A stretch of DNA of 54,840 bases, from the NCBI RefSeq assembly GCF_000520595.1, contig NZ_KI915019.1, forward strand, positions 35,197 to 90,036, given 5' to 3'. Within the stretch, counting starts at the first letter, position 1. The number at the start of each line of letters is the position of its first letter. Positions 1-54,840 of the stretch are shown here, one piece after another. Made by a program: the position numbers and the translations under genes. The stretch comes from Arthrobacter sp. H5 (GTDB lineage Bacteria; Actinomycetota; Actinomycetes; Actinomycetales; Micrococcaceae). The notes under the pieces are model-generated. The model saw only the letters and a list, made by a program, of their open reading frames with translations. It ran no database searches and was not told where the DNA came from.

Positions 1-141
1 TCACCCGTGTTCCTCATGTACCAGGAGGGCATTCTGCAGGGCAACCCGGATACGGCGGCCGCACTGGGCGTCATCCTGGTGCTGGGCGTCCTGGTGATCG
101 CCCTGATTCAACGACGTCTCGTCGGCGGGAAAGAGGACTGA
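1..141 (+). CDS. Carbohydrate ABC transporter permease, 3' end only
   Basis: The window opens inside this gene. The 46 visible residues end in a hydrophobic helix (about residues 22-37) followed by a short basic tail, RRLVGGKED. This is how the MalF-type inner-membrane permeases of sugar ABC importers end. The next gene, a MalG-type permease, starts one base after this stop codon, which fits the usual order of binding protein, first permease, second permease. The substrate cannot be read from this piece, but the downstream GH130 and secreted glycan-active genes point to oligosaccharide uptake. The family call rests on the tail and the context, because the diagnostic EAA loop lies outside the window. 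Confidence 0.75.
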   Translation, partial: SPVFLMYQEGILQGNPDTAAALGVILVLGVLVIALIQRRLVGGKED

Positions 142-142
142 C

Positions 143-1084
143 ATGGCCAAGGACTTCCAGCCCACAGTCACCACAACAACCGGGACAACGACGACGACGA
201 CGCCACCGCCGCCCTCAAGCGGTCCGCCTCCGCGCAAGTCGGCGACGGCGCGCCAGCGCGCACTGCGCCCGGTCAGCTTTCTGCTGCTGGCGGTGGGTGC
301 CTTCGTGTTCCTTTTCCCCTTCTACTACATGTTCATCGGCTCGCTCCAGATTAACCCGGACACGTCGATAACAGGCGCCTTCCCGAACTTCGGAAACATC
401 ACCGGGCAGAACTATGTGCTCATCAACGAGTCCATCAACCTGTTCCGCGGACTGCTCAACTCGGGCATCTTCACCGGCGGAGTAATCCTCTGCACGGTCA
501 TCTTCGGCCTACCCGTGGGGTATGCACTGGCACAGATGCACTTCCGTGGCCGCGGCTTTGTGTTTGCATTGATGCTGCTGGTGCAGATGATCCCGTTTCA
601 CCTGATGCTCATCCCGCTGTACGTGCTGATTGTGCGCGACTACGGGCTGGCAGACAGCTATCTGGGCATGATCCTTCCTTTTGCCATCAACTCCACCGCG
701 GTGTTTGTCTTCCGGCAGTACTTCATGCAGCTCCCTGCCTCGCTCTTTGACGCCGCACGGATTGACGGGGCCAGCGAGCTGCGGATCCTGACCCAGATTG
801 CAGTTCCGCTGGTGCGCCCGGCAATTGTCACAGCCATTCTGCTGACCTTCATTGGTCCGTGGAATGAGTTCCTCTGGCCGTTCCTGGTCACCAAGGACAC
901 CGCCTTCCAACCGTTGGCTGTTTCCCTGGCCAACTACATCTCCAACGTTGCGGCAACCGCCGCCAATCCATTCGGCGCAATTCTGGCAGGTGCCTGCGTG
1001 CTCGCAGCTCCCGCCGTCGCGCTGTTCATCTTCTTCCAACGCCAGTTCATCTCCACCAATATCGGTTCAAGCGCAAAGGGCTAA
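143..1084 (+). CDS. Carbohydrate ABC transporter permease (MalG type)
   Basis: This is the second inner-membrane permease of a CUT1-type sugar importer. It has about six membrane segments and the cytoplasmic EAA coupling loop AARIDGASELRILTQIAVPL at residues 204-223, which docks the ATPase. No ATPase gene is nearby, so a shared MsiK-like ATPase encoded elsewhere is inferred. The start ATG is one base after the previous stop. An odd feature is the first 45 residues: a low-complexity Thr/Pro tail encoded partly by ACG/ACA triplet repeats near position 160-205, placed before the first membrane helix and so probably cytoplasmic. The next gene follows after 6 bp in the same operon. Confidence 0.93.
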   Translation: MAKDFQPTVTTTTGTTTTTTPPPPSSGPPPRKSATARQRALRPVSFLLLAVGAFVFLFPFYYMFIGSLQINPDTSITGAFPNFGNITGQNYVLINESINLFRGLLNSGIFTGGVILCTVIFGLPVGYALAQMHFRGRGFVFALMLLVQMIPFHLMLIPLYVLIVRDYGLADSYLGMILPFAINSTAVFVFRQYFMQLPASLFDAARIDGASELRILTQIAVPLVRPAIVTAILLTFIGPWNEFLWPFLVTKDTAFQPLAVSLANYISNVAATAANPFGAILAGACVLAAPAVALFIFFQRQFISTNIGSSAKG

Positions 1085-1090
1085 TCTCCA

Positions 1091-2212
1091 ATGACTTCGC
1101 AGACAACACTTCTTCCCACCGTGCCCTACACCCTGACCCGCGCCGGCGTCATCATGGCGCCGGAAGAGGGCAACGACTTAGAGGCCGAGGGCGTACTCAA
1201 CCCGGCCAGCGGCCGGGGACCGGACGGCGAGCTGTACCTGCTGCCACGCCTCGTCGCCACCGGCAACGTCTCCCGCGTGGGCTTGGCAAAGGTGCTCATC
1301 GAGAACGGAGTTCCCACCGGCGTCGAACGCATGGGCGTGGTCCTGGGCCCCGATGAGGGCTGGGAACGCGGCAAAAACAACGCCGGCACCGAGGATCCGC
1401 GAACCACGTGGGTTCCGCCGCTGGGCAAGCATCTCATGACGTACGTGGCCTACGGTCCCATGGGGCCGCGGCTCGCCTTCGCCCACTCCGAGAACCTTCG
1501 CTCCTGGCAGCGGCTGGGCCCGTGCTTCTTCGAGTACAAGGCGTCCCTGTCCATGGACCTCAACCTGTTCCCCAACAAGGATGCTGTGTTCTTCCCGGAG
1601 CCGGTCAAGGATCCCGACGGCGTTCTCTCCTACGCCATGCTGCACCGGCCCATGTGGGATCTCGGGTGGATCCGCGAGGGCGAAGGTGAGCACCTGCCCG
1701 CAGGTGTGACGGACAACCGTCCCGGCATCTGGATCTCCTATGTGCCGGTTGAAGACGTTGAGCGCGACATCCGCAACCTGGTGCACATGGGTAAGCACAC
1801 CCTAGTGGCGCTCAGCGAGTTTGATTTTGAGGAACTGAAGATCGGCGGCGGACCCGCGCCCATCCGTGTCCCCGAGGGCTGGCTGCTGATCCACCATGGC
1901 GTGGCCGGCGCGCTGGAGAAGTCCGCGTTCGATCACCAGCAGAAGGTGCACTACACAGCCGCGGCAATGATTCTTGACGCTGACGATCCGTCAAAGGTCA
2001 TTGCCCGCAGCAGTTCACCGTTGCTTGCGCCCGAGACCGAGGACGAAAGGTCCGGCATTGTCCCGAATGTCGTCTTCCCGACGGCGATCGAGGAGATCGA
2101 CGGGCAACTGTTCGTGTTCTACGGAATGGCGGACTCGAAAATCGGCGTCGCCCGCCTGAATCGAACAAACTCAGACCGGACGTCCTTCGAAGCGACAGGA
2201 GCCGCATCATGA
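1091..2212 (+). CDS. GH130-family glycoside phosphorylase/hydrolase
   Basis: The 373-residue protein has no signal peptide, so it should act in the cytoplasm on sugars brought in by the upstream importer. It has the five-bladed-propeller signatures of GH130: EGVLNPAS at 33-40, NNAGTEDPR at 96-104, NKDAVFFPE at 162-170 and HRP at 185-187. Known GH130 enzymes mostly phosphorolyse or hydrolyse beta-mannosidic bonds (for example mannosylglucose or mannooligosaccharide phosphorylases). The precise linkage cannot be decided from sequence alone. It starts 6 bp after the permease stop and its last codons overlap the next start (ATGA), so translation of the two is probably coupled. Confidence 0.85.
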   Translation: MTSQTTLLPTVPYTLTRAGVIMAPEEGNDLEAEGVLNPASGRGPDGELYLLPRLVATGNVSRVGLAKVLIENGVPTGVERMGVVLGPDEGWERGKNNAGTEDPRTTWVPPLGKHLMTYVAYGPMGPRLAFAHSENLRSWQRLGPCFFEYKASLSMDLNLFPNKDAVFFPEPVKDPDGVLSYAMLHRPMWDLGWIREGEGEHLPAGVTDNRPGIWISYVPVEDVERDIRNLVHMGKHTLVALSEFDFEELKIGGGPAPIRVPEGWLLIHHGVAGALEKSAFDHQQKVHYTAAAMILDADDPSKVIARSSSPLLAPETEDERSGIVPNVVFPTAIEEIDGQLFVFYGMADSKIGVARLNRTNSDRTSFEATGAAS

Positions 2213-4329
2213 CCCCCCGCATCCACTCTCCCCAAAATGACGCTCTGAGGCCCAAAAACGTCCTGAAACGGTCCGTTTGGGGAGAGTCGATTGCTGTGGG
2301 GGCGGTTGCAGTCGCGTTGGCAACCACGTCGCTCGCGCCGGCAGCCGCTCAGCCCGTGGCGCCGGCCGCTCAACCCGCCGCCGTCGTCCCGGATGCCAGC
2401 GAGCCGCTCACCAATCTTGACCACCTGGACTTTCTCCTCGAAGAGGTTCCGGTGCCCGTGATCGACGGTCACAGCACCTACGGCGGCAAGGACCCGGCGC
2501 TGGCGCCTTGGACCTACGCGGACAGGAACGACGACGGCACGTACCGCCGGGTGGGCGGCGGCACCGAGGACCCGGCAACCGGTCACTGGAGCCAGGGCGC
2601 CTATAACGCCGATGACATTTCGCGGGCCGCCGTTGTCTACATCCGCCACTGGCAGCAGACGGGTGACGAGGGCAGTCGCGAGAACGCCTTCCAGACACTG
2701 CGTTCGCTGGCGTACTTGCAAACCACCGAGGGTCCCAACGCCGGCAACGTGGTGCTGTGGCAGCAGCCGGACGGCGAACTCAACCCGAGCGCCGAGCCGG
2801 TTGAACTGCCCGATCCCAGTGACTCGGCGGAGTCCTACTGGCTGGCGCGCACGGTGTGGGCGCTGGGCGAGGGGTACGCCGCGTTCCAGGAGGCCGATCC
2901 AACATTTGCTGGTTTCCTGCAGGACCGGCTCCATCTCTCGCTGGAGGCCATGAACCGGCAGTCGCTGGGCCGCTACGGCGAGTACGAGATTGCCGACGGC
3001 GTCCGCGTACCGGCGTGGCTGAACGCTTACGGTGCGGACTCCTCCGCCGAAGCGGTACTGGGACTCGCCGAATACGTTGAGGCCGAGCCGAAGGATGACG
3101 TGGCCCGGACAGCGCTCACGCAGCTCAGCGAGGGCATTGCCGAAATGTCGTCCGGCGACACGCAGGCCTGGCCCTTTGGCGCGATCCTGCCCTGGACCAA
3201 GTCCCAGACCTTCTGGCATGCGTGGGGTGGGATGGCGCCGGCAGCCGTCGCCGAAGCCTCGGTTGTGTTGGACCGTCCGGACCTTGCCGAAGCCGCCGTG
3301 AAGGACACCGCCCGGTTCACCCCGCAGCTGCTCGCCGCGGGCGGGCCGGACAACGCCTGGACACCCACACCGTCCGAGAAAGTGCAGATTGCGTACGGCG
3401 TGGACTCCCGGCTGCAAAGCCTTGTCGCGACGGCTGAGGCAACCGGCGCCGACGGGCTCCATGAGCTGGCCGCGGTGGTGGGCGGCTGGTACTTCGGCGC
3501 CAACCGCAGTGGCGAACCGACGTACAACCCGGCCACCGGCACCACCTTCGACGGTGTGCAGGCGGATGGAACGGTGAACCTTAATTCGGGTGCGGAATCG
3601 GCCATTCACGGGCTTCTCTCGATGCTCGTTCTGGACGCGAATCCTGATTTGAAGGAAGCGGCACTGGGCATCGATGAAACCGTGTCGACCACCGGCCTCG
3701 CCGTGGTCGAGGCGGAGACCGGAACCATCACCGGCAGCGGAACCGTTGTGACGCCGTCGTCCGCGTGGACAGGCGAGGCCAACTGGTCCGCCGGCGCCTA
3801 CGTAAGGCTCGACGACGGCGCGCGGCTCCGCGTGCCTGTGCCGGCATCGGATCAGGAGCGCAATGTCTATCCGATCGTCAATCGGTCCATTGAGGAATCC
3901 GGGATGACGCAATGGTCCGCCAAGCGGAAACTCGGCGAGACCCCCAACGGCGGCGCAGGGGCGCAGGGCATTACCGAGGCACCGGGTCTGCTCCAGCCAT
4001 TTACCCTCGATAAGACACTCAAGGCTAAGGACCGCTACGTGGAGGCGCGCGTAGACGGCGCCGCTTCCATCGACGCCCTGCTGGTGCAGCCGCTGATCTC
4101 CACGGTGACGGTTGATGGACCTGCGGGGGAGTCCACACTGTATGTCAGTGCGTCGGAGAAGAAGTCTGAATTCAAGGTCGATGTTCCGCGGGGCTACAAG
4201 CTGGTGCAGCAAGCCTTTGACGCCAACGGCCAAGAGGTAAGGGTGCCAGGCGGCAAGGGCTTTGCGCGCTCCGGCCAGGTCCACGTTACTCCAGGAGGAT
4301 TCACGGAAGTTTCCTTCGAGCGCAGCTAA
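2209..4329 (+). CDS. Secreted (alpha/alpha)-barrel-like glycan-active protein
   Basis: The 706-residue protein begins with an export signal: a basic stretch to about residue 28, a hydrophobic core around 29-43, then an AAA-Q-like cleavage region. Residues about 60-490 are helix-rich, with Trp/Tyr-rich motifs (AESYWLARTVWALGEG, QTFWHAWGG, GGWYFGANRSG, VNLNSGAESAIHGLL) that resemble (alpha/alpha)6-barrel glycosidases. Residues about 495-706 look like a beta-sandwich carbohydrate-binding or accessory module. I cannot assign a CAZy family or catalytic residues. It is the last gene of the operon, with an AGGAG site before the ATG and a 4-bp overlap with the GH130 gene. Much of its signal-peptide n-region is encoded by a palindromic repeat whose second copy lies right after the stop. 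Confidence 0.75.
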   Translation: MTPRIHSPQNDALRPKNVLKRSVWGESIAVGAVAVALATTSLAPAAAQPVAPAAQPAAVVPDASEPLTNLDHLDFLLEEVPVPVIDGHSTYGGKDPALAPWTYADRNDDGTYRRVGGGTEDPATGHWSQGAYNADDISRAAVVYIRHWQQTGDEGSRENAFQTLRSLAYLQTTEGPNAGNVVLWQQPDGELNPSAEPVELPDPSDSAESYWLARTVWALGEGYAAFQEADPTFAGFLQDRLHLSLEAMNRQSLGRYGEYEIADGVRVPAWLNAYGADSSAEAVLGLAEYVEAEPKDDVARTALTQLSEGIAEMSSGDTQAWPFGAILPWTKSQTFWHAWGGMAPAAVAEASVVLDRPDLAEAAVKDTARFTPQLLAAGGPDNAWTPTPSEKVQIAYGVDSRLQSLVATAEATGADGLHELAAVVGGWYFGANRSGEPTYNPATGTTFDGVQADGTVNLNSGAESAIHGLLSMLVLDANPDLKEAALGIDETVSTTGLAVVEAETGTITGSGTVVTPSSAWTGEANWSAGAYVRLDDGARLRVPVPASDQERNVYPIVNRSIEESGMTQWSAKRKLGETPNGGAGAQGITEAPGLLQPFTLDKTLKAKDRYVEARVDGAASIDALLVQPLISTVTVDGPAGESTLYVSASEKKSEFKVDVPRGYKLVQQAFDANGQEVRVPGGKGFARSGQVHVTPGGFTEVSFERS
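2221..2291. repeat. 71-bp palindromic repeat, copy 1, inside coding sequence
   Basis: The ends form a perfect 12-bp inverted repeat, ACTCTCCCCAAA (2225-2236) against TTTGGGGAGAGT (2276-2287), extended outward by ATC/GAT with one mismatch. The middle can also pair, giving one long hairpin with a small CCCAAAAACG loop. The element is read in frame as residues 5-28 of the secreted protein starting at 2209. By hand alignment it matches copy 2 at 61 of 71 positions with no gaps. It resembles REP- or MITE-like repeats. Its copy number in the genome is unknown. Confidence 0.85.
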
Positions 4330-4342
4330 CCGTCCCACCCAC

Positions 4343-4413
4343 ATCGACTCTCCTCAAACTGACGTTCTGGGACCCAAAAACGCCCTGAAAACGTCCATTT
4401 GGGGAGAGTCGAT
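4343..4413. repeat. 71-bp palindromic repeat, copy 2, intergenic
   Basis: This copy has the same length and orientation as the element at 2221-2291. The outer arms ATCGACTCTCC and GGAGAGTCGAT pair perfectly, and an inner GACGTT/AACGTC stem extends the hairpin. It starts 14 bp after the stop of the secreted-protein gene. It could act as a 3'-end hairpin for that operon, but no T-tract follows it, so a classical intrinsic terminator is not supported. Confidence 0.85.
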
Positions 4414-4550
4414 GGTGGTGGGGTGGTGACGTCGGTCGCCGAGTTCTGCGACTCGCCGTGTGACGTTCATCCCTTAGGTGGAATCGGTCTGCTTTGATGG
4501 ACGTTAATTGGATTGATAGCGATTACCGGCAGCTACCAAGAAAGTCAACA

Positions 4551-5462
4551 ATGGATTTCCGGACGGCCGAGCATCCACGGCCGCAACATTTCATCCTGCA
4601 CATGAGCGACACCCACCTGTTGGGTGGACCGCAACAGCTATACGGCGCCGTGGACAGCGAGGCCCGGCTGCGGCAGATCTTCTCCGAACTTGAACACTCC
4701 GGTGCACGTCCGGAGGCGATCGTTTTCACCGGCGACCTTGCGGATAAAGGCGAAGCGCAGGCGTATACCAAACTCCGGGCCATCGTGGAACCGGCAGCAG
4801 CCAAGCTCGGGGCCCAAGTCATCTGGGCCATGGGCAACCACGATGACCGGGCAACCTTCCGCACCGAGTTGCTGGACCAGCCCGCAACCACTGCCCCGGT
4901 GGATCGTGCCTATGATGTCAACGGGCTTCGCATCATCACCCTCGATTCGACCGTGCCGGGCCACCATCACGGCGAGTTCTCCCACGAGCAGCTGGTCTGG
5001 CTCGCCAATGAACTGCTCACCCCGGCACCCGACGGAACCATCCTCGCCCTGCACCACCCGCCCATTCCCTGCATTCAGGATCTTTCGGTCCTGGTGGAGC
5101 TGCGCGGCCAAAGCCGGCTGGCCGACGTCGTTCGCGGTACCGACGTCCGCGCAATCATGGCGGGTCACCTGCATTACTCCACCACCGCTACTTTCGCGGG
5201 AATCCCGGTGTCGGTGGCCTCCGCCACCTGCTACACGCAAGACCTGGTGTACGACGGCGGTGGCACCCGCGGACGCGACGGAGCCCAGTCGTACAACCTG
5301 GTCCACGTCTACGAGGACACGATCGTGCATTCGGTGGTGCCGATGGGCTCGCATGCCTCGGTAGGGGAGACAGTCCCATTTGAAGAAACCAAGCGCCGCC
5401 TTGAAGCAGCAGGCGTGCTGATTGACAACGCCGCGGTCAGCCGGGCACTGACCCGCGTCTAG
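4551..5462 (+). CDS. cpdA: Metallophosphoesterase, 3',5'-cyclic-AMP phosphodiesterase-like
   Basis: The cytoplasmic enzyme is predicted to hydrolyse cyclic nucleotides with a two-metal centre. The calcineurin-like motifs are complete: SDTH (D20, H22), GDLADKGE (61-68), GNHDD (95-99), HHPP (168-171) and GHLH (205-208). The reading frame is open back to a TTG at 4494 and an ATG at 4497. I prefer the ATG at 4551: a GAAAG sequence precedes it at good spacing, the conserved block begins right after it, and the DNA before it is AT-rich and looks like promoter. The cpdA name is by family resemblance; broader phosphodiesterase activity is possible. The gene converges on the Stealth gene with one base between stops. 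Confidence 0.85.
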
Positions 5463-5463
5463 G

Positions 5464-7059
5464 CTATTTTTCCCAGGGAGCTTTCACGGGGAAGTACTTT
5501 TCCAGGAAGTCCGTGACCAGCCGGGCACGCTCCTCCGCGGGGACTTCAGGAAAGCTGCCGTCATTGAGGCAGAAGAGGTCTGCGTTTCTCTTATCCAGCA
5601 GCTTGTGCAGGCTTCGCAGCCCGGATTTCATGGTGGTGTCGATGTACTTGACCTTCGCGGACTCCTGCGTCACGGCGCGCCCGGTGAGCAGCGCGTAGTA
5701 GTGGTACAGGGAGTTGGTCACCGAAATATTGTCCTTGGCCCGGAATCTGGACGCGGCCGTCGCCTCAAACTCCCGAGCGAACTCCTCCTCCATTTCCAGC
5801 AGGACGCTCTTGCGTAGCGGCGCCGCGGTGTGTTCCAGATGCCGGGTGGTGATCCGGCCGAAACGCTCGTGCAGCAGTCGGCGGTTGACGCGTGCGGCGT
5901 TTTCGTAGCCGCTGCGTTCCGTGTCATTCTCGCCCAACCCAATGCGGGTATCAGCCTGAATGAATTTGGTGATCCCGCCGGGTGAGAAGAACAAGTCCGG
6001 CGAAACGGGGCGGCCAAAGAACATGTCGTCATTGGAGTACAGGAAGTACTCTGACAGGCCGGGGATGTGCTGGAGTTGGCTCTCCACCGCCTGCGAATTG
6101 TGTGTGGGAAGGACGGAAGGGTCCTTGAAATGCTCCTCGGACGGGACAAGGGTCACGGATGGGTGCTCCGCTAGCCAGTGCGGGCGGTCCGAGTCGGTCG
6201 CGATAAAGATCCGGCGGACCCAGGGAGCAAACATGTAGACGGACCGCAGGGCGTACTTCAGCTCGTCGATCTGACGGTAACGGGCTTCATGGTCGTCGCC
6301 TTCGCCCACCACGGCGCCTGCCATCCGGGCAGCCCGGGCGGCAACGTACTCGGGCGAGCTTCCGTCCACCCAGGAGAACACGAGGTCAATCTCAAAGTCG
6401 ATGTCGGTGGCGTGGTCCGCGAACATGTTGTCAATGGTGGGCCACATCAGGCCGTGCCGCTTGACCGAGCCCCGCACCACCTCGGCCGAGGGAAGCGTGC
6501 GGCGGGTGAGTGAGTTCTCAACGGGCAGCTCGATGTGGTCGCCGTCAAGAGACCACAGCTCAATCTGGACGCCCGCGGAGGGGCCAAACGCAAGGCCGCC
6601 GATCGGCTCGATGCGGGGGCGGAAGAGTCGGAATATCCTCGCCTTGTCGCTGTGTGACAGGGAACCGTCGGTGACGAGCAGTGTGGTGCGCCGCTTGGTG
6701 TCCACGGTGCGCGAGTAGAAGGGCTCGTTCCTGCACGCGTCAACAAGCGCATGCCGCAGCTCTTCGCGGTATTTCAGCTCGATGGCCACAACGGGCCTCT
6801 CATCGTTGCCCCTGACGAGCAGGTACTCGATGCCTGCTCTTTCAAGCGCTTCCCTGATGAAAAGAAGGTCCTCCACCATTGCCTGATGGGGGGTGGTGTC
6901 ATCATTGATCAGGGTAAACCGGCGTTTGACCGTGGTGATGTCGGAGCGGTCGTTGAATCTCGAGACCGCGGCGAGCGACGCCGACTCGAGGACCTCGGCC
7001 TCATTCTCGGGTTCTGGAGCGCCGAAGTAAACATCGTGTTGGGCAGCGATATCTGTAAT
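5464..7059 (-). CDS. Stealth-family sugar-phosphate transferase
   Basis: Stealth proteins transfer hexose-1-phosphate to build phosphoglycan capsules or surface polymers. Counting from my chosen start, CR1 is at about 223-239 (IDLVFSWVDGSSPEY). CR2 follows (RYRQIDELKYALRS through SNDDMFF), then CR3 (RAKDNISVTNSLYHYYALL) and CR4 near the C-terminus (LDKRNADLFCLND). The frame is open up to a TTG at 7179, but that codon has no ribosome binding site and leaves only 19 bp to the divergent ferritin start. No ATG, GTG or TTG lies in frame between 7179 and residue 61. A good GGAGG sits 5 nt before an ATT at 7059-7057, so I start there. This gives 531 residues. Confidence 0.85.
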   Translation of the reverse strand: MTDIAAQHDVYFGAPEPENEAEVLESASLAAVSRFNDRSDITTVKRRFTLINDDTTPHQAMVEDLLFIREALERAGIEYLLVRGNDERPVVAIELKYREELRHALVDACRNEPFYSRTVDTKRRTTLLVTDGSLSHSDKARIFRLFRPRIEPIGGLAFGPSAGVQIELWSLDGDHIELPVENSLTRRTLPSAEVVRGSVKRHGLMWPTIDNMFADHATDIDFEIDLVFSWVDGSSPEYVAARAARMAGAVVGEGDDHEARYRQIDELKYALRSVYMFAPWVRRIFIATDSDRPHWLAEHPSVTLVPSEEHFKDPSVLPTHNSQAVESQLQHIPGLSEYFLYSNDDMFFGRPVSPDLFFSPGGITKFIQADTRIGLGENDTERSGYENAARVNRRLLHERFGRITTRHLEHTAAPLRKSVLLEMEEEFAREFEATAASRFRAKDNISVTNSLYHYYALLTGRAVTQESAKVKYIDTTMKSGLRSLHKLLDKRNADLFCLNDGSFPEVPAEERARLVTDFLEKYFPVKAPWEK

Positions 7060-7064
7060 TGGAA

Positions 7065-7069
7065 CCTCC
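7065..7069 (-). promoter_or_regulatory. Ribosome binding site in front of an ATT codon
   Basis: The minus strand reads GGAGG, then five bases, then ATT. This is the only convincing Shine-Dalgarno sequence upstream of the Stealth coding region. It decides the start in favour of a rare AUU initiation codon. Confidence 0.55.
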
Positions 7070-7198
7070 GTATGATTCGAGGGGATGCGCGGTTGTGCAG
7101 CCGTTGCTCCAATGATAAGCCTGCGAAGCGTTAAGGGACTCTGCGGCCCAATCGGACTACGCTCATCACAGACGCCCAATCACACCAGGAGGAACACC

Positions 7199-7729
7199 AT
7201 GGCCCGCAGGACTTTCAATCAGCTGTTGACCACCCAGATTGGCAACGAGTTTGCTGCATCGCAGCAGTACATCGGGATCGCAGTCTGGTTTGATAATCAG
7301 GATTTGCCCCGACTGGCCGCACACTTCTACCGCCAGTCCCTGGAAGAGCGCAATCACGCCATGATGATGGTCCGGTACATGCTTGACCGCGATATGGACG
7401 TGGCCATCCCCGGTATTGAAGTTGTCCGCAGCCAGTTTTCAAGCGTTGTCGAGCCGATTGCGCTCGCGCTGGCCCAGGAGAAGCAAGTGACGGATGACAT
7501 CAAGGCGCTGTTTGCGGCCGCGCGCGTGGAAGGCGACGCCCTGGGGGAGCAGTTCATGCTGTGGTTCCTCAAGGAGCAGGTGGAAGAGGTCGCATCGATG
7601 TCCACCCTGCTGAATATCGCTCAGCGCGCGGACAATCTGTTTGATATTGAGAACTTCCTTGCCCGGGAGACGGTGGGCGACTCCGGCAGAGATCCCAACA
7701 TGCCGGAGGCCGCGGGGGGTGCGCTCTAG
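7199..7729 (+). CDS. ftn: Non-haem ferritin
   Basis: The 176-residue iron-storage protein oxidises ferrous iron and stores it as mineral in a 24-subunit cage. The ferroxidase ligands align with E. coli FtnA by position: E17, E50, H53, E94 and Q127 are all present (EFAASQQY, LEERNHAMMM, AQEKQ, LKEQVEEV). The haem-binding Met of bacterioferritins is not apparent. The start ATG has a strong AGGAGGA at 7187-7193 with 5-nt spacing. It is divergent from the Stealth gene. A PIG-L deacetylase gene begins one base after its stop, suggesting co-transcription. No IdeR/DtxR-type box could be recognised in the leader. Confidence 0.95.
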   Translation: MARRTFNQLLTTQIGNEFAASQQYIGIAVWFDNQDLPRLAAHFYRQSLEERNHAMMMVRYMLDRDMDVAIPGIEVVRSQFSSVVEPIALALAQEKQVTDDIKALFAAARVEGDALGEQFMLWFLKEQVEEVASMSTLLNIAQRADNLFDIENFLARETVGDSGRDPNMPEAAGGAL

Positions 7730-7730
7730 C

Positions 7731-8423
7731 ATGCTGGAGCTCTTTCCCACCGAATGGGACCGTGCGCTGGTTCTGATGGCGCATCCGGACGACGCCGAGT
7801 ACGGCGCGTCCGCGGCGGTGGCCGAGTGGATTTCGCAGGGGAAGGACATCCGCTATGTGCTGGCCACCAGGGGAGAGGCCGGAATCGCCGGCCTGCCGCC
7901 GGCGGAGAGCGGGCCCATCAGGGAGGCCGAACAACGGACTGCCTGCGACAGGGTGGGGGTAAGTAACCTGGAATTCCTGGATTACCTGGACGGCAGGTTG
8001 GTCGAATCGCTGGATCTTCGCAGGCACCTTGCGGGGATCATCCGGCACCACAGGCCCGACGGCGTGATCACCCTCAACCACCGTGACTCCTGGGGTCCGC
8101 GCACCTGGAATTCCGGGGATCACCGGGCGCTGGGACGCTCAGTGCTCAACGCGGTTGCGGATGCGGCCAACGAATGGATCTTCCCGGATCTTGAGGAGGC
8201 GCCGCACACAGTGTCCTGGACTGCGGTCATGTCGATGGAACCGTCGCACTACGTTCCGGTGAGCGCGGAGAGCGTCGAGAAGGCCATCCTCTCCCTGGCT
8301 GCGCACAAACAGTATTTACGGGCATTGGACAGTAGGCCGGTGGAGGAGCAGGCAGCGGACCAGGTGCGCATGGCCACAGGCGGTGGGGACCGGCGCGTCA
8401 GCTTTGAGGTCTTTGGGCTTTAG
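7731..8423 (+). CDS. PIG-L/LmbE-family deacetylase
   Basis: The 230-residue cytoplasmic protein is a zinc-dependent N-deacetylase of the PIG-L fold. Visible motifs are MAHPDDAEYG (16-25), which supplies metal-binding His/Asp, NHRDSWG (116-122) and DHRALG (130-135). The family includes MshB and Mca of mycothiol metabolism and GlcNAc-lipid deacetylases. This one lacks enough detail for assignment to one of these. It starts one base after the ferritin stop. A longer in-frame extension overlapping ferritin exists, but the ATG at 7731 matches the start of the conserved fold. Confidence 0.85.
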   Translation: MLELFPTEWDRALVLMAHPDDAEYGASAAVAEWISQGKDIRYVLATRGEAGIAGLPPAESGPIREAEQRTACDRVGVSNLEFLDYLDGRLVESLDLRRHLAGIIRHHRPDGVITLNHRDSWGPRTWNSGDHRALGRSVLNAVADAANEWIFPDLEEAPHTVSWTAVMSMEPSHYVPVSAESVEKAILSLAAHKQYLRALDSRPVEEQAADQVRMATGGGDRRVSFEVFGL

Positions 8424-8432
8424 CGGCGGGCG

Positions 8433-8700
8433 TCACCGTTGGCGGTTCCGGTACGACGACGGCGCCGCCCCCGTCCATGCCTCCGCGGCGTAGTTGCTGT
8501 CTACCGAGGTCTGGGCCGGTTGCCGCAGCTGCTCCAGCGTGTGCGGGCTCGGCGGCAGTCCAGAAAAACTGGTGCGCTTGATCTGCTCCAGGTTGTAACC
8601 GCGTTGCACCAGGAAATGCAGACCCGGGTCGGCAGGGGGAAGCTCGCCAAATCCCGTCGGGGACTTGAGCCATGGTCCGCCTGCGCCAGTCCGGTGTTCA
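8433..8700 (-). pseudogene. Remnant of a GNAT-family N-acetyltransferase gene
   Basis: This 315-bp gap has no intact gene, but one minus-strand frame reads protein-like sequence: LKSPTGFGELPPADPGLHF, then LVQRGYNLEQIKRTSFSGLP, ending in YRNRQR and a stop at 8433-8435. This resembles the middle of a GNAT acetyltransferase family common in Arthrobacter, where a PTGFG...FLxxRGYxLEQ block is typical. The N-terminal acetyl-CoA-binding half is missing or out of frame, and the usual C-terminal half is absent. The assignment is by recalled family pattern, not by alignment. Confidence 0.5.
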
Positions 8701-8738
8701 ACACAAGCTGTGCACGGTTGTGAGTCGTGAACACTTGA

Positions 8739-10184
8739 TCAGACGGATGTTGATGCGGTTGTAGCGCCGAGGCGTTGTGCTTCGCGGACGACAGCTGCAA
8801 CCAGCTCCGCTGATCCGGCCAGGTCAGGGGCCAGATGAGCGACTACAGCAGCGGCATTGTCCCGCGAAAGCGCGGTTTGGTCTTCCGTTTCCGGAACAAG
8901 GGTGACGGCTCCCGGGTCTTGAAAGGTGATCTTCGGACTTCCAAGGCAAAGAAGCCAGGCGGCGATGAGTCCCACCTCGCCGCTGCCCGCATCCAGGCCT
9001 AGAGCCAGGCGCCTGCGGATGACTGGAATCGTGCGCATCCTGAGCTTGATACTGCCGTCCGCCGCTATCTGTGTGAGCTGATGCCTAATCCGCGGATTGC
9101 GGAACCGTGTCCGCAGGTCCTGCAGTGCTGTGTCGGTCTCCTCTTCAGAAAAAGGCAGGACGGCGCGTGCGTCGGACCACAACCGCTCCAGCAGGTCTAC
9201 ACACCAAGTGTCCTTCATGGTGTCTGCGATGGTTTCGTGGCCGCGAAGCAACCCGGAATAGGCAAGCAGGGAATGCCCGGCGTTGAGCAGCCACAGTTTG
9301 CGTTCCTCGAAGGGCGCTATATCGTCCACAAAGCGGGCACCGGCGAGTTCCCAATCCGGTCGGCCGGCGGGGAAATCACCGGCAATCACCCAGACAGTGA
9401 ATGGCTCTGCGACCACAGGTGCTTGGTCCCTGAGTCCGGTGAGATCGGAAGCAGACAACAGGTCCGATTCGGTGGAGGCGGGCGTGATGCGGTCCACCAT
9501 GGTGGAGACGAAGGAGACATTGGCATCGATCCAGCCCGCAAGGTCAGTTTCCACAGCCATCGCCAGCTGCAGCACCACCGTGCGGGTGACCTCCCCGTTA
9601 TGGCTCAGGTTGTCACAACTGACGACGGCGAGGGCTCCGGATCCTGCGTTCCGGCGGGCACGCAGTCCATCCACGAGCCGCCCAGGAGCAGTGCGCGCGG
9701 TCTCCATTGCGGAAGACGACCGCAGGAAGCGAATGTCACCGTCTATGTCGACGTTTCCGTAGTCGAGCCCCATGGTGGCGTGATGGTGATAGCCGGCCTC
9801 AGTAACGGTCAGTGTGATGACGGCGGTTTCCGATGCTGACACCAGCTGGCGCCACCGGGGTCCGTCGTCGCCGTCCACGGCTTCGACAATCGACGTGATG
9901 ATCCGTGCCTTATCGCTGTCCTTATCGCGGACCAGCAGCGTGTAAAGACCATCCTGTTCCGCCAGTACCTCGGCGGCGCGAGGGCTGCGGCCGGTAAACG
10001 CGGCAATTCCCCACTGGCCGCCGTCCGGAATCGTGCCGGGAGCCGCAGTGAGTTCGTTGGCCCGGTGTGTGTACCATGCCTGATGTGCCCGGTGAAAGGC
10101 TCCGAGTCCCAGATGGACCATGCGGATGGGAGGTCTTTCACCGGGCACAGAGCTGTTGCTCAGCCTCTCCATGTCAACCGGCAT
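8739..10184 (-). CDS. uxuB: Fructuronate/mannonate oxidoreductase (mannitol dehydrogenase family)
   Basis: The 481-residue NAD-dependent enzyme is predicted to reduce D-fructuronate to D-mannonate. The Rossmann start VHLGLGAFHRAHQ is at 23-35. Further family motifs are VSCDNL (188-193), DRITP (231-235), EPFTVWVI (260-267) and the catalytic lysine motif KLWLLNAGHS (296-305). UxaC and ManD encoded on the other arm of this locus make and use its substrate and product, so fructuronate reduction is the best specificity. Tagaturonate reductase (UxaB) remains possible. The start overlaps the end of the upstream epimerase gene by 11 bp, and it is the last gene of the minus-strand operon. Confidence 0.88.
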   Translation of the reverse strand: MPVDMERLSNSSVPGERPPIRMVHLGLGAFHRAHQAWYTHRANELTAAPGTIPDGGQWGIAAFTGRSPRAAEVLAEQDGLYTLLVRDKDSDKARIITSIVEAVDGDDGPRWRQLVSASETAVITLTVTEAGYHHHATMGLDYGNVDIDGDIRFLRSSSAMETARTAPGRLVDGLRARRNAGSGALAVVSCDNLSHNGEVTRTVVLQLAMAVETDLAGWIDANVSFVSTMVDRITPASTESDLLSASDLTGLRDQAPVVAEPFTVWVIAGDFPAGRPDWELAGARFVDDIAPFEERKLWLLNAGHSLLAYSGLLRGHETIADTMKDTWCVDLLERLWSDARAVLPFSEEETDTALQDLRTRFRNPRIRHQLTQIAADGSIKLRMRTIPVIRRRLALGLDAGSGEVGLIAAWLLCLGSPKITFQDPGAVTLVPETEDQTALSRDNAAAVVAHLAPDLAGSAELVAAVVREAQRLGATTASTSV

Positions 10185-11052
10185 TCGCCGAGGATGACAC
10201 CGGAGAGAGGCTGGCCAGCACTGTCTTCACATAAGCAAGGTTCTCCCGTGTCCGTCGTTCCAGCGGGACGTCCGTCGAGAAGTCCTCGACCGTGACCCAG
10301 CCGTCATACCCATGATTCAGGAGAGCGCCAAAGTACTCCCTCACATCCCCCTGCCCCCCGGCCAGAGAAGCCCATTCATGGCTCCAGATGGTCGACCCGT
10401 TGCTGTCTTGGTTTGCGGAAGGCTTCCAGACAGCGTTCTTCACATGAATGTGCGCAAGATACGGACCCAGCATCTGAAAGGCCGAAAGGTGATCCTCATG
10501 ACCCTCGATCAACAGATTTCCCAGGTCATGGATTACCCCGACATACCGCGGATCGAGTCCCTCAAGGAGTCGGACGGCAGAGGAAGCGGACGCCGTCACC
10601 GTTCGGTGATGCAGTTCGACAAGGGCCTTCACTCCATGGTGTGAGGCGCGGTCCGCCACCCATTTGAAGTCTTCCCGACAGGCGCGGAACAGCTCGGCGT
10701 AATTGCCGTCGCCGAGCGGAAGAGTCGTGACACGCACCTGATCCGCTCCTAGAGCCGCGGTGGCAGCCAACATGCGTTCGACGTCGTCGTGGTTGTCGCA
10801 GCGTGCGTAACCACCTATTCCCGAGAACTCAAGCCCCGCTTCCGCCGTGAGCCGGGCAATATCCCCGAGATTGGCTTCCAACCCGGTGAGCGGCCACGTG
10901 GAACGGTTCCCGGCCCAAAAGCCGGGCGGATCAGCAGGAGCCTGGTCGGTAATGCGCCACTCGACGCCGTCCCAACCCTGTTCGGCAAGGTGGGCTGCCG
11001 CCTCCTGAGGCGTCCACTCAGGCGTCGATGCGGTAAATACTGAAAATTTCAC
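10174..11052 (-). CDS. TIM-barrel sugar (phosphate) isomerase/epimerase
   Basis: The 292-residue xylose-isomerase-like barrel has the expected order of strand-end metal ligands: VELHH, VIHDLGN, HIHVKN and WVTVEDFS. Such proteins epimerise or isomerise sugars, and some act in the oxidation-elimination route that cleaves glycosides through a 3-keto intermediate. The partner gene upstream is a Gfo/Idh/MocA oxidoreductase with a 4-bp overlap, which is the pairing seen in such routes. The exact substrate is unknown. It is cytoplasmic and has no signal sequence. A second, only distantly similar barrel is encoded at 12215-13051. Confidence 0.85.
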   Translation of the reverse strand: MKFSVFTASTPEWTPQEAAAHLAEQGWDGVEWRITDQAPADPPGFWAGNRSTWPLTGLEANLGDIARLTAEAGLEFSGIGGYARCDNHDDVERMLAATAALGADQVRVTTLPLGDGNYAELFRACREDFKWVADRASHHGVKALVELHHRTVTASASSAVRLLEGLDPRYVGVIHDLGNLLIEGHEDHLSAFQMLGPYLAHIHVKNAVWKPSANQDSNGSTIWSHEWASLAGGQGDVREYFGALLNHGYDGWVTVEDFSTDVPLERRTRENLAYVKTVLASLSPVSSSANAG

Positions 11053-12218
11053 GATGTGCCTCCCATAGCGACAAGTTGGTGGTCGTGGTTTCCGGCGAGA
11101 ACGTCGTCAAATTTCACTGGTGCTCCCAGCGCCGCCGAAATGTAAAGAGCGCGCACCGTGGCCAGCGCCATGACGGCGTCCCCGACAGTCACGCCCGGCT
11201 GGCGTCCTTCGGCGATGGCTTCGAGGATGTCCTTGTACTGGCGGGTGTGGCCGTTGGAATCAACCGTGGGGTCCTGTGCGGGGAAGTTGGCTCCCGCATC
11301 ACCGAGTTCTGCCTGTGCCTGGTTGCCGCGCAGATTCAATCCCATGTCGGAGCGTTCCCTGCTGGCGTCCAACGCATGGAAGTATGTCAACTCATCATTG
11401 TCGATGACCGCTGAACCTTCCGAGCCATGGACTTGGACACGGACCGTGAGCCCCGGATAGGCGGCGGTCGTGGCATGGACCACGCCCAGCGCACCGGATG
11501 CGAAACGGATGGTCGCCACTGCGGTGTCTTCGACCTCCATCCGCTCATGGGCCAGCAGGGCGGTGTGGGCATGAATCTCGACAGGTCTGCCCAGGAACCA
11601 GATGAGGAGATCGACCGTGTGCACTCCCTGGTTCATCACGGCACCGCCGCCATCCAGGTCCCAGGTTCCGCGCCATTCGCCGGAGTCGTAGTAGCGCTGG
11701 CTGCGCCACCAGGCCACCGAAGCAACGCCGCTGGTGAGCCGGCCAAAACGTCCATCCTGTACCGCTCTGGCCACTGCAAGGCTGGAGGGGTCAAACCGGT
11801 GCTGGCTGATGACCGAGACCACGAGCCCCGCGTCCTTGGCCCGGTCTGCAGCGGCGGCGATGGTGCGCGCACGCGCGAGGTCAACGTCGAGTGGCTTTTC
11901 GATCACCACGTGCTTGCCGGCGGCGATTGCCTCCTCCGCAACGGGGGCGTGGAGACCGCTCGGTGTGCACACAGCCACTAGATCGGCGTCCTGCGCAGCC
12001 AAAGCCTCTTTGAGTGTGGTGAAGACGGCCGGCCGCGGCCGGTTCCACTCCCGTTCCAGTTTGTCTGCGATTGCAACGGCGGCACCGTGCACAGCGTCCA
12101 CCACAGCCACTACCTCCGCGCCCCGCAGCGATGCCAGGACTTCCGCGTGCTGGCGCCCAATGACGCCGCAACCCACTATGACGGCCCGCTGTATCGTGTT
12201 GGCTTCAGCAGTGCTCAT
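11049..12218 (-). CDS. Gfo/Idh/MocA-family sugar oxidoreductase
   Basis: The 389-residue NAD(P)-dependent oxidoreductase has a Rossmann motif VIVGCGVIGRQHAEVL near residue 14, the nucleotide-binding VIEKPLDVD motif near 105-113 and the family's MNQGVHTVDLLIWFLG block. It oxidises or reduces a sugar, sugar acid or glycoside hydroxyl; the family is too broad for the substrate to be named. It overlaps both neighbouring epimerase genes by 4 bp, so the three are almost certainly made together. Placed in a uronate regulon without a glycosidase, it is a candidate for the first oxidation of an imported glucuronide. Confidence 0.88.
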   Translation of the reverse strand: MSTAEANTIQRAVIVGCGVIGRQHAEVLASLRGAEVVAVVDAVHGAAVAIADKLEREWNRPRPAVFTTLKEALAAQDADLVAVCTPSGLHAPVAEEAIAAGKHVVIEKPLDVDLARARTIAAAADRAKDAGLVVSVISQHRFDPSSLAVARAVQDGRFGRLTSGVASVAWWRSQRYYDSGEWRGTWDLDGGGAVMNQGVHTVDLLIWFLGRPVEIHAHTALLAHERMEVEDTAVATIRFASGALGVVHATTAAYPGLTVRVQVHGSEGSAVIDNDELTYFHALDASRERSDMGLNLRGNQAQAELGDAGANFPAQDPTVDSNGHTRQYKDILEAIAEGRQPGVTVGDAVMALATVRALYISAALGAPVKFDDVLAGNHDHQLVAMGGTS

Positions 12219-13051
12219 GCCGTGGTGACTCCTGCCTTGTCGGTTACACGTGCAAAGGCGCGCGCCGCCACGCCAAACGCGGCAGGACCTGAGAAACCAC
12301 CCAGTCCAAAGGCCCCGGTCAGGTGGGGTTCAAGTGATGCGAAGCCCACGTAGCCGTCGTCGCGCAATGCCTCAACGGTCAGTTGGAGATCGCCGTCGCC
12401 TTCCCCGGCCGGGGTGACCGCAGAGGTGGCCGCCAGGGCGTCCTTCACCTGGAGATACTCGAGGTGCGGCCGGAGCTTGGCATAGCCTTCCTCGAAAGGT
12501 TTGACGCCTACCTGGACAAAGTTGGCGGAGTCCCAGGCTACTTTCAATGCGGGTGATCCGACCGATTCAATGATGTCCAACACCCGATCGGGGGTATCCC
12601 CGTAGATGTCTTTCTCGTTTTCGTGGAGGAGCACCACCCCCTCGCGTTCCGCGACATCTGCCAAGGCACGCATCCTGGTGATCACTGCATCACGCACCGA
12701 CTCCGGTGGGGCCTCACCGTAGTAAAAGGAGAAGATCCGAATGTAGGTGGAATTCAGAGCGCGGGCCGCGTGGACCGCCCGCGCGAGGCGCTCCACTTCA
12801 TGTTCCACGGGCAGGCCGACATCCACCTTGCCGATGGGGGAGGCGATCGCCGAAACTCTGATTTCCTTATCGGCGAACAGAGCAGCCAGCCGCGCCAGTT
12901 GGGTGTCATCCATCTCGACGATGTTGACTCCCCAGGCGCTCCGAACCTCGATATGGTTTGCGCCAAGTGCCTGCAGCACTGCCACTTGAACGGCCGGATC
13001 GTCATCGATTTCGTCGCCGAAGCCGGATAGTTTCCAGGTGGTTTGCGTCAT
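12215..13051 (-). CDS. TIM-barrel sugar (phosphate) isomerase/epimerase, second copy
   Basis: The 278-residue AP-endonuclease/xylose-isomerase-type barrel carries putative metal ligands in LHENE, VAWDSAN, YLQVKD and SLEPH. It starts at the base where the permease gene stops (shared TA) and overlaps the oxidoreductase gene downstream by 4 bp. It differs clearly in sequence from the barrel at 10174-11052, so this is not a recent duplication. The two probably carry out successive steps. It is cytoplasmic and its substrate is unknown. The context suggests a keto-sugar or keto-glycoside intermediate in uronate release. Confidence 0.85.
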   Translation of the reverse strand: MTQTTWKLSGFGDEIDDDPAVQVAVLQALGANHIEVRSAWGVNIVEMDDTQLARLAALFADKEIRVSAIASPIGKVDVGLPVEHEVERLARAVHAARALNSTYIRIFSFYYGEAPPESVRDAVITRMRALADVAEREGVVLLHENEKDIYGDTPDRVLDIIESVGSPALKVAWDSANFVQVGVKPFEEGYAKLRPHLEYLQVKDALAATSAVTPAGEGDGDLQLTVEALRDDGYVGFASLEPHLTGAFGLGGFSGPAAFGVAARAFARVTDKAGVTTA

Positions 13052-13983
13052 TATTTAACTCCTCCTGCGGTAAGGCCACCAACAAGGTAGCGCTGGAAAA
13101 TCAGGTAAAGAATCACCACGGGTGCGGCGCAGACCAGGGCGGCCGCCATCATCTGCCCATAGGGAGGTACTGCGCCGCCTTCGGTGGCCGCACCGAAGAT
13201 TTGCAGTGCGACGGCGGCGGTCTGGGTATCCGGGCGGGTGATTACCGAGGCGAACAAAACGTCATTCCATCCCAACAGGAACGCGAAGATGCCGGAGACC
13301 ACGATGCCCGGCCAACTCAGCGGAATGATGATCCTGAACAGGATTCCCATACTTGAGGCTCCGTCAATTCGCGCGGCCTCTTCGAGTTCCTTGGGCAGCC
13401 CGCGAAGATACGTCACCATGACCCAGGTCGAGAAGGGCAGGGCAAAGGTCAGGTAGGTGAGGAACAACCCCCAATGGGTGCCGATAATCGTTACGCCGAG
13501 ATATGTTGCCGCTGAAGAAAAGAGCACAAATACGGGGAGAACCATGAGGGTCCCGGGGATGCTCTGCATTGCGAGCAGTCCCCGGAGGATGCCGAGTCGC
13601 CCCTTGAACGTGAATCGCACCAGCACATAGGCAGTGGAGACGGACAGCGTGGCGCAGACAACCGCCGTCGTTCCGGCCACCAGCAGGCTGTTGGCAAGGC
13701 CATTGCCCAGCCGGACAGTGGTCCAGATCTTTGAGTAGTTCTCAGCGGTGAAAGTGCTGGGTATCAGCTCGCCGTTGGCAACGCCGACGTCCGTGTTCAG
13801 TGATGCGAGGACGATATACAGCATCGGAATGAGGACAATGGCACATAGGAATGCAGTCACAGAAATCAGCAGCGACCGGGGCAACAACCGAGTCACCTCG
13901 GTGTTCCTGCTGTTACCGTTCCGCCGCGGCCTGATAACACTGTCTTTGCTGGCCGCTGGGGTCAGGTCAAGGGGGGCGCTCAT
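13051..13983 (-). CDS. Carbohydrate ABC transporter permease (MalG type)
   Basis: The 310-residue inner-membrane permease has a basic cytoplasmic tail of about 30 residues, six membrane segments and the EAA loop EEAARIDGASSMGILFRIII near residue 205. It is the second permease of the importer encoded with 13980-14963 and 14969-16333. The start overlaps the first permease by 4 bp and the stop touches the epimerase start, so membrane and catabolic genes form one transcription unit. No ATPase gene is in the locus; a shared ATPase is inferred. The likely cargo is a glucuronide or aldobiuronic oligosaccharide, judged only from the neighbouring uronate enzymes. Confidence 0.92.
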   Translation of the reverse strand: MSAPLDLTPAASKDSVIRPRRNGNSRNTEVTRLLPRSLLISVTAFLCAIVLIPMLYIVLASLNTDVGVANGELIPSTFTAENYSKIWTTVRLGNGLANSLLVAGTTAVVCATLSVSTAYVLVRFTFKGRLGILRGLLAMQSIPGTLMVLPVFVLFSSAATYLGVTIIGTHWGLFLTYLTFALPFSTWVMVTYLRGLPKELEEAARIDGASSMGILFRIIIPLSWPGIVVSGIFAFLLGWNDVLFASVITRPDTQTAAVALQIFGAATEGGAVPPYGQMMAAALVCAAPVVILYLIFQRYLVGGLTAGGVK

Positions 13984-14963
13984 TTCTTTCCTCCCGGGTC
14001 ATCGGTGGTGTCGAGCTTCACTGCCCGCAAATAGATGAACAGCGGTATGGCCACGAGCACCAGGGAGACGAAGGCCATCGCCGCGCTCAACCCAAATCGG
14101 AAGCTCTGGAAGCTGGTCACATAGGTCAGGAACGGCAACACGGCAACATCGGCTGGTGCCGGAACACCAAACAGCACGAACGGCAGCGTGAAGTTGTTGA
14201 TGTGGTGCAGGATCGACAACAGGAATGCCAAGGACAGCGGACCCTTCAAATAGGGGAAGATGACGTAGCGGAGTTTGTTCCACCACAGTGCCCCGTCAAT
14301 CGCCGATGCCTCATGGACCTCGTGGTCAACCGCCTGCAGCCCGGATAGTGCCAACAGGTAGATGAACGGCCAGGACGCCCAGATTTGCACCAGCACCAGC
14401 GTCGCGTAGCTCTGTGGGCCATTCAGCCAGAGCCCGCCGTCGATACCCACTTGGGCCAGGGTCGTGTTGATGACACCGTCCGGCTGGAACATGGTCCGCC
14501 AGACCGACGCCACCACAAAGGAGGGGAGTACGTACGGGATCAGGAAAATGGACCGCACCAGACCGCGTCCGCGGAACTTGTTTTGAGTCACGACGGCGGC
14601 GGCCACTCCCAGCGGAATGGTCACGATCGTGGCGATCAGTGAGTAGGAGACGCTCAGCCACACCGAATACAGCAACGGAGATGCGGTAAGCGCTTCGATG
14701 TAGTTGTCGAGACCGATGAATGGTGCCGAAAGCCAGTCCCGAAGCGTGTATTGGTCAAGGTCGATCAGGGAGATGAAGATCCCGATGAGTGCCGGAAGGA
14801 CAATGACCAGCACCATGAGCAGCCCACCAGGTGTGAGCAGCCACAGCGGCCGGTTGCGCTCCGTTACTCCCTTGCGCCGTCGTTCACGGCCCCGGTCCGT
14901 TCCCGGGGCCGCCCTGGGGGCCTTATTGTCGGCCGTCCGGGACTTGTGGGGTGTGAGTGTCAT
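13980..14963 (-). CDS. Sugar ABC transporter permease (MalF type)
   Basis: The 327-residue permease opens with a strongly basic cytoplasmic tail (residues 1-38) followed by six predicted membrane helices. The coupling loop HEASAIDGALWWNKLRYVIF lies around 240. It pairs with the MalG-type protein encoded by the next gene, with which it overlaps by 4 bp. It begins 5 bp after the binding-protein stop. CUT1-type importers use this arrangement to take up oligosaccharides or glycosides. Confidence 0.92.
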   Translation of the reverse strand: MTLTPHKSRTADNKAPRAAPGTDRGRERRRKGVTERNRPLWLLTPGGLLMVLVIVLPALIGIFISLIDLDQYTLRDWLSAPFIGLDNYIEALTASPLLYSVWLSVSYSLIATIVTIPLGVAAAVVTQNKFRGRGLVRSIFLIPYVLPSFVVASVWRTMFQPDGVINTTLAQVGIDGGLWLNGPQSYATLVLVQIWASWPFIYLLALSGLQAVDHEVHEASAIDGALWWNKLRYVIFPYLKGPLSLAFLLSILHHINNFTLPFVLFGVPAPADVAVLPFLTYVTSFQSFRFGLSAAMAFVSLVLVAIPLFIYLRAVKLDTTDDPGGKK

Positions 14964-14968
14964 GGCAG

Positions 14969-16333
14969 CTAGTCCTTGACCCGGTCAAGTGATTCCTGGG
15001 CCGCGTTCTGGGCGTCCTGTATACGTGCTTCCAGTTCGTTCTTGGGCACGTTGCCCTCCGAGAGCCCTGGAACCGACTGGACCACTACGTTTGTGAGTGC
15101 AAGCTGGATGTCGCTCCAGGCACCAGTAAATGGAGTGCCTACCGACTTGGACGCGGATTCTAGGATGGGTGCGAGCTCGGGGTATTTGGCTTCAAGTTCG
15201 GCGCTCGCTTCAGCATTCGTAGGGAGCTGCCCGAAAAGTTCGTAATATTCGATCTGGGTGTCCTTGTCGGTCAACAGTTTGACGAATTCAAAGGCAAGGG
15301 GTTTTTGCTGCGAGTAATCCGCAACCACCAGATTGTCTCCGGAGAGGATGCTGGCGGCCTCAACGCCGTCTGCTGGCCGTTCCGTTGCGCCCGGCGGGAT
15401 GGTAGGCATGAGCGCATACTCATACTTGCCGGCCACCGCCGAGTCCTCCAGAGTGGGCAGCGACGAGGAGGTGGTCATAAGCATGTATGCGGAGTTACCC
15501 GCGGCGAACTCCGCGAGTGCCTGTGGGTTGGTCCATCCCACTGCTGCCGGATCAACCACTTTGTCCTCTGTTAGCCAGCCGAAGTAGGTCTGGTATGCCT
15601 CAAGCACCGAGGGATCGTCAAGAGTGGCTGTCTTCTCCTCCACCAGCGGGTTGCCCGCCTGCGCCGACATTCCCCAGACGTACTTCCACGGGTCGTAGTT
15701 GTCACCATAGGCGACGCTGAGTCCATAAACGCCGTCTCCGGTCAGCTGCTTTGCCTGCTCGCGGAGTTCATCCCAGCTGGTCGCCGGTTCCTCGATGCCA
15801 GCGGCGGCCAACAGCTCTGTGTTGTACGCAAGGACAAAGGGACGGCTGACAAATGGAATGCCCACCTGGTTCTCGTCATCGGGGCCGGATATACCCAGGG
15901 ATGACGGAACAAAACGGTCCTTTCCTCCCACCGAAGCCCACTCCTCTTCCTGGAGCGGGACAAATGCCTGGGTTGCGTACGCTGTAGGGGTGAACGTGGT
16001 GCCAAGGCTGTAAACGTCGGGGCCCTGCCCGGAGACCACCGAGGTCTGGATCTTCGTCAGCTCCTCATTGGCACTGGCGTAGGTTTCCCACTCGATGTCC
16101 GCGCCCGTTTGCTCTTTGAACTTTGCTGCGATGTCCGTTTGCCACTGTTGGCGTTCCTCCGGGTATTGGTTGTCCACACCCATCAGGACGTTCAGGGTTT
16201 TGCCCTCCCCGTCGACGGGTCCTCCCGCTTCTCCGCCGGTTCCGCCGCACGCGGCCAGCGCCAGTGCTGTAGCCGTTATACCTACGATCACGCTAAGTTT
16301 CCGGGATGTGCTCCGAGACTTTTCAGTGCGCAT
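14969..16333 (-). CDS. Extracellular solute-binding lipoprotein of sugar ABC importer
   Basis: The 454-residue precursor has a lipoprotein signal: basic n-region, hydrophobic core and the lipobox LALAACGG, after which the cysteine would be lipidated and the protein held on the outer face of the membrane. The body has family-1 binding-protein features (LNVLMGVDNQYP, VVSGQGPDVYSLGTTFTPTA). I start at the ATG at 16333, because AGGAGG lies just upstream; the frame extends nine more codons. It is the first gene of the minus arm of the uronate locus, facing the LacI regulator across a 201-bp intergenic stretch with a LacI-type operator. Confidence 0.93.
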   Translation of the reverse strand: MRTEKSRSTSRKLSVIVGITATALALAACGGTGGEAGGPVDGEGKTLNVLMGVDNQYPEERQQWQTDIAAKFKEQTGADIEWETYASANEELTKIQTSVVSGQGPDVYSLGTTFTPTAYATQAFVPLQEEEWASVGGKDRFVPSSLGISGPDDENQVGIPFVSRPFVLAYNTELLAAAGIEEPATSWDELREQAKQLTGDGVYGLSVAYGDNYDPWKYVWGMSAQAGNPLVEEKTATLDDPSVLEAYQTYFGWLTEDKVVDPAAVGWTNPQALAEFAAGNSAYMLMTTSSSLPTLEDSAVAGKYEYALMPTIPPGATERPADGVEAASILSGDNLVVADYSQQKPLAFEFVKLLTDKDTQIEYYELFGQLPTNAEASAELEAKYPELAPILESASKSVGTPFTGAWSDIQLALTNVVVQSVPGLSEGNVPKNELEARIQDAQNAAQESLDRVKD

Positions 16334-16431
16334 TGGTTGTCCTCCTGCTTTCGGCCGCATCCTTGCGGCGGGTGATGATCATCACTTTCGAATGGTGGAT
16401 AAGACCGACACTAGAACTGATGGAGACTGAA

Positions 16432-16445
16432 TGCAACCGTTTGCC
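16432..16445. promoter_or_regulatory. Predicted LacI-family operator
   Basis: TGCAACCGTTTGCC fits the LacI/CcpA-type consensus TGNAANCGNTNNC with the central CG step. It lies between the divergent binding-protein and LacI genes, the natural place for control of both arms. A second TTGCCAA repeats 10 bp further on. No other intergenic copy was found in the locus. Confidence 0.6.
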
Positions 16446-16534
16446 AAAAATTGCCAAGCATGTTTATCTAGGCATCTAAGAGCCCAATCGCCGGGCCGGT
16501 CAACAGCCGAAGCAAATGGAAGCAGCGTGGACAT

Positions 16535-17572
16535 ATGCCAAAATCGTCACAGCTCCGGCCAGACCGCCCTGCGACTATCAACGACGTCGCTGAACGCTCC
16601 GGTGTGGCGGCCTCCACAGTGTCACGCGCTCTTTCAAACCCGGGGCGGGTTAGTCAGCACACGAGGCTGCGCATCGAGCAAGCCGCGGCGGAACTCAACT
16701 ATGTACCAAGTTCCCAGGCCCGTGCACTCAGTTCAGGTAAGACCGGCGCGGTGGCGTTGCTGGTGCCGGACATTACCAACCCCTTCTACTTTGGCATCAT
16801 TCGCGGGACACAACTCCAGCTCAAGGCCGCTGGGTACACCCAACTTCTGGTGGATACCGAGGAGTCGGAAGACGTGGAAGCCAGCGCTCTCGAATCGCTC
16901 CGGCGGACCGCGGATGGCGTGATCCTGGCCGCCGCCCGTCTTGATGATGAGGCCTTGGTTCAGGCTGCTCGACACACTCCGCTGGTGACTATAAACCGCA
17001 GTGTCCCAGGCATTCCCACAGTGCACATCGATACTCCTGGAGCTATTGGCCAGGCACTGAACCATCTGGTGTCCCTGGGACACACCACCGTCGCTTATGT
17101 CAGTGGGCCCGCAACGTCCTGGTCCAATGCGCGGAGGTGGACCGCATTCAACGACGACGCAAAGGGGCTCGGCATCAAGGTCATCCGAATTGGTCCGTTT
17201 GCCCCGAAAACAACGTCGGGAGCCGCTGCTGCTGATGCGACCGTGCACAGCGGGGCAACCGCCTGCGTGGTCTTCAATGACCTGATCGCGATTGGCATGT
17301 TGCAGCGGCTCAGGGAGAGGGGCATTCGGGTGCCGGATGAACTGAGCATCGTGGGGTGCGATGACATCTTCGGCGCCGACTTCTGCAACCCGCCGCTCAC
17401 CACCTTGACGTCCCCGATTGAACAGGCTGGACGCGTTGCAACAACTATGTTGCTCGAGCGCATTAAGGCCCCGCTCAGCGCGTCATTCCGAAAGCTGGCG
17501 AGCCTGCCAACTCATTTGACGATCCGAAACTCAACCGGCACTGCGCCGACACCTGCGAAGACAAAGGACTGA
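16535..17572 (+). CDS. LacI-family transcriptional regulator
   Basis: The 345-residue repressor has an N-terminal helix-turn-helix (TINDVAERSGVAASTVSRAL, residues 14-33), the hinge helix SSQARALSSG near 60-68 and a periplasmic-binding-like effector domain ending with the STxxP-like segment LTTLTSPIEQAGR. It probably senses an intermediate of uronate breakdown and represses both arms of the locus, including itself. uxaC starts 3 bp after its stop, so the regulator, uxaC, manD and gntK are probably one transcript. The ribosome binding site is weak (GGAAG). The effector cannot be predicted. Confidence 0.92.
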   Translation: MPKSSQLRPDRPATINDVAERSGVAASTVSRALSNPGRVSQHTRLRIEQAAAELNYVPSSQARALSSGKTGAVALLVPDITNPFYFGIIRGTQLQLKAAGYTQLLVDTEESEDVEASALESLRRTADGVILAAARLDDEALVQAARHTPLVTINRSVPGIPTVHIDTPGAIGQALNHLVSLGHTTVAYVSGPATSWSNARRWTAFNDDAKGLGIKVIRIGPFAPKTTSGAAAADATVHSGATACVVFNDLIAIGMLQRLRERGIRVPDELSIVGCDDIFGADFCNPPLTTLTSPIEQAGRVATTMLLERIKAPLSASFRKLASLPTHLTIRNSTGTAPTPAKTKD

Positions 17573-17575
17573 CTT

Positions 17576-18988
17576 ATGCCGCCGCTCGCACCACACCCAG
17601 ACCGACTCCTCCCGGCTGACCCCACGATCCGCGAAATTGCCCGGTCTCTCTATAAGGCCGTGGCCGAAGCTCCGATCTACTCGCCTCATGGCCACGTGGA
17701 CGCGGGGCTGCTGCTCCGGAATGCTCATTTCAGTGATCCGTCCGAACTGCTCATCACCCCGGACCATTACGTGCTCCGTCTGCTTCATGCGTCCGGGGTT
17801 CGGCTTGAGGAGCTTGGGGTAAGCCGCCGCGGTCTCCCTTCCGACGCCGTCGGAAGGGAAGTCTTCCGGGCCTTCTGTGCAAACTGGCACGTCTTCCTAG
17901 GTACGCCTGTGAGCTACTGGTTCGAATCCGAGTTCGCGGAGGTATTCGGCGTTACCGAGCACCCTTCAGCCGCTACCTCCGACGCAATTTATAACCAGAT
18001 TTGCGAGGTTCTGACCACTGAGGCGTTCAGGCCGAGGGCACTCTTTGAACGGTTCAATATTGCCGTCCTCGCAACCACAGATGATCCGGCCGATGACCTC
18101 GGTGCGCACGCGGCGCTCAGGAAGGACGACTCATTTGCCGGTCGAGTGTTGCCCACGTTCCGAGCCGACATCTATATGACGCCGGACCACCCGTCGTGGA
18201 TTTCAAAGCTGGGAGGGCTTGCCGCCGGAAGTGGAATCGACACTGGTACTTACTCCGGGCTGCTCGCCGCCCTGCGCAACCGGAGGGCATATTTCAAGGA
18301 TCACGGCTGCACCTCTACGGACGCCGGCACCGCGGACGCCTGGGCAATACCGCTGGACGACGCCGATGCGCAGCGGCTTCACGCCGCGGGCATGGCTGGA
18401 ACAATTTCGACCGACGAAGCGGTCGCGTACCGCCGCAACATGCTCTACCAGTTTGCGAAAATGTCAATGGAAGACGGCCTGGTAATGCAACTGCATTCGG
18501 GCGTCATCCGCAGTCACCATAAGCCGACTCTCGAAGAATACGGCCCTGATACTGGTCACGATTTGCCTGATGCTGCGGCTTACACGAGGCCACTTCAGCG
18601 GGTGCTGAACGATTTCGGCACCGATCCGGCGTTTCGTCTCGTGCTCTTCACCGTGGACGAGACCGTTTTCTCTCGTGAAATTGCACCTCTCGCTGGCTTC
18701 TACCCGTCGGTCTACGTCGGTGCTCCCTGGTGGTTCATTGATTCCCCTGCTGCGATCGACAGGTTCCGTGCCGCAGCGACGGACAGCGCCGGCTTTTACA
18801 AGACCTCAGGCTTCATCGACGACACGCGTGCATTCTGTTCCATCCCGGCACGTCACGACATGTCCAGGCGTGTGGACGCGGGTTATCTGGCTCGATTGGT
18901 GGCGACGCACCAGCTGAGCGAAGAGCATGCGCACACGGTTGCGCAGGACCTTGTGGCGAAAATCCCCAAGGAGACCTTCAGGCTCTAG
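17576..18988 (+). CDS. uxaC: Glucuronate isomerase
   Basis: This 470-residue enzyme interconverts D-glucuronate and D-fructuronate (also D-galacturonate and D-tagaturonate). It belongs to the amidohydrolase-like UxaC family: the metal-binding HGH motif is at residues 38-40 within [12 protein letters not shown]. Further family blocks are [25 protein letters not shown] and [12 protein letters not shown]. Length is normal for the family. It follows the LacI gene by 3 bp. Its product is the substrate of the UxuB-like enzyme at 8739-10184, which strongly supports a glucuronate pathway. Confidence 0.95.
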
Positions 18989-19041
18989 CGCGCGAGCGTC
19001 GAGGTCAGCAGTGTTGGTACACCACTGAGAGAAACAGGACA

Positions 19042-20277
19042 ATGACTATGAAAATTATCGCCGCGGACGTGATCGTCACCAGTCCAAGCCGTAACTTCGT
19101 GACACTGAAGATCACTACCGACGAGGGGATCACCGGCCTGGGTGACGCAACCCTGAACGGGCGGGAGCTCCCGGTTGCCGCCTACCTGACGGAACACGTT
19201 ACCCAGCTGCTGATCAATAAGGATCCACACCGCATTGAGGACACGTGGCAGTTCCTTTACCGCAGTTCCTACTGGCGCCGGGGTCCGGTCACGATGGCTG
19301 CGATTGCTGCCGTGGATATGGCGTTGTGGGATATCAAGGGCAAGGCCGCGGGCATGCCGGTGTATCAATTGCTGGGCGGTGCCTCAAGGACTGCGTTGCG
19401 TACCTATGGTCATGCCTCCGGCCGTGACATGCCTGAACTGTTCGACTCGATCCGGCGGCACCTGGAGGAAGGGTACAAGTCCATCCGCGTGCAGACCTCC
19501 GTGCCCGGCATCAAGGCCCTCTATGGAGTGGCTGCGCAGGCACAGGCCACCGGTGAACGCTACGACTTTGAGCCGGCAGGCCGGGGCGCCCAGCCCACCG
19601 AGGAGGATTGGGACACCCGGGCGTACCTGCGTCACATTCCCACGGTCTTTGAAGCTGTCCGGAATGAGTTTGGGCCCGAGTTGCCGCTGCTCCATGATGG
19701 GCATCACCGGATGACACCGATCCAGGCGGCGAAACTCGGCAAGTCTCTTGAGCCTTATGACCTGTTCTGGCTGGAGGATGTGACACCCGCCGAGAATCAG
19801 GAAGCCTTCCGGCTGATCCGCCAGCACACCACCACGCCACTTGCGGTGGGTGAAATTTTCAACACTGTCTTCGACTTCCAGACGCTCATCAGGGAACAGC
19901 TGATTGACTACGTGCGGGCTGCATCCACTCACTTCGGTGGGATCTCGCCGCTGAAGAAGGTCATGGACTACGCGGCGCAGTATCAGATCAAATCGGGTTT
20001 CCACGGACCCACCGATGTCTCGCCTGTTGGACTTGCTGCGCAGACCCATGTGGGCCTGGCCATCCACAACTTCGGCATTCAGGAGTACATGGAGCACAGT
20101 GCCAAGACGAACACCGTCTTCGAGCAGTCCATGACCTTCACCGACGGTTTCCTCCACCCGGGAGACAAGCCGGGACTTGGCGTCGAACTCAACGAGGAAG
20201 CTGCCGCTTCCTTCCCTTATCAGCAGGCGTACCTGCCCTATAACCGCCTTTCCGACGGAACGGTCCACGACTGGTGA
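19042..20277 (+). CDS. manD: D-mannonate dehydratase, enolase superfamily (ManD/RspA)
   Basis: The 411-residue enzyme is predicted to dehydrate D-mannonate to 2-keto-3-deoxy-D-gluconate. Metal ligands D219 (LLHDGHHR), E245 (WLEDV) and E271 (GEIF) are present, together with the ManD-specific H221 and the [13 protein letters not shown] block. The family contains efficient mannonate dehydratases and poor ones with some gluconate activity; the pathway context favours the first. It replaces the unrelated UxuA found in enterobacteria. An in-frame ATG two codons downstream (19048) is an alternative start. The stop overlaps the gntK start as GTGA. Confidence 0.9.
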
Positions 20278-20825
20278 GCACGAACGGCGGCGGGGATGTT
20301 TCGGTATTGCCGGGACGACACTCCCCGCACATTGTGGTGATGGGCGTTGCCGGTTGCGGTAAAAGCACGGTCGGTGAACTCCTCGCCGGGGGCCTCCGTG
20401 CACCGTTCCTGGATGGCGACTCGCTGCACCCTCAGGCAAATATCGAGAAGATGAGGGCTGGAACGCCGCTGAACGATGAGGACAGGGTGCCCTGGCTGGA
20501 GGAGATCCGCCGGAGATTCGCGGCGGCCGTGGACGCGCCACCGGTCATTGCCTGCAGTGCGCTCAAACGCCGCCACCGGGACACCATCCGTTCCGCCGCG
20601 AAAGACGTGGTGTTTGTGCACCTGGACGGTCCGGTGGACTTGTTGGCGGAACGCATGAATGCCCGTCCCGGCCACTTCATGCCGGCGTCCCTGCTGCAGT
20701 CCCAGCTGGAATTTCTTGAGCCGCTTGAAGCTGACGAAGCAGGAGTCGTGGTGAGCATCGCTCAGTCCACGGAAGCCCGCGCAGCGGACCCCCGCCTGGC
20801 CTGCACGGCGATCGCTTTGTCGTAG
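20274..20825 (+). CDS. gntK: Gluconokinase
   Basis: This 183-residue P-loop kinase phosphorylates D-gluconate to 6-phosphogluconate. The Walker A motif GVAGCGKST is at 24-32, followed by [16 protein letters not shown] and the lid region [14 protein letters not shown]. The GTG start lies inside the manD stop (GTGA overlap), giving tight translational coupling. Its presence is unexpected in a mannonate pathway, where a PfkB-type KDG kinase would be needed. The last 64 bp overlap the convergent glycosyltransferase gene. Confidence 0.93.
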
Positions 20826-21928
20826 TACTGCACCAGCTGCTCACACAGCACCGGCCAGGTGCGGCCCTGCACGCTCTTGTAGGCTGCACGGCCAAACGCC
20901 CGGCGTTTCACATCGTCGCCGAGCAGGTCCAGCGCAGCCGAGTGGAGCTGATCCAGCGAGCCTGGTTCATAAACCCATCCGGTGCGCGAAGAATCCACCA
21001 GATCCAACGGCCCGCCGCGGCCAACGGCCACCACTGGCACCCCGGATGCCATCGCCTCCTGAATGGTCTGGCAAAACGTCTCCGATTCCCCGGGGTGCAC
21101 AAACAGGTCGAAGGACGCCACCATGCGTGCAAGGTCATCTCCTGACTGGAAACCAGCGAAGTACGCGCCCGGGAGCTTCGAGCGCAGCGACTCCTTCAGC
21201 GGTCCGGAACCAATAATGACCAGCCTTGTGCCCGGGATCGAGTTCAGCACAGCCAGATCCTCCACCTGCTTTTCGATTGCCAGGCGGCCCACGTAGCCAA
21301 TGATTTTCGATCCCAGCGGAGCCACAGACCGCCGCCAGCCGCCGTCGCGCTTTGCTGGCGTGAATCTCTCTGTATCCACGCCGCGCCGCCACAGATGAAG
21401 GCGCTGGATGCCGCGGGCCTGCAGTTGATTGAACGCGAACGACGACGGCACCAGGTTCAGTGTCGACGCGTCATGGATGTTCTCCACCCGCTGCCACAAC
21501 AGATTCTCAGCCCACGGCACGCCGTAGCGGGCGGCGTAGGCCGGGACCTCGGTCTGGTAGATCGATACCGACGGGATACCCAGCTGGTTCGCGGCCTGCA
21601 CGGCCCGCCAACCGAGCACAAAGGGGGAGGCCAGGTGGACGACGTCGGGCGCGAAGTCCGCCAGCACCCTGCGGATCCGGCCAACGGTTCCGGCGGCAAG
21701 CCGAACGTTGGGATAGCCGCTGAGCGGGAAGGACGGCAGCCGGTGGACCGGATAGCCTTCCACTGTTGGCGGCGCCTCGTCGTCGAGCCAGGACGACGAC
21801 GGCGCGATCACCAGTACGTCGTCTCCGCGGCTTCGGAGGTGTGCAAGTACCTTGAGCAGCGAGTGGGTGACGCCATTCATGTGTGGCAGGAACGATTCAG
21901 CGACCAGTGCAACCTTCACAAAATTCAT
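20762..21928 (-). CDS. Glycosyltransferase family 4, mannosyltransferase-like
   Basis: The two-domain GT-B enzyme probably adds a sugar, perhaps mannose, to a lipid or polysaccharide acceptor at the membrane. The start MNFVKVALVAESFLPHMNG matches the N-terminal strand and loop of GT4 proteins such as PimB and MgtA. The nucleotide-sugar part shows GYVGRLAIEKQ and the EX7E motif ESETFCQTIQEAM. The frame is open to 22108, but the extra 60 residues look unrelated, so I start at 21928 without a clear ribosome binding site. Its 3' end overlaps gntK by 64 bp. Confidence 0.85.
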   Translation of the reverse strand: MNFVKVALVAESFLPHMNGVTHSLLKVLAHLRSRGDDVLVIAPSSSWLDDEAPPTVEGYPVHRLPSFPLSGYPNVRLAAGTVGRIRRVLADFAPDVVHLASPFVLGWRAVQAANQLGIPSVSIYQTEVPAYAARYGVPWAENLLWQRVENIHDASTLNLVPSSFAFNQLQARGIQRLHLWRRGVDTERFTPAKRDGGWRRSVAPLGSKIIGYVGRLAIEKQVEDLAVLNSIPGTRLVIIGSGPLKESLRSKLPGAYFAGFQSGDDLARMVASFDLFVHPGESETFCQTIQEAMASGVPVVAVGRGGPLDLVDSSRTGWVYEPGSLDQLHSAALDLLGDDVKRRAFGRAAYKSVQGRTWPVLCEQLVQYYDKAIAVQARRGSAARASVD

Positions 21929-22091
21929 GTTGGCAGCCGATGCTGCCGCTCCGGTGAGTTCTGGATGAAGCGACGATGAACAACCCGACAATTTGACCAC
22001 TCGTCTTACCTTTGGTGGGCGTTGCTCATCGCCAATGACCCGGTCGGTGGACATAAACGAAAACGGGGGTCCCGCCTTATAGACTCCCTGA

Positions 22092-22454
22092 ATGCTCACG
22101 ACCGCCATCGAATCCGCATCTCAAGCGCCGGTGCTTGCGGCGACAATCGCCGCGATTGCGGCCGTTTTAGTGGGTATTGTCAGTATCATCGTCACCGTAA
22201 AGCAGGGCCGGGCGACGCGTGAGGCGACGAAGCTCTTGGCAGACCGTGAACAGTGGTGGGATCGGTTCACCTGGGCCGCAGGAGAGTTGTTCGCAGCTGA
22301 CGAGCCTCGCGCGCTCGTTGCGGTGTCTGTCTTGAATTCACTCGCAGCGGTAGAGTGGATTCACCAAGATGATCAGAATATGATCCTTGCCCTGTTCGAT
22401 CAGTTGAACAATGAGATTTACCATCAGGACACGGAGGATGCTGGCAATGGCTGA
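22092..22454 (+). CDS. Small single-pass membrane protein, unknown function
   Basis: This 120-residue protein has one N-terminal membrane segment (about residues 13-36, ending before VKQGRATREATKLL) and a charged cytoplasmic part with EQWWDRFTWAAGELF. Actinobacterial hypothetical proteins of this layout are known, but their function is not. The DNA is visibly less GC-rich than its surroundings, suggesting later arrival. The stop overlaps the start of the next small gene by 8 bp, so the two look like a coupled pair. Confidence 0.65.
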   Translation: MLTTAIESASQAPVLAATIAAIAAVLVGIVSIIVTVKQGRATREATKLLADREQWWDRFTWAAGELFAADEPRALVAVSVLNSLAAVEWIHQDDQNMILALFDQLNNEIYHQDTEDAGNG

Positions 22455-22719
22455 GATCAGCAAGGTTAACATCGCGGCTGCCCGGGCGCAACGCAGCATT
22501 TTGGTCCGCAGCGGGAAGACAGTTCCAGCGAATGTCGACAAGCTCGCGTCCATGCCATTGAGTAGGTCGATCGGTCAAACCGCCGACCAGAACCATCGCG
22601 GTCGATCTGCCTCGCGTTCGAGGCATGGGGCCTCCAGATCTGCAACATCGGGTCGCTTCGCAGGTTCAGCGGTGTCGTCGAAGCGGACAGCGCGCATCAC
22701 TTCAGAGAAGGCCCAATAG
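22447..22719 (+). CDS. Small hypothetical protein coupled to the membrane protein before it
   Basis: The reading frame from the ATG at 22447 gives 90 residues. The first 40 (ISKVNIAAARAQRSILVRSG, then KTVPANVDKLA) resemble small actinobacterial proteins found next to membrane proteins of the preceding type. The remainder is Arg/Ser-rich and low in pattern and may be a frameshifted or decayed tail. Overlap with the preceding stop supports co-translation. Function is unknown. Confidence 0.45.
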   Translation: MAEISKVNIAAARAQRSILVRSGKTVPANVDKLASMPLSRSIGQTADQNHRGRSASRSRHGASRSATSGRFAGSAVSSKRTARITSEKAQ

Positions 22720-22749
22720 GGCAATCTGCCGGTAACGGACGCCTGGTCG

Positions 22750-23190
22750 GTGCGTCGACGTTCGGCGGGACCCGCGCCCGGAGCGAGTTTGCTGGCGGGC
22801 GCAGTAGAGTGGGGGCGCGACGGCGGCCGGCCCCACCCGTGGCCGCCTCCGGTCACCACCATCGCCTGGCGCCTCAACCACCTCACCGGGCAGCTGTCAA
22901 TGCGGGCGGATTACACCACCGGAAGCCGCTCCCTGCAGAGCGATGAGGTGCAGGCATTCGGCACCGCCGCTGAGGCCGTCGCCGCCTTCGATCAAGCCGC
23001 CGAAGCCTGGCACGGAACTCTCGCCGGCGCGGACAACGCCGCCCTGGATACCGCGGGCTACAGCACCTACCCAGACGGCAGCGATCCGGAAGACGTGTTC
23101 ATCGACACCGTCTGGTGGGTGAATCAGGAGCTGCTGCACCACGGCGCGGAAATTGCCCTGCTGCGGGATCTGTACCGGGCGCGGACCTAA
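22750..23190 (+). pseudogene. DinB-family protein gene, 5' truncated
   Basis: The C-terminal half is clearly DinB-like: PVTTIAWRLNHLTGQLSMRA, SRSLQSDE, STYPDGSDPEDVFIDTVWWV and NQELLHHGAEIALLRDLYR. DinB proteins are metal-binding four-helix bundles of about 160-190 residues, often thiol-dependent enzymes. Here the first bundle helices and the first metal-binding His are missing, and the upstream 30 residues are Gly/Pro/Arg-rich and unlike the family. The break lies right after the lower-GC two-gene cassette, which probably replaced the 5' end. A short product could still be made. Confidence 0.6.
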
Positions 23191-23196
23191 GCCACG

Positions 23197-23826
23197 CTAA
23201 TACTGCGCGTACATCTCCCCGACAGGCAGTGCGGCCTCCAGCCTGTTGTCCGGCCCGGGCAGGGGACAGGCCCACTGTTCGTCATAGGCACAGGACGGAT
23301 TGTATGCAAAGTTGAAGTCGATGATCAGACGGCTATCCCGGGTCCCAAGATCGGAACCCTTTACGGTGTCCAGCAGGTAGCGCCCGCCGCCATAGGTTCC
23401 TTCCGGGGCGCCGGCCAATGAGTCGCGGACGGGGAGGAACAGCCCGCCGCCGTAGGACATCAACCGCCACAGCGCCAGCCTGCCCACGCCGTCGAGCTCC
23501 ACCGTGCCCAGACGCTCAAACGGCACCACACCGTCCGTCCCGGTGGGAACGTCCATGGTCTGCCCGGCGCCGCCGTCGTTAATGTCCACCTCAAACCTGA
23601 AGTCAGGCTGGTAACCCGCCACGGTGAGTCCGCTGAACTGCGCCTTTGCGTTCGCATCGAGGGGCGATGCCGGGTGTCCCTTGAACAGGCGGTCGCGTTC
23701 AGTGCGCCAATGCGCGTGCGCCAACGACGGCGAACCGGACTCCGTGATCTCCCTCACCTGCCGGTACAACTCGAACACCCGCCTGCGCCAATCCGCGATG
23801 TTCAGGGCCGTTGCTGGGTTCGACAT
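23197..23826 (-). CDS. DUF1684-domain protein
   Basis: The 209-residue cytoplasmic protein has the typical DUF1684 start (WRRRVFELYRQVRE, then WRTERDRLFKGHPASPL), the central LWRLMSYGGGLFLPVRDSLAG and the conserved end GRYLLDT, DFNFAYNPSCAYD, WACPLPGPDNRL. The family is widespread in actinobacteria and archaea, and no reaction is established for it. It converges with the DinB remnant and diverges from the TauE-like gene. Length is normal and the gene appears intact. Confidence 0.88.
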   Translation of the reverse strand: MSNPATALNIADWRRRVFELYRQVREITESGSPSLAHAHWRTERDRLFKGHPASPLDANAKAQFSGLTVAGYQPDFRFEVDINDGGAGQTMDVPTGTDGVVPFERLGTVELDGVGRLALWRLMSYGGGLFLPVRDSLAGAPEGTYGGGRYLLDTVKGSDLGTRDSRLIIDFNFAYNPSCAYDEQWACPLPGPDNRLEAALPVGEMYAQY

Positions 23827-23866
23827 TGTTCCAGCCTAACTGTTGCCCCGGCGTACTGTATCAAGG

Positions 23867-24619
23867 GTGGCGATTGGTCTCTTCTTCCTTGTTCTCACCC
23901 TCATCCTGCTGGGTGCTGTTGCGCAGCGCATTGCCGGGTTGGGGTTTGCGCTGCTCATTTCCCCGTTCCTGGTGCTGATCCTCGGCCCGCATGAGGGCGT
24001 GATCCTGGTGAACATCTGTGGCGTGGTGTCTTCGGCTCTGATCGTGCCGCGGGTGTGGAAGGACATTGACTGGAGCATGTTCCGCTGGCTGGTGATCCCC
24101 TCGGTCTTCGGGTCGATTCCCGGGTCCATCGCTGCCGTCTACCTGCCCTCGGCGCCGCTCGCGGTGACAGTCGGCGCCGTCGTTCTGGCTGCCCTGACCG
24201 CCTCACTGGTGCTGCAGCGCTCAGCGGTGGTGGTGCAGGGGAATCCGCCCAAGGTTGTTGCCGGCATTGCCGCAGGGCTGACCAACTCGATGGCAGGGGT
24301 GGGAGGCCCGGCGGTCAGCGCCTATGCACTGCTTGCCAGGTGGCCCCAGCGTCCGTTTGCCGCAACCCTGCAGCCGTTCTTCATGGTCATGGGGTTGGTG
24401 ACGGTTACGGTCAAGCTCCTGGTTGACCCGTCCCGGATGCCGCCGTTGGACGGATGGATGTGGGTTGTCATCCTGCCCGCGATCATCGGCGGCATCTTCG
24501 CGGGGGAGAAGCTATCCCGCTTCATCCGCGATGACCACGCACGGATTGCCGTAGTGGTCATCGCCTTCCTCGGAGCGGCGACGGCGCTGACCAGCGGGCT
24601 GCTGGACCTGTTCGGGTAG
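23867..24619 (+). CDS. TauE/SafE-family sulfite exporter-like membrane protein
   Basis: The protein of about 250 residues is almost entirely hydrophobic, with seven or eight predicted membrane segments. It has the TauE repeats GFALLISPFLVLILGPHEG and GLTNSMAGVGGPAVSAYALL. Members export sulfite, sulfoacetate or other small anions; the substrate here is unknown. The frame begins with a TTG at 23843; the in-frame GTG at 23867 starts exactly at the first membrane helix. Neither has a convincing ribosome binding site. It is divergent from DUF1684. Confidence 0.85.
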   Translation: MAIGLFFLVLTLILLGAVAQRIAGLGFALLISPFLVLILGPHEGVILVNICGVVSSALIVPRVWKDIDWSMFRWLVIPSVFGSIPGSIAAVYLPSAPLAVTVGAVVLAALTASLVLQRSAVVVQGNPPKVVAGIAAGLTNSMAGVGGPAVSAYALLARWPQRPFAATLQPFFMVMGLVTVTVKLLVDPSRMPPLDGWMWVVILPAIIGGIFAGEKLSRFIRDDHARIAVVVIAFLGAATALTSGLLDLFG

Positions 24620-24644
24620 GGCTGACGCCTTTTTCGTACGCGAT

Positions 24645-24684
24645 CCGGAGATCCGTTAGCAGTATCCCGCTCACGGATCTCCGG
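24645..24684. repeat. Perfect 12-bp inverted repeat, possible weak terminator
   Basis: CCGGAGATCCGT (24645-24656) pairs perfectly with ACGGATCTCCGG (24673-24684) around a 16-nt loop, and TTTG follows. It lies 26 bp after the TauE-like stop and 87 bp before the next gene, so it may end that transcript. The U-tract is too short for certainty. The rest of this 151-bp gap shows nothing else clear. Confidence 0.5.
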
Positions 24685-24770
24685 TTTGCTGACGCGGATC
24701 CGGAACGCTCACGCAGGCTGCGCCGAGTCGCTCAGCCACCGGGGCTGCACCCAATGGCACCATTGAAGGG

Positions 24771-26039
24771 ATGAAACTTCCCACTCGCGTACCCGGCCAA
24801 CGCGCTCTGTCCATGCCCCTGTGGCTGCAGGGTGTTTTCGAGTTGGGGCAGGCTGCCGTCATTTCCGCACTGCTGGTAATCGTCCCGGTTGCCGCCGTGT
24901 GGTTGTCCGGCGGGTTTGCGGGCCGGGACGCGCTCGATTCCGCGCGGCTGGCTGCACAGGGCTGGTTGGTGATGCACGGCGTGCCGATTCAGTTCAACCT
25001 GCCGGACGGTGCCACCGGCGTGCTGAGCGCCGTACCGCTGGGCCTCGCGCTGATCCCTTTCCTGCTCGCCTGGCGTGCCGGGCGTCGGCTTGCCCGGGCC
25101 TCGTACACGGATCAGCTGTGGCAGGCGATGCTGGGTGCATTGGGTATCTACGCGCTATGCGGCCTGGGCGCTGCATACCTAAGTGACGACGGACAGGCAT
25201 CGGCGTCGCTGGTGGCTGGCGCGCTGATCCCGCTGATCGCCGCGGGGCTGGGTGCTGTGACCGGAGCGTACCGTGAGGCCGGCGCGTGGAGCCGGCTCAT
25301 TGGCGTAGACCTGGCCTCCTGGATTGCAAGGACCAGCCAGCACTCGCGGTGGACCGGGTCCTATATGTGGTCTGTTGTCCGGGCAGGCTTGCTGGGGATC
25401 ACGGCAACGCTGGGGTTCTCCGCGCTGCTCCTTGCCGTCACCCTTGGGCTTCATTGGGCCAGCGTCGTGGCAATCTACGAGAGGCTCGACGCCGGAATGG
25501 TCGGCGGAAGCGTGCTCACCCTGGCACAGCTGGGCTTCCTGCCGAACCTTGTTGTCTGGGCCGCCAGCTGGTCCTCGGGCGCCGGATTTGCGCTGGGAAC
25601 GGGCAGCTCCATCAGTCCGCTGGCAACATCAGCCGGCCCGCTGCCTGCGGTTCCTATCCTGGGCGCCATCCCGGCCGGTGCGCTGGAGTACGGCTTCGCC
25701 GCGCTGGCAATCCCGGTGGTTGCCGGGTTATTGGCGGGCTGGTGGTTTTTCCGGGAGGGCGAGAACCACTTCGATGAATGGCTGGAGATCAAGGTCGATG
25801 CCCGATGGTTCACCGCCTCCCTCTCCACCGTGTGCCTGGGGCTGCAGGTGGGCATTGTCTCCGGGATCGCGGCAGGCCTGCTCGCCTGGGTCTCCCGGGC
25901 TTCACTGGGGATCGGACGGCTGGTGGATCTGGGACCGGACCCGTTGTGGACGGCATTGTGGGTGGCAGCGGAGGTGGCTGTCGGCGTCGTTATCGGCTAT
26001 GCCGCGGGGCCGCTGTTGGAGCGGGAACCGCGCCGCTGA
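24771..26039 (+). CDS. DUF6350 membrane protein (PerM-like)
   Basis: The 422-residue integral membrane protein has eight to ten hydrophobic segments and conserved patches VPLGLALIPFLLAWRAGRRL and GTGSSISPLATSAGPLPAVP. Actinobacterial DUF6350 proteins are sometimes annotated as cell-division protein PerM, and commonly sit near purN, as here. The function is not demonstrated for this relative. The last 50 bp overlap the convergent SRPBCC gene. Confidence 0.82.
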   Translation: MKLPTRVPGQRALSMPLWLQGVFELGQAAVISALLVIVPVAAVWLSGGFAGRDALDSARLAAQGWLVMHGVPIQFNLPDGATGVLSAVPLGLALIPFLLAWRAGRRLARASYTDQLWQAMLGALGIYALCGLGAAYLSDDGQASASLVAGALIPLIAAGLGAVTGAYREAGAWSRLIGVDLASWIARTSQHSRWTGSYMWSVVRAGLLGITATLGFSALLLAVTLGLHWASVVAIYERLDAGMVGGSVLTLAQLGFLPNLVVWAASWSSGAGFALGTGSSISPLATSAGPLPAVPILGAIPAGALEYGFAALAIPVVAGLLAGWWFFREGENHFDEWLEIKVDARWFTASLSTVCLGLQVGIVSGIAAGLLAWVSRASLGIGRLVDLGPDPLWTALWVAAEVAVGVVIGYAAGPLLEREPRR

Positions 26040-26637
26040 CCCGTTCACGCAGGCCTGCAAACAAGCCCAGCAGCGTCAGCAGATCGAACAGGCCGGCGGC
26101 CGTGCCCACCAGCACCGGCATCCGACGCGACAGGTGGTTGGCCCGCAGCCGTGCATGCAGCCTGCAGCGGCCTGGTTCAGCGTCCTCCAGCTGCAGGGTC
26201 CAACTCGCGGTGACCGAGCCGCGTCGGGTAACAAAAACCAGCGATCCCGGTGGATCCAGCGAGATCACTTCCAGCTCGGGATTGCCGCGTCCCCAATCCG
26301 GAACGCGGTCCCCGGGCGCCAAATCCTGCAGCGCGGGATCGATGTGTCGTGCGGCCCGCCGGTCCACCGGGATGAGCGCTCTGTCCACCCAGAGGGGCAG
26401 GTACCAGCCGGCGCGACCCTTGCCCAGCTGCACCAGCCACGGGTAGGCCTGCGCAGTGGTGCACTCCAGGGTGCATGCGCGGTCCATCACAATTCCGGCA
26501 GAAGGGATGAGCTCATCGCCCGGGAGTGTCCGCTGTACCTCCGCATCGGTCACACCCCACCGCACGCTGGCACGCTTGGCAGCGGTCAGGACAATGACGA
26601 CGACGGCGGCCTGGGTCAGGCGGGAACGCAGCGGCAT
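25990..26637 (-). CDS. SRPBCC-family protein with N-terminal membrane anchor
   Basis: The 215-residue protein has a short hydrophobic N-terminus (residues 8-19), then a START/SRPBCC-like fold (ATTAQAYPWLVQLGKGRAG in related form, RVPDWGRGNPELEVISLDPP, LVFVTRRGSVTASWTLQLE) and a hydrophobic segment near the end (PVLVGTAAGLFDLLTLLGLF). Such proteins bind hydrophobic ligands; no specific role is known. It lies upstream of nothing on its strand and converges with DUF6350, overlapping 50 bp. Confidence 0.75.
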   Translation of the reverse strand: MPLRSRLTQAAVVVIVLTAAKRASVRWGVTDAEVQRTLPGDELIPSAGIVMDRACTLECTTAQAYPWLVQLGKGRAGWYLPLWVDRALIPVDRRAARHIDPALQDLAPGDRVPDWGRGNPELEVISLDPPGSLVFVTRRGSVTASWTLQLEDAEPGRCRLHARLRANHLSRRMPVLVGTAAGLFDLLTLLGLFAGLRERVSGAVPAPTAAPRHSR

Positions 26638-26658
26638 CTTCCCACTGTAAGCCCGGTG

Positions 26659-27096
26659 TTAGCTGGATTCGAGGATCCGTTTGAGATTCTTCAGGTCTTT
26701 GGTGTTGGCGGCGCGCATAGTGACGCCGACCAGCGGAGCCAGCAGTTTTGAGAAGCCACTCGGCTTTCCGTCATTCCGCAGAGTCATCCGGGTGGTATTG
26801 GGGTCCACGGAACTCCAGGTGTAGGTGGTCTGCATGGGAAACGGTCCCTGCGCGGTGCGCATGACGAGCTTTTGGCCAGGAACCAGTTCCACTACCTCAT
26901 ACACATAGGAAAGGTTTCGGCCAAGGAACGCTGCAGAGAAGGCAATGCGGGCGCCCACGGCCAAGCCTGCCCCGGTCTGCCATCCCGCCGAGGAGATGTT
27001 GACATACCACTGGGGTGCGTTGGCAGGATCACCCGAGAATGCGGCAACAGCTTCACGTGGACGATCGATCAGGATTTCGGTCTGTATATCGACCAT
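26659..27096 (-). CDS. SRPBCC-family protein (polyketide cyclase-like)
   Basis: The 145-residue SRPBCC protein has a typical start, VDIQTEILIDRPREAVAAFS, the NAPQWYVNISSA loop and the YVYEVVELVPGQKLVMRTAQ strand pair. Ligand binding or a stress role is possible; the function is unknown. GAAAGGA lies directly before the ATG at 27105 and about 9 nt before the ATG at 27096, so the second ATG is the better start. The frame itself stays open further upstream, over the end of the neighbouring gene. Confidence 0.82.
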   Translation of the reverse strand: MVDIQTEILIDRPREAVAAFSGDPANAPQWYVNISSAGWQTGAGLAVGARIAFSAAFLGRNLSYVYEVVELVPGQKLVMRTAQGPFPMQTTYTWSSVDPNTTRMTLRNDGKPSGFSKLLAPLVGVTMRAANTKDLKNLKRILESS

Positions 27097-27140
27097 GGCG
27101 GGCATTCCTTTCAAGGATGTGAGCGGCCCCCTCCCCAGAT

Positions 27141-27548
27141 TCAGTTGGAGAGCAGACCGTCCAGATTGCGGAGGTTGTCTTCGCAGGTGCCCTGGGCCTT
27201 TGAGGTCAGCGCCGTGGCTGAGCATTCCTCGTACTGCTGGACCACCGGCCAGAGAATTATTTGAGCCCCGGTGCCCAGGGTGAAGAAGAGCGACGCCACC
27301 AAGCCGGCGATCGTGGCTATGCGCATCAGACGGGGCAACCTATGCCGGATGGTTCCAACCAGCGCGATGATGCCTACTGTCAGCGCCGCGAGGGCAAACA
27401 TGAGGCCGAGCACCTTCCAGGGCAACGGGAAACTTGCGGCCAGCATGGTGGCAACGAGGAGCAGTATGAAGACAGTCAACTGCGTCCGGGTTCCCGCAGT
27501 TTCCTTGGCGGACGTCTCGGGAGGGCTTTGCGGCCCGTGCGTGCTCAT
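27141..27548 (-). CDS. Small multi-pass membrane protein, unknown function
   Basis: The 135-residue protein has a hydrophilic N-terminus (residues 1-22), three membrane helices (about 23-42, 45-66 and 77-100) and a C-terminal outside-facing stretch with two cysteines, in YEECSATA and GTCEDNL, which could form a disulfide. It is conserved-looking but I do not recognise a named family. It lies 45 bp upstream of the SRPBCC start on the same strand and diverges from purN. Confidence 0.72.
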   Translation of the reverse strand: MSTHGPQSPPETSAKETAGTRTQLTVFILLLVATMLAASFPLPWKVLGLMFALAALTVGIIALVGTIRHRLPRLMRIATIAGLVASLFFTLGTGAQIILWPVVQQYEECSATALTSKAQGTCEDNLRNLDGLLSN

Positions 27549-27587
27549 GGATTAACCCTAGGTGAGAGTCCGGCCTAAGGTTGACGC

Positions 27588-28154
27588 ATGCGCATAGTTG
27601 TCCTGGTTTCCGGTACCGGCTCCAACCTCCAGGCCGTGATCGATGCCGTGCAGTCGGGCGAACTGGGCGTGGAGGTCGCCGCCGTGGGGGCGGACCGGCC
27701 CGGAACCTTTGGTGTTGAACGGTCCGCCGCGGCAGGTATTGAAACATTCGTGGTTGATTTCAAGTCCTTCGAACACCGAGAGGACTGGAATGCCGAGTTG
27801 ACCAGCAAAACCGCCGCGTATGCGCCGGACTATGTGGTTTCCTCCGGCTTCATGCGCATTGTCGATCAGACCTTCCTGGACCGTTTTCCGGGCCGCTACC
27901 TCAACACGCATCCCGCATTGCTGCCTAGCTTTCCCGGCGCCCATGGGGTCAGGGACGCGCTCGCGTACGGGGTCAAGGTCACCGGGTGCACGGTGATGAT
28001 TGCCGACGCCGGAGTGGACACCGGTCCCATCCTCGCGCAGACCGCAGTTCCCGTCCTGGCGGATGACACCGAAGAATCCCTTCACGAGCGCATCAAGGTG
28101 CAGGAGCGCAAACTGCTGATTGACACCCTCAGAAGTCTGGACACCCCAACATGA
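27588..28154 (+). CDS. purN: Phosphoribosylglycinamide formyltransferase
   Basis: PurN uses 10-formyltetrahydrofolate to formylate GAR in the third step of purine synthesis. The catalytic triad falls at the same positions as in E. coli: N106 and H108 in LNTHPALLPSFPGAHG, and D144 in IADAGVDTGPI. VSGTGSNLQA near the start binds the phosphate of GAR. The 188-residue length is normal. The stop overlaps the corA start (ATGA). In this genome purN is separated from purH by 11 kb of unrelated genes. Confidence 0.97.
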   Translation: MRIVVLVSGTGSNLQAVIDAVQSGELGVEVAAVGADRPGTFGVERSAAAGIETFVVDFKSFEHREDWNAELTSKTAAYAPDYVVSSGFMRIVDQTFLDRFPGRYLNTHPALLPSFPGAHGVRDALAYGVKVTGCTVMIADAGVDTGPILAQTAVPVLADDTEESLHERIKVQERKLLIDTLRSLDTPT

Positions 28155-29167
28155 CGCTGGTGGATAACGCAGTATATGTGGACGGCAAGCGCCGCACGGA
28201 TCCGAAAAGCCTGGACGAAACCTTCGAACTGATGCGCGAGTCCAACGGGATGGCCTGGATTGGCCTGTACCGTCCCGATGACAATGAAATTCAGTCGGTG
28301 GCCAGCGAATTTGGTCTTCATCATCTGGCGGTGGAAGACGCCATGAAGGGCCACCAGCGGGCAAAGCTGGAGCGCTACGAGGAAACCCTTTTCGCGGTTC
28401 TCCGACCCGCCCGCTATCTCGACGACGAGGAGAAAGTAGAATTCGGCGAACTCCACGTCTTTGTGGGCAGGGACTTCGTGGTGACAGTCCGGCATGCAGA
28501 GTCACCCAATCTAGGCATTGTGCGGCGGCGGCTTGAGGCCAGCCCCGAGCTACTTGCCATGGGTCCCCAGGCGGTGCTGTACGCCATCCTGGACGAGGTG
28601 GTGGACGAATACGAGCCTGTGGTCAACGGTCTGGAGAATGATATTGACGAAATTGAGGATGAGCTCTTTGGCGGCGACCCGGATGTCTCCCGCCGCATCT
28701 ACGAACTCCACCGGGAAGTGATCGAGTTCCAGCGGGCCACCCAGCCGCTGCAGATCATGATGGAGTCGCTGCTGCGCGGCTCGGACAAGTACAACGTGGA
28801 GGAGGAGCTTGGCCGCCGGCTGCGCGATGTCCACGACCATGTGATCCGCCTGGTTGAGCAGGTCAATACGTTCCGGACGCTCCTGCAGAACGCGTTGACG
28901 GTCCATTCAACCCTGGTGGCGCAGCGCCAGAACGAGGAAATGACGCGCATGACCGAGACGTCGCTCGCCCAGAATGAGGAGGTCAAGAGGATTTCCTCCT
29001 GGGCGGCAATCCTCTTTGCCCCGACGCTTGTTGCCTCCGTGTACGGGATGAACTTTGACGTCATGCCGGAGTTGCACTGGACGCTGGGCTACCCCTTCGC
29101 GCTCGTCCTGATGTTTGCCCTCGGCGCCGCGTTGTACTGGGCTTTCAAGCGCAACAAGTGGCTCTAA
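28151..29167 (+). CDS. corA: CorA-family magnesium/cobalt channel
   Basis: The 338-residue protein has the large cytoplasmic funnel domain of CorA, a long stalk helix (about 190-275) and two C-terminal membrane helices. The selectivity motif YGMNFDVMPEL follows the first helix, with GMN intact, and the protein ends in a basic tail KRNKWL. It should carry Mg2+ (or Co2+/Ni2+) across the inner membrane. It is translationally coupled to purN and converges with the amylase gene, leaving 9 bp between the stops. Confidence 0.95.
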   Translation: MTLVDNAVYVDGKRRTDPKSLDETFELMRESNGMAWIGLYRPDDNEIQSVASEFGLHHLAVEDAMKGHQRAKLERYEETLFAVLRPARYLDDEEKVEFGELHVFVGRDFVVTVRHAESPNLGIVRRRLEASPELLAMGPQAVLYAILDEVVDEYEPVVNGLENDIDEIEDELFGGDPDVSRRIYELHREVIEFQRATQPLQIMMESLLRGSDKYNVEEELGRRLRDVHDHVIRLVEQVNTFRTLLQNALTVHSTLVAQRQNEEMTRMTETSLAQNEEVKRISSWAAILFAPTLVASVYGMNFDVMPELHWTLGYPFALVLMFALGAALYWAFKRNKWL

Positions 29168-29176
29168 GACCCGGCA

Positions 29177-31873
29177 CTACTCCGCGCTGATGATGTGTGA
29201 CCCGTGGTCGTACGTGAAGGTGACCGGGCCGCCGTCGTGCACCAATGAAATATTGGTGCCGCCTCCACCCACTCCGTAACTCTCATCCCAGCTGCGGTTG
29301 ATCGCGGCCTTGAACTCGTAGTTCCCTGCAGGCAGGTCAACGGTCAGCCGCCACATGCCGTCCGCTTCGAGAGTGAGCTGAGCCTGATCGCAGTCCGGCA
29401 GCCAATCGCCCGCACAGCCGATCTCCGAATTCAAGCTGCCGGGAACTGAGACCGCCCCGGGCTGCACCACCTCGCCCGCGCCCACAGTCACTGTCCGCAC
29501 CTCGCTCACCGCCCCGTTAAGGAGTGCGCGATAGCGGACCTGAGCGCCTTCGGCGAGGGTGGCGACGTCGTCGAACACGGTGTAGGCGGGGGAGGAGTCA
29601 TCGGAGCCGAGGCCGGTCCACTCGCCACCGTCCACGCTCCGCTCAAACGAGACCACATGCGAGGCCCGCTCCGGATCCGCGATGGCGCTGACCTCGACCG
29701 CGCCGTCGACGCTGCTGGCCTCCCCAGGCGATTGCAGGGTCAGCACCGGTGCAGGAACCACCGCGCCAGCCACCGGACTCACGGAGGCGTGTCCGGCGTT
29801 GTCCAGCACCGCTGCCCGGTACTCGATGGGTGTTTCCGGCGACAGTTCGGTGACGTCGTGGAACACGCGGTACGGTGCGTTATCGTCTGTGCCAATCGGC
29901 TCCCATGACCCACCAGCCGTGCGCGCTTCGAAGGTGACCTGGTAGAAGGAACTGCCATCGACGTCGGCCGTTACCTCCATCCGCCCGTTGTCCTCGGCAG
30001 CGGGTGCGGGAGTTCCGAGGACGACGGCAGGTGCCTCCTTGGAGCGCGGAATGCGGCCCGACGCCTCATAAACGACGGCGGACAGGGGCGGAACGGTGAC
30101 GGTGACAGTTCCATCCCGGTCCGAGCTCAGCCTGCGATTGCCGTCCCCGTAGACCTTGGTGAAGTTCTTCTTCGCCATGAAGGTGGGAATGTCCGCCGTC
30201 TGCTCCTGCTCGCTGTTGTTGACGGCAACAACGTACTCGCGTTGCTTCTTCACATCGATGCGGGAGAAGGCGTAGATGCCCGGCCCTTCGGCTGCGTAGC
30301 GGTGCTGGTGCGCGCCGTTGCGCAGCGCGGGGTGTTCCCCGGTCACCTGCGCCAGGTCGCTGATCTTCCGGTACAGCGGATGCCCTTCGTCGAAGTTATC
30401 CGTGGCATGGGTTGCGTCGGTGCCGAGTAGGTCGTCGTCGAGATAATCCGGCACTTGGCTGGCGAACAGGGTCTGCCGCGCATCCTGGTCCCCGCCGGGG
30501 CCGGTGAATCCCTGCTCGTCGCCGTAGTAGATCACGGGGTTGCCGCGCGAGAAGTACATCAGTTCGTGGGCGAGGCCGTCCCTGGCCATCAACTCGGCTT
30601 CCGGCGCGCCCGGATTATCCGCCGCGATGAACCCGCCGATGCGCCCCATGTCGTGATTGCCCAGGAACGTGGGCAGGCTGTAGGCGTTGGAATCGGCGTC
30701 CGTATACCAGTCGTCGCCAACAAAGAATTCCTCCAACTGGCTGGCAGCCGAGCCGCGCGAGGCGAAGCTGCGGGCCGCCTCCTGGAACGGGAAGTCCAGC
30801 ACAGACTGCATCTGGTTCCGGGTGGTGAACTGCGAGGTGAAGTCCTTGGTGGTGTCGAACACCTCGCCGAACATGAAGAACTCGTCCTTGCCCTGCTCCC
30901 GGGCGAAGGACAGCACCTCCGGTCCAAAGTCCTGCCAGAACTCGTCATTGACGTGCTTCATGGTGTCGATGCGGAAGCCGTCCACGCCAAAATCAGCGAT
31001 CCAGGTCTGATAGATGTCCTTCATTCCCTCCACCACGGTGGGGTGTTCGGTGAACAGGTCATCGAGGCCAAAGAAATCGCCGTAGTACGCGTCTTCTCCG
31101 GCAAAGGTGGTGTCCCCCCGGTTGTGGTAAAGCGTGGGATCGTTCAGCCAGGACGGAACTTTGAGGTTTTCCTCTCCCGGCTCCAGCTCAGGGGTGTACG
31201 GGAAGGAAGTGGACGCGTCGAGAGCAGGGAATTCACCGGTTCCGGCGAAGTCACGGTCGTCGAACTCCTCGCCGTCGGCGGTCCGGTAGGCCTCCGCATC
31301 CTTGGACACATACGGCATGCGGGCGCCTTCCCCGTACCCGATCACGTCCGCGGTGTGGTTGGTGATGATGTCGAAGTAGACCTTCATGCCGCGGCTGTGC
31401 GCCTCATCGATCAACGCCTTGAGATCCTCGTTGCTGCCCAGGTGCGGATCGATCTGGGTGAAGTCCGTAATCCAGTAGCCGTGGTAGCCGGCTGAATTGT
31501 CTTCGGGTTGAACGGCTTTGTTCTTGAAGCTCGGCGTCAGCCAGATCGACGTGGTGCCCAGTCCCTCGATGTAGTCGATTCGCTCCAGAAGGCCCTTGAG
31601 ATCGCCGCCGTTATAGAAGCCCTTGCGGGTGGGATCGAAACCGGATACTGACGGATCGGTTCCCAGCCCGCCGTCGTCGTTTGCGGTGTCCCCGTTCTCA
31701 AACCGGTCAGCCATCACAAAGTAGAATTTCTCATCTGTGACCGGAGCGCGCAGCGATTGGAGCGCTTGGGGTGCATCGCCCGGCGGCTTCGGTTTCGCCT
31801 GGGCGGGGAGTGCTGCCCCTGTTGCGGCGAGCAGGACGGCGAGCACGACGGCGGTGGCGTGGTGGGCGAACAT
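29177..31873 (-). CDS. Secreted GH13 alpha-amylase-type enzyme with starch-binding modules
   Basis: The 898-residue protein has a signal peptide (residues 1-26, ending ALPAQA). The GH13 barrel (about 45-620) has its catalytic residues in place: D303 nucleophile in GFRIDTMKH, E337 acid/base in FMFGEVFD and D408 in FLGNHDMGR. Two Ig-like repeats follow (about 630-800), then a C-terminal module (GDWLPDCDQAQLTLEADGMW, GNYEFKAAINRSWDESYGVG) that looks like the X25 domain of pullulanases. It should cut alpha-glucans outside the cell; amylase versus pullulanase is undecided. TGGAGG precedes the ATG. It lies downstream of murQ with a 66-bp gap. Confidence 0.92.
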   Translation of the reverse strand: MFAHHATAVVLAVLLAATGAALPAQAKPKPPGDAPQALQSLRAPVTDEKFYFVMADRFENGDTANDDGGLGTDPSVSGFDPTRKGFYNGGDLKGLLERIDYIEGLGTTSIWLTPSFKNKAVQPEDNSAGYHGYWITDFTQIDPHLGSNEDLKALIDEAHSRGMKVYFDIITNHTADVIGYGEGARMPYVSKDAEAYRTADGEEFDDRDFAGTGEFPALDASTSFPYTPELEPGEENLKVPSWLNDPTLYHNRGDTTFAGEDAYYGDFFGLDDLFTEHPTVVEGMKDIYQTWIADFGVDGFRIDTMKHVNDEFWQDFGPEVLSFAREQGKDEFFMFGEVFDTTKDFTSQFTTRNQMQSVLDFPFQEAARSFASRGSAASQLEEFFVGDDWYTDADSNAYSLPTFLGNHDMGRIGGFIAADNPGAPEAELMARDGLAHELMYFSRGNPVIYYGDEQGFTGPGGDQDARQTLFASQVPDYLDDDLLGTDATHATDNFDEGHPLYRKISDLAQVTGEHPALRNGAHQHRYAAEGPGIYAFSRIDVKKQREYVVAVNNSEQEQTADIPTFMAKKNFTKVYGDGNRRLSSDRDGTVTVTVPPLSAVVYEASGRIPRSKEAPAVVLGTPAPAAEDNGRMEVTADVDGSSFYQVTFEARTAGGSWEPIGTDDNAPYRVFHDVTELSPETPIEYRAAVLDNAGHASVSPVAGAVVPAPVLTLQSPGEASSVDGAVEVSAIADPERASHVVSFERSVDGGEWTGLGSDDSSPAYTVFDDVATLAEGAQVRYRALLNGAVSEVRTVTVGAGEVVQPGAVSVPGSLNSEIGCAGDWLPDCDQAQLTLEADGMWRLTVDLPAGNYEFKAAINRSWDESYGVGGGGTNISLVHDGGPVTFTYDHGSHIISAE

Positions 31874-31904
31874 GGGAGACCTCCAGGAATCGGGACCTTA
31901 AATA

Positions 31905-31924
31905 GCGTGTCGTGAGTCACACGC
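31905..31924. promoter_or_regulatory. Inverted repeat between murQ and the amylase gene
   Basis: GCGTGT and ACACGC pair across an 8-nt loop, and on the minus strand TATTTAAGG follows. A TTGACA-type hexamer lies at 31927-31932. The element could be a weak terminator for the murQ operon or an operator for the amylase. The sequence does not decide between these. Confidence 0.35.
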
Positions 31925-31939
31925 AGTGTCAATGGTGCG

Positions 31940-32923
31940 TCAGGCGGACAGGCCCTCCTGCGGCGTGTCGCTGCGTTCTGCAGTCTGGGTCACCGCAGCC
32001 CGCAGATGGCCTCCGTTCTGGTCAAGCGCCGCCCGGGCGGCATCGGGTGCCAGCCCGGTGAGCAGGCAGGCGATGGCCACTTTCACCGAACCGCCTGCGG
32101 CAGCGAGGGCTGAGGCAGCATCCGCAGCCGGGACTCCAGTGACCTGCATAACGGTCCGCTCGGATCGTGCCCGCAGCTTGTTGTTGGTGGCCATCAGGTC
32201 CACCATGTGGCTCCCGTACACCTTGCCCAACCGGATCATGACAATGGTACTGAGCATGTTCAGGACCATTTTCTGGGCCGTCCCCGATTTCAACCGGGTT
32301 GAACCGGACAACAATTCCGGTCCCACCTGAACGTCGATCGCTATGTCCGCTGCCTGTCCAACGGCCGAGCCGGCATTGCAGGCAAGGCCAATGGTGAGCG
32401 CTCCCGCACCGCGTGCTGCGGCGAGGGCGCCGAGAACATACGGAGTGCGTCCGGAGGCGGAGATGCCCACCACCACATCATCGGCGCGGACACCGGTCCG
32501 GGCGACGTCCTGCGCACCCCCCTCCGGCTTATCTTCGGCGTTCTCAACGGCAGTGAACATTGCGCCGGGTCCTCCCGCGATCACTCCGACCACCCGGGAA
32601 GGATCCACGCCGAAGGTGGGAGGGCATTCGCTCGCGTCCAGGATTCCAAGCCGACCTGCTGTTCCGGCGCCCATGTAGATGAGGCGTCCGCCCCGCGCAA
32701 GCCGTTCTGCGGCGGCGTCCACCGCCTGCGCTATTGCCTGTGCCACCGAGGCCACCGCTGCGTGAACCGTGGCGTCTTCCCTGTTCATGGCTGTGACCAG
32801 GTCAAGGCTGCTGCGCACATCCAGATCAGCAGCATGGGCATTGGACTGCTCGGTGGCCAGCCCTGCCAGTTCATCACGGAGGGCCGCGTGGGTGTCTGTG
32901 GTGATGCTGGATGCTGGATTCAC
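31940..32923 (-). CDS. murQ: N-acetylmuramic acid 6-phosphate etherase
   Basis: MurQ removes the lactyl ether from MurNAc-6-phosphate to give GlcNAc-6-phosphate during cell-wall recycling. The 327-residue SIS-domain protein shows GRLIYMGAGTAGRLGILDAS followed by ECPPTFGV, which carries the catalytic Glu, and the phosphate-binding ISASGRTPYVLGAL. Length and motifs are typical. It overlaps anmK by 4 bp, and AnmK makes its substrate. It is the last gene of the amino-sugar operon that begins with the binding protein at 38790. Confidence 0.96.
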   Translation of the reverse strand: MNPASSITTDTHAALRDELAGLATEQSNAHAADLDVRSSLDLVTAMNREDATVHAAVASVAQAIAQAVDAAAERLARGGRLIYMGAGTAGRLGILDASECPPTFGVDPSRVVGVIAGGPGAMFTAVENAEDKPEGGAQDVARTGVRADDVVVGISASGRTPYVLGALAAARGAGALTIGLACNAGSAVGQAADIAIDVQVGPELLSGSTRLKSGTAQKMVLNMLSTIVMIRLGKVYGSHMVDLMATNNKLRARSERTVMQVTGVPAADAASALAAAGGSVKVAIACLLTGLAPDAARAALDQNGGHLRAAVTQTAERSDTPQEGLSA

Positions 32924-34164
32924 GGGATGGCCGTTCCTTCGAGGGATGGGATGGACGGGTGGTGCAGCAGGTCCGGCAGAGCCACCGTCAGGTGGTTGAC
33001 GGCGCGGACGGGCGCGGGAAGGGACAGCGGGCTGTGCCCTGGAACGAATTGGCCGAGGACCCGCGCCGACCGTGCGCCGGTGAGGGCCGGCAGGGTTGCG
33101 GGCAGGCCGTGCCAGCTCAGATAGCCCAGCAGGGCAAACAGGTAGGACTCTTTTGCGTCCGGCGCGACCCCGTGTGATGCGCTGGTGCTCAGGAGGGTTC
33201 CGGCCGGTTCCAACAGCCGGCTGATTGCCCTGAGCATGGCCTGGTTGTGCACTCCACCGCCCGATGCGATGAGTTCCTGCGTGCCCTGGGGAACCGAGTC
33301 TGCAATGGTCACGGCGGTGAGTTTGGTCAGGGTTGCCGCCAGGTCCTGAACCGGGAGGCGGAGCCCCAATTTGTCCACGGCAGAGTCAACCCAGCCCAGG
33401 GTGAAAGTTTCACGTCCGGTGGATTTGGGCGGAGCGGCGTGGAAATGCGGGTGCGCGGTCAGTTCCGCGAGGAGGCCGTTGTGAATTGAACCGGCGAGGG
33501 CCAGCTGCCCGCCGTCGTCGTACGTTTGTGCTCCATCGGTGGCGCGCTGAACCAGCGGGTCGAGCAGGCAGCTGGCTGGACCCGTGTCCCAACATCCAAC
33601 GGTCCCATCCGGGTGAACCGCGGTGAGGTTGGCAATCCCACCGAGGTTGACGGCAGCCAGTGAATGGCCGGACTGTGCTGCCCGGGAGCTCAGCCACAGC
33701 CGGTCGAACATGCCCATGAGCGGAGCGCCATGGCCGCCGGCGGCTATGTCGGCGCTGCGGAGGTTGGCGAGCACGGGGATGCCAGTGGCCTCGGCGATCC
33801 ATGACGGTTCACCCAACTGCAGCGTCCCCTGCGCCACCCCGCCCTCAACCCAGTGGTGCACGGTTTGGCCGTGTGAGACGACCAGCTCCACCGCATCCGA
33901 CCCATGATCCAAGGTGGCGGAGGTTTCCAGGGCGGCCGACGCGAATTCCCGGCCCAGGAGGGCATGCAGCTGGGTGAGCTCGCCCGTGGTGGTGGGTGTA
34001 TCGGAGCAGACGTCCAGGATTCGGGTGCGCAGCGCCTCGGGCCAGGGCCGGGTGCGGAACGCCACCGGTTGCAACGAGAGTGCGTCGCCATCCCGCGTAA
34101 TATCCACAACGCAGACGTCAATCCCATCGGCGGAGGTCCCGGACTGCAGCGACATGATCCGCAT
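32920..34164 (-). CDS. anmK: Anhydro-N-acetylmuramic acid kinase
   Basis: AnmK opens the 1,6-anhydro ring of anhydro-MurNAc and phosphorylates it to MurNAc-6-phosphate. Motifs of the sugar-kinase/ASKHA fold are clear: MSLQSGTSADGIDVCVVDIT at the start, AVNLGGIANLTAV, CWDTGPASCLLD and ASGGGVHN. I place the start at the ATG at 34164, 4 bp after the upstream stop. The frame is open 21 codons further back into the neighbouring gene. The gene is coupled to murQ by a 4-bp overlap. Confidence 0.95.
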   Translation of the reverse strand: MRIMSLQSGTSADGIDVCVVDITRDGDALSLQPVAFRTRPWPEALRTRILDVCSDTPTTTGELTQLHALLGREFASAALETSATLDHGSDAVELVVSHGQTVHHWVEGGVAQGTLQLGEPSWIAEATGIPVLANLRSADIAAGGHGAPLMGMFDRLWLSSRAAQSGHSLAAVNLGGIANLTAVHPDGTVGCWDTGPASCLLDPLVQRATDGAQTYDDGGQLALAGSIHNGLLAELTAHPHFHAAPPKSTGRETFTLGWVDSAVDKLGLRLPVQDLAATLTKLTAVTIADSVPQGTQELIASGGGVHNQAMLRAISRLLEPAGTLLSTSASHGVAPDAKESYLFALLGYLSWHGLPATLPALTGARSARVLGQFVPGHSPLSLPAPVRAVNHLTVALPDLLHHPSIPSLEGTAIP

Positions 34165-34168
34165 ACGG

Positions 34169-35653
34169 TCAGCGCCTGCCGAGCAAACGGTCAGCGAGGG
34201 CCGCGGCGGTGGCGCGGGAGGCGCCATGGGTGTGGATCACACGCAGCCCCGAATCAGCGGGGGCCACCCCGGCATTGACGACGACGGCGTCCGGCACCAA
34301 GCGGAGCGTCTCGCGGGCGGCGGTCAGCTGGGTTCCACCGGTTGACAGGTTGTCCGTCAGTACCAGAACGGCCGTGTCCGCAGTGATGGTGAGCTCCGCG
34401 ACAGCCGTTGCTACGGACTCGGGGCTGCCTACGTGCAATTGGTGGACATCGATGTGTGCGGCGAAGGCGGCGGCGAACACATCGGTCTGTGGTCCGGCGG
34501 CCATGTTGCGCTGGGCGCGCGCATCAAGGACATGCACCTGCCGGAGATTTACCGCATTGTCGAGGGGCTCCGTGTTGATCGCCTTCCCGGCGAGCCGCGT
34601 CCAGTCCGTGCCGCCTTCAAACGGTTCCGCATCGGTGCGGGTCCAGGCCGCACACTGTTTAATGCGTGCTGCGGATTCTTCCAGCCGGGCGGTGTTCAAG
34701 GCGCCCGAAGCGAGTGCGTTCAACAGAGCGTTCCGGACTTCCAGGTAATCGTCTTCGTCAACCGAGGTTCCACCCTTGGGGCCAAGGTTGGACGGGTTGC
34801 CCACGCACAACAGGTCGGCTCCTGCCTGCAGCGCCATCACGGCACCCGGCCCCGATCCGACGGTGGACCTCACCGCCGCCATGTCCAGCGCGTCGGTGAT
34901 GATGAGGGATCCAAAGCCGGAGTTCCTGAGCAGGTTCAGCGCGGTCCGGTTCAAGGTGGCTGGCTCTTCGCCAAGATCCGGCACCACAATGTGGGCGCTC
35001 ATCACCGCCATCACGCCGGCTTCCACCGCTGCGCGGAAAGGTGGAAGGTGATCCCGTTCCATCTCTGCGAGGCTCAGTTCCACCCTGGGGAGGGAGACGT
35101 GGGAGTCGCTGCTCGTATCGCCGTGTCCGGGGAAATGCTTCACGCACGCGGCCACCCGCTGGGACTGGATGCCGCGGACCATCGCCGCAACATGCCGCGA
35201 TACCAGGGCCGTGTCAGATCCAAAGGAGCGCACACCAATGACCGGGTTGTCCGGGTTGGTGTTGACATCCGCCACGGGGGAGATGACCACGTTGATCCCG
35301 GCGGCCCGTGCCAGGTGGGCGAGTGCCCGTCCCACCTCTGCAGTGGATCCGGTGTCATCGACGACGCCGAGTGCTGCGGCGCCCGGGAAATCGGATCCGC
35401 GGACGGACTGGAGGCGCGTGACGTTCCCGCCCTCTTCGTCAGAGCCGATGAGGGCGTGCGGGTTGAGTGCGCGGATGTTCGCCGACAGCCGGCGAATCTG
35501 CCCGGGATCGTCGTCGTCAATATTTTGAGAGAAGTACACCACCCCGGCGAGGTTCTCCTGGAGGGCGGCCTCCAGCCATGGCGGTAGCGAGGTTCCGTTG
35601 AACCCCGGCCAGATCACACTGTTGACAAGCCGTATCAAGCCGGGGTCGTTCAT
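34169..35653 (-). CDS. Glycoside hydrolase family 3 beta-N-acetylhexosaminidase
   Basis: The 494-residue protein is NagZ-like and has no signal peptide, so it should cut GlcNAc from imported muropeptide or chitin fragments in the cytoplasm. The NagZ-type catalytic loop KHFPGHGDTSSDSHVSLP is near residue 170, and the nucleophile Asp lies in SLIITDALDM near 240. At about 494 residues it is longer than Gram-negative NagZ, with an extra C-terminal alpha/beta domain, as in Gram-positive relatives. The ATG at 35653 overlaps the permease stop (ATGA), which fixes the start. It is followed after 4 bp by anmK. Confidence 0.92.
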   Translation of the reverse strand: MNDPGLIRLVNSVIWPGFNGTSLPPWLEAALQENLAGVVYFSQNIDDDDPGQIRRLSANIRALNPHALIGSDEEGGNVTRLQSVRGSDFPGAAALGVVDDTGSTAEVGRALAHLARAAGINVVISPVADVNTNPDNPVIGVRSFGSDTALVSRHVAAMVRGIQSQRVAACVKHFPGHGDTSSDSHVSLPRVELSLAEMERDHLPPFRAAVEAGVMAVMSAHIVVPDLGEEPATLNRTALNLLRNSGFGSLIITDALDMAAVRSTVGSGPGAVMALQAGADLLCVGNPSNLGPKGGTSVDEDDYLEVRNALLNALASGALNTARLEESAARIKQCAAWTRTDAEPFEGGTDWTRLAGKAINTEPLDNAVNLRQVHVLDARAQRNMAAGPQTDVFAAAFAAHIDVHQLHVGSPESVATAVAELTITADTAVLVLTDNLSTGGTQLTAARETLRLVPDAVVVNAGVAPADSGLRVIHTHGASRATAAALADRLLGRR

Positions 35654-36543
35654 CCTTTGACCGCCCCGGCAACCAAGCCGCTGCTGAGGCGGCGCTGTAC
35701 AAGAATGAAAAAGATCATAACGGGAAGTGTAATCAGGGTGGATCCGGCCATGACGTAGCCCCACTGGTTGGAGTTTTCACCGAAGAACTGTTGAAGGCCA
35801 ACGGCAACCGTGTAGTTGTCCGCGTTGTCCATAAACGTGAGCGCGAAGATGAACTCGTTCCAGGCGGTGATAAAGGAGAAAACGCTCGTGGCCACCAGTC
35901 CGGGTGCCACCAGGGGCAGCAGTACGGACCAGAACATCCGGCCCCAGCTGGCGCCGTCTATGTAGGCCGCTTCCTCAAGCTCCTCCGGCACTGCGGCAAC
36001 GAAGCCCCGCAGCATCCAGATACCGAAGGGCAGCGAGAACGCCACGTAGACAATCACCAGTCCCAGCAAGCTGTTCAGGAGCTGCAAATCCCGTACCTGG
36101 ACGAACAGTGGGATGACAAGGGCCTCAAGCGGGACCATTTGGATAATCAGGATCATCATCAGGATTGCGGTGCGGAACTTGAATTTGAAGCGGGCCACTG
36201 CCACCGATGCGAGGAGCGCGAGGATTCCCGAGGCCAGAACTGTCAGCAGGGCCACAATGACCGAGTTCTTCAGGAAGGTTCCAAAGCCGCCCTCGTCGAG
36301 GACATAGCGGAAGTTCTCCCAGGTGGGCTCGCTTGGAAGCAGCGATTGTGCCCCGCTTGAGGCGCGGGCATCGAAGGCGCCGGACACCATCCAGTAGGTG
36401 GGGAACAGAGTGAACACCAGCAGTGCTGCGACGGCCAGGGCTTTCGCGGCAAGGATCCAGCGTGCCCGCGGGCTGCGTGGGCGTCGCTGCGGGATCACTT
36501 CAGGGGTGCTGGCCCGGCTGCGGGTCGGAGCGGGCGCGCTCAT
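35650..36543 (-). CDS. Carbohydrate ABC transporter permease (MalG type), amino-sugar operon
   Basis: The 297-residue permease has a basic tail to about residue 28, six membrane segments and the EAA loop EEAAYIDGASWGRMFWSVLL near 195. It forms the channel with the protein encoded at 36540-37502 and overlaps that gene by 4 bp. Together with the lipoprotein at 37507-38790 it makes an importer for amino-sugar oligosaccharides, inferred from the coupled GH3, anmK and murQ genes. Confidence 0.92.
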   Translation of the reverse strand: MSAPAPTRSRASTPEVIPQRRPRSPRARWILAAKALAVAALLVFTLFPTYWMVSGAFDARASSGAQSLLPSEPTWENFRYVLDEGGFGTFLKNSVIVALLTVLASGILALLASVAVARFKFKFRTAILMMILIIQMVPLEALVIPLFVQVRDLQLLNSLLGLVIVYVAFSLPFGIWMLRGFVAAVPEELEEAAYIDGASWGRMFWSVLLPLVAPGLVATSVFSFITAWNEFIFALTFMDNADNYTVAVGLQQFFGENSNQWGYVMAGSTLITLPVMIFFILVQRRLSSGLVAGAVKG

Positions 36544-37502
36544 TTTTCCTCCTTGAAGAGTGTCCGGACATAGAGAACGCTGACCACAAGGAGCAGCAGG
36601 GTCAGCAGGACAGCGATCGCCGACCCGAGTCCGTAACGGTTCTGCGCAAATGACTCAACGTAGGACCAGACACCCAGGTTCAGGACGGATCGATTGGATC
36701 CGGAGCCGCCGGGCATCAGGTAAATCTGTGCAAACACCTTGAAGTCCCAGATGGTGGAAAGGATGATGACGACGGCGAATACGGGCCTGAGGGTGGGAAA
36801 GATGATCTGGAAGAAGCGGCGGAACGCGCCTGCGCCGTCAACGGTGGCGGCTTCGATCATCTCTTTTGACACGCCCAGCAGACCCGCCAGGACGGTGATC
36901 GCAACAAAGGGGAATCCGTGGTGGACGATGTTGAGCACCACAATCGCGTAGAAGGACCAACGGTCGGTGAACCAGTTCTGGGGGTCGTCGATGATGCCGG
37001 TCCCCAGGAGGATCCCGTTGATCAGCCCACGGTCGGCGTCGAACAGCCAGATCCATACGTACGTTCCGGTGACGGCGGGCATGGCCCAGGCCACCATGAT
37101 GCAACTGCTGACCACTGTCCGCCAGCCACGGGAGAGTGATGCGAGCAGCAGTGCTACAAGGGTGCCAAAAACCACGGTTCCGCCCACAGCCACAATGGCG
37201 AAGCCAACGGTATTGGGCAGCACAACCTGCCACAGCATGGGGTCGGCGAAGATCTCGGCATAGTTGTCGAAGCCGATGTAGTTCGAACGCCCGCTGACTA
37301 TTTCACGCAGGCCGTAGTCCTGCAGCGAGAACAGCACTACTCGGAGCAGGGGCCAGAGCAGGAGTACGGCGAGCACCAGCAGTGCGGGCGCGAGCAGCAG
37401 CCAGGGCCGCGCAGTGGACATGGTCAGCTTGCGTTTGGTGCGGGGGCTGACCCCGCCCCGCGTGTTGCGGGGAGGGGCCAGATCCGTTGGTGGAGCAGAC
37501 AA
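36540..37502 (-). CDS. Sugar ABC transporter permease (MalF type), amino-sugar operon
   Basis: The 320-residue inner-membrane protein has about 30 hydrophilic N-terminal residues, six membrane helices and a coupling loop IEAATVDGAGAFRRFFQIIF near 220. It begins 4 bp after the binding-protein stop and overlaps the second permease by 4 bp. No dedicated ATPase is encoded. Confidence 0.92.
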   Translation of the reverse strand: MSAPPTDLAPPRNTRGGVSPRTKRKLTMSTARPWLLLAPALLVLAVLLLWPLLRVVLFSLQDYGLREIVSGRSNYIGFDNYAEIFADPMLWQVVLPNTVGFAIVAVGGTVVFGTLVALLLASLSRGWRTVVSSCIMVAWAMPAVTGTYVWIWLFDADRGLINGILLGTGIIDDPQNWFTDRWSFYAIVVLNIVHHGFPFVAITVLAGLLGVSKEMIEAATVDGAGAFRRFFQIIFPTLRPVFAVVIILSTIWDFKVFAQIYLMPGGSGSNRSVLNLGVWSYVESFAQNRYGLGSAIAVLLTLLLLVVSVLYVRTLFKEEK

Positions 37503-37506
37503 GAAA

Positions 37507-38790
37507 TCAGTTTCCGTTCAGCAGTTCTTCGATTTCCGCCGCGGCGTCCTCGGTTGCCTGGTCGACGGTTTTCTGCTCGGACAGGATCGACTGGATCATG
37601 GCGGGCAGGGTCTTCTGCGCTTCTACTGCACCCCACTGCGGGGTGACCGGGACAGAGGTGCCGCCTTCCACAAACTGGGTGGCGAATGGCTTCACCAACG
37701 GATCGTCGGAGGCCACAGCGTCCTCCAGCAGGGACGTCTGGCCCGGGAAGTAGTTGGTCTGTTCCGCCCACTTGTCCGCGAGCTCGCCGGTGGCCATCAT
37801 TTCAACGAAGGCCCACGCCAGATCCTTGTTTTCGGAGCTTTCGAAGACACTGAGGTGCGATCCTCCGAGGAACGAAGGGCTGATGTTGCCGTCCGGACCC
37901 GGAATGGGGAATGCGCCGATTTTGCCTTCAAGATCCGGGTTCTGTTCAAGGATTGCCGGTGGTTCCCAGGAGCCCATGACTGCCATGGGCAGGTTGCCCT
38001 GCACAAAGTTGTCGAGGATGTCCTTTGCGTTCCACGTGGTGGCGCCGGCGGAGGAGAGGCCGTGCTCGGTGGCAAGGCCGGTGTAGAACTCAAGGCCTTC
38101 GCGGGCCTCCGGGGATGTGAGCCCTGACGTCCAGGTGTCCCCTTCCTTGGTTGCAAGGTTGGCGCCGTTGCCCCAGATGAAGGGGTAGGCAGCATAGCCA
38201 TTGTCCCCGGGGATGGCGAAGGGTGTCATTTCCGGCTTGGCTTCCTTGAGGGCAAGCCCAACGTCAACAAGTTCGTCCCAGGTAGTGGGTACTTCCAGGC
38301 CAAGTTCCTCGAAGATGTCGGTGCGGTAGATGACCGATCGAACGCCTGCATACCAGGGCATACCATAGAGGCTTTCGTCAAGGGTCCCGGACTCCACCAG
38401 GCCTTCGACAAGGTCGCCGTCGAGGTTTGCCGCAGTGACGTATTCGTCCAGGGGGGCAAGGGCTCCCGCGTCGGCAAATTCACCAGTCCAGGTGTTGCCG
38501 GTCTCAGCAACATCAGGGGTGGTGCCGCCGGCAATGGAAGTCACAAACCGGTCATGCGCCTCTGCCCACTGGATGAACTGGACATCCAGGGTTGCCCCGG
38601 TTTCCTCGGTGAATTTGGTCTTCACCTCGTCGAAGTAGGCTTCGGCGTCCGGGTTGGTGCCCTGCATAATCCACACGCTGAGGGTCTCGCCTTCTGCGTT
38701 GGTGGATGCGCCGCCGTCACCTCCGCCGCAGGCCGTCAGCGTCAGGGTGGCTGCCGCCGCCATAGCGAGCGGAATCCTCAGCTTCTTCAT
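37507..38790 (-). CDS. Extracellular solute-binding lipoprotein, amino-sugar ABC importer
   Basis: The 427-residue lipoprotein precursor has the signal MKKLRIPLAMAAAATLTLTA with the lipobox cysteine next (C21), then a Gly/Asp linker and a family-1 binding-protein body (LSVWIMQGTNPDAEAYFDEV, TSIAGGTTPDVAETGNTW). It would capture GlcNAc-MurNAc or GlcNAc-containing oligosaccharides for import; the cargo is inferred from the downstream recycling enzymes. It is first in the operon, with a plausible promoter about 90-120 bp upstream. Confidence 0.93.
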   Translation of the reverse strand: MKKLRIPLAMAAAATLTLTACGGGDGGASTNAEGETLSVWIMQGTNPDAEAYFDEVKTKFTEETGATLDVQFIQWAEAHDRFVTSIAGGTTPDVAETGNTWTGEFADAGALAPLDEYVTAANLDGDLVEGLVESGTLDESLYGMPWYAGVRSVIYRTDIFEELGLEVPTTWDELVDVGLALKEAKPEMTPFAIPGDNGYAAYPFIWGNGANLATKEGDTWTSGLTSPEAREGLEFYTGLATEHGLSSAGATTWNAKDILDNFVQGNLPMAVMGSWEPPAILEQNPDLEGKIGAFPIPGPDGNISPSFLGGSHLSVFESSENKDLAWAFVEMMATGELADKWAEQTNYFPGQTSLLEDAVASDDPLVKPFATQFVEGGTSVPVTPQWGAVEAQKTLPAMIQSILSEQKTVDQATEDAAAEIEELLNGN

Positions 38791-38880
38791 AGTGCTTGCT
38801 CCTCATTGAGACCGGGGCGAAGTAGCCCCGCGAGTGATGGGTGATTGGTTGCGGGTGAACGCGTCACACCCCAGTGTATG

Positions 38881-38909
38881 AAATTAGTGTTCAGTTGCAA
38901 ACAAGTCAA
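38881..38909 (-). promoter_or_regulatory. Predicted promoter of the amino-sugar operon
   Basis: On the minus strand TTGACT (38909-38904) and TAATTT (38886-38881) are separated by exactly 17 bp, and the stretch is strikingly AT-rich. It points at the binding-protein gene starting at 38790. A repeated AACTAAACTACAA-like tract on the plus strand beside it may hold an operator. Confidence 0.5.
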
Positions 38910-38930
38910 TGTAACTAAACTACAACCCTT

Positions 38931-38949
38931 CGGCAGGGTACTCCTGCCG
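38931..38949. other. Short perfect hairpin in the purH upstream region
   Basis: CGGCAGG and CCTGCCG pair perfectly around GTACT, 51 bp before the purH GTG. It has no T-tract, and no known riboswitch pattern was recognised here. A role in purH control is possible but not shown. Confidence 0.35.
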
Positions 38950-39000
38950 TCAATTAGACTTGGACAGATCCCCACTGGCCTTACCGTTCTGGAGACCTGC

Positions 39001-40614
39001 GTGACTGCAATCAAGCTTGACCGTGTTCCCATCCGCCGGGCGCTCATCTCGGTATACGACAAGTCGGGGTTGGAGGAGCTGGCACAGGGCCTTCACCGCG
39101 CAGGCGTGAGTATTGTTTCGACAGGCTCCACCGCGCAGCGGATTGCCGCGTCAGGCGTGCCGGTGCTGGAAGTCTCGGAGCTCACCGGTTTCGCGGAATG
39201 CCTGGATGGCCGGGTCAAAACACTTCACCCTCGCGTACACGCAGGAATCCTCGCTGACCGCCGCCGCCAGGACCATGTGGACCAGCTCGCCGACATGGAC
39301 GTCGAGCCCTTTGACCTGGTGGTGGTGAACCTTTACCCGTTTGTGGACACGGTGAAGTCTGGGGCAGGGGAGGACGACGTCGTCGAGCAGATCGATATCG
39401 GCGGCCCGGCCATGGTGCGCTCCGCCGCCAAGAACCACCCGTCGGTTGCCGTGGTGGTTGACCCAGCGCGCTATGGCGATGTGGTCACCGCCGCGGCGAC
39501 GGGCGGCTTTGACCTCAGTGCACGACGACGGCTGGCCGCCTTGGCTTTTTCACACACCGCCTCCTACGACAACGCGGTGGCATCGTGGACGGCCGCGCAG
39601 TTTGGCGACGGGACCGAGGCGGGCAACGATTGGCCCGCCTACACCGGACTGGCGCTCGAACGCTCGGAAGTCCTCCGCTACGGCGAGAACCCGCACCAGG
39701 CGGCGGCACTCTACGTGGAGAAGGGCGCCACCCCGGGTATTGCCCAGGCGGATCAGCTGCACGGCAAGGCCATGAGTTACAACAACTTCGTGGACGCCGA
39801 CGCCGCGCTCCGGGCCGCATTCGATTTCGCCGAGCCGGCGGTCGCCATTATCAAGCACGCCAATCCGTGTGGAATCGCGGTGGCCTCACCGGATGCCGCC
39901 GATCCCATAGCGGACGCCCACTCCAGAGCCCACGCCTGTGACCCCGTCTCCGCCTACGGGGGAGTCATCGCGGCCAACCGCACCGTCACCGCCAGCATGG
40001 CGCGCACAGTGAAGGACATTTTCACCGAAGTGGTCATCGCGCCGTCCTTCGAGCCTGAAGCCGTGGAAATTCTGTCCGCCAAGAAGAACATCCGACTGCT
40101 CACGCTGCCGGAGGGGTACGGCCGCAACCCTGCCGAGATCAGGCAGGTATCCGGCGGACTATTGGTGCAGCTGGTGGACACACTGGAGGCCGACGGCGAC
40201 AACCCTGACGCCTGGACGCTTGCCGCAGGTGACCCAGCGGATGAGCAAACACTTGCGGACCTCACCTTTGCCTGGAGGGCCTGCCGCGCCGCTAAATCGA
40301 ACGCAATTCTCCTCGCCCAGGGCGGTGCCGCAGTGGGTGTGGGCATGGGGCAGGTTAACAGGCTCGATTCCTGCAGGCTGGCGGTGGAGCGTGCCAACAC
40401 CCTTGGCAGTGAAGGTGCCCAGCGTGCCCGCGGTGCCGTGGCGGCGTCGGACGCGTTCTTCCCGTTTGCCGACGGCCTGCAGATCTTGATTGATGCCGGA
40501 GTCCGCGCAGTGGTGCAGCCGGGCGGCTCGGTGCGCGACCAGGAAGTCATCGATGCGGCCAAAGCTGCCGGCGTCACCATGTACTTCACCGGCGCACGCC
40601 ACTTCTTCCACTAA
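39001..40614 (+). CDS. purH: Bifunctional AICAR formyltransferase/IMP cyclohydrolase
   Basis: PurH catalyses the last two steps of IMP synthesis. The 537-residue protein has the N-terminal MGS-like cyclohydrolase domain ([29 protein letters not shown]-like [16 protein letters not shown]) and the C-terminal AICAR transformylase domain ([40 protein letters not shown]). The GTG at 39001 is chosen because the conserved domain begins directly after it; the frame stays open to 38845. Icd follows 71 bp downstream. Confidence 0.96.
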
Positions 40615-40685
40615 CCCGGTACGTTAGAGAAGTTGAATCACCATAAAATTTCAGCACACGAAGACCCCCAGGGAGACGCCCAATA

Positions 40686-42905
<2,220 letters not shown>

Positions 42906-42929
42906 CTTGGTGGCTTCTGCTGTTAAGTC

Positions 42930-44003
42930 CTATCCATTGTCATTCGCGTAGCGCAGACCCAACTGCGCACGCACGCCGTCGAACAATCTCATGGTGTTCA
43001 AGCTATCTGCCCAGGACATTGTGGGGCTCTCCACAAGACCTTCCTGGATGCATCTGGTGGTCTCGCGGAGCTCATAGGCAAAGTTGAAGGAACGGTCAAA
43101 GGTTTCTATTCTCGCCTCCCCGCCAACAGGTTGGATCAGGAGCTCCGTCGGATGATGAAGGGAGGCGGAGGCCCGCAACCAACCCTTGCTGCCCGAAATT
43201 GTGGCAACGCCGGGTCCGGCGGCAAGCAACGACGACGTCAGCTGAGCCTGCGCACCAGTCGCATAGTTCAGTATCAACGCGTTCTGGGTGTCGACGCCGT
43301 CGTCGTTCAGTGATCCTGACGCGGTGACCGACGACGGGAAACCCAACGCACCCAAAGCCCAGGTCAGGGGATAAACCGTCAGGTCCAGGAGCGCCCCGCC
43401 ACCAGCCGCGGGGTCCCAGAGCCGAGCAGTCGGGTTGTACTCTGCAGGGAAACCGATGTCCGCCTGTACCCACTGAATGTCACCCAGCTCGCCGGAATCG
43501 ATGATCTCCCAGGCACGGTTGACGCTCGGCACAAAGCGGGTCCAGGTGGCTTCCATCAGGAAGAGTCCACGGGACCGGGCGAGTTCGATCAGTTCCTCCG
43601 CTTCTCGGGCATTAACCGTGAACGCTTTCTCGCAGAGCACATGCTTACCCGCAGAGAGCGCAGCACGTGCCACTTCATAATGCTGAGCATGTGGTGTGGC
43701 GACATACACAACGTCCACCAGCGGGTCGTTGACCATGTGCTGGTAGCCGGTGGCGTCGTCGTCGTCGTAATAGGCGGATTCGAAGCCGTGAGTGGCAGCG
43801 AATGCCCGGGCCTTCTCCTCGCTTCTGGAGCTCACGGCCTGCAGCACTGCGTCCTCAAGCTGCGCAATCTCCTTGGTGACGGTCCCCGCGATCCCGCCCG
43901 TCGCCGCTACGCCCCAGCACAGCGGAGAGCCCGTGGCAGCGAGCGGACTGGGTGCATCAGGGCGGGCGCATGGGGGCAGGGGGAGTCTTGTGAAGGGAGT
44001 CAT
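42930..44003 (-). CDS. Gfo/Idh/MocA-family oxidoreductase
   Basis: The 357-residue NAD(P)-dependent protein has the Rossmann start WGVAATGGIAGTVTKEI, DVVYVATPHAQHYEVARAAL and the nucleotide-binding CEKAFTVNAREAEELI, as in dihydrodiol and deoxyfluoroglucose-type dehydrogenases. The substrate is unknown. The ATG at 44003 follows GAGGG; the frame is open 12 codons further. It is last in an operon with an MFS transporter and an ArsR-type regulator, so it may modify the compound that the transporter moves. Confidence 0.88.
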   Translation of the reverse strand: MTPFTRLPLPPCARPDAPSPLAATGSPLCWGVAATGGIAGTVTKEIAQLEDAVLQAVSSRSEEKARAFAATHGFESAYYDDDDATGYQHMVNDPLVDVVYVATPHAQHYEVARAALSAGKHVLCEKAFTVNAREAEELIELARSRGLFLMEATWTRFVPSVNRAWEIIDSGELGDIQWVQADIGFPAEYNPTARLWDPAAGGGALLDLTVYPLTWALGALGFPSSVTASGSLNDDGVDTQNALILNYATGAQAQLTSSLLAAGPGVATISGSKGWLRASASLHHPTELLIQPVGGEARIETFDRSFNFAYELRETTRCIQEGLVESPTMSWADSLNTMRLFDGVRAQLGLRYANDNG

Positions 44004-44042
44004 ACCCTCATCCTTCCCTGTGGCAGCGATGCCGTCCACAGG

Positions 44043-45266
44043 TTACGCCGCTGCGTGTGCGCGAACAGCCCGCCCCAGCAGCAGCGGCAGGATGCCCATC
44101 ACGCAGACACCACACATCGCGACAATCAGGATCCGGTAGTCAACCACGCCGATCAGCGCGGCCGCGATCATGGACGCACCAACCTGCGGAACGTTGATCA
44201 TCATGTTGGTGGCGGCTGATGTACGGCCCTGCATCCGGGCCGGCGTTTCCTGCTGCCGCAGTGTCACAAATGCGATGATCGCCCACGGAACACCGATACC
44301 CAGCAGCACTGTAGCGGCCAGAACCACGGGGAGGGACGGCACACCGGATGCCAGTACGGCCGCGGCAAGCAGTGAGACGCCCAGGATCATGGTCCTCCGG
44401 ATTGCCAGACGTCGGATCACCATGCTGGCGGTGAGGCCGCCCACCACGGACATGACGCCCTGGCAGCTGATCAGCACGCTGAGAAACTCCGGCGGCATTC
44501 CCAGACCCTGCTCGTTGGTGGCGAAGATCGTGACGTTCAGTACCCCGGTGGCGCCCACCGCGATCACCAGCGTCAGGAGTGCCGGCCGCAGCATCGCGTG
44601 CGCTGCGAGGAACCGGAATCCCGCTGTGGTGCTGGACCAGAATGACTCGTCGGCATCCAGTTCATGCATCGACTCCCGTATTTTCAATGTGGCCAGGACT
44701 CCGCCCGCCACAGCGAAACAGGCGAAGGTCAGCAGCACCACCGAGTTCATCCCCCAGAGCGCCAGCATTCCGGCCCCAATCAGCGGCGAAATGATGCGCA
44801 GTCCCTGGTCGATGCTGCTGAGCATGCCGTTGGCCGGCGCAAGAAGCCGGTCGGCGAGCATATCCCGCAGAAGCCCCGACTGCGCTGCCGCCGTCACATA
44901 AGCCGTATTTGCATAGACAAAGATCACGAGATAGATCAGCCACAACTGATCGGTGGACTGGACCGCCAAGAGCGCCAGAACGACGACGGCGGCGGCCAGG
45001 TTGTTGATGATGACCACCGGCTTGCGGCGGAACCGATCCGCCAGTTGTCCGGTCAGCGGCGCGAAGAGGGCGGGGAGGCCCAGGGCCGCGAAGACCAGCC
45101 CGGCCAGGGCGTCGCTTCCCGTGAGCTGTTTGACCCAAATCGCAGCGGTCAGGTAGAGGGCTGAGTCGCCGAAGTTGCTGAAGATCCACGCCAGGGTGAG
45201 GCGCCGAAAGGCGGGTATAGCCAGTACATCGCGGTTGGTTCCCACATCCGCGGGGCTCTTCGGCAC
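44043..45266 (-). CDS. MFS transporter, likely drug/solute exporter
   Basis: The 407-residue protein has twelve predicted membrane segments and the MFS loop GQLADRFRRKPVVIINNLAA between helices 2 and 3. It resembles MFS-3/enterobactin-exporter-like efflux proteins (IWVKQLTGSDALAGLVFAAL, GVPWAIIAFVTLRQQETPAR). The start is a GTG at 45266. It lies 65 bp after the ArsR-type gene and is probably induced when that repressor is released. The cargo is unknown. Confidence 0.88.
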   Translation of the reverse strand: MPKSPADVGTNRDVLAIPAFRRLTLAWIFSNFGDSALYLTAAIWVKQLTGSDALAGLVFAALGLPALFAPLTGQLADRFRRKPVVIINNLAAAVVVLALLAVQSTDQLWLIYLVIFVYANTAYVTAAAQSGLLRDMLADRLLAPANGMLSSIDQGLRIISPLIGAGMLALWGMNSVVLLTFACFAVAGGVLATLKIRESMHELDADESFWSSTTAGFRFLAAHAMLRPALLTLVIAVGATGVLNVTIFATNEQGLGMPPEFLSVLISCQGVMSVVGGLTASMVIRRLAIRRTMILGVSLLAAAVLASGVPSLPVVLAATVLLGIGVPWAIIAFVTLRQQETPARMQGRTSAATNMMINVPQVGASMIAAALIGVVDYRILIVAMCGVCVMGILPLLLGRAVRAHAAA

Positions 45267-45331
45267 GGATGTGGCCTCGGGCTCAGCTGTGACAAGAACG
45301 GGGGAGTGGTGACTGGTTGATTCGTCCGGAG

Positions 45332-46003
45332 TCAGGACCCGCCTCCGTTCTGCCGGGGGCAGGTGGCAGCGTGCGGGTCGCGGTCGGGATCAATATTCAT
45401 CACCGCGAACAGCTGAACCGGCATGGAGCCATTGGGCCGCTGATCCGGATTCTGCCAACGACCGTCGAAGCGGCGTCCGAGCTCCATCAAGTCATCCCTG
45501 AACTGACGGATCTCTTCATGAGTGGCGTAAAAGCTGGAACCCATGATCGTTGACACGTCGATGTCATCGATGGGCAACTGCGGAGCGCGGGCGAGCCAGG
45601 ATTGAATGCGGTCTGCCTGCCGATGAACGTGGATACCAGCCATGGCGGTCACCGCATGCACGGATCCCGGGGCGTTGCGGTCAACCACCTGGGAGCGGCT
45701 GTGGGACACCACTTTCCATGGTTTTTCCCGTCCGGCCTGATCTGCCTGCTCGATGTAGCCGTGTTTGGCGAGCATGCGCAGGTGGTAGGAACAGCTCGCC
45801 ACCGACTCATCGATGGCCGCCGCACATTCGGTGGCTGTCGCCTGGCCCGCGTCATCGAGGAAATCCAGTAGTTCAAGCCGCACCGGGTGCGCCAGCGCCC
45901 GGATGCGCACCGGGTCGCTGACCACTTGTTCGTCTTCCGGCCCGCGGTAGGTGACGCCCTCGGCGAAAGGTGAGGTGCCGCCGTCGTTCATTGTCATGCA
46001 CAT
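45332..46003 (-). CDS. ArsR-type winged-helix transcriptional regulator
   Basis: The 223-residue protein has an N-terminal winged helix (RIRALAHPVRLELLDFLDDA, ATECAAAIDESVASCSYHLR, then MLAKHGYIEQ) and a C-terminal domain with no recognised metal-binding cysteine pair. Three in-frame ATGs lie at 46003, 45997 and 45991. None has a ribosome binding site, but TAGAAT at 46017-46012 is placed so that transcription would begin at or near 46003, suggesting a leaderless mRNA. It probably represses itself and the MFS and oxidoreductase genes through the palindrome over its promoter. Confidence 0.88.
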   Translation of the reverse strand: MCMTMNDGGTSPFAEGVTYRGPEDEQVVSDPVRIRALAHPVRLELLDFLDDAGQATATECAAAIDESVASCSYHLRMLAKHGYIEQADQAGREKPWKVVSHSRSQVVDRNAPGSVHAVTAMAGIHVHRQADRIQSWLARAPQLPIDDIDVSTIMGSSFYATHEEIRQFRDDLMELGRRFDGRWQNPDQRPNGSMPVQLFAVMNIDPDRDPHAATCPRQNGGGS

Positions 46004-46011
46004 CAGTATGC

Positions 46012-46047
46012 ATTCTAAAGAAGTCTTTAGCAAGACTTCTTTAGAAT
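46012..46047. promoter_or_regulatory. Perfect 16-bp-arm palindrome over the ArsR-type promoter
   Basis: ATTCTAAAGAAGTCTT pairs perfectly with AAGACTTCTTTAGAAT across TAGC. A shorter dyad, CTAAAGA-AG-TCTTTAG, is nested inside. The minus-strand TAGAAT that forms its edge matches a -10 box at 5 of 6 positions. This is a strong candidate for the autorepression operator. Confidence 0.75.
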
Positions 46048-46052
46048 CGAAT

Positions 46053-46086
46053 CAAAAGAAGTCCCCGACCGCTGGCGGCCGGGGAC
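46053..46086 (-). terminator. Intrinsic terminator of the mmsA-mmsB-chvE operon
   Basis: On the minus strand GTCCCCGGCCGC and GCGGTCGGGGAC pair at 11 of 12 positions around a 2-nt loop, followed by TTCTTTTG. It begins 12 bp after the chvE stop. Confidence 0.85.
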
Positions 46087-46097
46087 CTCCGTAGGTC

Positions 46098-47180
46098 TTA
46101 CTTGGTCAGTTCGGACAGGGTGGGGTCATTTGCGTAGGCTTCCGCAGCGTTTTCCTTAGTGACAATCTGTGGCTCCAGCAGGTAGGCAGGTACCACCTTG
46201 ACACCATTGTCGTAAGAATCGGGATCGGTGATCTCCAGTTCCTCGCCAGCCGCGAGACCCTCAACCATCTCAATGGCATGATCCACCAGGGCGCGGGTGT
46301 CTTTGTTGATCGTGGAGTACTGCTCGTCCGCCATGATCGACTTGACTGATTCAACCTCGGAATCCTGCCCGGTAACCACCGGCAGGTCCTTGCCGGCTGC
46401 TTTCACGGACGTGAGGATGGCCCGGCCCAGTGTGTCGTTCGGGGACAGCACGCCGTGCAGCTCCTCCGAGGTGTAGTTGCCCGTCAACAGTGTGTCCATG
46501 CGGGTCTGGGCATTGCCGGCTTCCCAGCCCTGGGTCACTGCCTGGTTGAATTCCACCTGGCCGGACACCACGTTGAGGTTGCCGGCGTCGATCTCCGGCT
46601 GCAGGATGCTCATGGCGCCGTCAAAGAACACCTGGGCGTTTGCATCATCGGGGGAGCCGGCAAACAGTTCAATGTTGTACGGTCCCTCTCCGCGTTCGGC
46701 CATGCCGTCAAGCAGCGCCTGGCCTTGCAATTCGCCGACCTGGAAGTTGTCGTAGGCCACGTAGTAGTCCACGTTTTCCGTGTTGGTGAGCAGGCGATCG
46801 TAGGCGATGATCGTGATGCCGGCGTCCTTGGCCTGCTGCAGCTGGGTACCCAACTGTGCGCCGTCGATTGCACCGACAACAAGAACCTCAACGCCGTTGG
46901 TGATCATGGAGCTGATCTGGTTCTGCTGCTCCGAGACGCCGCCGTTGGCAAACTGAACATCCGGATCGTATCCGGCCTCCGTCAGGCCGTCGTTGAACAG
47001 ACCCTCCGCCAGTACCCAGTTCTCAGAGGTTTTTTGGGGAAGGGCAACTCCAATCGCGGAGCCTTCTTCGAATCCCGCAGGCACTTCTGCACCGGGAGTT
47101 TCCTCAGCCCGGCCGCAGGAGGTCAGCGCCAACGCTGAAATCGTCGCAACCGCCGCAAGGGATGTGGTTAACTTACGCAT
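46098..47180 (-). CDS. chvE: Monosaccharide ABC transporter substrate-binding lipoprotein
   Basis: The 360-residue lipoprotein precursor has the lipobox ALALTSCGR and a family-2 periplasmic-binding fold (IGVALPQKTSENWVLAEGLF, LVVGAIDGAQLGTQLQQAKD, VVTGQDSEVESVKSI). It matches the ChvE/MmsE type that binds xylose, glucose, galactose, arabinose and similar sugars. It is the last gene of the operon, behind the ATPase and permease, and is followed by a strong terminator. The AAAGAGA before the ATG is an acceptable ribosome binding site. Confidence 0.9.
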   Translation of the reverse strand: MRKLTTSLAAVATISALALTSCGRAEETPGAEVPAGFEEGSAIGVALPQKTSENWVLAEGLFNDGLTEAGYDPDVQFANGGVSEQQNQISSMITNGVEVLVVGAIDGAQLGTQLQQAKDAGITIIAYDRLLTNTENVDYYVAYDNFQVGELQGQALLDGMAERGEGPYNIELFAGSPDDANAQVFFDGAMSILQPEIDAGNLNVVSGQVEFNQAVTQGWEAGNAQTRMDTLLTGNYTSEELHGVLSPNDTLGRAILTSVKAAGKDLPVVTGQDSEVESVKSIMADEQYSTINKDTRALVDHAIEMVEGLAAGEELEITDPDSYDNGVKVVPAYLLEPQIVTKENAAEAYANDPTLSELTK

Positions 47181-47221
47181 TCCATTCTCTTTCTGTTATT
47201 AATCCGGGATTTGTGGGGTTC

Positions 47222-48493
47222 TTAGGACACTGAAGCGTCATGCGAAATGACCTTCTTCGTGTCGGTCGGTATCTCGGGTTTGCCTTGGTTGCCAAAGTTC
47301 TTCATGATGAGCCCGGTAATTGAGCGTTTGCCCTGACTCTTGTTGTAGACATCGAACGCCACCGCGACCAGCAGCACCAATCCCTTAATGATCTGGGTCA
47401 TATCCGCGCCGACGCCCAGGAGCTGGAGGCCATTGTTCAGGACGGCCATGACCAGTCCGCCTATTACTGAGCCGACAACGGTTCCTACGCCGCCTGTCAC
47501 GGCCGCACCGCCAATGAAGACGGCGGCGATGGCGTCGAGTTCCCAGCCCACGCCGTCAAACGGGCCGGACGCGGTGGACCGCCCCACAAAGATCATGCCC
47601 GCCAGCGCTGCCAGGATGGACATGTTCATGATCACCAGGAAGTCCACCCGCTTGCTCCGTACACCTGTCAGATCAGCTGCGTGCCTGTTGCCACCCACCG
47701 CGTAGACGTGGCGTCCAATGATGGTCTTGGTGGAAATGAAGCCGTAGATGATGACCAGCACGCCGAGGATCAAGCCCGGAACGGGGAAGGATGTTCCGCG
47801 GTTTCCGGTCGCAAAGAGGTAGGTGGCGTAGAGGATGACCGCGCTGAGGAGGACCATTCGGGTAACTGATACCCACAGGGGAGCCGGCTGGGCTCCAACC
47901 TTCTCGAACCGCTTCCGCTTCCTGAGCTCGCCGTAGATGACTACGCCGCAGAGTCCGAGGCCCAGGAGCACCGTCAGATTGTTATAGCCCGTGACCGGGC
48001 CAATTTCGGGAAGGTAACCCGCGCCGATAAACCGGAACTCCTGCGGCACCGGAACCGTATTGGACTGTCCTACAAACTGGTTGGCGCCCCTGAATAAAAG
48101 CATTCCGGCGAGGGTGACAATGAACGCCGGTATGCCGAAGATGGCTACCCACATCCCCTGCCAGGCCCCAATGAGCGCTCCGAGCAGCAGTCCGACCAGG
48201 ATGCCCAGGTACCACGGGAAATTCCAGTCCCGCATCACCATCGCCACCACAATGCCCGCAAACGCTGCCGTGGAGCCCACTGACAGATCGATGTGTCCGG
48301 CGATGATGACCAAGACCATTCCGATCGCGAGGATCAGGATGTAGGAGTTTCCGTTGAAGAGGTTGATCATGTTGCCCGGCGTCAGCGTGTTGCCGCCTGT
48401 CATGATCTGGAAGAAGATCACCAGGGCAATGAGCGCGAAGATCATCCCGAATTGTCGCGTATCGCCGCCGAATAGTTGCTTGAGTGAAGTCAT
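47222..48493 (-). CDS. mmsB: Multiple-monosaccharide ABC transporter permease
   Basis: The 423-residue membrane protein belongs to the CUT2/BPD_transp_2 permeases (also called GguB). It has ten or more hydrophobic segments, AGHIDLSVGSTAAFAGIVVA near residue 65 and GGAAVTGGVGTVVGSVIGGL near 330, both typical of the family. A cytoplasmic tail ends the protein. It lies 25 bp downstream of the ATPase gene and 41 bp before chvE. Confidence 0.93.
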   Translation of the reverse strand: MTSLKQLFGGDTRQFGMIFALIALVIFFQIMTGGNTLTPGNMINLFNGNSYILILAIGMVLVIIAGHIDLSVGSTAAFAGIVVAMVMRDWNFPWYLGILVGLLLGALIGAWQGMWVAIFGIPAFIVTLAGMLLFRGANQFVGQSNTVPVPQEFRFIGAGYLPEIGPVTGYNNLTVLLGLGLCGVVIYGELRKRKRFEKVGAQPAPLWVSVTRMVLLSAVILYATYLFATGNRGTSFPVPGLILGVLVIIYGFISTKTIIGRHVYAVGGNRHAADLTGVRSKRVDFLVIMNMSILAALAGMIFVGRSTASGPFDGVGWELDAIAAVFIGGAAVTGGVGTVVGSVIGGLVMAVLNNGLQLLGVGADMTQIIKGLVLLVAVAFDVYNKSQGKRSITGLIMKNFGNQGKPEIPTDTKKVISHDASVS

Positions 48494-48518
48494 GGTGTGG
48501 AGTCCTTGAGTACTTGGT

Positions 48519-50057
48519 TTAGGCGGATTTCTTGCCGGCGGTCATGAGTTTCATGAGGGATTCCTGGTCTGCTTCCCCGCGGCGCAGCTCACCGGTGATG
48601 GCGCCCTCGAAGATGGTATAGATGCGGTCGGAGATTCCCAGGAGCTCTGGAAGTTCGGAGGAAATGACAATGACGCCCTTGCCCTGGTTGGCCAGGCGCT
48701 GGATGATGCCGTAAATCTCAAACTTCGCGCCAACATCGATTCCACGGGTTGGCTCGTCAAGGATCAAAAGGTCGGGGTCAGTGAACATCCACTTGGCCAG
48801 CACCACCTTCTGCTGGTTGCCGCCGGACAGCTTGGCCACTCCCTCATTGACCGAGGGAGCCTTGGTGCGCAGCGACCTGCGGTACTCTTCGGCAACCGTG
48901 AACTCTTCATCTTCATCAACCACCAGACCGTTGGTGATCTTTTTCAGGTTGGCAGCGACGGTGGTGGACTTGATGTCGTCCAGCAGGTTCAACCCTAGCG
49001 ATTTGCGGTCCTCGGTGACATAGGCCAGGCCGTGGCGGATTGCCTGCGGCACCGACTTGAGTGTGATCTCCTTGCCGTCTTTGAACAGTTGGCCCGACTT
49101 GAAATTGCCGTAGGATCGCCCGAAGATGGACCGGGCCAGCTCGGTGCGGCCGGCGCCCATCAGGCCGGCAAAGCCGACAATCTCGCCGCGCTTCACCTTG
49201 AAGTTGGAGTTCTTGCACACTAGTCGGTCTGCCGCGCTGGGATGTCCAACAGTCCAGTTCCGCACCTCAAAGAACGTCTCGCCGATGTTTGGGGTGTGGT
49301 CGGGGAATCGCGATTCCAGCGAGCGGCCAACCATGCCGCGGATGATCCGATCTTCATCGACGCCGTCGTTCTTGACATGGAGGGTCTCAATGGCCTTGCC
49401 ATCGCGGATGATGGTGATCGAGTCTGCGATTTGTTCAATTTCGTTCAGCTTGTGGGAAATCATGATGCAGGAGATCCCCTTGGACCGCAGCCCGGACATC
49501 AGATCAAGCAGATGCTGCGAGTCGGATTCATTCAAAGCGGCGGTTGGCTCATCGAGGATGAGCAGTTTGACGGATTTGCTGAGTGCCTTGGCGATTTCCA
49601 CCAGTTGCTGCTTACCAACGCCAATGTCTTTGATCTTGGTGATTGGCTCCTCGCTCAGCCCAACCCGGGCAAGTAGCTCAAGAGTGCTCGCATTGACCTT
49701 GTCCCAGTCGATGACGCCCATTCGCGTGGGTTCATTTCCCAGAAAGATGTTCTCCGCAATGGAGAGTTCCGGAATGAGGGCCAGCTCCTGATGGATGATC
49801 ACAATCCCGGCCGCTTCACTCGATCGGATGTCCTTGAACTGAACCTCCTGGCCCTGGTAGTGGATCTCCCCTGAATAGGTGCCATGCGGGTACAGACCGG
49901 ACAGCACTTTCATGAGGGTTGATTTACCCGCACCATTTTCGCCGCAGATAGCGTGGATTTCGCCGGCGGTCACTGTCAGTGAAACATTGTCGAGCGCCTT
50001 AACGCCCGGAAACTCCTTGGTGATCGAGCGCATCTCAAGGATCGTGTGATGGTCCAT
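48519..50057 (-). CDS. mmsA: Multiple-monosaccharide ABC transporter ATP-binding protein
   Basis: The 512-residue protein has two ABC domains, as in CUT2 importers (GguA/XylG/MglA). The first has Walker [10 protein letters not shown] near 39-47, signature [16 protein letters not shown] and Walker [12 protein letters not shown]. The second has the degenerate A-loop [13 protein letters not shown], signature [15 protein letters not shown] and [14 protein letters not shown]. It should energise monosaccharide uptake with the products of mmsB and chvE. It is first in the operon. The leader upstream carries the 36-bp element shared with the ROK gene. Confidence 0.95.
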
Positions 50058-50119
50058 TCGCAGCCTCCCGCAGTGACGGCATTGTCTTGATGGGCCAGAA
50101 GGCCTGGAAAAGAAGTTAA

Positions 50120-50155
50120 CTCTAGAAGAGTGCTTGTAGTCAAGTCTTTAACGCA
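50120..50155 (-). promoter_or_regulatory. Predicted ROK-regulator operator/promoter, copy A (mmsA leader)
   Basis: On the minus strand the 36-bp block reads TGCGTTAA, three variable bases, CTTGACT, then a TTCTA-AG segment. It agrees with copy B (51411-51446) at 27 of 36 positions, 15 of 18 in the core half. The TTGACT within it looks like a -35 box, so bound repressor would block RNA polymerase. A related GAAGTTAAC sits at 50112-50120. Confidence 0.65.
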
Positions 50156-50185
50156 AAGTCGAACTGGATTGTGTCGTAAATGAAA

Positions 50186-51397
50186 TCATGGGGTCAATTG
50201 AAGGCTGGGTTGCGACAGCACGACGGCGGCGCCTCCCAGCGCTTCCGCCCGGTCACCGAGGGAGGACATCAGAACGGTTGTAGAGTCGCCCACCATGGGG
50301 ACCGCATGACGCAGAAGCCCCCGTCGAATGGGCTCCAACAGGATGTCGCCGAGCCCCGTGAGTGAGCCGCCCATAACAATGAGCTCGGGATTGATCAGGT
50401 TGGCCACGTGGGCGACGGCGCGGCCCACGGCCAGGCCTGCGTCGTCGATCACCCGAAGAGTGGCTGTGTCTCCGCGCCGGGCAAGGGAAACGATGTCATG
50501 GGCGTCCAGCTGCCCGGTGCCGCCACGGCTGAGCAGCGCGATCATCGTTGAGGTTGATGCCACGGTCTCAAGGCATCCGCGGTTCCCGCAACGGCAGACA
50601 AGACCGTGCTCGTTGATTGTGGTGTGGCCTATCTCGCCGGTGATTCCGACGTTTCCGTAATACAGCGAACCATTGAGGATCAAGCCCGCCCCAATGCCGG
50701 ATCCGATCTTGAGGAATACGAGATTCTCCACGGAGCTGTGCGGCCCCCACGTGACCTGCGCAAGGGCTCCGAGATTGGCGTCGTTGTCGATGAAAACCGG
50801 GATTCCGAGTCGTTCACCAAAGGTGCGGAGCATATTGATGCCGACCCATTCGGGGAGGATTGCGCCCTGCACCACGGTCCCGGTGCGGCGGTCGATTGGG
50901 CCTGGTATTCCCACGCCTGCACCAAGCACTGAACCGCGCGGGATTCCGCCCTGCTCCAGGAGGCTGTCCATGAGGTCGGAGGCGGCGTTGAGGCCTTCCT
51001 CGGCGCTGTGTCCCAGCGGCAGGCTGACCGCCTCTTCCAGTAGGACGCGGTAGTCGAGTCCTGCCAGTACCACCCGGACGTGCCGGCGGCCAATGTCGAT
51101 TCCGGCAGCAACCGAGCCATTGTCGTTGAGCATCACTAGAAGCGCGCGCCGGCCGGAACTGGTGGTGGGCTCCGTGGCGACCTGTCCGGCGTCGGACATC
51201 ACCTTGACGATATTCGATACCGTCGCGGTGGACAGGCCCGTCTGCCGGGCAAGCTCTGCCTGGGTCTGCGGCCCCCCTGTCATCAGCGCCTGGATGATTC
51301 GTTGCTGATTCTGCTGGCGCAACGCGGATTGTGACCCCGGCTGGGGAAGGGACCCGTTGGAGGCGGACCTCGGCAGTGAGGCAGGTTCTACGGGCAT
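50186..51397 (-). CDS. ROK-family transcriptional regulator (NagC/XylR type)
   Basis: The 403-residue protein has an N-terminal winged helix (QQRIIQALMTGGPQTQAELA, RQTGLSTATVSNIVKVMSDA) and a ROK sugar-kinase-like domain with the zinc motif CRCGNRGCLE and GEIGHTTINEHG. Proteins of this type repress sugar uptake genes until the sugar binds. The adjacent mmsA-mmsB-chvE operon, 128 bp downstream on the same strand, is the evident target, and the shared leader element supports this and autoregulation. The effector is likely a monosaccharide such as xylose or galactose, which is inference. Confidence 0.92.
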   Translation of the reverse strand: MPVEPASLPRSASNGSLPQPGSQSALRQQNQQRIIQALMTGGPQTQAELARQTGLSTATVSNIVKVMSDAGQVATEPTTSSGRRALLVMLNDNGSVAAGIDIGRRHVRVVLAGLDYRVLLEEAVSLPLGHSAEEGLNAASDLMDSLLEQGGIPRGSVLGAGVGIPGPIDRRTGTVVQGAILPEWVGINMLRTFGERLGIPVFIDNDANLGALAQVTWGPHSSVENLVFLKIGSGIGAGLILNGSLYYGNVGITGEIGHTTINEHGLVCRCGNRGCLETVASTSTMIALLSRGGTGQLDAHDIVSLARRGDTATLRVIDDAGLAVGRAVAHVANLINPELIVMGGSLTGLGDILLEPIRRGLLRHAVPMVGDSTTVLMSSLGDRAEALGGAAVVLSQPSLQLTP

Positions 51398-51410
51398 GTA
51401 GTACAGGGTG

Positions 51411-51446
51411 CTATAGAACAGCCATTGCAGTCAAGAAGTTAACGCA
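51411..51446 (-). promoter_or_regulatory. Predicted ROK-regulator operator/promoter, copy B
   Basis: This partner of the element at 50120-50155 lies 13 bp before the ROK start codon. It contains AGTCAAGAAGTTAACGCA (51429-51446, plus strand), which differs from copy A only in its three central bases. The element overlaps the last codons and stop of the carbonic-anhydrase-like gene. Confidence 0.65.
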
Positions 51447-51952
51447 CGGCGGTGTTCAGCGGCCAACTCACGGTACTGGGCAGCATTGCGTTTGATGCTC
51501 TCCACTTCTTCGTCCGAGAGTTCCCTGCGGACTTTGGCGGGCACCCCGGCCACCAGCGAACGGGGTGGCACCACGGTGCCTTCAAGAACGACGGCGCCGG
51601 CGGCCACCAGCGTTTCCTTGCCGATGCTTGCACCGTTCATGATGGTGGCGCTCATTCCGATCAGGCAGTCGTTGCCGATGGTGCAGCCGTGCACCACTGC
51701 GCTGTGGCCAACGCTCACGCGGTCACCGACGGTCGTCGGGAATCCCGGGTCCGCGTGGAGCACTGCGTTGTCCTGGAGATTGGTGCCCGCGCCTACACGA
51801 ATCCTCTCCGTGTCTGCGCGGACGCTCACACCATAGAAGGCGCTTGAGCCGTCGCCCAGAGTGGCATCGCCAATGATGGATGCGGTCGGGGCAACAAAGG
51901 CGTTCTCGGCGATGGAGGGGGTTTTTCCGTCAAAGATGATGATGTGAGCCAT
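51431..51952 (-). CDS. Gamma-carbonic-anhydrase-family protein
   Basis: The 173-residue left-handed beta-helix protein has hexapeptide repeats throughout (ASIIGDATLGDGSSAFYGVS, NLQDNAVLHAD, VGHSAVVHGCTIGNDCLIGM). Putative zinc ligands are the histidines of LHAD, VGHSAVVHG. Relatives include PaaY, YrdA and CaiE; carbonic anhydrase activity is not certain for many of them. The family's usual length is about 170-190. The last residues (RRALTS) are encoded by DNA that doubles as the ROK operator. The ROK gene starts 33 bp downstream. Confidence 0.9.
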   Translation of the reverse strand: MAHIIIFDGKTPSIAENAFVAPTASIIGDATLGDGSSAFYGVSVRADTERIRVGAGTNLQDNAVLHADPGFPTTVGDRVSVGHSAVVHGCTIGNDCLIGMSATIMNGASIGKETLVAAGAVVLEGTVVPPRSLVAGVPAKVRRELSDEEVESIKRNAAQYRELAAEHRRALTS

Positions 51953-52030
51953 GCGCCCAGCCTAACGCCGGGTGCGGGGTGTGGCGGCAGCGGGCGTGAA
52001 TGCGTGAATGTAGAGCAACCTGGACTGGGT

Positions 52031-52090
52031 ATGGAGCAGACCAGTCCAGGGTGAGCGGAAAACTGCTCACCCCAGACTGGTCTGCTCCAT
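52031..52090. repeat. Long palindrome upstream of the AbiEi/DUF559-like gene
   Basis: Two 26-bp arms, beginning ATGGAGCAGACCAGTCC and ending GGACTGGTCTGCTCCAT-like, pair with two mismatches around GGAAAACT. There is no T-tract on either side, so it is not an ordinary terminator. GAGCAACCTGGAC at 52013-52025 just before it recurs at 53190-53202, beyond the gene. Confidence 0.75.
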
Positions 52091-52183
52091 GGGTACGGGA
52101 GAGGCCCGCTCGCGCGTCCGAAGGTTATCCACATACGGACGGTTGTCTTAGCTGCGGGCCGGGATTTGAGTTTGGCTGGAGTG

Positions 52184-53164
52184 ATGACTCAATTCTCGAT
52201 CCCTATGAGGACCAGCGCGGAAAAGCCCGACGACGAGGCGTGGCCGCGCGAGCTTTCCCGCCGGTCCAAGAGCGGCGAGCTCCTCCGAATTCGGCAGGGG
52301 TGCTACGTGGATGCGCTGGGTTGGGGGCAGTTGGAGGATGAGGAGCGCTACCGTGGGATGCTTGCGGCCATGACCCTTACCTCTCGTAAGGTTCCACTAT
52401 TTGGCGCCGAATCCGCCGGGTTGCTCTGGGGCCTGCCGCGCCCAACTCTTCCAGCTGATGTGCAAGTGATTGTGCCGGCCCAGAGCGGACGCAAGAGCAG
52501 CAACGGGGTTCGCCGCCTCACGCGGGATCCGGCCGCTGTCACCACTGCCGAAGTAGATGGGGTTCTGGTCACGGGCAAGGTCCAAACTGCGGTGGATCTT
52601 GCGATTTTGTACGACTTTCCATGGGCTGTGGCCGTGATGGACCGACTGCTGAATACCAAGCCCCTCCCAGGCGAAATCCACTCCAAGCCGGTGACGAAGG
52701 CCGAAGTCGAGACCCGGATCGACCTCTTGGTGTCCGGCGCCAAACGGCGGAGGGCGCGGCGCGTCCTGGAGTTCGCCTCGGGGCTGGCAATGTATCCGGG
52801 GGAGTCATTGAGTCGCGTCCACATGGCGCAGTTGGGCTTCCCTGCTCCCGTGTTGCAGCACCAAATCATCGATGCCCGCGGTCACGTCGCCACAGTGGAC
52901 TTTTACTGGGAGGATTACCAACTGGTCGGGGAGTTTGATGGTCGAGGGAAGTACATGAAGCCGGAGTATCTGATGGGTAGAACTCCGGCCCAGGTAGTCA
53001 TTGACGAGAAGAACAGGGAGAACCGTATCCGCGCCACTGGAGTGGGAGTGGTGCGATGGGAGTGGCCTACCGCTCAGTCCCCCGAGGCGCTTGCCCGTGA
53101 GTTGACGTCTGCAGGTCTCCCGCAAAGAGGGAAGTATCCAGCAAGTGGTCCGTCATGGGCATGA
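52184..53164 (+). CDS. AbiEi-antitoxin/DUF559-like protein
   Basis: The protein of about 326 residues is of a kind frequent in Arthrobacter. The N-terminal part (ELSRRSKSGELLRIRQGCYV) resembles the AbiEi antitoxin winged helix, and the middle part GRKSSNGVRRLTRD and GKVQTAVDLA is typical of these proteins. The C-terminal part (VATVDFYWEDYQLVGEFDGR, EKNRENRIRATGVGVVRWEW) looks like a Vsr/DUF559 endonuclease fold, with Asp/Glu residues that could bind metal. No toxin gene partner is adjacent. The start is uncertain: ATG 52184, GTG 52181 or ATG 52205. It is flanked by palindromic and repeated sequence. Confidence 0.75.
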   Translation: MTQFSIPMRTSAEKPDDEAWPRELSRRSKSGELLRIRQGCYVDALGWGQLEDEERYRGMLAAMTLTSRKVPLFGAESAGLLWGLPRPTLPADVQVIVPAQSGRKSSNGVRRLTRDPAAVTTAEVDGVLVTGKVQTAVDLAILYDFPWAVAVMDRLLNTKPLPGEIHSKPVTKAEVETRIDLLVSGAKRRRARRVLEFASGLAMYPGESLSRVHMAQLGFPAPVLQHQIIDARGHVATVDFYWEDYQLVGEFDGRGKYMKPEYLMGRTPAQVVIDEKNRENRIRATGVGVVRWEWPTAQSPEALARELTSAGLPQRGKYPASGPSWA

Positions 53165-53189
53165 TGGTGAGCAAGGTGGATCGTTGCTG

Positions 53190-53265
53190 GAGCAACCTGG
53201 ACAAGTTTTAGAGCGCTCCAGACCAGATGGACGGAATTACTGCCCACATTTGTCTGGATTGCTCT
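53190..53265. repeat. Imperfect inverted repeat downstream of the AbiEi/DUF559-like gene
   Basis: GAGCAACCTGGACAA (53190-53204) matches the reverse complement of TTGTCTGGATTGCTC (53250-53264) at 12 of 15 positions. The left arm repeats the 13-mer GAGCAACCTGGAC found at 52013-52025 upstream of the gene, and AGACCAG follows both copies at 25-30 bp. It fills most of the 128-bp gap before the DUF1737 gene. Confidence 0.55.
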
Positions 53266-53292
53266 ATCCCTGCCCAAACAAGCCGCAGAAAG

Positions 53293-53466
53293 TCAGTCCG
53301 CCAGCACAACCGCCTGCGCCACCACCACGCGGTCGCCGTTGTAGGTGAGGCTTGGGGAGCCGTACAGCACATAGCCGTTGTCCAGCGCCTCGCTGACCCG
53401 TGCGCAGAACGCTTTGTCATCCTGCCCGGTCAGTACGCGGTACCTCAGAGGCTGTTCGTCGTTCAT
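53293..53466 (-). CDS. DUF1737-domain protein
   Basis: This very small gene encodes 57 residues, MNDEQPLRYRVLTGQDDKAF to the end VVVAQAVVLAD. The pattern YRVLTG, then EALDNGYVLYGSPSLTYNGD, is the DUF1737 domain. No function is known. GGAG lies 5 nt before the ATG at 53466; another ATG at 53469 is too close to it. The gene follows purU on the same strand 33 bp downstream, so the two may be co-transcribed. Confidence 0.85.
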   Translation of the reverse strand: MNDEQPLRYRVLTGQDDKAFCARVSEALDNGYVLYGSPSLTYNGDRVVVAQAVVLAD

Positions 53467-53499
53467 CATGACTCCAATTGGTCGGTTGCAGACAGTCTG

Positions 53500-54351
53500 T
53501 CAGTTGAAAACCACGGTTCGGGTGCCGTCCAGCAACACCCTGTGCTCGGCATGCCATTTGACGGCCTGCGCCAGCGTCCGTCCTTCGACATCGCTGCCTA
53601 TCGCCGCCAGCTCAGTGGCCGTCCGGGCGTGATTCACACGGATGACCTCCTGCTCAATGATGGGGCCCTCGTCCAGCGCTGGCGTCACGTAGTGAGCAGT
53701 CGCCCCGATCAGCTTGACGCCGCGCGCATGCGCCTGGTGGTAAGGCCGCGCACCCTTAAATGACGGGAGGAAAGAGTGGTGAATGTTGATCGCCTTCCCC
53801 ACCAGATCGGAGCAGAGCGTGTCGCTAAGCACCTGCATGTAGCGGGCCAGCACCACAAGCTCAATATCGTGCTTCAGGAGAAGGTCCCGGAGCGCGCCCT
53901 CAGCCTGGTCCTTGCCATCGGCGAGGACCGGAATGTGATGAAAAGGAATCCCGTAGAAATCCGCGAGCCCTGCAAGCTCCCGGTGGTTGGACACGATCAC
54001 CGGCACCTCGATCGGCAGCGTTCCCGAACGTTGCTGGAACAGCAGGTCGTTGAGGCAATGTGCGGACTTCGAAGCCATGATGAGCGTCCGTGCGGGAACG
54101 CCTTCGCTGTGCAGCTCCCACGACATGCCAAACAACTCCGCGACAGGCGCCAGTTGAGCCCGGACCTCGGCGTGCGTTGCCGTCGTCGTCATGGCGACCC
54201 GCATGAAAAAGGTGCCGGTTTCGGGATTTCCGTATTGCTGCGACTCAGTAATGTTGCAGCTTCCCGCGACCAGGGCTCCCGAGACGGCATGCACTATACC
54301 CGGCCGATCCGGGCAGGACAGCGCCAGGACAAAGGCATTGGACGTATTCAC
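53500..54351 (-). CDS. purU: Formyltetrahydrofolate deformylase
   Basis: PurU hydrolyses 10-formyltetrahydrofolate to formate and tetrahydrofolate and so balances the one-carbon pool. The 283-residue protein has an N-terminal ACT domain (VLALSCPDRPGIVHAVSGAL) and a C-terminal formyltransferase-like domain with NIHHSFLPSFKGARPYHQAH and the catalytic Asp in YVTPALDEGPIIEQE. Length and motifs are typical. It diverges from glyA across a 267-bp region with a folate-intermediate riboswitch candidate, in keeping with a one-carbon theme. Confidence 0.96.
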   Translation of the reverse strand: MNTSNAFVLALSCPDRPGIVHAVSGALVAGSCNITESQQYGNPETGTFFMRVAMTTTATHAEVRAQLAPVAELFGMSWELHSEGVPARTLIMASKSAHCLNDLLFQQRSGTLPIEVPVIVSNHRELAGLADFYGIPFHHIPVLADGKDQAEGALRDLLLKHDIELVVLARYMQVLSDTLCSDLVGKAINIHHSFLPSFKGARPYHQAHARGVKLIGATAHYVTPALDEGPIIEQEVIRVNHARTATELAAIGSDVEGRTLAQAVKWHAEHRVLLDGTRTVVFN

Positions 54352-54400
54352 GCCTCCCAGAGTACCTGCGTGCCGCCGCCCGATGAGCTAAGGTTACAAC

Positions 54401-54510
54401 TGCCGCAACTGGCGTTAGGTGGGTCACCATCAGGAAGCGGCAAGCGCCTTCGTGCACTAATGTACGACGACGGCGCGCAGCGCCGACCACGGATCGCACG
54501 CCTGGGACGT
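54401..54510 (+). ncRNA. ZTP (pfl) riboswitch upstream of glyA
   Basis: ZTP riboswitches sense the purine intermediate ZTP/ZMP, which signals low 10-formyl-THF, and commonly control glyA, folD and purH. TGCCGC (54401-54406) pairs with GCGGCA (54437-54442) and encloses the signature ACTGGCG and a GGTGGGTCACC stem followed by GGAAGCGG. The 3' signature CGCCTGGGACG is at 54499-54509, after a GC-rich linker that can form hairpins. The order and spacing match the two-subdomain aptamer. The expression platform is not clear; AGGAG and the GTG start lie about 100 bp downstream. The identification is by motif recall, not by covariance search. Confidence 0.78.
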
Positions 54511-54618
54511 AGGTCAAGTTAACATCCATCCGCATGAGCGCTGTCCGACTAGGGGCGCCGTCTGCTGAACGGGTAACCTGACCTGTAGAACCACACCCCA
54601 ACATCCCAGGAGCTCAAC

Positions 54619-54840
54619 GTGACCTCTTTGTCTGTGACCGCATCAGTAACCAACGCGCCGCTGTCCGAGATTGACCCGGAAATCGCCGCCGTTCTCAAGG
54701 ACGAGTTGGCCCGCCAGCGCGACACCCTTGAAATGATTGCTTCCGAGAACTTCGCGCCGCGGGCCGTCCTGGAGGCCCAGGGCTCGGTACTGACCAACAA
54801 GTACGCCGAGGGCTACCCCGGCCGCCGCTACTACGGCGGC
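54619..54840 (+). CDS. glyA: Serine hydroxymethyltransferase, 5' part
   Basis: GlyA converts serine and tetrahydrofolate to glycine and 5,10-methylene-THF. The 74 codons visible show the family's N-terminal sequence: [40 protein letters not shown] and [14 protein letters not shown]. The gene runs off the right edge. AGGAG at 54608-54612 fits the GTG start. The upstream leader carries a ZTP riboswitch candidate. Confidence 0.95.

What the first reader, a model, noticed from the sequence alone, without database searches (positions are those of the whole stretch)
2221..4413. Palindromic repeat recruited into a signal peptide, with a twin after the stop codon
Two 71-bp copies, identical at 61 of 71 positions by hand, bracket a secreted-protein gene in the same orientation. 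The first is read in frame and supplies residues 5-28, the basic part of the signal peptide; the second starts 14 bp after the stop. Mobile-looking palindromes are usually intergenic, so exaptation into an export signal, or a structured mRNA at the translation start, would be unusual.
Basis: partly seen in the sequence, partly recalled or inferred. Interest (0 to 1): 0.72.

Follow-up and report, generated by a model that had tools for sequence, protein, structure and literature searches.

The report
Stop-codon palindrome inside a signal peptide
A short hairpin-forming DNA repeat that normally sits just after gene stop codons in this Arthrobacter-like genome lies, at one place, inside the start of a secreted-protein gene and probably is translated as part of its export signal, and in a related lineage a different hairpin family occupies the same two positions around the same gene.

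Summary
In detail: two 71-bp copies, 61/71 identical, same strand, one read in frame (residues 5-27/28), one 13 nt after the stop. They belong to a 34-copy interspersed family ("A") with near-constant 16-bp arms, found in 2 of 38 genomes of the genus (exact pattern: 2 of 395 of the family). The usual site is just 3' of a stop codon (28 of 34 within 35 nt or overlapping; 10% in a random-placement control). Copy 1 obeys this rule: it starts 8 nt after the stop of the upstream GH130-like gene, whose TGA overlaps the next gene's ATG, so the palindrome falls inside that gene. None of 26 orthologues shows the A-coded stretch (by eye). In G037 an unrelated family ("B") sits at the same two places; G035 has a B copy and a half copy there. 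Insertion is supported; recruitment for export is not shown, since orthologues without palindromes have basic n-regions of their own. No RAYT-type transposase was found in the 38 genomes. Translation and a 3'-end role are inferred. In-frame mobile palindromes, one forming part of a signal peptide, are published; occupation of the same two positions by two families is the unusual part, and it is not general across sites.

The parts
1091..2212 (+). GH130-like (mannoside phosphorylase family) gene whose stop codon precedes copy 1 by 8 nt
   Evidence: Pfam PF04041 E 5.4e-30; NCBIfam beta-1,2-mannobiose phosphorylase, far below its cut-off
2197..2201 (+). AGGAG, Shine-Dalgarno-like, 7 nt before ATG 2209
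   Evidence: read from sequence
2209..2212 (+). ATGA overlap: start of the secreted-protein gene (2209-2211) and stop of the GH130-like gene (2210-2212)
   Evidence: the same ATGA overlap with the in-frame GH130 stop in 5 orthologues (G015, G026, G028, G035, G037), not in Arthrobacter sp. H14
2221..2291 (+). palindrome family A, copy 1 (71 bp), read in frame as residues 5-27 plus two bases of codon 28
   Evidence: family of 34
2213..2301 (+). extended palindrome of copy 1 with C-rich left and G-rich right flank
   Evidence: 89-nt direct repeat with 4335-4423; fold
2290..2322 (+). hydrophobic core of the signal peptide (residues 28-38, IAVGAVAVALA)
   Evidence: Kyte-Doolittle scan; no signal-peptide predictor was run
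2296..2298 (+). GTG, possible alternative start just 3' of the element
   Evidence: read from sequence
2209..4329 (+). secreted-protein gene, 706 aa, no Pfam or NCBIfam hit at the thresholds used; similar to the exported protein of PDB 7tem
4343..4413 (+). palindrome family A, copy 2 (71 bp), 13 nt after the stop; palindrome extends over 4329-4427

Best explanation
Both copies belong to a genome-specific family of stop-codon-abutting palindromes (A). The palindrome spread by an unidentified route that is not RAYT, and is found just 3' of stop codons, often between convergent genes; its likeliest role there is a two-way 3'-end hairpin (terminator stand-in or mRNA 3'-end stabiliser). At the GH130/secreted-protein junction the stop and start overlap (ATGA), so the palindrome at its usual place falls inside the next ORF. 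There frame 1 is open and a signal-peptide n-region tolerates almost any basic sequence, so it is translated. SHOWN: family, placement, absence in orthologues, a different family (B) at the same two positions in G037 and, the second as a half copy, in G035. INFERRED: translation from ATG 2209, 3'-end function, and attenuation or stabilisation of the upstream mRNA that coupled translation would relieve.
For: 34 full copies of nearly constant length (one is 70 bp); over the 33 of 71 bp the arms match the consensus at 98%, the middle at 71%. A facing stop codon within 35 nt or inside the element: 28 of 34 A copies in G000, 17 of 20 in G013, 23 of 24 B copies in the G037 stretches fetched, against 608 of 5952 (10%) random wholly intergenic placements in the window. 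Copy 1 lies 8 nt after the upstream TGA. None of 26 distinct orthologues shows the A-coded stretch, by eye; five share the ATGA overlap. In G037 a B copy begins directly after the ATGA (C1:2640608-2640668) and another follows the stop (2642731-2642792); G035 has a B copy and a half copy there. Insertion seen: at site L028 four relatives have convergent genes overlapping by 4 bp where G000 has 5+71+9 nt between them. Stop displaced at L033: three relatives end in DHVRFL*, G000 runs into the element and ends ASTLPKMTV*. A is patchy: on an unrooted five-genome tree G013 lies with G031 and G037, apart from G000 and G028.
Against: No expression or N-terminal data. An open frame is weak evidence of coding: 28 of 34 A copies are open in frame 1 and 15 of 21 B copies in the frame used; between G035 and G037, 8 of 10 changed codons in the first 26 are nonsynonymous. 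My gene caller put the G037 start at the ATG just after the B copy, so the elements could be untranslated. No T-run follows the right arm in any of the 33 A copies checked, so they are not canonical intrinsic terminators. Relatives do not usually have a comparable hairpin at these sites: a stem of 16 or more pairs within 90 nt of the stop in 16 of 60 rows (1 of 180 shuffled). Covariation within G000 is weak: inner 14 pairs, score 22 of 500 and cells paired 89 of 500 shuffles as high; all 32 pairs, 62 of 500; with 13 G013 copies added 0 of 500, but two subtypes can inflate that. Co-occupation by A and B is not general.
Confidence: 0.66

Rival explanations
1. Purely selfish insertion (MITE-like): the palindromes have no 3'-end role and survive after stop codons and in a tolerant n-region only because they do no harm there.
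For: Patchy distribution (2 of 38 genus genomes), a different family in relatives, no conserved protein effect; orthologues do without; no T-run; most relatives show no comparable long hairpin at the sites (44 of 60 rows without a stem of 16 pairs).
Against: Arms 98% conserved while middles are 71% and only one near-identical pair (L036/L037), so no recent burst, yet the arms persist; 14 of 34 copies have stops within 35 nt on both sides.
Confidence: 0.35
2. The element is not translated: the real start is just 3' of the palindrome (GTG 2296 here; the ATG after the B copy in G035/G037), and the arm supplies a Shine-Dalgarno-like GGGGAG.
For: The gene caller chose that ATG in G037; GGGGAG lies 11 nt before GTG 2296; mostly nonsynonymous differences between G035 and G037 in this stretch.
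Against: The signal peptide would have no basic residue; ATG 2209 has AGGAG at 7-nt spacing; the ATGA overlap is shared by G015, G026 and G028, which have no palindrome there; G035 and G037 differ at 11 of the first 78 nt with no indel or stop.
Confidence: 0.2
3. Exaptation: the element is kept because its basic residues improve export.
For: Residues 14-21 carry R, K, K, R; n-region net +3 against +1 to +2 in five orthologues.
Against: Orthologues without palindromes have n-regions of net +2; frame 1 is open in 28 of 34 copies, so no adaptation is needed.
Confidence: 0.1
4. Local duplication of coding DNA around one gene.
For: Two similar copies bracket the gene.
Against: 34 copies genome-wide; copy 2 is closer to copy L030 elsewhere (89%) than to copy 1 (61 of 71).
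Confidence: 0.01

Closest known systems
Rickettsia palindromic elements (RPE)
   Same: Palindromic repeat families inserted in frame in protein genes (passages of PMC2229807, and PMC10969869).
   Different: RPEs are 105-150 bp and nearly half lie in ORFs; here 71 bp, mostly non-coding, tied to stop codons, in an actinobacterium.
YPAL/RU-2 element of Yersinia, locus YPO1552
   Same: A small mobile repeat partly forms a signal peptide: direct precedent (passage of PMC2229807).
   Different: 168 bp with a hydrophobic peptide; here the basic n-region is supplied, and placement follows an upstream stop codon.
REP/BIME elements (GTAG- and CGTC-tagged)
   Same: Mostly downstream of coding regions, between convergent or co-directional genes, sometimes providing a stop codon or lying inside ORFs (passages of PMC3733652); REP classes differ between strains and new ones may partly replace old (passages of PMC3686654).
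   Different: 20-40 bp units with a tag tetranucleotide, often with a RAYT; here 71 bp, symmetric ends, no Y1_Tnp match in 38 genomes.
DNA uptake sequences paired as terminators (Neisseriaceae dialects)
   Same: Lineage-specific motif as inverted pairs associated with terminators (passages of PMC3630211).
   Different: Hundreds to thousands of short motifs per genome (abstract of PMC2346458 in a listing); here 34 paired copies and two lone arms.

Membership tests
REP elements / RAYT system | RAYT (Y1_Tnp) in the genome | tested here: not met
   PF01797: 0 of 38 genus genomes at E 0.001, with 5 of 14 control genomes positive
REP elements / RAYT system | 20-40 bp palindrome with GTAG/CGTC-type tag at one end | tested here: not met
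   71-bp unit with symmetric ends ATCGAC...GTCGAT; definition from PMC3733652 passages
REP elements / RAYT system | preferred location downstream of genes, between convergent or co-directional genes | tested here: met
   28 of 34 within 35 nt of, or overlapping, a facing stop, 14 with stops on both sides
MITE | short, with terminal inverted repeats and no room for a transposase | tested here: met
   16-bp arms, 71 bp
MITE | target-site duplication | tested here: inconclusive
   no consistent direct repeat seen by eye next to the 71-mer in the 33 copies printed; relatives too distant to define empty sites exactly
MITE | autonomous element with the same ends | tested here: not met
   the exact TCGACTCTCCCC matches listed in G000 are arms of full copies except two lone arms; draft assembly of 104 contigs
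RPE-like coding palindromes | palindrome inserted in frame in a protein gene | tested here: met
   copy 1, and ORF L041 reading a whole copy in frame 1; translation itself not tested
Canonical intrinsic terminator | GC-rich hairpin followed by a T-run | tested here: not met
   0 of 33 A copies with 5 or more T in the 8 nt after the right arm, one orientation scored
Known Rfam RNA family | match at gathering score | tested here: not met
   0 matches in the window

The most novel reading that the evidence does not exclude
Lineages of this genus carry alternative 'dialects' of stop-codon hairpins (A, B and other families) that replace one another at some fixed gene ends by an unknown mechanism that is not RAYT; at overlapping stop/start junctions they are translated, giving signal peptides that are rewritten when the dialect changes and a translation-coupled attenuator between two genes.
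Probability: 0.2. Interest if true: 0.78.

Novelty: new variant of a known kind. Interest (0 to 1): 0.5.

Why it matters
It explains an odd coding palindrome by a simple rule (palindromes sit just after stops; overlapping genes turn that into coding) and gives a natural experiment: one gene bracketed at the same two positions by unrelated palindrome families in two lineages. If in-place switching holds, it is a way for bacterial 3' ends and protein N-termini to be rewritten together, by a mobility route other than RAYT.

Tried and rejected
Local duplication: rejected, 34 copies. RAYT mobilisation: no Y1_Tnp match in 38 genomes. Autonomous partner with the same ends: none seen in the draft. Known RNA family: none in the window. 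Wider host range: exact two-arm pattern in 2 of 395 family genomes and 0 stretches in genome contigs (that tool may leave out the own or very near genomes).

General re-occupation of A sites by B: not general. At 17 of the 34 A sites, 60 site-by-genome rows in two to four relatives each (G013, G031, G037, G028) show A in 2, B in 3, neither in 55. At 12 of the 20 G013 A sites, 20 stretches of G037/G031 show no A motif; one holds the 8-mer GTGTCCTG, inside an unrelated hairpin (L230), and none a B element. In the other direction, of 23 B-site queries from G037, 18 mapped in G000 (five at under 70% identity over the segment): A at 3, a lone A arm at 1, neither at 14; with the focal N-terminal site, 4 full and 1 half of 19. 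The binomial values (1.8e-5 and 0.0013) assume about 4000, or 1300, candidate gene ends, my estimates, and the focal pair is not independent. Shared A sites of G000 and G013: 5 of the 20 G013 copies, three of them the 60-bp variant in G013 and one (L046) among several paralogues.

The gene caller used for placement is my own simple script, not a published tool; the random-placement control allows only wholly intergenic placements, while real copies may overlap a gene end. The B list was cut, so the 24 B copies are those in the 19 G037 stretches fetched. Papers: passages only of PMC2229807, PMC10969869, PMC3733652, PMC3686654, PMC3630211, PMC12306157; PMC2759123 and PMC2346458 from listings only. 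No description of these Arthrobacter families was found by the searches.

Full report
OBSERVATION. The two 71-bp copies are real, same strand, 61 of 71 identical. Copy 1 (2221-2291) is read in frame by the ORF 2209-4329; copy 2 (4343-4413) follows the stop after 13 nt. Both fold far better than dinucleotide shuffles. C-rich and G-rich flanks extend the palindrome.

FAMILY A. The own genome holds 34 full copies (33, one more), one further weak model hit and two lone arms. Length is nearly constant (one copy is 70 bp). Over the 33 copies of 71 bp the 16-bp arms match the consensus at 98% and the middle at 71%; median pairwise identity is 79%, with one near-identical pair, L036/L037. So there is no recent burst, yet the ends are kept. 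Covariation is weak evidence: within G000 (33 copies) all 32 pairs reach a score matched by 62 of 500 shuffles and the inner 14 pairs one matched by 22 of 500, with cells paired matched by 89 of 500. With 13 of the 20 G013 copies added, and G000 copies L037 and L051 left out, it is 0 of 500, but two genome subtypes can produce this. A covariance model finds A in 2 of 38 genomes of the genus, G000 and G013; G013 has 20 places, four of them a 60-bp variant. The exact two-arm pattern is in 2 of 395 genomes of the family.

PLACEMENT. With a simple gene caller of my own, 28 of 34 A copies in G000, 17 of 20 in G013 and 23 of 24 B copies in the G037 stretches fetched have a stop codon of a gene running towards them within 35 nt or inside them; 608 of 5952 random wholly intergenic 71-bp placements in the window do. 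In G000, 14 of 34 have such stops on both sides, between convergent genes; 6 of 34 have none. Insertion is visible at site L028, where the two convergent genes overlap by 4 bp in all four relatives examined but are separated by 5+71+9 nt in G000. At L033 three relatives end in DHVRFL* while the G000 protein runs into the element and ends ASTLPKMTV*; two more predicted ORFs (L026, L047) carry similar element-coded residues at their ends, and predicted ORF L041 reads a whole copy in the same frame as copy 1.

WHY COPY 1 IS CODING. The GH130-like gene 1091-2212 ends in TGA at 2210-2212, which overlaps the ATG at 2209; copy 1 starts 8 nt after that stop, a usual distance. So the palindrome sits at its usual place and is coding because the next gene starts there. 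In this orientation 28 of 34 A copies are open in frame 1, so the open frame needs no adaptation, and by itself proves no translation.

ORTHOLOGUES. None shows the A-coded stretch, judged by eye. G015, G026, G028, G035 and G037 all have the ATGA overlap with the GH130 stop; H14 does not. G026 and G028 have short n-regions such as MSPRAARIP, and G015 a similar one. G035 and G037 have a 22-residue n-region whose DNA is a copy of another palindrome family, B.

FAMILY B. A B copy used as query (L136:876-945) matches 7 of 38 genus genomes and not G000. In G037 one copy lies at C1:2640608-2640668, directly after the ATGA, and another at 2642731-2642792, just after the stop of the same gene. G035 has the first and a half copy of the second. 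B arms (GCAGGACACGCCCC) and A arms (CTCTCCCCAAA) are unrelated, while the outermost bases resemble each other (A: GCATCGACT, B: GCGTTGAGT, read by eye).

IS THIS GENERAL? Only partly. Of 23 B-site queries from G037, 18 mapped in G000: A at 3, a lone A arm at 1, neither at 14; with the focal N-terminal site this is 4 full and 1 half of 19, above chance under my assumed numbers of gene ends, though the focal pair is not independent. In the other direction, at 17 of the 34 A sites in two to four relatives, 60 rows show A in 2, B in 3 and neither in 55. At 12 of 20 G013 A sites, 20 stretches of G037/G031 show neither an A motif nor a B element. Long hairpins of other sequence occur at some A sites in relatives (stem of 16 or more pairs within 90 nt of the stop in 16 of 60 rows, four of them the A or B rows, against 1 of 180 shuffled), but not at most. 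G000 and G013 share A or its 60-bp variant at 5 of the 20 G013 sites, one of these among paralogues. On 1436 aligned residues an unrooted tree puts G013 with G031 and G037 (88-89% identity), both B genomes, apart from G000 and G028, so A is patchy.

MECHANISM. Shown: interspersed family, stop-codon placement, presence against absence in orthologues, two families at the same two positions. Inferred: initiation at ATG 2209 (AGGAG at 7 nt; ATGA overlap in five orthologues), and a 3'-end function, which rests on placement and on arm conservation. A is not a canonical intrinsic terminator, as none of 33 copies is followed by a T-run in the orientation scored. Inside the operon the hairpin could stabilise the upstream mRNA or attenuate transcription unless coupled translation opens it; this is untested. 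Mobility is not by a RAYT of the own genome: no Y1_Tnp match in 38 genomes. A purely selfish element remains a serious rival.

KNOWN KINDS. Coding palindromes (RPE) and a signal peptide partly made by a mobile repeat (Yersinia YPO1552) are described (passages of PMC2229807). REPs downstream of genes, supplying stop codons or lying inside ORFs, are described (passages of PMC3733652). The present case is a new variant: a stop-abutting palindrome without RAYT, coding because of a gene overlap, with a different family in the same two places in a related lineage.

Noticed in passing
G000 C23:1607-1677 and C44:2554-2624 (L036, L037): Two copies of A share the same left flank (3' end of a gene resembling pyruvate dehydrogenase E1, name recalled) and differ at one base of 71: a duplicated segment or an assembly effect.
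   Followed up: partly
L120 and L235 (G031): Another palindrome, ATCGAnCGGGCGGAAATAAC, after stop codons at two sites where G000 or G013 has A.
   Followed up: no
L186, L190 (G000 gene ends): A further palindromic repeat around TTGGTCGACCACCGG / CCGGTGATCGACCAA in G000, with outer arms GTCTCCACGC / GCGTGGAGA.
   Followed up: partly
L116 (G013): A B-like palindrome whose outermost bases are A-like (ATCGA...TCGATGC), as if outer and inner stems were exchanged between families.
   Followed up: no
G013 loci L213, L214, L216, L217: A 60-bp relative of A (ATCGACTCTCCAATAGGTGACC); three of the four lie at sites where G000 has a 71-bp A copy (L045, L046, L048), L046 with paralogues.
   Followed up: partly
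window 24635-24694 and 52031-52090: Two other hairpins of 26-nt arms and 8-nt loop in the window; not compared with the genome.
   Followed up: no
window 2209-4329: The secreted protein has no Pfam or NCBIfam hit but matches an exported protein of known structure, PDB 7tem (phmmer E 2.8e-28).
   Followed up: no
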